Of a stretch of DNA of 26,680 nucleotides, positions 1 through 26,680 are shown piece by piece. Positions within the stretch are counted from its first letter, which is position 1. The number at the start of each line of letters is the position of its first letter. The notes beneath the pieces are model-generated. The model worked only from the letters and a program-made list of their open reading frames with translations, had not been told where the DNA came from and ran no database searches. The stretch covers positions 1-26,680 of IMG/VR virus record IMGVR_UViG_3300045110_000399; one strand, given 5' to 3'. The DNA is from a virus. The translations under genes were made by a program, and so were the position numbers.

Positions 1-1
1 C

Positions 2-2272
2 GAGGGCGACTCGGGACTCGGTACCGCGCAGAAGAAGTACAACCTCCTGTGGTCGATCATCAACACCATGATGCCGGCCGTGTACGGGCGACCGCCGGCG
101 CCGATCGTGATGCGCCGCTACACCGACCCGGACCAGGTGGCGCGGGTGGCGAGCTTGATTCTCGAGCGCGTGCTCGCGTTCCAGCTCTCGGCGCAGTCGG
201 ACTTTCACCCCACCGTGCGCCACGCCCTGCAGGATCGCTTGCTTCCCGGCATGGGCTGCGCCTGGGTGCGCTACCAGAAGGCGCAGGACTCCCCCACCGG
301 CACGGTGGACAACGACTACTACGCGCGGCTATCCGGCAACGTCGCTGCGGTCGATTTCGTCTACTGGGAAGACTTCGGCTTCATCCCCTCGCGCACCTGG
401 GAGGAAGTCCCCGCCGTGTGGCGCATCGTCTACATGACGCGCGACGAGCTGAAGGCGAGATTTCCCAAGGTGAAGGACATCCCGCTCGACTACACGCCGG
501 CCCGCCACCCCGACGCACGCGGCAACGTCGAGACCGACGAGCCGAAGCACAACGTGTTCAAGCAGGCCAAGGTCTACGAGATCTGGGACAAGCGCTCGAG
601 CAAGGTCTGCTGGGTGCACATGGCGATGGAGACCCTTCTCGACGAGAAGCCGGATCCGATGGGCTTCCCCGGGTTCTTCCCCTGCCCGCGGCCGATGTTC
701 GCCACCAACACCACCGGGAACCTCGTTCCCGTGCCCGACTACTGCATGTACCAGGATCAGGCGGGCGAGATCGACAACCTGACGCAGCGCCTCGACATGC
801 TGACCAAGGCGCTGAAGGTCGTCGGCGTGCGCGATGCCTCCGAGGACGGTCTCGCGCGCCTCCTGACCGAGGGCGCCGAGAACGAGCTGATCCCCGTGGA
901 CACCTGGGCCGCGTTCGCCGAGAAGGGCGGACTCAAAGGCGTCATGGACTTCCTGCCGATCGAGCAGGTGATCCTGGTGGTGGAGAAGCTCTTCAACATC
1001 CGCCAGCAACTGATCCAGGACATCTACCAGATCACCGGGATCTCCGACATCGTGCGCGGCGCCTCGAACCCCAACGAGACCCTCGGCGCGCAGAAGATCA
1101 AGCAGCAGTTCGCCTCCATGCGCCTCGATGCCGTGCAGCAGGATCTGGCGCGCTTCGTGGGCGAGATCGTCCAGCTCATGGGCCACGTCGCGATCACCTT
1201 CTTCGACGACCAGACTTTGATCGAGCAGAGCGCGATCATGCACAGCCCCGACGGGCAGAAGGCGATCAAGGACGCGCAGGCGGCGATGGCGGCGCGTAAC
1301 AATCCGCCACCGCCATCTCCTAATGTTCAAGGGCCACCTCCCGGCGCACCCCCGGCACAAATGGGTAGTCCCCCTATTTCTGCACAACCGCCGGCGATGC
1401 CCCCGATGGGCGGCGGCGGCATGCTGCCGGCCAACGTCGTCCCGTTCGCGCCGCCCGCAGCACCACCGGGACCGATGCCCCCGCCGCCGCTGCCCTCCTC
1501 GCAGGGTGTGGTCATGCAGGCGCTGCAGCTCCTGCGCAACGGCAAGATGATCGACTACCGCATCGAGGTCACCGCCGACACGCTGGTCGAGCCCGACCTC
1601 GAGCAGGAGCGCGCGGCGCGCAACGAATTCCTGACCGGCGTCACCCAGTTCCTGCAGCAGGCGATCCCCGCCGTGCAAGGGAACCCCCAGTTCATGCCGA
1701 TCGCGCAGGCGCTTCTCATGTTCGGCATCCGCGGCTTCCGCGTCGGTCGCGACATCGAAGGCATCATCGAAGCCGCCTTCGAGGACATGAAGGCCAACCC
1801 GCCGCCGAAGCAACCGGATCCGAAGACTGAGGCATTGAAGGCCAAGGCCGCGTCCGACCAGCAGAAGGTGCAGATGGAAGGACAGGCGCGGCAGGCGGAG
1901 ATCGCCGCCGAGGCGCAGGCACGAAGCCAGGAGCTCGGCATGGAGATGCAGAAGATGCAGGCCGAGATGGCGAACGACCGCGCCAAGGTGCAGATGGAGA
2001 TGGAAGCCTTCCGCGAGAAGACCATGGCGGAAGTGCAGAGCATTCTCATCAAGGCGCAGGTCACCGCGCAGACGCAGCGCGACAAGGCGGCGCAGGACGC
2101 CACCATCGCCAGCGCGCAGATGCAGGGCGACATCGTGCAGGGGGCGCAGGAAATGGCCCACGCCGACGCGCAGCACGAGCAGGACATGGCGCACCAGCAG
2201 GAAGCCGGCGCGCTCGCGCTCGAGCAGCAGAAAGCCGCCGCCAAGGCGCAACCGAAGCCGGACGACGCCTGA
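2..2272 (+). CDS. Portal protein, P22-like (5' end outside window)
   Basis: The frame is open from base 2, so the true start lies upstream; 756 residues are visible. The protein resembles the large portal proteins of P22-type and BPP-1-type podoviruses, which form the dodecameric ring for DNA packaging and exit at the capsid vertex. Seen in order: an alpha/beta portal body (about bases 2-1290), a proline-rich stretch (about 1300-1500), a further folded segment, then a long helical, Gln/Ala/Met/Lys-rich C-terminal region (about 1800-2270) that looks like coiled coil or portal barrel. The length fits the 700-plus residues of this portal class. The ATG codons at 68 and 71 are internal, because conserved-looking sequence continues upstream (for example GTAQKKYNLLWSIINT). 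The stop overlaps the next start as TGATG. The family call rests on recognition of sequence style and gene order. Confidence 0.85.
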   Translation, partial: EGDSGLGTAQKKYNLLWSIINTMMPAVYGRPPAPIVMRRYTDPDQVARVASLILERVLAFQLSAQSDFHPTVRHALQDRLLPGMGCAWVRYQKAQDSPTGTVDNDYYARLSGNVAAVDFVYWEDFGFIPSRTWEEVPAVWRIVYMTRDELKARFPKVKDIPLDYTPARHPDARGNVETDEPKHNVFKQAKVYEIWDKRSSKVCWVHMAMETLLDEKPDPMGFPGFFPCPRPMFATNTTGNLVPVPDYCMYQDQAGEIDNLTQRLDMLTKALKVVGVRDASEDGLARLLTEGAENELIPVDTWAAFAEKGGLKGVMDFLPIEQVILVVEKLFNIRQQLIQDIYQITGISDIVRGASNPNETLGAQKIKQQFASMRLDAVQQDLARFVGEIVQLMGHVAITFFDDQTLIEQSAIMHSPDGQKAIKDAQAAMAARNNPPPPSPNVQGPPPGAPPAQMGSPPISAQPPAMPPMGGGGMLPANVVPFAPPAAPPGPMPPPPLPSSQGVVMQALQLLRNGKMIDYRIEVTADTLVEPDLEQERAARNEFLTGVTQFLQQAIPAVQGNPQFMPIAQALLMFGIRGFRVGRDIEGIIEAAFEDMKANPPPKQPDPKTEALKAKAASDQQKVQMEGQARQAEIAAEAQARSQELGMEMQKMQAEMANDRAKVQMEMEAFREKTMAEVQSILIKAQVTAQTQRDKAAQDATIASAQMQGDIVQGAQEMAHADAQHEQDMAHQQEAGALALEQQKAAAKAQPKPDDA

Positions 2273-2460
2273 TGGGCGCGCTGCACCTGCCGCCGAAGAA
2301 GCCGAGTGATGCGCAGCAGTTCGCCGCGCACCTCGAGCTCGCGCTCGAGACGCGCTTCGAGCTCTTCGACAAGTATCGCAAGGACACCACCGCCGCCGAT
2401 GCGCTCAAGGCCGTGCTCGACTCCGTCGCCGACGCGCGCAAGGAGATGGGCTGGGCATGA
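2272..2460 (+). CDS. Small phage protein of unknown function (62 aa)
   Basis: A short, charged, probably helical protein. Its ATG sits inside the portal stop (TGATG) and its own stop overlaps the next ATG (ATGA), so it appears translationally coupled on both sides. No domain is recognised. The centre (HLELALETRFELFDKYRK) looks like an amphipathic helix. Its place between portal and scaffold suggests a morphogenesis accessory role, but that is inference from position only. Confidence 0.7.
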   Translation: MGALHLPPKKPSDAQQFAAHLELALETRFELFDKYRKDTTAADALKAVLDSVADARKEMGWA

Positions 2461-2768
2461 GAAGGAGTTTTCGCTATGACCCCCTATCAGCGACGTTCGT
2501 GGAAATTGATCGCGAACGAGTATCGGACGCGCCAGCCGTGCGCGATGACATCACGCCCTTCGTCTCTCCGATCGATGGCACGGTGGTGGCGTCGCGCTCG
2601 GCACTGCGTGAGCACATGGGCAAGCACGACGTGGTGCCGTTTGACGAAGTGAAGGGCAACGCGCCGGTCGCCGATCGCTACGCCGCCGAGCGCGAGCGAC
2701 GGGCGTTCAGGGAACAACTCTGGGAACACACGGATCGCGCGCTGCGCACCGGAAAGGCGAGAGGCTAG
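2457..2768 (+). CDS. Conserved-looking phage protein of unknown function (103 aa)
   Basis: It begins at an ATG that overlaps the previous stop by 4 bases and ends 3 bases before the scaffold-like gene. The N-terminus (MRRSFRYDPLSATFVEI) and the central SPIDGTVVASRSALREHM segment resemble small proteins found near podoviral portal and scaffold genes. The C-terminal third is highly charged (AAERERRAFREQL) and probably helical. There is no signal peptide or membrane segment. The function is not known; position suggests head assembly. Confidence 0.7.
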   Translation: MRRSFRYDPLSATFVEIDRERVSDAPAVRDDITPFVSPIDGTVVASRSALREHMGKHDVVPFDEVKGNAPVADRYAAERERRAFREQLWEHTDRALRTGKARG

Positions 2769-2771
2769 GAC

Positions 2772-3824
2772 ATGGCAGACCCACTGGACGTCTCAGGCGA
2801 GAACGTACTTCCCCCGGATAGCGGCGGTGAACCGGCGGCACCCAGCGCACCGGCGCCCAATCTCTCCGAATCCCTCGAGCTCGCCTTCGACGAGTCGCCG
2901 GCGATCCAGGCGGACGTCGAAAAGACCGACGCGACCGGCGAACGCGCGCGCGACGCGCAAGGCCGCTTCGCGCCCAAGGAAGGTAGCGCGCCGGGAGTGG
3001 CGCCGGCACCGCAGGGGACCACTAGCCCCCAAGGTGCCGTCCCTCCCGCTCCCGGCGTTGCTGCCCCACCACGGGAGTTCAACGAGGCACCCGCTTCGTG
3101 GCGACCGGAGATGCGCGAGCAGTACGCGAAGGTGCCCGCCGAGATCCGCCCCTACCTGCACCAGCGCGAGCAGGAGCTCCAGTACGGCTTCGATGCCGTC
3201 GCCCGCCGCGGCAACGTCGCCGAGGCAATCCTCAACGAGTTCGTCCCCTACGCCGACCAGCTGCAGTCGGAAGGCGCCACCCCGATCACCGCCATGCGTA
3301 CCCTCCTCACCACGGCGCACCAGCTCAGGACCGGCGGGCCGGAGTTCAGGAAGGCGATCATCCTCTCCCTCGCCCAGCAGTACGGGGTGAACCTGAACGA
3401 GCCGGTCAACGTCGAGATCGCGCGCGCCGAGGCGCAGTCAGCGCAGCTCATGACCGAGAAGATGTACGGATCCGCCGCGAGCCACCAGCAGGTGCAGCAG
3501 CAGACCTCCCAGGAGTTCAACGCCTTCGCCAACGACCCGCAGAACGAGTTCTTCCCCAAGGTCCGCCACATCATGGCGGCGCTCATCGAGAACAACGTCG
3601 CGCGTGACCTCCGCACCGCCTACGACATGGCGATCGGCATGGACGCCGACATCAGGAAGACCCTCATCGAGCGCGACTACCAGGCCCGCACCCAAGCGCA
3701 GAAGCAGGCCGCTGCCGCCAACGTCTCGATCAAGGGCGCACCCAACGGCACCGGCGTGCAACCGGCCGGCGCCCCCCGCGGCGAATCCGTGCGCGCCAGC
3801 CTCGAGCGCGTGCTCAACGGTTGA
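2772..3824 (+). CDS. Putative scaffolding protein (350 aa)
   Basis: It lies directly upstream of the major capsid gene, the usual place for a scaffold. Composition fits: an acidic, Ala/Pro-rich and probably disordered first 110 residues, then a mostly helical body rich in Gln, Glu and Ala (for example LHQREQELQYGFDAVARRG), and a short C-terminal tail with SVRASLERVLNG, which could be the capsid-binding end. In known phages the scaffold directs procapsid assembly and then leaves or is cleaved. The start is the ATG at 2772, with GGCTAGGAC just upstream acting as a modest ribosome binding site. The call rests on position and composition, since scaffolds diverge quickly. Confidence 0.65.
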   Translation: MADPLDVSGENVLPPDSGGEPAAPSAPAPNLSESLELAFDESPAIQADVEKTDATGERARDAQGRFAPKEGSAPGVAPAPQGTTSPQGAVPPAPGVAAPPREFNEAPASWRPEMREQYAKVPAEIRPYLHQREQELQYGFDAVARRGNVAEAILNEFVPYADQLQSEGATPITAMRTLLTTAHQLRTGGPEFRKAIILSLAQQYGVNLNEPVNVEIARAEAQSAQLMTEKMYGSAASHQQVQQQTSQEFNAFANDPQNEFFPKVRHIMAALIENNVARDLRTAYDMAIGMDADIRKTLIERDYQARTQAQKQAAAANVSIKGAPNGTGVQPAGAPRGESVRASLERVLNG

Positions 3825-3985
3825 CAGCATTTGTCCCACAGGCTCACACTTTCGCCCGTCCCTCACGGAAATCGGACCAACGCGCAGTTGCCGCAGCGGC
3901 CACCGGGTTCCAGCACTGCGCGAGCTCTCGCGCGGCCAGCCTTCTGAGGTTGTGTGCTTTTTCACTCAACTCTTAGGAGCGCGTC
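3825..3985 (+). promoter_or_regulatory. Capsid-gene leader, 161 bases non-coding
   Basis: This is the longest untranslated gap inside the structural operon. It starts with a perfect TTGACA at 3821-3826, overlapping the scaffold stop, but the region 16-18 bases downstream has no convincing -10 box. A GCGCGA-GCTC-TCGCGC hairpin lies at 3918-3933 without a U-run directly after it. The end holds a good ribosome binding site (TAGGAG, 3975-3980) for the MCP. It may serve as an mRNA leader that raises capsid expression, but no definite promoter can be assigned. Confidence 0.3.
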
Positions 3986-4237
3986 ATGGCCTTTGCCAAT
4001 GCGGCAATCTCGGACGTGATCGCGACTACGATTCAAAATCGTAGCCGCACGATCGCGGACAATGTGACAAAAAACAACGCAATCCTGCTCAAGATGTCAG
4101 AGCAGGGAAATATCAAACCGTTCGGCGGTGGGAACGTCATCCTCCAGGAGCTCAGCTTCCGCGAGAACGGGAATGCAGGGTGGTACTCGGGTTACGAGGC
4201 CCTGCCGATCGGTGCACAAGATGTGATTTCTGCGGCT
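3986..4237 (+). CDS. Major capsid protein, exon 1 (codons 1-84)
   Basis: First part of the coat protein, starting at an ATG with TAGGAG placed 5 bases upstream. It encodes 84 residues, from MAFANAAISDVIATTI to GAQDVISAA. In-frame reading then meets TAA at 4238-4240. That stop is the first codon of the group I intron, not a mutation: the last seven exon bases (TGCGGCT, 4231-4237) pair with the intron guide sequence. Joined to exon 2 at 5263, the gene encodes 324 residues with no frame change. The sequence resembles the major head proteins of BPP-1-like podoviruses, which have an HK97-type fold. Without splicing only an 84-residue fragment would be made. Confidence 0.88.
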
Positions 4238-5262
4238 TAAGAATTGGGCCGCATTAAATCGGGTGAATTGCTGGAAAGCACGGATGACCGCAGGAACTTA
4301 CATCATTGAATGCAGCGCCAACCACGCGAAGTATGTGGGGAGCTCCATTGATTGCGAGCGGCGCCTCAAGATTCATTTGCGCTCGCTTCGCATGGGGCGT
4401 CATCACAATACGCATCTGCAAAATGCGTTCGCTTCGTATGGCGAGTCTGCGTTTTCGTGGTCAGTGTCTGCGTGTCATAAGGAGCAACGGGTAGAGATCG
4501 AGTACGCCTTGATCGAGGAGTTGCTGCGAGCTGGATTTCTTCTGTTCAACGAAATCCGCTCTCCCAACGGCGAGGTGTTGCAGTTCGGCGAACTTTCACG
4601 GAAGAGAATGTCACGGAGCGGGCGTCAGAATTGGGCGCTCAATCGCGACAAGATGCTGGCGGCACTGCACGGGCCAGAAGCCTCAGAAAAACGCAAGGCC
4701 GCGCTAGCGGGCCGCGTATCTACCCTTCCGCGTGAACATTTCGTCAATGCAGCGCATCGTGTGTGGGAACTCCATCGAGAGATGCTGAGGGCGCAAGCCT
4801 CAGTGATCTCGAAGCGCAATTGGGCAAACCCGGAATACGCCAAGAAGATGAGCGATCATCGGCTGGCGATGTGGGAAACCCAAGAGCATCGTGAAAAGGT
4901 AGCTGCAACGTTTGAGCGCAATGGTAGCCGCGCAAAGCACGCCGTCGTGGTTTCCGATCTTTGGAAAGATCCGGAGTATCGCGAAAAGAATTTGGCTGCA
5001 CGCAAGGCATCAGGCTCATACGCAAAGATGATCGAAACTCGCAAGAAGAATTTGCTCCTGCGCCAATCAGCAGCCAAGACAGCGGATGCCGAGGTAACGC
5101 CGCTGTAAGGTTCAGAGACTAGGACGTGAGCAGGCAACGCGATAATCGTCCCACGAGCGCCCGACACGAAATAAAGCAGTCATTTCGTGATGATATAGTC
5201 CGACACTCCGGCACCAAAGCCGGAGAAAAGTGGATAAAAAGCCACTTGTAAGTAACTGATAG
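4238..5262 (+). ncRNA. Group I self-splicing intron in the capsid gene
   Basis: The helices were paired by eye. P1: exon 4231-4237 with 4247-4253 (GGCCGCA), ending in the conserved U-G wobble at the 5' splice site. P10: 4243-4246 (ATTG) with the 3' exon CAAT 5263-5266. P3: 4259-4264 with 5159-5164. P4: 4269-4273 with 5068-5072. Candidate P5: 4289-4295 with 5056-5062. P6: 5079-5085 with 5100-5106. P7: GACTA 5117-5121 with TAGTC 5196-5200, in the familiar AGAGACTA and ATATAGTC contexts. P7.1: 5122-5126 with 5147-5151. P8: 5165-5172 with 5182-5189. P9 hairpins: 5206-5212 with 5219-5225, and 5228-5233 with 5242-5247. The last base is G. P2 seems absent, and the extra P7.1 stem points to subgroup IA, common in phages. 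Splicing would restore the MCP frame. Confidence 0.93.
4284..5108 (+). CDS. GIY-YIG homing endonuclease, intron-encoded (274 aa)
   Basis: The N-terminal GIY-YIG nuclease domain spans residues 1-90: TYI at 5-7 and YVG at 17-19 stand for GIY and YIG, Arg27 fits the catalytic arginine, and Glu73 in IEYALI fits the metal-binding glutamate. The C-terminal half carries repeated helical DNA-binding-like units: NWANPEYAKKMS, MWETQEHREKV and LWKDPEYREKN, similar in style to NUMOD-type modules. Such enzymes cut intron-less alleles to spread the intron. The start chosen is ATG 4284, which has GGAAAG 5 bases upstream; an in-frame GTG at 4263 is possible but lies in P3/P4. The start and the 3' end lie within intron core sequence. 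Codon use is more AT-rich than the neighbouring phage genes, which suits an independently mobile element. Confidence 0.88.
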   Translation: MTAGTYIIECSANHAKYVGSSIDCERRLKIHLRSLRMGRHHNTHLQNAFASYGESAFSWSVSACHKEQRVEIEYALIEELLRAGFLLFNEIRSPNGEVLQFGELSRKRMSRSGRQNWALNRDKMLAALHGPEASEKRKAALAGRVSTLPREHFVNAAHRVWELHREMLRAQASVISKRNWANPEYAKKMSDHRLAMWETQEHREKVAATFERNGSRAKHAVVVSDLWKDPEYREKNLAARKASGSYAKMIETRKKNLLLRQSAAKTADAEVTPL

Positions 5263-5985
5263 CAATACGATATCAAGCAGGCAGCTACTGCAGTTACCAT
5301 GAGCGGCCTTGAAATGTTGCAAAATAGCGGAAAAGAACAGATTCTGGATCTGATGGAGGCGCGGATCAAGGTTGCCGAATCGACGATGCAGAACCTGATT
5401 TCTGCGGGGCTGTATTCGGATGGTACGGCGAACGGTGGCAAGCAGATCGTGGGTCTTGCGGTGGCGGTGGCGAAGGTGCCGACGTCGGGTGTGTACGGTG
5501 GCATCGATCGCGCGACGTGGACGTTCTGGCAGAACCAGGCGGCGATTGCCGTGGGTGGTGCGGCGACGTCGGCGAACATCCAGCAGAAGTTCAACGCGAT
5601 GTACGCGAAGTGCGCGCGTGGCAACGACCATACGGATCTGATCATGGTCGATAACGGCTACTGGGCGCTGTACATGGCGTCGCTGCAGAACATCCAGCGC
5701 TTTACCGATTCCAAGCTCGGCGACCTGGGCTTCCCGGCGGTGAAGTACATGCAGGCCGATGTCGTGCTCGATGGTGGGATCGGTGGCTTCGCGCCGGTGA
5801 ATGCCGCGTATTTTTTAAACACGAAATACATTTTCCTGCGGCCGCACCGCGACCGGAATTTCGTGCCGCTCGATCCGAGCAAGCGCTACAGCACGAACCA
5901 GGACGCTGTGGTTTCCCTGCTGGCGTGGGCCGGCAACTTGTGCGTGTCGGGAGCCCAATTCCAGGGCGTAGTCGCGGACGCATAG
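5263..5985 (+). CDS. Major capsid protein, exon 2 (codons 85-324)
   Basis: Continues the coat protein after splicing with CAA TAC GAT ATC AAG CAG, so the joined protein reads ...ISAA-QYDIKQAATAVTMSGLEML. The in-frame TAG at 5260-5262 closes the intron, and its final G is the expected terminal guanosine. The ATG at 5299 is internal (the Met of TMSGLEML) and has no ribosome binding site. The exon carries the bulk of the coat, including repeated Ala/Gly-rich segments and a C-terminal RPHRDRNFVPLDPSKRYSTN stretch. The stop at 5985 is followed 20-odd bases later by AAGGAG for the next gene. Confidence 0.88.
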   Translation, partial: QYDIKQAATAVTMSGLEMLQNSGKEQILDLMEARIKVAESTMQNLISAGLYSDGTANGGKQIVGLAVAVAKVPTSGVYGGIDRATWTFWQNQAAIAVGGAATSANIQQKFNAMYAKCARGNDHTDLIMVDNGYWALYMASLQNIQRFTDSKLGDLGFPAVKYMQADVVLDGGIGGFAPVNAAYFLNTKYIFLRPHRDRNFVPLDPSKRYSTNQDAVVSLLAWAGNLCVSGAQFQGVVADA

Positions 5986-6024
5986 CGTCAGCCATCACGT
6001 CTTGTTCATCAAGGAGCAATCGAA

Positions 6025-6372
6025 ATGCCGAATCCAAGCATCATCACACCTCTGATTGGGGCGTCGCTCAACACCGTGTTCAAGCCCGTGCTCGACGGCG
6101 TGAATCCGGCGGGCAATGTGATCTACGACAAGCAGGCACCGTTCGCGCTCGGCTCTACCGTCACCGCTGCGGGTAGCGCTACGGGCGGGCGCGACATGGC
6201 GCAGTTCTGCAAGGTCGGCGCGACGGGTATCGCGGCTGGAGCTACGGCCGGGATCACCAATGGCTCTACCGTTGCCGCGGCCGCGGGCAATACCTATACC
6301 AACGACACGGGCGTGGCGCTGGTGACGGGGGACTACTGCTGGCTCACCGCGCCGATCGCCTCTTCGCCGTAA
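6025..6372 (+). CDS. Putative capsid decoration/cement protein (115 aa)
   Basis: A small Ala/Gly/Thr-rich protein directly after the MCP, preceded by AAGGAG 9 bases before the ATG. Size, composition (AGSATGGRDM, AGATAGITNGSTVAAAAGN) and position fit small proteins that stud or cement podoviral capsids. No catalytic motif, signal peptide or membrane segment is seen. A strong terminator lies about 50 bases downstream, so MCP and this gene may share an abundant transcript, as expected for two high-copy head proteins. Its exact family is not recognised. Confidence 0.6.
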   Translation: MPNPSIITPLIGASLNTVFKPVLDGVNPAGNVIYDKQAPFALGSTVTAAGSATGGRDMAQFCKVGATGIAAGATAGITNGSTVAAAAGNTYTNDTGVALVTGDYCWLTAPIASSP

Positions 6373-6421
6373 GGGCACTCCTCGCACGGGCGTTTTCTTC
6401 CTTTCTCCCGTGTTCCTGTCT

Positions 6422-6459
6422 GCGCGGCGGGGAATCATCGTTCCTCGTCGCGCTTTTTT
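6422..6459 (+). terminator. Rho-independent terminator after the capsid genes
   Basis: The stem GCGCGGCGGGGAA (6422-6434) pairs with TTCCTCGTCGCGC (6441-6453) over 13 base pairs with two G-U wobbles. It has a 6-base loop (6435-6440) and is followed at once by six T (6454-6459). The next gene's GGAGG ribosome binding site begins directly after the T-run. This is a textbook intrinsic terminator, placed inside what otherwise looks like one long late operon. Confidence 0.85.
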
Positions 6460-6471
6460 GGAGGCGTTTGC

Positions 6472-9114
6472 ATGTCGCTGTGGCTGACCTATGACGCGCA
6501 GGGTCGCGGCAACATGGTTTCCGGCGCAACGCCGGTCGCCGCCGATCCGTTCGTCAATGGGCTGCGCTACCGGAATACCGACTCCGCGCTCTACGTTCAG
6601 GCCGGTCCAGCTCCGATCAACGCACCTGATATCGGCGGCATCGCTCGCGACGACCAGGGCGTGATGTACGTCCTCATCGACATCGTTCCCAACCCGAAGC
6701 TCTATAACAGCGGGGGTGTGCTCACCGACTCGACCGGAGCGGTGAGCGTCTCGACGGCGGGTGCGATCACCGGCAGCAACGGTGGCAATCCCGTGGATAC
6801 GAACGGCAGCATCGCCGTTGGCGCGGGCGGCTTCGGCCCGACCGCGATCTTCGACGCGCCGCTCACCACGACGCTCGTTCCCGCGAAGGCGGGCGATCCG
6901 ACGTTCACCTTCACGCGGGCGACCACCGCGTATGTGCAGGACAGCGACGGCATTCTCCGCAACGCGATGGCGGGCGAGGCGCGGTTCCAAGGCGCGCGGC
7001 GGGTGCGGAACTACCTCACCGGTTCGTCGGAAAACTTCGCTAACGCTGCATGGAACGTGGATGCGGGCGCAACGCTCACCGGAGGTCAGTCCGATCCGTT
7101 TGGTGGGACGAGCGCGTTCAAGATCGCGAGCACGACGGCGAATGCCGGAATCTACAACAATGCCGTGTATCCGGGTGGCAGGGTCATCACGTCCTCTGTG
7201 TGGCTGCGTGGGGAGGTGGGCGGCGAAGCCATCATTCTCGGATACACCACCGCTGTAGTCCTCACGACTTCGTGGCAGCGGTTCAGGACGGTCGACGTTG
7301 TTGGCGATAGTTTTATGCGGCTGCGTCCGGTTCCGGCGAACGTCACCTTCTACGCCTACCACGCGCAGGCCGAAATTCTCGATGGCGCGTCCAACACCTC
7401 GCCGTCCGAGTACGTCAGCGTGGGCGTGCTCGCCGCTCCGTGGCACGGTGCCGGGGTCGATGGGGTCAAGTACTTCGCCACCGCGAACGGCAACAGCGTT
7501 CCGGTCGCGAATCTGGTTCTGCAATCGCAGACCTTCGATGTCTCGCCGTGGGGCAAGCAAGCAAGCACCATCACAGCGAACACGCAAGTCGCGCCGGACG
7601 GCACGACTACCGCCGACACCTTCACCGATACGGCGGTGAACAGCGTGCATCGCGTCTTTGCGGTGGTGAACAGCGTACCCGGTGGCCCCTGCACAGCGAG
7701 CGTGTACCTGAAAGCTGGGACGCTGACGTGGGTGCAACTCTATGCCGACGACGGGGTGACGGTCTTCTGGGCGAACTTCAATATCGCCACCGCCACGCTC
7801 GGGCAGAAGCACGCCTCTGCAAGCTCCACGATCACGCCGGTGGGCAATGGGTGGTATCGCTGCACGGTGACGTTCCCAACAGTCGCTGGGAATGGCGTCA
7901 TTGAAGTGTGCGGCAGCAACTCGGACTTCAGCGGCAGCGAGCCGTCCTACCTTGGCACCGGCAAGACGGTGTTCATCTGGGGCGCGCAGTACGTCGGGGG
8001 AAGTGTCGCGGGGAGTTACACGCCGACCACAACGACGCAATCGGTCGCGAGCAACATCGTCACCGAGGCGGCGGGCGCTGCGCTCTCCGCTGCGAGCCTG
8101 CTCGGCTACGTCGCGGAGAATCAGGCGACGAACCTGTGTGTGCAATCGCAGACGTTCGACAACGCGAGTTGGGGCAAGCTTAACGGCACGATCGCCGCCG
8201 ATACCCAGACCGCGCCTGATGGGTCGTTGACGGCGGATGTCTTTACCGACAACGCAACGAGCGGCAACCATATGGTTTCGACTCCGGTAAGCCCGCTCGC
8301 CAACGCAACGCCGTACACAGTCAGCGTCTACGCAAAGAAGGGCACGCTGCCGTGGTTGCAGATCATGTATTACGACAGTACGGCGCTGTTTTTCGCGAAC
8401 TTCAATCTTGCAACCGGAGCAGTCGGCAATAAGCACGCAAGCGTGACCGCAGCGGTTGTCACACTGCTGAACGGGTGGTATCGCTTTTCGATCACCTTCA
8501 CGACCACCAACACCGGCAACCAACTGCAATTGCTCGGCAGTCTCACCGATGTTGCGTCCGCGCAGCCGTCTTACGTCGGCAGCGGCCAGACGATGTACTT
8601 GTGGGGTGCGCAGGTTGAGCAGGCGAGCGATGTGTCGAGCTACATCCCCACGGGCAGCGCGGCGGTGACGCGCAACAACGATGCGCTTTCATATCCGATT
8701 GCGACTAACTTTGACGGGTCGCTCGGCACGCTTTACAGCGAGTGTTATATGCCCATCGCGGCACCGAACCAATGGCAAGGTACTTTCTATTGGACGGGTT
8801 ACGGGGGCAATCAGCCTACCTACCACGTCACTCTCAAGACATTCTTCCTTGGGGCCATTGGTACGGCCAATGCGCGCAATCTCGGAGCGGTGAACAAAAC
8901 TGCGTGTGCGTACAGCGGAGCAACGGGATCAGTTTGTTTGAATGGGGGGACCGTAGCGACCGGCGCGTACACCGCAATTCCAAACTCAGGAAACGCTATC
9001 CCCGGTGGAGGTGGTGCTGGCTCGCCTAATCAGTGTATCCAAGGCTGTACTCGCAACGTGCGCTTCTACGCGACGCGGCTCGCGGATGCCGTTTTGCAGA
9101 GCATGACCGCATGA
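6472..9114 (+). CDS. Head spike/fibre protein with repeated beta modules (880 aa)
   Basis: A large, secreted-looking, beta-rich structural protein that lies just after the capsid genes rather than with the tail genes, which suggests a capsid spike or fibre. The N-terminal 130 residues are probably the anchor. Three related modules follow, beginning near residues 178 (NYLTGSSENF), 346 (NLVLQSQTF) and 553 (NLCVQSQTF), each with a conserved W, a PDG or DPFGG turn and a GWYR segment in the last two. The end (about 743-880) looks like a LamG/concanavalin-type lectin domain closing with TRNVRFYATRLADAVLQSMTA. A sugar-binding role is likely by analogy. GGAGG lies 7 bases before the ATG; the stop overlaps the next ATG by 4 bases. 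Confidence 0.75.
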   Translation: MSLWLTYDAQGRGNMVSGATPVAADPFVNGLRYRNTDSALYVQAGPAPINAPDIGGIARDDQGVMYVLIDIVPNPKLYNSGGVLTDSTGAVSVSTAGAITGSNGGNPVDTNGSIAVGAGGFGPTAIFDAPLTTTLVPAKAGDPTFTFTRATTAYVQDSDGILRNAMAGEARFQGARRVRNYLTGSSENFANAAWNVDAGATLTGGQSDPFGGTSAFKIASTTANAGIYNNAVYPGGRVITSSVWLRGEVGGEAIILGYTTAVVLTTSWQRFRTVDVVGDSFMRLRPVPANVTFYAYHAQAEILDGASNTSPSEYVSVGVLAAPWHGAGVDGVKYFATANGNSVPVANLVLQSQTFDVSPWGKQASTITANTQVAPDGTTTADTFTDTAVNSVHRVFAVVNSVPGGPCTASVYLKAGTLTWVQLYADDGVTVFWANFNIATATLGQKHASASSTITPVGNGWYRCTVTFPTVAGNGVIEVCGSNSDFSGSEPSYLGTGKTVFIWGAQYVGGSVAGSYTPTTTTQSVASNIVTEAAGAALSAASLLGYVAENQATNLCVQSQTFDNASWGKLNGTIAADTQTAPDGSLTADVFTDNATSGNHMVSTPVSPLANATPYTVSVYAKKGTLPWLQIMYYDSTALFFANFNLATGAVGNKHASVTAAVVTLLNGWYRFSITFTTTNTGNQLQLLGSLTDVASAQPSYVGSGQTMYLWGAQVEQASDVSSYIPTGSAAVTRNNDALSYPIATNFDGSLGTLYSECYMPIAAPNQWQGTFYWTGYGGNQPTYHVTLKTFFLGAIGTANARNLGAVNKTACAYSGATGSVCLNGGTVATGAYTAIPNSGNAIPGGGGAGSPNQCIQGCTRNVRFYATRLADAVLQSMTA

Positions 9115-9548
9115 GCCTCATCGCGAAGCGTCTGGTGGTTCTCGCCGGTTCGACCGTAAAGAATCCCTACGGCCCCGATGAACCGCAGCGCGAGCGCGTG
9201 CAGGGGATGACCGGCGTGAATCTCGACCCCACGATCATCGTGCAGGGACCGGGACCGTTCGCCAACATCCCCGATTTCTGGGACGGGCTTTTCAACGAGG
9301 ACTTCGACAAGTCCGGCTTCGTGGTGCTCTACGAAGCGGAGATGTACCCGACCGAAATCATCGTCAAGCGCGATCTTTTCGGACCCGCTGACTATCCGCA
9401 TAACTGGGCGGGCTGGCCGCTTCCAGGTGACCCCGATAAGCCACCCGAAATCCTGCCGACGCTGGCTGACATCGAGATTCTCGCGCAAGCGAAACAGCGC
9501 CGCCATGAAGAGCGCGCACGTACCACCAAACCAACGAAAGGAAAATGA
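9111..9548 (+). CDS. Unknown phage structural-region protein (145 aa)
   Basis: The ATG overlaps the spike stop (ATGA) and the stop overlaps the next ATG (ATGATG context), so it is coupled both ways. The sequence is soluble, rich in Pro, Asp and aromatic residues (FANIPDFWDGLFNEDF, ADYPHNWAGWPLPGD), with a basic, Lys/Arg-rich C-terminal tail (KQRRHEERARTTKPTKGK). No family is recognised. Placement between head spike and tail adaptor genes suggests a head-completion or connector accessory role, which is inference. Confidence 0.65.
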   Translation: MSLIAKRLVVLAGSTVKNPYGPDEPQRERVQGMTGVNLDPTIIVQGPGPFANIPDFWDGLFNEDFDKSGFVVLYEAEMYPTEIIVKRDLFGPADYPHNWAGWPLPGDPDKPPEILPTLADIEILAQAKQRRHEERARTTKPTKGK

Positions 9549-10174
9549 TGCAGGCATTCGGATTGCAGCAAACACAACCGGAATTCGCGCCGATGGACCC
9601 GGGTGACGAGCGGCTCTTCGTCCAGTTCTACCTGGGTTCGATCAAGAACGAGGAGAAGAGCGTCACGGCCGGTCATCCCGTGTTCGACGCCGTGCCGTTC
9701 GTGAAGATCGTCGTCCCCGGCGACAAGAGCACGATCATCGACACGATCGCCGACCCGACGCACAAGCGGCGCTTCGCCAAGATGTGGTCTAACTTCCAGG
9801 GCTCGCTCTCGCAGGAGATGAGCGGGATGCCGCTCCGGGATTGGCCGGCGATCACGCGCGCGCAGGCCGAAGAGTTCGTGCACATGAACGTCTTCACGGT
9901 CGAGCAGCTGGCGACCTGTGCCGACGTCTACGGCGCGAAGATCATGGGCTTCCACGATCTGCGCCGGAAAGCGATCGCCTACCTTGAGCAGGCGAAGGAC
10001 ACCGCCTTTGCGCAGCGCATGACCAAGGAGAACCAGGAACTGCGCGACGAAGTATCCGCGAACAAGGCCGAGATCGCTCGCCTGTCGGAGCTCTTCGACC
10101 GGATGCAGGCAGGGACGCTCCCGAAGGAAACCGATGACAACGGCACTCGAGCTCGCGCAAGTCGCCGCGGTTGA
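9545..10174 (+). CDS. Unknown phage protein with C-terminal coiled coil (209 aa)
   Basis: Begins at ATGATG overlapping the preceding stop. The first 140 residues look folded (FVQFYLGSIKNEEKSV, GHPVFDAVPFVKIVVPGD), while about residues 145-190 (KENQELRDEVSANKAEIARLSELFDRM) carry a heptad-like pattern typical of coiled coil. It ends 41 bases inside the following adaptor gene, the longest coding overlap in the operon. No function is known from sequence. The context, between head and tail connector genes, fits a head-tail joining or assembly factor. Confidence 0.65.
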   Translation: MMQAFGLQQTQPEFAPMDPGDERLFVQFYLGSIKNEEKSVTAGHPVFDAVPFVKIVVPGDKSTIIDTIADPTHKRRFAKMWSNFQGSLSQEMSGMPLRDWPAITRAQAEEFVHMNVFTVEQLATCADVYGAKIMGFHDLRRKAIAYLEQAKDTAFAQRMTKENQELRDEVSANKAEIARLSELFDRMQAGTLPKETDDNGTRARASRRG

Positions 10175-10853
10175 GATGGGGCTGATTCAGCCCCAGTCGA
10201 TCTACGCGACTTCGGAGCTGATTCCCCAGCAACTCGGGGCGCTGCTCAACCTGACCGGCGAGATGCTGGTGAAGCGCCGCGTGTGGCGCCAGCTTTTCCG
10301 CGAGACGACGATCACCGCCGTCGCGGGGCAGGCGGCGTACCCGCTGCCGCCGGACTACGCGCGGCCGATCTCGCAGACGGAGTGGGATCGGGTGAATCGC
10401 TGGCCGATGCTCGGACCGCAGACCCCGCAGCAGTGGCAGTACCTGAAGTCCGGGGTTCTCTCCACCGGGCCGCGCGAGCGCTTTCGCCTGGTGGGGAACA
10501 CGCTCGAGGTGTGGCCGGTGCCGGGAGTAGGCGCGCCGACCCCGGAGACCTTCTCCTATTACTACGTCAGCAAGTGGTGGGCGCTCGCCGCCGATGGGGT
10601 GACGGCGAAGCCCAAATGCACGCTCGATAGCGACATGACGATCTTCGATGATCGGCTGATGGTCGCGGGGCTGAAGCTCCGGTTCTACCAAGCGAAGCAG
10701 TTCGACACGAGCTCGTTCGCCGCGGAGTTCCAGACCAACCTCGATGACGCGCTGGCGCAGGACTCTGGCGCGCAGGTGCTCTCGCTCTCGCGCGTGCCGG
10801 GGGTGACGCTCATTTCTGTGAACAACATTCCCGACACGGGCTACGGATCCTAG
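10134..10853 (+). CDS. Tail adaptor / head-to-tail connector protein (239 aa)
   Basis: Resembles the adaptor proteins of short-tailed phages (P22 gp4-like or T7 gp11-like position and size). They bind under the portal and start the tail. Visible features: a helical N-terminus (MTTALELAQVAAVEMGL), a Q-A-AYPLPPDYARP strand region, and a C-terminal helical segment (LMVAGLKLRFYQAKQFD) that is common in such adaptors. The ATG at 10134 has GAAGGA 7 bases upstream, within the end of the previous gene. The stop at 10853 abuts the next ATG. Assigned from sequence style and synteny. Confidence 0.65.
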   Translation: MTTALELAQVAAVEMGLIQPQSIYATSELIPQQLGALLNLTGEMLVKRRVWRQLFRETTITAVAGQAAYPLPPDYARPISQTEWDRVNRWPMLGPQTPQQWQYLKSGVLSTGPRERFRLVGNTLEVWPVPGVGAPTPETFSYYYVSKWWALAADGVTAKPKCTLDSDMTIFDDRLMVAGLKLRFYQAKQFDTSSFAAEFQTNLDDALAQDSGAQVLSLSRVPGVTLISVNNIPDTGYGS

Positions 10854-12455
10854 ATGCCACGGGTGGCCTCCCAGTACGCACGCCCCGTCAAGCAGGCTTC
10901 TGCACTGACGAGCTTGCCGGCGCCGGTGGGGGGCTTGAACGCGCGCGATGCGCTGGCGCAGATGCCGCCGACCCAGGCGGTGCTCCTCGAGAACCTCTTT
11001 CCGACCTCCGCCGGCATGCAGGTGCGCCGCGGCTGGTTCCGCTACTACCGCAACATTCCTGCGCCCGGGGTGGTCGAGACCATCATCAAGTACAACGACA
11101 GCGACGGCACGGAGAAGATTTTCGCCTGCGCCAACAATTCATTCATCGACGCTTCTCTCGGCGGGGTGTACGCGGCCGGCGACGTGAAGAAGTCGGGCTT
11201 TCACTCCAACCGCTGGCAGTACGTGCAGATGGCGAACCTGGCGGGGGACTTTACCGTCGCGGTCAACGGCGAGGACGTCCCGCAAATCTACAACGGCAGC
11301 ACTTGGGTCGATGCGGTCATCACCCAGGATCCGTCGATCGTGCCGCCGTTCCCCGGGTTCGATCCGAAGAACTTCATCCACGTCACGCAGATGCATCGGC
11401 GGCTGTGGTTCACGGAGAAGAACTCGCCGCGCGTGTGGTACCTGCCGACCGACGTCGTGCAGGGGGCGGTCAAGCTCTTCGACTGCGGGGAAGTGTTCCC
11501 GCTCGGCGGCTATTGCCAGCTGTGCATGTCCTGGTCGGTGGACACCGGCGCCGGCATGGACGACCAATCCATCTTCGTCTCGTCCAAGGGCAACATCGCG
11601 GTCTTCAGCGGGTTCGACCCTGATGACGTGACGACCTTCACGCTCGCCGGGGTCTACACCACGGGTGCGACTTTCAGCCGGCGCTGCGCCGCGCCCTACG
11701 GCAGCGACGTGCTGCTCCTCGGCGAGAACGGCGTGGTGACCCTCACCTCGATCCTGTCGCAGTCGAAGATGCTGATGCAGCCGCCGCTGACCGACATCAT
11801 CCAGCACCGGATCTCGGATCTCGTCACGCGCTTTTCCACCCAGTTCGGGTGGGATTTGTTCACCAACGCGCGCTACAACCAGCTCTATCTGAACGTGCCG
11901 GACCCGGAGCGCAACTACCAGTACGCGATGAATACCATCCTCGACGCGTGGACGGTGTTCCTGGGCTACAACGCTCTGTGCTGGGAGAACTTCTACGAAG
12001 AGCCGGTATTCGGCGCGAACGGCTATGTCGGCCGCTCGTGGGCAGGCTTCGTCGACGACCCCGATCCCACGACCAACGTGGGGCAGTCGATCCAGACGCG
12101 CTGCCTGCAGGCGTTTTCCTACTTCGGCGGGCCGGAGCAGAAGAACTGGTTGCTCGCGCGGCCGGTGTTCATCGCCGACACCGAGCCGGCGTTGGTGGTC
12201 TTCTTCAACACCGATTTCGAGATCGTGGAATCGCTCGCGCCGCTGCCGCCGTTCCAGAACGCGGCGAATGTCTACCTCTGGGACAGCGCGGTGTGGGATG
12301 CGGCGCTGTGGTCCGGCCAGCCGCGCTCGTGGAAGCGCTGGTTCGGGCTGAACAACATCGGCTTTGCCGGGGCGATCTTCCTGCGCACCGCCTCGATCAG
12401 CGACACCATCTGGCTTGCCACCGACTTCCAGTTCATCAAGGGCGGCACGCTATGA
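10854..12455 (+). CDS. Tail hub / nozzle-like protein (533 aa)
   Basis: Starts on the base after the adaptor stop. The long, beta-rich protein has the opening LPAPVGGLNARDALAQMPPTQAVLLENLFP and then many strand-like repeats (for example AGDFTVAVNGEDVPQIYNG). These are typical of podoviral tail hub proteins of the P22 gp10 or T7 gp12 kind, which plug and extend the portal channel and stabilise packaged DNA. It has no enzyme motifs. Its stop overlaps the next ATG by 4 bases. Confidence in a tail structural role is good; which exact family it belongs to is less certain. Confidence 0.7.
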   Translation: MPRVASQYARPVKQASALTSLPAPVGGLNARDALAQMPPTQAVLLENLFPTSAGMQVRRGWFRYYRNIPAPGVVETIIKYNDSDGTEKIFACANNSFIDASLGGVYAAGDVKKSGFHSNRWQYVQMANLAGDFTVAVNGEDVPQIYNGSTWVDAVITQDPSIVPPFPGFDPKNFIHVTQMHRRLWFTEKNSPRVWYLPTDVVQGAVKLFDCGEVFPLGGYCQLCMSWSVDTGAGMDDQSIFVSSKGNIAVFSGFDPDDVTTFTLAGVYTTGATFSRRCAAPYGSDVLLLGENGVVTLTSILSQSKMLMQPPLTDIIQHRISDLVTRFSTQFGWDLFTNARYNQLYLNVPDPERNYQYAMNTILDAWTVFLGYNALCWENFYEEPVFGANGYVGRSWAGFVDDPDPTTNVGQSIQTRCLQAFSYFGGPEQKNWLLARPVFIADTEPALVVFFNTDFEIVESLAPLPPFQNAANVYLWDSAVWDAALWSGQPRSWKRWFGLNNIGFAGAIFLRTASISDTIWLATDFQFIKGGTL

Positions 12456-12931
12456 GGCAGATCATCATCGGTGCCGACGAGATGGTGAGCCAGTTCATGC
12501 AGGCTGCGCTCGCCACGCCTTACGGGTTCGAGTCCGGCCGCGGCATCGGCATGGCCGAGTGTTTACCTGAAGCGCACGGTGTGACGCCTATGCGGCTCCT
12601 CGCCGGCATCTGGTTCGAGAGTTTCAACGGCGCCAACATGATGATCCACGTCGCCGCGCTCCCGCAGTCGCGCTGGATGACCAAGGAGCTCCTCTGGTAC
12701 ACGTTCTACTACCCCTTCATCGAGTGCGGCTGCAAGCGCGTCACCGGGCTCGTGGAGGAGACCAACACCGCGGCGCGCGAATTCGACGAACGCATTGGCT
12801 TCCATCTCGAGGCGAAGTTGAAGGACGCGGCGCCCGGGGGCGATCTTCTCGTGTACGCGATGTTCAGGGACGAGTGTCGCTGGCTCAAGTTGCGCGATCG
12901 CATTCCACATCTCAAACGACAGGTGAACTGA
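12452..12931 (+). CDS. GNAT-fold acetyltransferase-like phage protein (159 aa)
   Basis: The ATG at 12452 sits in the hub stop (ATGA). The order of elements fits the GNAT fold used by many podoviral virion-operon proteins: a substrate strand (LLAGIWFESFNGANMMIHVAAL), a helix with the family-like LLWYTFYYPFIECGCKRVTGLV, then TNTAAREFDERIGFHLEAKLKDA, the typical N-x-x-A-x-x-x-x-E-x-x-G-F ending of GNAT enzymes. The acetyl-CoA loop is not obvious, so activity is uncertain. The gene lies between tail hub and ejection proteins, as related genes do in other short-tailed phages. Role unknown. Confidence 0.65.
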   Translation: MRQIIIGADEMVSQFMQAALATPYGFESGRGIGMAECLPEAHGVTPMRLLAGIWFESFNGANMMIHVAALPQSRWMTKELLWYTFYYPFIECGCKRVTGLVEETNTAAREFDERIGFHLEAKLKDAAPGGDLLVYAMFRDECRWLKLRDRIPHLKRQVN

Positions 12932-13758
12932 TGGGCGCGATGGGTATGAATTTGACGACGGGGCAAGCACTTCCGCCGATGACCGGCTTCGATGCCAACG
13001 CGGTGGCGCAGGCACTCGCGCAGTCGGGCGTGGGCAACAACGCGCCATCGGGTGTGCGTCCTGGTGTGCCTGCGGGAGCCATGCAGAACCCGCTCGCGCA
13101 GATGCTCGCGGGGCAGCGGGAGACCTATCAGCCCTCCGACACCACGTGGGGGATCAAGGGCGACCGTCTGTTGCGCTTCACGCCGCAGGAAGGCAACCAG
13201 CGCGGCGGCGGGACGGGCGGGACGGGTGGGTTGCCAGCGATCAATGCCGGCGAAGACAGCATGGCCTACATGCTCCGCATTGGGATGAGCCAAGCTGATG
13301 CCGACAAAGCACTCGCGATCAGTAAAGCAAATCCAGGCATGAGCTTCCAGGACATCATGGCGCAGATGCGTGGTGGTGCCGGTGGCGGCGTACTGCCGGG
13401 TTCTTCGCCGAATGATCTCGCGAGCAGCATCAACTGGGGACAGGTGGGTGCTCAGTTGAACGACAAGGGTGTGCCGGTTCCGCTGCCTGCGCCGAGTCCG
13501 ACCGGAGCGCCCGCGATCAACACGGCGATGGACAAGCTGAAAGGCACGGGCCTCAACGCCGAAGGCAAGTACGCGGGTGCCGTGCCGACAACCGCTGAAG
13601 TGAACGCGCTGCGCGATGCGTGGAAGGCGATTGCGAACGCACCCGCTGCGGAACGGCGCGCACCCGACTGGTACGCACGGAAGACGGCAGCGGAGCAGGC
13701 CTACCTTGAAGCGCAGAAGCGCACCGGGTACGGCCCAGGCGGCTACACATTGGGATAG
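12931..13758 (+). CDS. Putative internal virion protein (275 aa)
   Basis: Starts at the ATG fused to the previous stop (TGATG at 12929-12933). It is a low-complexity, Gly/Ala/Gln/Pro-rich protein with GGGTGGTGG and RGGAGGGVLPG linkers around short helical blocks, and no membrane segment or catalytic motif. Composition and position, first in a run of ejection-type proteins, suggest a virion-internal or DNA-ejection component. No family is recognised. Nine bases separate it from the next gene. Confidence 0.6.
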   Translation: MGAMGMNLTTGQALPPMTGFDANAVAQALAQSGVGNNAPSGVRPGVPAGAMQNPLAQMLAGQRETYQPSDTTWGIKGDRLLRFTPQEGNQRGGGTGGTGGLPAINAGEDSMAYMLRIGMSQADADKALAISKANPGMSFQDIMAQMRGGAGGGVLPGSSPNDLASSINWGQVGAQLNDKGVPVPLPAPSPTGAPAINTAMDKLKGTGLNAEGKYAGAVPTTAEVNALRDAWKAIANAPAAERRAPDWYARKTAAEQAYLEAQKRTGYGPGGYTLG

Positions 13759-13767
13759 GAGACTACC

Positions 13768-14814
13768 GTGGGAAAACCCAGCGCACCTCCCCCGATCGAC
13801 TACCAAGGCTACGCGAAGGAGCAGGGTGCAGCGAACAAGGAGACGGCGATCTCCGAGTTCCAACTCAACAACGCGAATCAGGACACGCCGTGGGGTTCGA
13901 CGCGACTGACGGGTGATCCGAACGATCCGGCTTCGTTCCTGAAGACGACGACGCTCAACGAGGCCGATCAGAAGCGGCTTGACCAAACACGGGAGTTGCA
14001 GTCTGGGTTGATTGGACTAGGCAAGCCCGCGCTCGGTGTGGCGCAGAAAGCACTCGGCTCGGAGTTGAACACAGGCAACCTGCCGCCGATGGCGTATCAG
14101 GTCGATGCGCAGGGCGGCAAGCAGCTCGACTACAGCCAGCTCCCCGGTGGGGTGTACGACGTCGGTGACACCGGCGACATCAGGAACCGCATGGAGAACG
14201 CGGCCTGGGGCAAGTACATCGATCGCGCCGCGCCGATGATGCAGCAGCAGACCGATGCGCTCAACACGCGGCTCGCCAACATGGGAGGCGTGACCACCGG
14301 CACGGCGGCGCAGCGGCAGCAGGCGGGGTTGCAGGCGTCGCAGGGCGACCAGGCGCGGCAAGCGATCTTCGATTCCATCCTGCAGGGTGGCAACGCCGCG
14401 CAGCAGGAGCAGGGCATGCGTCTCAACTCGGCGAATTTGTGGAACCAGACGCGGGGACAGGACGCAAATCTGCTCGCGCAGCAGACGGGCTTCAACAACC
14501 AACAGAACCAACAGGATATACAGAACGCGTTCACCAATGCGAGCCTCACCAACGCGGCGCGCGGGCAGGGTCTGCAGGAAGCGACCGCCTTGCGTCAGAT
14601 GCCGATCAACGAGTTGATGGCGATGCTCGGTGGCTCGCAGGTCAATCAGCCGAATTTCCAGCCGGTGCAAGGGACGACATGGAACCCTGCGCCGATTATG
14701 CAGGGCGCGCAGCTGCAAGGCCAGCAGGCGCAACAACAGTTCGGCACGGAATCGGGAACCTACAACTCCATGATCGGCGCGCTCGGTTCGATGGGTGGCG
14801 CGGCCCTTCTATGA
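13768..14814 (+). CDS. Putative DNA ejection / internal virion protein (348 aa)
   Basis: Begins with GTG; AGGAG 8 bases upstream decides this start. The N-terminus MGKPSAPPPIDYQGYAKEQ and the Gln/Asn/Ala-rich helical body (AAPMMQQQTDALNTRLANMGGV, QQAGLQASQGDQARQAIFD) match the style of internal proteins of T7- and BPP-1-like podoviruses, which leave the capsid ahead of the DNA and form a channel through the envelope. Hydrophobic Gly/Ala-rich residues close the C-terminus (GALGSMGGAALL). The stop overlaps the CysH-like gene by 4 bases. Confidence 0.68.
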   Translation: MGKPSAPPPIDYQGYAKEQGAANKETAISEFQLNNANQDTPWGSTRLTGDPNDPASFLKTTTLNEADQKRLDQTRELQSGLIGLGKPALGVAQKALGSELNTGNLPPMAYQVDAQGGKQLDYSQLPGGVYDVGDTGDIRNRMENAAWGKYIDRAAPMMQQQTDALNTRLANMGGVTTGTAAQRQQAGLQASQGDQARQAIFDSILQGGNAAQQEQGMRLNSANLWNQTRGQDANLLAQQTGFNNQQNQQDIQNAFTNASLTNAARGQGLQEATALRQMPINELMAMLGGSQVNQPNFQPVQGTTWNPAPIMQGAQLQGQQAQQQFGTESGTYNSMIGALGSMGGAALL

Positions 14815-15527
14815 TCAACGGCCACAAAAATGTGATGCTTCAGTTCAGCGGCGGGAAGGATTCGCTCGCCTGCCTTTGGCTGCTCGAGAAGCAATGGGCA
14901 GACATCTTGGTGGCTTGGGTAAATACCGGCGATGCTTTCCCCGAGACGATCGCGCAGATGCAGGCTATCAGAGCGCTTGTGCCGAATTTTCTGGAGATCA
15001 AATCAGATCAGCCGGCGCAGATCGCACGCGCTGGATACCCGGTGGATCTGCTCCCGGTCTGGGATACGGAGTTCGGGCGTTCGCTCGATGACTCGCGGGT
15101 GAATCGTTACCAGCCGCCATTCTCCTGCTGCGGGGACAACATCTGGACACCGATGCTCAAAGCGGTGCGAGAACACGGTATCACGCTCATCATTCGCGGG
15201 CAGCGTAACGCGGAGACGAAGAAGGCTCCAGTTCGCAATGGCGATACTGAGCAGGGCTTGCAGTACTGGTTCCCCATAGAGAAGTGGACTGACGCAGAGG
15301 TTGTGGCGTTCCTGGGCGAGCGAATCCCGCCGCATTACCAGTACCTGAATACCTCGCTTGATTGTAAGCACTGCACGGCGTACCTGAGCGAGAACCGGAA
15401 CAAGCTCGCGTATGCCAGGAAGGTTTGCGCCGACGTGGCGGATGAGGTAGAGCGCCGTCTGCGCAAGATTCACGCTGACTGCGCAGCGGAGCTCAGTGCT
15501 GTTCGCGCAGCGTTGGGAGAGGCGTAA
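14811..15527 (+). CDS. CysH-like PP-loop protein with Fe-S type Cys tetrad (238 aa)
   Basis: Resembles the PAPS/APS reductase (CysH) family. The PP-loop SGGKDS is at residues 13-18, VNTGDAFPET at 37-46, and a GQRNAETKK segment at 130-138. Cys106-Cys107 and Cys185-x-x-Cys188 give the CC...CxxC spacing that holds a 4Fe-4S cluster in assimilatory APS reductases. The C-terminal catalytic cysteine (E-C-G type motif) of true reductases is not seen, so sulfate reduction is doubtful. A sulfur-transfer or nucleotide/tRNA-modifying role is possible. The gene is locked between ejection-protein genes, with a 4-base overlap before and 1-base overlap (TAATG) after, so it is expressed late with virion proteins. 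Start ATG 14811. Confidence 0.8.
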   Translation: MINGHKNVMLQFSGGKDSLACLWLLEKQWADILVAWVNTGDAFPETIAQMQAIRALVPNFLEIKSDQPAQIARAGYPVDLLPVWDTEFGRSLDDSRVNRYQPPFSCCGDNIWTPMLKAVREHGITLIIRGQRNAETKKAPVRNGDTEQGLQYWFPIEKWTDAEVVAFLGERIPPHYQYLNTSLDCKHCTAYLSENRNKLAYARKVCADVADEVERRLRKIHADCAAELSAVRAALGEA

Positions 15528-18007
15528 TGGCTGACAGCACCGACTACGATTGGACCGACGAGGCTGCGAAACGGCTCGCGCGCAAGCGTCAGCTGGCGCG
15601 TCTGCTGCAAGAGCAGGCGATGAAGGGGATGCCGATGCCGGATCGCACGCCGGTATCCGCGCTCGCGCCTATCGCGCAGATGTTCCAAGCGTACATGGGG
15701 CAGCGTGCCGAGGATCAAGCTGCGGAAGAAGGCAAGGCGCAGGAAGCCGCACGGCAGAAGGCGGAGAACGATGCGTGGGCCGCGATGCAAGCGGGGCGAG
15801 CGGCAACGCCGGCGCTGCCCTCGCGTCCCGACATGAATCTTCCCGGTGATCTGCGCGACCTCGCGGGGCAGGACTATCCCGAGCCACCGCAAGCACCGCC
15901 GCCGTCGCCGCTCGCTGCGGGGATGGTGCAGGATCAGCAGCAAGCGCCGCCGATGGGGGCACCGCCAGCGCCGCAGGTCGCGGACCCGATGCGCAACCCG
16001 ATGGCGCAACTCCTCGCCGGCAAGCCGCCGGAGACGCCGACTCTCGGCGATACGATGGCCGCAGATCAAGCGAACGCGCCAGGTCCGCCGCTCGTCCCGC
16101 AACTTGGCGCAGGACAAGCTCCCGCAGAACCGGGGATTGTTCCAAAACCTGTCGATCTCGGAAAGCTCGAGGTCATCGGGAAACGCGAAGCGCCTGCGCC
16201 TGCTATCGGGCCTGTAGGGTCTGACGTAGAGGCCGCGATAGAGAAAAAGTATGGACTCGAGCCGGGACTGCTCAATATGCACGTCGTGTTGGAAAACAGC
16301 CCGAACGATTCAGTCAGTCCGAAAGGGGCGAGGGGGAAGTATCAGATCGAGCCGACGAACGTCGCTGTTTACTCCAAGCGGGCGGGGCGGCAGCTCGACC
16401 CGACGAAGGAAGCCGAGGGCGCGGACATGGCGGCGCAGGTCGCGCTCGATGCGAAGCGGCGCTATCCGAACAACATGGAAGCGCGTGTCGCCTACTACAA
16501 CGGTGGGCCGGCGGCGGGCGATGCGACTGCCGCGGGGAAGTTTTACAGCAAGGAAACGGACGGCTATCTAGATCGGTATCGGCAGCAGGTGGCACTGAAG
16601 ATGCCGCCGCAAGGCTCGACGCCAGCGCCGACGCTCGCAGGTCCGGCCGTTCCAGGTGCGATCGAGCCCCCGGCGGGCGACATGACCGACGAACAATGGA
16701 ACGCGATGGCTGACAGTACCGGCGGGGCCTATCCCGCTTCGCTACCGGCACCGACACTCGTACCGCGGCCACCCGAAGAAGCGGTTGCGCCACCACCGCA
16801 GCCGGGTCTGCCGCAGTTCCTGCCGAACGGGGCACGCAACATGGCTCCAGAGGGATTGCAACTACCAGCGCAAGAGGCCACCGCGCGCAAGCCGCTCACC
16901 ATCGAGGACATGGTGAACTATGCCAACAGTCTCCCGCCGGGTCAGTTGAAGAACTACGTCCAGCGTGAGGCGATGAAGGCCGCGATTACCGAGCCCGAAA
17001 AGCTCGAAGCGAAACGTCAGCACGACGAGACGATGGCAGCGCTGCGCGGGAGACAGATCGAATCGACCGCGGCGACAGCGACGGCGAACAGAGAAGCCGC
17101 GAATCAGCGCGCCAAGGACAGGAATGCATCGGCGAGAGAGCTGACCGAGATGCGCCTAGGTGCGGGCGCGCAGGGGTACGGGAAGGAGTACGACAAGCTA
17201 TCGCCGTCGCAACAAGCCATTGTAGATACATACGCCAAGTTGAAGATAGGCGGCGACGACAAGGCGCTTACAGGGCTGGGGCGCGCGGCGGGTGGCGCGG
17301 CGCTGATGAAAGCGGTCGCGGAGCGCGTGCCGTCAATGATGACAGAGCTTGATCTTCAGCCTGGTGATATGGGTACGGCCAGGGCGGTGCGCGCGGCGAA
17401 TCAAGCTGGGCTGACGGCGATCACGAAAGACCTGACGGCGCTGAAACCGTATTCGGAAATGCTTCACCAGAACGGGGCGATCCTGAAAGACCTTGCCGCG
17501 AAGGTCGGTAATACGGATAGCACGCTTTTGAACAAGCCGCTTAATTGGCTCGAGCAGAACGCCGAGAGCAATCCTGATCTTCGGGAATATCTGGCTCAGG
17601 TGCATATCGTTCAGGCCGAAGCGGCGCGCGTTATCAAGAATCCGCGTCTCGTCGGTCAGATGCATGTCGAGGATCAGAAGGCGATGGAGCAGATTCTTAA
17701 TGGCAATCTGCCGTTGGCGGATACGGTACGGATCATCGATCGTCTTACGAACGATGGTGATCGTCGTCTTGTCTTGATGGAAGCCCAGAGACAGGCCCAC
17801 GTCGATAGCATCAAGGGTCTGACCCCCGGTTCCGGCGGGTCGACTGCTTCTCCATTCGCGCCTGCAGCGCCGGCTGCTGCGACCGGTGCACCGGCTGTAG
17901 CTCCTGCTGCGGCGCCACCGAAGGTTTCCAGCGATGCTGAATACAACGCTCTTCCAAGCGGGACGGTATTCGTTGGTCCCGACGGGAAGCAGCGAAGGAA
18001 ACCGTGA
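15527..18007 (+). CDS. Ejection protein with lytic transglycosylase domain (826 aa)
   Basis: Start ATG at 15527 shares a base with the previous stop and has GGGAGAGG upstream. A helical, Pro/Ala-rich N-terminal 230 residues precede an SLT-type muramidase domain (about 232-345). There Glu256 in VVLENSPNDSVSPKGARGKYQIEP fits the catalytic glutamate, and VAYYNGGPAA fits the conserved Y-N-G motif. The remaining 480 residues are low-complexity linkers and long helices ending in a small PSGTVFVGPDGKQRRKP segment. Like T7 gp16, such proteins are packed in the virion and open peptidoglycan during DNA entry. The position in the ejection cluster favours this over a lysis endolysin. Confidence 0.78.
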   Translation: MADSTDYDWTDEAAKRLARKRQLARLLQEQAMKGMPMPDRTPVSALAPIAQMFQAYMGQRAEDQAAEEGKAQEAARQKAENDAWAAMQAGRAATPALPSRPDMNLPGDLRDLAGQDYPEPPQAPPPSPLAAGMVQDQQQAPPMGAPPAPQVADPMRNPMAQLLAGKPPETPTLGDTMAADQANAPGPPLVPQLGAGQAPAEPGIVPKPVDLGKLEVIGKREAPAPAIGPVGSDVEAAIEKKYGLEPGLLNMHVVLENSPNDSVSPKGARGKYQIEPTNVAVYSKRAGRQLDPTKEAEGADMAAQVALDAKRRYPNNMEARVAYYNGGPAAGDATAAGKFYSKETDGYLDRYRQQVALKMPPQGSTPAPTLAGPAVPGAIEPPAGDMTDEQWNAMADSTGGAYPASLPAPTLVPRPPEEAVAPPPQPGLPQFLPNGARNMAPEGLQLPAQEATARKPLTIEDMVNYANSLPPGQLKNYVQREAMKAAITEPEKLEAKRQHDETMAALRGRQIESTAATATANREAANQRAKDRNASARELTEMRLGAGAQGYGKEYDKLSPSQQAIVDTYAKLKIGGDDKALTGLGRAAGGAALMKAVAERVPSMMTELDLQPGDMGTARAVRAANQAGLTAITKDLTALKPYSEMLHQNGAILKDLAAKVGNTDSTLLNKPLNWLEQNAESNPDLREYLAQVHIVQAEAARVIKNPRLVGQMHVEDQKAMEQILNGNLPLADTVRIIDRLTNDGDRRLVLMEAQRQAHVDSIKGLTPGSGGSTASPFAPAAPAAATGAPAVAPAAAPPKVSSDAEYNALPSGTVFVGPDGKQRRKP

Positions 18008-19653
18008 TGGGCTGGCAAGACGCACCTGTCGTTGACGATGCTGGCGGTTGGCAGAGTGCGCCGATTGTCGGCGAGGAAGAGGACAAGAAGAAGAAAGCCG
18101 CTGCTGCTGCAGCGCCGCCGAAGCAGTCGGCAACGGAGCGGCTGATCGAGGAGTCGCTCGCGCCAACCGAGGTAGCGGCTTCTCTCGCCAGCGGCGCCGT
18201 CGCGCCGGCGATCGGCGGTTGGGCGGGCATTGCCGGTTCTATCCTGCCTGGTCCCGAAGGCCAGGGTGCGGCGTGGTCGCAGAAGGTGACCGATGCGCTC
18301 ACCTATTCGCCGAAGGGAAAAACGGCGCAGGCGGTTACTCACGCCATCGGCGTCCCGTTCGAGAAGCTGGCAGAGGGTGCGGATGTGGCCGGTGAGTGGG
18401 CACGCGACAAAACCGGCTCGCCGCTCGCCGGCACCGCCGTCAATACCGCCATCCAGGCGCTGCCGCTCATCCTGGGGCACGAGAAAGTGGGCGGCAAGCT
18501 CCTGCCGAAGGGCGAATTCCCGTGGACTGCTGCAGATCGCGCTGCGGCGAAGTCTGCCAACCTTGCCGCCGATACCGCGGCGACGGATGCGCGTCTAGCC
18601 GAATATAAGTTATCGCCGACGCAAGTCAACCCGACGATGTTCAACAAGTCGGTCGAAGGGTTTGGCGGAAAGGCCAAAGTTGGACAGGAACTCTCGAAAG
18701 AGAATCAAGCCCTCACGCAGGCAAAGATCCGTGATGACTTGAACCTTCCTCCCGACGCGCCACTCGACTCCGCGACTTACGACAGCGTGCGCGCTCGCGA
18801 AGGCGTCCATTACGACGCGGTGCGCAATACCGGCGATAGCCCGGTCAGCAACGCCTACGATACGGCGCTCAACAACATAGAAGCGCCAGCCAAGATACAG
18901 GCGGCATCTTTCCCCAACGCCCCGCCGCCGCCGATTCTGGCGAAGGTCAATGAACTGCGCATATCTAATCTCAACGCAAATGCGGCGGTGTCCAAGATAA
19001 GGGATCTGCGCATCGATGCGAAGCAGGCGATCAGAAATGGCGAAGGGTTCTATGGTAGCCAGTTGTTCGATCTGGCGAAGACGCTGGAAAACGAGCTCGA
19101 CGCGCACCTGACGCGCGTTAAAGCCGCGCCGGATCTGATCCAGAACTTCCGCGATGCGCGGCAGCAGATGGCGAAGAGCTACACCTACGAAAAGTACACT
19201 AACGCCGCCGGGGAGTTCGACGCGCCACGTTTCGCCGAAGGCGAGAAGCGAACCCCGCTCACCGGCAGAGCGTTGGAGATTCGCAACTTCGGAGCGAACT
19301 TCCCGAAACAGGCGCAACGGCCATCGAAGATAGGTGGCGTCCCGACGAGCCCGCTCGATTACGCGATGGCCGTCGGGCCGCTGATCGGCGCTATCGTTTC
19401 TGGGCAACCTCTCGTCGCGCTCGGTGCCGCCGCGCCGTTCGTGCGCCCCGGCATACGCAGCCTGATCAAGAGCGACGCGTACCAAAGCCGCTTCGCGAGG
19501 CCGAATGATTACGGCCCGTCTATGGCCTCGCGGCTCGTGGAAGCGACGCAGAATCCGTATGTCGGTGGCGCCGCGGTCGATGCGCCGCTGGCTGACGCCG
19601 CGCGCGAACGCGAGCGCAAGCGCCGGCTCGCTGAAATGTTGAAGGGGAGATAA
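18007..19653 (+). CDS. Putative internal virion / ejection protein (548 aa)
   Basis: ATG 18007 overlaps the upstream stop (TGATG); an in-frame GTG at 18004 is the alternative. Seen: a short repeated opening (WQDAPVV, WQSAPIV), a Lys run followed by Ala/Pro, a glycine/alanine-rich hydrophobic patch (residues about 55-80: ASLASGAVAPAIGGWAGIAG), a long helical middle, and a second hydrophobic stretch near the end (LDYAMAVGPLIGAIVSGQPLVALG) before a basic tail. The two hydrophobic patches would suit a protein that inserts into the cell envelope during DNA ejection. No enzymatic motif is seen. The assignment rests on composition and neighbours. Confidence 0.65.
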   Translation: MGWQDAPVVDDAGGWQSAPIVGEEEDKKKKAAAAAAPPKQSATERLIEESLAPTEVAASLASGAVAPAIGGWAGIAGSILPGPEGQGAAWSQKVTDALTYSPKGKTAQAVTHAIGVPFEKLAEGADVAGEWARDKTGSPLAGTAVNTAIQALPLILGHEKVGGKLLPKGEFPWTAADRAAAKSANLAADTAATDARLAEYKLSPTQVNPTMFNKSVEGFGGKAKVGQELSKENQALTQAKIRDDLNLPPDAPLDSATYDSVRAREGVHYDAVRNTGDSPVSNAYDTALNNIEAPAKIQAASFPNAPPPPILAKVNELRISNLNANAAVSKIRDLRIDAKQAIRNGEGFYGSQLFDLAKTLENELDAHLTRVKAAPDLIQNFRDARQQMAKSYTYEKYTNAAGEFDAPRFAEGEKRTPLTGRALEIRNFGANFPKQAQRPSKIGGVPTSPLDYAMAVGPLIGAIVSGQPLVALGAAAPFVRPGIRSLIKSDAYQSRFARPNDYGPSMASRLVEATQNPYVGGAAVDAPLADAARERERKRRLAEMLKGR

Positions 19654-19655
19654 CA

Positions 19656-21050
19656 GTGCCGAGATCCGGAGGAACGTACTCCCTGCCAGCTGGCAACCCT
19701 GTAATTTCGGGTACCACGATCACCAGCGCGTGGGCGAACCCCACGATGGCCGACATCGCGGCCGCGCTCACGCAGTCGCTCGCCAAGGACGGTCAGACCG
19801 CGCCCACGGCGAGCCTGCCGATGGCCGGCTTCAAGCACACCAACGTCGGCAAGGCGACCGCGGCCAACGAGTACGCGCGCGCCGACCAAGTGCAGGACGG
19901 GAGTCTCCTGCGCTGCTCGGGCGAGGCGAACACGGGCGACGCCTACATCGGCGTGCTGCCGTTTAGCGCAACGGCGTTCGTGAACGGCCAGACCATCGTC
20001 TTCAAGTTCCCGGCGGCGAATACCACGACCGCGCCGACGTTGAACATCAACAGTTCCGCGGCATGGCCGATCCTGCGGCAGGATGGCTCGGTGGTGCAGC
20101 CAGGTGATTGTGTCTCTGGGGTGCCGTCATATCTCACCTGGAACGATACCGCGTGGCTGCTGCTCGGCGTGCGGCCGGCGAGCGCCACTGTTGCAGGCGT
20201 GAGCTCGTTCAACACGCGCACCGGGGCCGTCACGCTCATCTCGGCTGATATCGGGACAGCCCTCGGTTATACCGCTGCCAACAAGGCCGGAGACACGTTC
20301 ACCGGGCCGGTCATTCTCGCCGGCGATGCTGCGACTGCTTTGGGAGCGGTTACGTTGCAGCAGATGCTCGCGCAGATTGCCTCGATCCCACCGATAACGG
20401 GACCGCTGCGTCTGAATGACGGCACGGCAGCGGCCCCGGCGTACTCGTTTTCCGGCGAGTCGAACATAGGAATCTATCGCGACCGGGCGAATGTTGTTGC
20501 CGGTGCGGTAAACGGAACGCCTGTTTGGGCAATGTTCCCGGGCGCGTTCGCGCTCGTTTCAACAGCCTACTACGGTTGGTGTGCGTCGGGCTTGGTTACG
20601 ATTGACACCTCCATCAGGCGCAATGCTCCGGGTGTCGTCGAAATCAATGGCTTACCGGGAACCCCCGGCGATCTTCTCGCGCGCAATATAAGCGCGACGG
20701 GACTCATCAATGTTGTTGGCCCCATCACCGGCAACGACGCGTCGTTCAAGCGCAGCCTCAGCACCGCGGTCGTACAGGCTCCCAGCGCAACGCTCAACTT
20801 CAGCGTTAACGACACCCTCACGGTGACGCTCACCGGGAATCAAACGATCACCGCGATCTCGGGTCTGGCGACCGAGGGCAACGAAGGTGTTGTCATCGTC
20901 AAGAACACGGGGGCGGGGACGATTACCTGGCCGACCACGCACTGGCAGTCCGGTGTGCCGCCAAATCTTGCCAGCGGCACCGAGAAGATTGCGCTTGTCT
21001 ATCTTCGGCGCATCGGCACCGATTACTACGCCCGCGCATTCGTCTTCTAA
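19656..21050 (+). CDS. Tail fibre protein (464 aa)
   Basis: The start is GTG 19656, with GGGGAGAT 5 bases upstream. The N-terminus (MPRSGGTYSLPAGNPVISGTTI, TSAWANPTMADIAAALTQSLAKDGQT) is the recognisable opening of many proteobacterial prophage tail fibres and probably anchors to the tail. The middle has fibre-type repeats (FNTRTGAVTLISADIGTALG, NKAGDTFTGPVILAGDA). The C-terminal 120 residues are beta-rich (TLTVTLTGNQTITAISGL, GAGTITWPTTHW) and presumably bind the receptor. No chaperone domain or VR-type hypervariable cassette is evident. Confidence 0.8.
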   Translation: MPRSGGTYSLPAGNPVISGTTITSAWANPTMADIAAALTQSLAKDGQTAPTASLPMAGFKHTNVGKATAANEYARADQVQDGSLLRCSGEANTGDAYIGVLPFSATAFVNGQTIVFKFPAANTTTAPTLNINSSAAWPILRQDGSVVQPGDCVSGVPSYLTWNDTAWLLLGVRPASATVAGVSSFNTRTGAVTLISADIGTALGYTAANKAGDTFTGPVILAGDAATALGAVTLQQMLAQIASIPPITGPLRLNDGTAAAPAYSFSGESNIGIYRDRANVVAGAVNGTPVWAMFPGAFALVSTAYYGWCASGLVTIDTSIRRNAPGVVEINGLPGTPGDLLARNISATGLINVVGPITGNDASFKRSLSTAVVQAPSATLNFSVNDTLTVTLTGNQTITAISGLATEGNEGVVIVKNTGAGTITWPTTHWQSGVPPNLASGTEKIALVYLRRIGTDYYARAFVF

Positions 21051-21061
21051 GGAGGGCTGAC

Positions 21062-21241
21062 ATGCCCTGGACCCCAGCACAGCATCGCCTCTTCGCCGCC
21101 GCCGCGCACAACCCCGCGATCGCCCAGGCGCACGGCATCAAGCAGCCCGACGCGCGCCGCATGATGCAGGAAGGCATCAAGAATGTCGTGCAGGACGAGG
21201 TGCGCAAGAAGTCGCTGGTGAAGGCGTTGCGCGGTGGATGA
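21062..21241 (+). CDS. Small phage protein of unknown function (59 aa)
   Basis: A short gene with a very strong ribosome binding site (AAGGAGG, 21049-21055) and ATG 21062. It reads MPWTPAQHRLFAAAAHNPAIA... and ends KKSLVKALRGG: helical, basic at the C-terminus, no membrane segment. Small proteins with the MPWTP-QHR-F opening occur commonly in phage genomes without a known role. The stop is directly followed by the next ATG (TGAATG context), so translation is coupled with the holin-like gene. Confidence 0.75.
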   Translation: MPWTPAQHRLFAAAAHNPAIAQAHGIKQPDARRMMQEGIKNVVQDEVRKKSLVKALRGG

Positions 21242-21388
21242 ATGGTCGATGCGCCCAAAGACACCGAGCTCCCGCTGCCGACGCGCGTTGCTGTTCTCGA
21301 GGCGAAGGTTCGTCTGCTGAGTATCGTGATGAAGTGGCTGGTAGGCGGTCTCATCACATCGTTGTTGGCCTACATCATCAAGTGGTAG
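21242..21388 (+). CDS. Holin-like small membrane protein, XhlA-like (48 aa)
   Basis: ATG begins on the base after the previous stop. The N-terminal half is charged and coiled-coil-like (LPTRVAVLEAKVRLLSIV). The C-terminal half is a single membrane span (WLVGGLITSLLAYIIKW) with a terminal lysine. This layout, coil then one C-terminal span, is that of XhlA-type haemolysin/holin accessory proteins. The location after the tail fibre is a usual lysis site. No recognised endolysin lies beside it, so the lysis role is inferred. Confidence 0.6.
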   Translation: MVDAPKDTELPLPTRVAVLEAKVRLLSIVMKWLVGGLITSLLAYIIKW

Positions 21389-21408
21389 TCAAACCGAAGG
21401 AGAATGCA

Positions 21409-21972
21409 ATGGAAAAGTCTTACTACGCGCTGATCACCCCGCTCGAAAAGGAGTTCGTCCCGGTGCGTCCCGGCCAGCCTGGGGTGCCGACGCACCCGAT
21501 TGCAGGCCCCGGCGTGGGCACGCCGGAGCATCCGATCGTGATCCCGCCCAACGGCGTCGGCCCCGGTTCGCCGGAGCAGCCGATCTACCTGCCACCCTAT
21601 CCCGACAACGCGCTGCCGCCGTTCCCAGCGCCACCCATCGTGTTCCCGCCGGGGCTTCCCGGCACGCCGACGCATCCGATTGCGCTGCCGCCGACCGATG
21701 GACTGCCGCCGCTCGTTCCGACTCACCCCATCGTCATCCCTCCCGACGGCACGCTACCCCCGCCGCCGGATGGCACGGAGAAGGGTGCGGATGGCGTGGT
21801 GGTGATGCTGCCACCGAACAAAATGGCACCGCCCTACGGCCTGCCGCCGGACTATCAGGCCGCGATCCTGTGGTACGGCCCCGGCACGCTGCCGGTTCAG
21901 GTCTGGGTGCCGCCCGCGGCCGAGCACAGGGGGGGCTACAACAAGAAGAGCAAGAAGGACGAGCAGGTGTGA
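21409..21972 (+). CDS. Proline-rich repeat protein (187 aa)
   Basis: ATG 21409 has AAGGAG 7 bases upstream. After a short N-terminus (MEKSYYALITPLEKEF), most of the protein is made of degenerate repeats of the type P-(T/E)-(H/Q)-P-I followed by a Pro/Gly-rich spacer: PTHPIAGPG, PEHPIVIPP, PEQPIYLPP, PTHPIALPP, PTHPIVIPP. The end holds a non-repetitive segment (DYQAAILWYGPGTLPVQVWVP) and a Lys-rich tail. There is no signal peptide. Similar Pro-rich small proteins occur in other phages near lysis genes, function unknown. It is likely an extended rod-like or binding-scaffold protein. Confidence 0.7.
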   Translation: MEKSYYALITPLEKEFVPVRPGQPGVPTHPIAGPGVGTPEHPIVIPPNGVGPGSPEQPIYLPPYPDNALPPFPAPPIVFPPGLPGTPTHPIALPPTDGLPPLVPTHPIVIPPDGTLPPPPDGTEKGADGVVVMLPPNKMAPPYGLPPDYQAAILWYGPGTLPVQVWVPPAAEHRGGYNKKSKKDEQV

Positions 21973-21985
21973 GCGTAGTTGAGGG

Positions 21986-22007
21986 TCAGCCGGGGCAACC
22001 CGGCTGA
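21986..22007 (+). promoter_or_regulatory. RNA hairpin with GNRA tetraloop before the lipoprotein gene
   Basis: TCAGCCGGG (21986-21994) and CCCGGCTGA (21999-22007) form a perfect 9-bp stem closed by a GCAA tetraloop, extendable by G-U and G-C pairs. There is no T-run after it, so it is unlikely to be an intrinsic terminator. It fills the short gap before the lipoprotein gene and may stabilise or process the mRNA or tune translation. Confidence 0.5.
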
Positions 22008-22030
22008 TCTCTCTCGAGATGGGTGGGACC

Positions 22031-22681
22031 ATGAAACGACTGATTGCAGCAATGGCGGTGCTGGCGCTCGTCGGTTGCCAGACCACCATGGACCCGAACT
22101 ACGCGCTCCAGCTCGAGAGCTACCGGCTGACGATCTCGAGCCAGCAGAACGTGGAGCTTGCTCGAGCGCGCGCTGAAGAGGCGCGCTACGCCGCGATTGC
22201 GGCGGTCGCCGAGCGCGCCGACCCGGCATCGAAGAATCTGGCGATCCTGGCGCTCGCGCTCTCCCGCAGCGGTGACGCGGCGGCGCGTCCCATCGAGGTG
22301 CAGTTGCCGCGCATCCCCGAGTCGCAGGAGGACCGCGCCCTCAAGTGGGCGGCGGTATTCGCGGGTCCGGTCACGGCGGTCGCCACCGGCTACTTCGGCT
22401 ACCGGCTCGGACAGACGCAGAGCAACAACCAGGCGAACACCACCATCGCGAGCTATAACGCCTTCACCGCGTTCAAGCCGCAGCCGGTGGACTTCTCGAC
22501 CATCCGGCCGAACGTCACGACGATCAACACCAACGACATCGACAACCGTGGCAACGGTGCCGCGTCGATTGGCGGGAACGCGAACGTGGACAACTCGCTG
22601 CGCCCGCCCGTCTTCAATACGCCGGTCGTGGTCGTGCCGCCCGTGGCGCCGATCATCGTGCCTGTAGTCACGGGCCCGTGA
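22031..22681 (+). CDS. Phage lipoprotein with internal membrane span (216 aa)
   Basis: Start taken at ATG 22031 rather than in-frame ATG 22019, because it puts a compact signal peptide at the very N-terminus (MKRLIAAMAVLALVGC) and has GGTGGG upstream. The lipobox LVGC gives Cys16 as the acylated residue. A helical region (21-62) follows, then a second hydrophobic segment (about 104-124: LKWAAVFAGPVTAVATGYFGY), an Asn/Thr-rich stretch, and a Pro/Val-rich C-terminus. It probably sits in the envelope of the infected cell. A spanin-like role in lysis is conceivable from position but the architecture is not classical. Confidence 0.7.
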   Translation: MKRLIAAMAVLALVGCQTTMDPNYALQLESYRLTISSQQNVELARARAEEARYAAIAAVAERADPASKNLAILALALSRSGDAAARPIEVQLPRIPESQEDRALKWAAVFAGPVTAVATGYFGYRLGQTQSNNQANTTIASYNAFTAFKPQPVDFSTIRPNVTTINTNDIDNRGNGAASIGGNANVDNSLRPPVFNTPVVVVPPVAPIIVPVVTGP

Positions 22682-22776
22682 ACCGGCTGGACAAGGAGAT
22701 GTATCTGATGCTCGCCGCACTCGCCGTCGCCCTGGTGCTCACCGTGCTGCTGGTTCTGGTTTTCATCGTCCCTTGA
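22678..22776 (+). CDS. Tiny single-span membrane peptide (32 aa), first of a pair
   Basis: GTG 22678 overlaps the lipoprotein stop (GTGA). The product is MNRLDKEMYLMLAALAVALV..., a short charged head then one continuous hydrophobic span ending FIVP. ATGs at 22699 and 22708 are alternatives; AAGGAG at 22692-22697 suits 22708. The GTG start is favoured because its head (NRLDK) mirrors the head of the next peptide (KRLEN). Function unknown; membrane location, inside lysis-like gene row. Confidence 0.5.
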   Translation: MNRLDKEMYLMLAALAVALVLTVLLVLVFIVP

Positions 22777-22868
22777 AGCGGCTGGAGAATCTCAGCCTAT
22801 GGCTTGTCGCCGCACTCATCATCTGGGCGTTGTTCCTGTGGTTGCTGTATCTGACCGTGTATCCCTGA
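22773..22868 (+). CDS. Tiny single-span membrane peptide (31 aa), second of a pair
   Basis: TTG 22773 overlaps the previous stop (TTGA). The product starts MKRLENLSLWLVAALIIWAL and ends LLYLTVYP: a basic/acidic head then one membrane span rich in Trp and Leu. The same size, the (N/K)RL(D/E) head and the terminal proline in both peptides suggest an old tandem duplication. It is too short for routine gene finders. The rare TTG start makes it tentative, but the coupling pattern matches the operon. Confidence 0.45.
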   Translation: MKRLENLSLWLVAALIIWALFLWLLYLTVYP

Positions 22869-22878
22869 AGGAGACACC

Positions 22879-23088
22879 ATGATCGACGTATCGAACCTGG
22901 TCAGCATCATCGTCTATCTGCTCGTCGTCGGCGGCATCTGCTGGTTGCTGTGGTGGCTCGTCGGCTACATCGGACTGCCGGAGCCATTCAACAAGATCGC
23001 CCGGGTGATCATCGCGGTGGTCGCAGTGGTCTTATGCATCAACCTGCTGCTGTCGCTACTGGGTACGCCGCTCTTCCGCGTCAAGTAG
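22879..23088 (+). CDS. Two-span small membrane protein (69 aa), holin candidate
   Basis: ATG 22879 follows AAGGAG by 6 bases. Two membrane spans are clear: residues 8-31 (SIIVYLLVVGGICWLLWWLVGY) and about 44-62 (VIIAVVAVVLCINLLLSLL), joined by a short GLPEPFNKIAR loop. Small two-span proteins of this layout appear in phages near lysis genes and also as bacterial inner-membrane proteins. It is the last gene of the rightward operon and overlaps the convergent minus-strand gene by 8 bases. A holin role is possible but not shown. Confidence 0.7.
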   Translation: MIDVSNLVSIIVYLLVVGGICWLLWWLVGYIGLPEPFNKIARVIIAVVAVVLCINLLLSLLGTPLFRVK

Positions 23089-23380
23089 CGTTGCGCACGC
23101 GCTCGACCATGGCGCGATGACCGGCTTCTGCCTCGTCCCACGTTTCGTAGCGATCACTCTCCTGATCGAGCGGCCCGCCGAAGACCATCGTTTCGAAGAG
23201 TAGCGGCGGGCCGTTCCCGAAGCTGTGATCGAGGCCAAGGAAGACGGTGCTGATCCTGACGTCGCCAATCATCTCCTGGGCGACGTGACGGGAGCGGCCC
23301 TCGAACCACTTCGCCCAGACCAGCGTGGCGGCGGGCACCGGCTTGTGCCCGTCGAGGATGTAGGTGCCGATCCAAGGCAT
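23081..23380 (-). CDS. Conserved-looking phage protein of unknown function (99 aa)
   Basis: Minus-strand gene starting MPWIGTYILDGHKPVP. It has a compact, domain-like sequence (RISTVFLGLDHSFGNGPP, LLFETMVFGGPLDQES, YETWDEAEAGHRAMVERV) of a type I associate with phage and prophage regions, without known function. It has no membrane span or signal. It converges on the late operon, its 3' end overlapping the last rightward gene by 8 bases. The 5' side faces the int control region, and an inverted GGGTAA lies in its leader. It may be lysogenically or separately expressed. Confidence 0.75.
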   Translation of the reverse strand: MPWIGTYILDGHKPVPAATLVWAKWFEGRSRHVAQEMIGDVRISTVFLGLDHSFGNGPPLLFETMVFGGPLDQESDRYETWDEAEAGHRAMVERVRNAT

Positions 23381-23631
23381 CGCTGCAGTTTACCCATCTG
23401 AACGGTATTCGGGAACCTGGTGACAACCCCGTCGCGCCACCTCAAATCAGCCCGCGGGTAACGGAGCGGGTAAGTAGGGAAAACCGAGGGCCGGAAAAAG
23501 GTCGTTTTTCATAGGGAAACGGCAAAAAGAGAAGGGCAGGCTCGGCGAACGCCATCGCATGCCTCTGAAAACTCTCGCGCTCGAGCATTTTTCATAGCTG
23601 TTTACCTATAGAAATCGGCTCAAATGAATTC

Positions 23632-23660
23632 TTGCGATTTTAAGTGAAGTCAATTACAAT
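23632..23660 (+). promoter_or_regulatory. Sigma70-like promoter for the integrase
   Basis: TTGCGA (23632-23637) and TACAAT (23655-23660) are separated by exactly 17 bases, with 4 of 6 and 5 of 6 consensus matches. The surroundings are AT-rich and non-coding, 96 bases before the int GTG. A GGGTAAGT repeat begins two bases after the -10 box, so a protein bound there would block transcription. Confidence 0.55.
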
Positions 23661-23706
23661 TCGGGTAAGTAATGAGTAACTAGCGCACGGAAAAGGGAGA
23701 TCAACG

Positions 23707-23736
23707 ATGCCTTCCCTCTACAAAAGGCGCGGGTAA
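23707..23736 (+). CDS. Nine-codon leader frame MPSLYKRRG before int
   Basis: AAGGGAG at 23694-23700 sits 6 bases ahead of ATG 23707. The frame encodes MPSLYKRRG and stops with the TAA inside a GGGTAAGT repeat, 19 bases before the int GTG. The peptide looks like the first residues of another class of tyrosine recombinases. It is either a leader peptide or the leftover 5' end of a displaced integrase; translation is unproven. Confidence 0.3.
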   Translation: MPSLYKRRG

Positions 23737-23755
23737 GTGACAAAGGAGTGGGTAA

Positions 23756-24991
23756 GTGGCAAAAAACTTGTTGACCGATCGTGAAGTGAAAAACGCGAAG
23801 TGCCCACCGGAACTTCAGTTCCAGCGCTTCCCTGACGGTGATGGTCTGTATCTGGTAGCGTTCCCGAGCGGCGCTAAGTCGTTCCAGCTCCGCTACAAGA
23901 AGTTCAACGGCAAGGAGACGATTGCAACGCTCAAGGGCTTCGATGGACTCAAGGCCGCGCGCGAGGAAGCTGATCGGCTACGCAAGATCGTCGCGGCCGG
24001 TGACGATCCGCGGGTGCTCAAGCAGATTGAGCGTGTCGTCAAGATCGCCGCCAACGGGCAGACGTTCAAGCTCACTGCGGACGCTTGGGTCAAGGACGAG
24101 GCGCGGCGCCAGGGGTGGTCTGCCGGCCACAAAAAAGAAGTTGAGGCACTCCTTCGCAACCACCTTCACATGCTCGATCCCGTTCCCGTCACCAAGATCG
24201 TTGCCAGCATCACCGCGCCGATCCTGAAGGAGCTCGAGACCGAGGTGCCGGGACTCGCACCGCGTGTCGCGCGTCTTCTCTACGTGATCATGGACTATGC
24301 CGTCGAAGAGGGTTATCTCATACAGAACCCGTTGCCCCGGCGCCGTCGCGCGAAGAGCAAGAAGAAGAATTTCGCAGCCGTCACCAAACTCGAAGGGGTG
24401 GGGGAAATCCTGCGGCGCTTCGCGAATCTCGACACCCATGAGAGTGCACGGCGCGCGCACCTGCTGCTCGTGTTCACCGCGCAGCGTATCTCCGAGGTGG
24501 TCAACGCAAAATGGAAGGAATTCGACCTTGAGGCGGGCAACTGGGAGATTCCGCGAGAACGCATGAAGCGCAAGGACGAGGCGCGCGGGCCGCACCTAGT
24601 GCCGCTGCCGCCGGCACTACTCACAGAGATTTGCGCGTGGCGCGAAGCCGATGGAACTGCTCCCTACGTCTGCCCCGGGATTCACAGACCGAGGAAGATG
24701 GCGCTTCCCGTTGAAGGAATCGCCAAGGTCTATCGCAATGAGCTCGGGCTAACCCGGGTGCATTCGCCGCACTCTTGGCGCTCGGTGTTCAAGTCAGTAT
24801 GCAGCGATGCTGGCAAGGACTACGACACGGTTGAGGCACAACTCGACCACGCCGTAGGCTCAAAAGTCGCTGGCGCCTACGATCGCAGCCAGCGGCTCGA
24901 ACTTCGCCGGCCACTGATGACCTGGTATGAGTCGATGCTGATCGCGGCGCGTGATGGCGCCACGGTGATCCCCATCAAGAAGAAGGGTTGA
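23756..24991 (+). CDS. int: Tyrosine integrase, DUF4102/P4-type (411 aa)
   Basis: Site-specific recombinase for phage integration and excision. The GTG start at 23756 is set by AGGAG 7 bases upstream and by the family-like N-terminus. The arm-binding domain (DUF4102 type) covers about 1-95 (LTDREVKNAKCP, FPDGDGLYLVAFPSGAKSF). A core-binding SAM-like region follows, then the catalytic domain with Arg244 (TAQRISEV), His339-x-x-Arg342 (HSWR), His365 (LDHAVG) and the nucleophile Tyr375 (AYDR). All catalytic residues are present and length is normal. The 3' end overlaps the convergent AlpA-like gene by 17 bases, so the two transcripts are antisense to each other there. Confidence 0.93.
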   Translation: MAKNLLTDREVKNAKCPPELQFQRFPDGDGLYLVAFPSGAKSFQLRYKKFNGKETIATLKGFDGLKAAREEADRLRKIVAAGDDPRVLKQIERVVKIAANGQTFKLTADAWVKDEARRQGWSAGHKKEVEALLRNHLHMLDPVPVTKIVASITAPILKELETEVPGLAPRVARLLYVIMDYAVEEGYLIQNPLPRRRRAKSKKKNFAAVTKLEGVGEILRRFANLDTHESARRAHLLLVFTAQRISEVVNAKWKEFDLEAGNWEIPRERMKRKDEARGPHLVPLPPALLTEICAWREADGTAPYVCPGIHRPRKMALPVEGIAKVYRNELGLTRVHSPHSWRSVFKSVCSDAGKDYDTVEAQLDHAVGSKVAGAYDRSQRLELRRPLMTWYESMLIAARDGATVIPIKKKG

Positions 24992-25211
24992 CCTTTTTGC
25001 GCCGGCCGCGACCAGGACCGCCGCGGCCGGCGACACCGCTCTTCAGTGTCTTGTCGAACTCATCAAGCCTCGACTCCGGCCAGCGCGACACGTTGTTCCC
25101 CAGGCGCACCGGCTCAACGAAGGTGCCGGCCTTGATGTGCATGTAGACCCAGCCTTCGCTCACGCCGTAGCGCTCGCAGACTTCGCCGATCTTCAGGAAC
25201 CGTTCAGCCAT
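24975..25211 (-). CDS. AlpA-like DNA-binding protein, putative excisionase (78 aa)
   Basis: Winged helix-turn-helix of the AlpA/MerR-like class: FLKIGEVCERYGVSEGWVYMHIK, then AGTFVEPVRLGNNVSRWPES, then LDEFDKTL, the normal order of helix-turn-helix, wing and closing helix. The C-terminus is a Gly/Arg/Lys-rich tail. Such proteins act as excisionases or activate int in P4-type elements. The start chosen is ATG 25211, since the GTG at 25214 has no better ribosome binding site. It is the last gene of the leftward operon, ends inside the int 3' end, and so is placed to control the integrase decision. Confidence 0.8.
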   Translation of the reverse strand: MAERFLKIGEVCERYGVSEGWVYMHIKAGTFVEPVRLGNNVSRWPESRLDEFDKTLKSGVAGRGGPGRGRRKKVNPSS

Positions 25212-25218
25212 CACTGTC

Positions 25219-25497
25219 TCACTTGGTGAGCCTCTTGCTGCTGCGCCGCTTGCGCGCCTTTGCTTTCGGCTTCGGCTTCGGATAGCCGCCCCAGCCTTGA
25301 TTGGGCACGGGTGCCGCCGGTGGCTCAGTGATGCGTGGATACGCTTTCGCTTTCATTGCTCCCAGCCAGTAGTCGCAGAGGGCGGCAACGAGGGCATTGG
25401 CTTCCTGCGCTATCACCATGTCTCGTCGCTGCGGATTCTCCAGCGCGCTATCCCGCAACGCTTCGACTTCGGCAACAGTAAGCGGTATGTCACCCAT
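25219..25497 (-). CDS. Small basic protein of unknown function (92 aa)
   Basis: ATG 25497 shares a base with the stop of the RecT-like gene (TGATG). The N-terminal two thirds are helical (LTVAEVEALRDSALENPQRRDMVIAQEANALVAALCDYWLGAMKAK). The last third is a Pro/Gly hinge plus a strongly basic tail (KPKPKAKARKRRSSKRLTK), suggesting nucleic-acid contact. No domain is recognised. Its place between a recombinase and a putative excisionase suggests an accessory role in recombination or early regulation. Confidence 0.65.
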   Translation of the reverse strand: MGDIPLTVAEVEALRDSALENPQRRDMVIAQEANALVAALCDYWLGAMKAKAYPRITEPPAAPVPNQGWGGYPKPKPKAKARKRRSSKRLTK

Positions 25498-26357
25498 CAC
25501 TCGCTCGCCGCCGCCTTGCGATCTGCGCGCTGGTGCGCGATCCGGTTGGCGACATCCTCGAGTTCCTTCTGCTGTTCAAGATCAGGCACGCCGGGGATCA
25601 TCTCGCGGGCGAGGAGGAATCCCTCTTCCGGCGCGTCCAGGGACTCTTCCAGGGCCGCTCGGACCTGCGCGTAAGTGAATACCAACCCGGGCTCCTGCGG
25701 CTCGGCCTTGAGCGTCTTTGCGCGTTTTGCCTTGAGCACGGCCGCAACCGCATCGGTCTTGTTGGTGGCTTCCGGCTGGACTTCGACGTCGATCACGTCG
25801 CGGATCTCCTCGATCGTTTGCAGGCCCATCGCGATCTCCGGCGCGTAGGCGCGCACCAGGAAGGCACCAGCACGATAGGTCGCCATGACTTCCGGCATCG
25901 TGTTCCACTTGCTGCCGGCTTTCTTCGACCAACCCTCGGCTTCGACCATCTTCCAAGTCACCCAAGCGCCGACAATTTTTTCGCCGGTCGTCTTCTCTGT
26001 GGCATAGGCCCGACATGACCAATCCTTTGATGTTGGCTTTCCCTCCCACTCGAATTTCATCGAGGTGAACCGTCCGCACTGATTGAATGTGGCAATGAGG
26101 AATTGGCCGGACCAACCCGGCTTGCCCTGCACCACATACAAGTTTTGGGCGACCATCAGTGGGTCTGCGCCAATTCTCCGCGCCATATTCAAGGCGATCA
26201 TGCAGTTGGGCAAATTATCTTGATAGGCGGCTGGAACAAGCGTCGAAGCCGCGAAGACTTTGGCTTTGCGCAGATCAAGCTCGAAGGCATCACGTTCCAC
26301 GAAGTGCGCCGGTGGAGCGGCGACGGGGGTAAAAGGTACAGTTCCTGTGTCACTCAT
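25497..26357 (-). CDS. RecT-like single-strand annealing protein (286 aa)
   Basis: The core LPNCMIALNMARRIGADPLMVAQNLYVVQGKPGWSGQFLIATFNQCGRF, then the ATEKTTGEKIVGAWVTWKMVEAEGW and KWNTMPEVMATYRAGAFLVRAYAPE segments, resembles phage proteins usually placed in or near the RecT annealing family. These pair single strands during phage recombination and replication. The start is ATG 26357, with GGAGAG 5 bases upstream. The frame is open further upstream but only through the 3' end of the HNH gene. The C-terminal 90 residues are acidic and helical. No exonuclease partner lies within the window; it could be beyond the right edge. The family assignment is moderate. Confidence 0.6.
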   Translation of the reverse strand: MSDTGTVPFTPVAAPPAHFVERDAFELDLRKAKVFAASTLVPAAYQDNLPNCMIALNMARRIGADPLMVAQNLYVVQGKPGWSGQFLIATFNQCGRFTSMKFEWEGKPTSKDWSCRAYATEKTTGEKIVGAWVTWKMVEAEGWSKKAGSKWNTMPEVMATYRAGAFLVRAYAPEIAMGLQTIEEIRDVIDVEVQPEATNKTDAVAAVLKAKRAKTLKAEPQEPGLVFTYAQVRAALEESLDAPEEGFLLAREMIPGVPDLEQQKELEDVANRIAHQRADRKAAASE

Positions 26358-26680
26358 TTCGCTCTCCGATGAAGTCTGCGAATGGAATTTGCGCATACTC
26401 GGTGATAGGCATTGCGGTCGGTGCAAAACATCACTTCTGGATCGTCGTACTCTTTGCAATACGAACATCGCCGCCAGTTGGCATTTCCGGTGGCGGCGAG
26501 TGCATTTGCTCTGCGATGAAGCATCCTGTGATAAGCCTGATTCGGGCAGATCACCAGATTCGATGTGGCGTTATTCGCCGGGTTGCCGTCGATGTGGTGC
26601 ACTACCGCGCCGACGGGAAGCGAATGCCCCAGGGCGTGCTCCGCGACAAGCCGGTGCGCGAGCACGAGCGAACCGCTGGA
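26354..26680 (-). CDS. HNH endonuclease with zinc-finger tail (5' end outside window)
   Basis: The frame runs off the right edge of the window; the GTG at 26665 is internal because family sequence continues upstream (SLVLAHRLVAEHALG). The HNH motif is clear: HRLVAEHALGHSLPVGAVVHHIDGNPANN, then NLVICPNQAYHRMLHRR, with the paired histidines, the Asn and the last His of the metal-binding fold. A treble-clef-like tail follows with Cys-x-x-Cys (CSYCKEYD) and a later Cys. This is the HNH type found as free-standing homing nucleases in phages. Its stop overlaps the RecT-like start by 4 bases (ATGA), so it is embedded in that operon. Confidence 0.82.
   Translation of the reverse strand, partial: SSGSLVLAHRLVAEHALGHSLPVGAVVHHIDGNPANNATSNLVICPNQAYHRMLHRRANALAATGNANWRRCSYCKEYDDPEVMFCTDRNAYHRVCANSIRRLHRRAK

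Follow-up and report, generated by a model that had tools for sequence, protein, structure and literature searches.

The major capsid protein (MCP) gene in an IMG/VR virus record of 26,680 bases, the whole stretch of DNA analysed and hereafter the window, is interrupted by a 1,025-nt group I intron (4238..5262, + strand), which almost certainly belongs to the mobile, self-splicing td/I-TevI type of phage T4 and separates MCP codons 84 and 85. The MCP gene halts at codon 84, where the intron starts with an in-frame TAA stop and the 84-codon capsid ORF ends at 4240, and homology to capsid proteins is found again, in frame, from 5263. Exon 1 (3986..4237, +, 84 codons) and exon 2 (5263..5985, +), both defined by tblastn to intron-less MCPs and the latter also by alignment, join in a single frame to give a 324-aa protein that matches the major head protein family PHROG 9953 over residues 4-323 (E 2.9e-110). 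The joined protein matches the MCPs of phages BUCT555, Mx8, Mx9 and others at full length, with 61% identity to that of Stenotrophomonas phage BUCT555 (residues 1-319) and 57% to that of Myxococcus phage Mx8, and in a multiple alignment the junction ISAA|QYDIK is gap-free against seven intron-less homologues. A first-pass annotation of the window had placed the insert at 4238-5262, with a stop after 84 codons and an in-frame restart at 5263, and had expected intron-less relatives to be joined as GCT-CAA; the joined frame and the gap-free junction confirm these boundaries exactly. As judged from its sequence, the host gene is the major capsid gene (PHROG 9953) of an Mx8/BUCT555-like podovirus, of which a single copy is visible in the window.

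The pairings of a group I intron were located on the + strand throughout the insert. The end of exon 1 (TGCGGCT, 4231..4237) pairs with the internal guide sequence GGCCGCA (4247..4253) to form a P1 of 7 bp that ends in a U-G pair (U4237 opposite G4247), a P1 of at least 7 bp being possible for about 5% of U positions drawn at random from the window. P10 consists of 4 bp between AUUG (4243..4246) and the exon-2 start CAAU (5263-5266), and the last intron base, 5262, is G. P3 is formed by UCGGGUG (4259..4265) and CGCCCGA (5158..5164), P4 by UGCUG (4269..4273) and CAGCA (5068-5072), and P7 by GACUA (5117..5121) and UAGUC (5196-5200), while hairpins correspond to P6a (ACAGCGG/CCGCUGU, 5079..5106), P7.1 (GGACG/CGUCC region, 5122..5154), P8 (CACGAAAU/AUUUCGUG, 5165..5189), P9 (CUCCGGC/GCCGGAG, 5206..5225; perfect in the window and poorly aligned across the family) and P9.1 (AAGUGG/CCACUU, 5228..5247; read directly from the sequence). 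The U-G pair at the 5' site, the terminal G and the P10 pairing described in the first-pass annotation are thus all present, and its P1, P3, P4, P6, P7, P8, P9 and P10 hold, whereas support for its P7.1 is moderate.

At the gathering threshold Rfam gave no match in the window. When sub-threshold matches were included, Intron_gpI was by far the best Rfam match, scoring in E-value mode 28.5 bits over 4150-5227 (E 5.4e-5) and 34.2 bits for the 3' half at 5060-5227 (E 2e-7). The predicted Intron_gpI match was therefore found, albeit below the gathering score of 50, which is a detection cut-off and not a defining biological feature; the low score is likely due to the 825-nt ORF in L5, which splits the core. 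Covariation was scored for the window reading of P3, P4, P6, P6a, P7, P7.1, P8 and P9 after aligning the window intron with 34 ORF-less relatives found via the P6/P7 string AAGGTTCAGAGACTAG, 35 introns in all. Paired cells amounted to 86.2%, compared with 70.1% in shuffles, and cells changed on both sides numbered 289, compared with 101.5; none of the 500 shuffles reached either value, and sliding the structure by 1-3 columns lowered the paired cells to 29-43%. The pseudoknot helix P3 has compensated changes in five of its seven pairs and 96.7% of cells paired, P6a is compensated in all seven pairs, P8 has double changes in seven of eight pairs (86.3% of cells paired) and P7.1 in four of five (66.5%). 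P4, P6 and P7 are almost invariant, partly because the search string selected for them, and P7, formed in all 35 introns, belonged to the selection motif. The best-matching viral introns recovered share about 67% identity with the window intron core over its length. That the insert is a group I intron is well beyond chance, and the first-pass proposal of such an intron in the MCP gene is supported by the Rfam match, the covarying P3, P6a and P8, the P1 and P10 pairings and the gap-free exon junction.

Absent from the first-pass annotation was an uninterrupted ORF of 825 nt within L5 of the intron (4284..5108, +, with a possible alternative GTG start at 4263), the 3' end of which runs through P5', P4', P6 and P6a. 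It matches the Pfam GIY-YIG family (PF01541, 38.4 bits, E 1.5e-9, cut-off 22.6), resembles PHROG homing endonucleases, including PHROG 314, over most of its length, and has I-TevI of phage T4 as its best solved match (1mk0, E 3.8e-5). The predicted product is an I-TevI-like GIY-YIG homing endonuclease. With part of the catalytic core lying inside this ORF, its translation is bound to compete with ribozyme folding. The td intron of T4 has a core with a P7.1 insertion and carries its ORF in L6. The window intron resembles it in the core architecture with P7.1 and in the endonuclease, for which I-TevI is the closest match of known structure, and P7.1 assigns it to the IA-type introns that T4-like phages carry; it differs from td in that the ORF lies in L5 and the host gene encodes the MCP, not thymidylate synthase.

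Splicing and homing, which like any competitive role we infer, would proceed as follows. The RNA would fold into the P3-P9 core, with P1, including its U-G pair, and P10 defining both splice sites, and, as structure and homology suggest, two GTP-started transesterifications would excise the intron, join GCT to CAA and restore the 324-aa coat protein. The UAA with which the intron opens lies in frame and stops translation at the end of exon 1. When relatives with an uninterrupted capsid gene co-infect, the GIY-YIG nuclease encoded in L5 would cleave that gene, and the intron, along with neighbouring exon sequence, would be copied into it during repair.

The immediate stop at the end of exon 1 and an ATG 12 codons into exon 2 would also suit a gene in pieces, in which insertion of the endonuclease split the MCP into an 84-aa protein and a product from the ATG at 5299 that assemble without RNA splicing. 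This is extremely unlikely, however, as a full group I core with covariation is present in the insert, along with P1, P10 and the terminal G, a start at 5299 would drop residues 85-96, which are aligned in all homologues, and only one amino acid over both exons differs from the near-twin phage described below. The intactness of every core pairing, of the endonuclease frame and of both exons likewise makes it very improbable that the intron is splicing-dead or degenerate and resides in a defective prophage, even though the record is incomplete, metagenomic and, at 26.7 kb, open at its ends. That the exact window intron is absent from all other contigs examined might point to an assembly chimera of the MCP gene with an unrelated intron, yet the boundaries fit P1, P10, U and G exactly, the frame is restored and similar introns occur close to this position in many related MCP genes, so that the probability of such an artefact is negligible. 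An intein is ruled out by the in-frame stop codons and the RNA core.

The mobile intron that we favour can be compared with that of a near-twin phage, IMGVR_UViG_3300047409_000242 (L033), the flanks of which share about 91-92% DNA identity with the window, and the whole MCP of which differs by one amino acid (L112I). In line with a mobile element, the 84|85 site is empty in L033 and a 931-nt insert is found instead at S106|G107, 22 codons downstream. This group I intron (L033:4070-5000) holds an HNH-type ORF (PHROG 374) and has a 7-bp P1 with U-G, a weak P10 of 1 bp and, as read from the sequence, a P7 of GCAUA/UAUGC as against GACUA/UAGUC in the window. A search of the L033 intron against Rfam gave no match; the covariance model built here, from the training set of which L033 was left out, matches it with an E-value of 3.9e-11. 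Between the window and L033, the fraction of fourfold sites changed is 0.68 over codons 8-112, 0.06 over codons 113-243 and 0.40 over codons 244-324, and codons 8-112 bracket both intron sites (window 3986-4320, in spliced codons, versus L033:3752-4069). Among 86 close pairs this mosaic pattern is an outlier, the others being far more even. At codons 83-84, L033 reads GCCGCA, which lacks the U that the window intron requires for its P1; the window-type GCGGCT is present in 21 of 252 distinct MCPs. Replacement of a tract spanning the two sites is the outcome expected of exon co-conversion, and other recombination could produce it too. That the 5' third diverges only at synonymous positions was rejected as a special feature, since few amino-acid changes at high synonymous divergence are usual for this MCP among the 86 close pairs; the pair L151/L142, for instance, has 0 changed residues there alongside 49 synonymous changes. 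Third-position G+C in the tract is lower in both the window and L033 than in intron-less relatives.

Protein searches, of each of which the best 80 loci were taken, yielded at least 228 distinct contiguous MCPs, and L033 was the sole clear interruption among the loci listed. Fifty-four further viral loci were fetched only through the 17-nt intron core string CCCACGAGCGCCCGACA, and about 18 of these hold MCPs of the same family, mostly split; since an intron string selected these loci, and the best 80 of each protein search were taken, such counts are not frequencies. Interrupted MCPs were recovered by the intron-string search and almost never by the protein searches, and split MCPs can evade gene callers and marker-gene surveys. 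The family has eight or more interruption sites, and some genes have two or three introns. Numbered in window codons, and with exact sites given for loci other than L258, L271, L295, L296, L306 and L308, the gene is interrupted at 27|28 in L269 and L272, at 28|29 in L278, at about 57|58 and 138|139 in L265, at 59|60 and 106|107 in L299, at 69|70 and 107|108 in L261 and at 84|85 in the window. Exon 1 of L264, L271, L273 and L274 ends at about codon 27, as in L269 and L272, and the L299 intron at 106|107, which is ORF-less and 235 nt long, occupies the same site as the L033 intron. Two or three covariance-model matches each were found in or beside the MCP genes of L258, L308, L296 and L295. L265 and L299 each have one intron whose continuous P1, as determined by script, is short (4 bp). 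By inspection, the intron ORFs are GIY-YIG-like at the 27|28 sites, HNH-like at 107|108 and LAGLIDADG-like at 59|60. The MCP gene family is a repeated intron target, or hot spot. Introns of the same type also adjoin or sit within SU10-type MCPs (PF17236; L266, L276, L279, L293 and L302), and one lies next to or inside a ribonucleotide reductase gene (L304). At one locus, L280:2145-4844, five covariance-model intron matches fall on one strand within 2.7 kb.

The first-pass annotation remarked that phage group I introns are best known from DNA metabolism and lysis genes; an intron in a phage capsid gene nevertheless has precedents. For a capsid intron of mycobacteriophage LittleE, RT-PCR and N-terminal sequencing of the protein demonstrated splicing (PMC3706429). 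Like the window intron, this probable group I intron interrupts the major capsid gene of a phage, carries a homing-endonuclease frame, and has U at the end of the exon and G at its own end; unlike in the window, the endonuclease frame is of another type and on the opposite strand, and the capsid gene and the host differ (PMC3706429). Tuc2009 is also cited in the same paper. Introns were also reported in MCP genes of crAss-like Delta and Zeta phages, with one MCP in five pieces (PMC7886860), and the Faustovirus MCP gene has 13-18 introns (PMC7290515). These MCP genes, like the one described here, are repeatedly targeted by group I introns, several per gene, but they belong to other virus groups with larger genomes, whereas the window represents a small Mx8-like podovirus family. 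No report of introns in PHROG 9953/Mx8-like podoviruses was found in the open-licence literature. MCP introns are thus already known, and what is new is the PHROG 9953 case within a newly seen hot spot.

A more speculative reading, which we consider possible and on balance unlikely, is that the capsid gene of Mx8-like podoviruses serves as a battleground of rival introns with GIY-YIG-, HNH- and LAGLIDADG-like ORFs, mainly over codons 27-140, where a replaced or synonymously recoded patch might protect a phage from the other's endonuclease while it attacks the rival's capsid gene. An intron endonuclease acting as a weapon between co-infecting phages was described for PhiPA3 gp210 versus PhiKZ, in a paper that also cites the competition of SPO1 and SP82 (PMC11620839). 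There, as here, related phages have intron-encoded endonucleases, which in those systems act on the rival's gene; in contrast to PhiPA3 and PhiKZ, the window and L033, as possible competitors, carry two different introns at MCP sites separated by 22 codons. The pair provides a natural setting for studies of intron homing, co-conversion and phage-phage competition.

The neighbourhood of the capsid gene includes a portal gene (PHROG 12082, 68-2272), tail and lysis genes and, where a scaffold gene usually lies, a gene without a family match (2772-3824). As a virion needs many MCP copies and the mRNA would first have to self-splice, capsid supply would be tied to the efficiency of the ribozyme. 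A PAPS reductase-like gene (14838-15527, +; PHROG 424, PF01507) lies inside the structural module. The phage is probably temperate, as the window encodes a tyrosine integrase (23756-24991, +). At the contig edge, an HNH_3 endonuclease frame (26354-26680, -) possibly represents a free-standing homing endonuclease.
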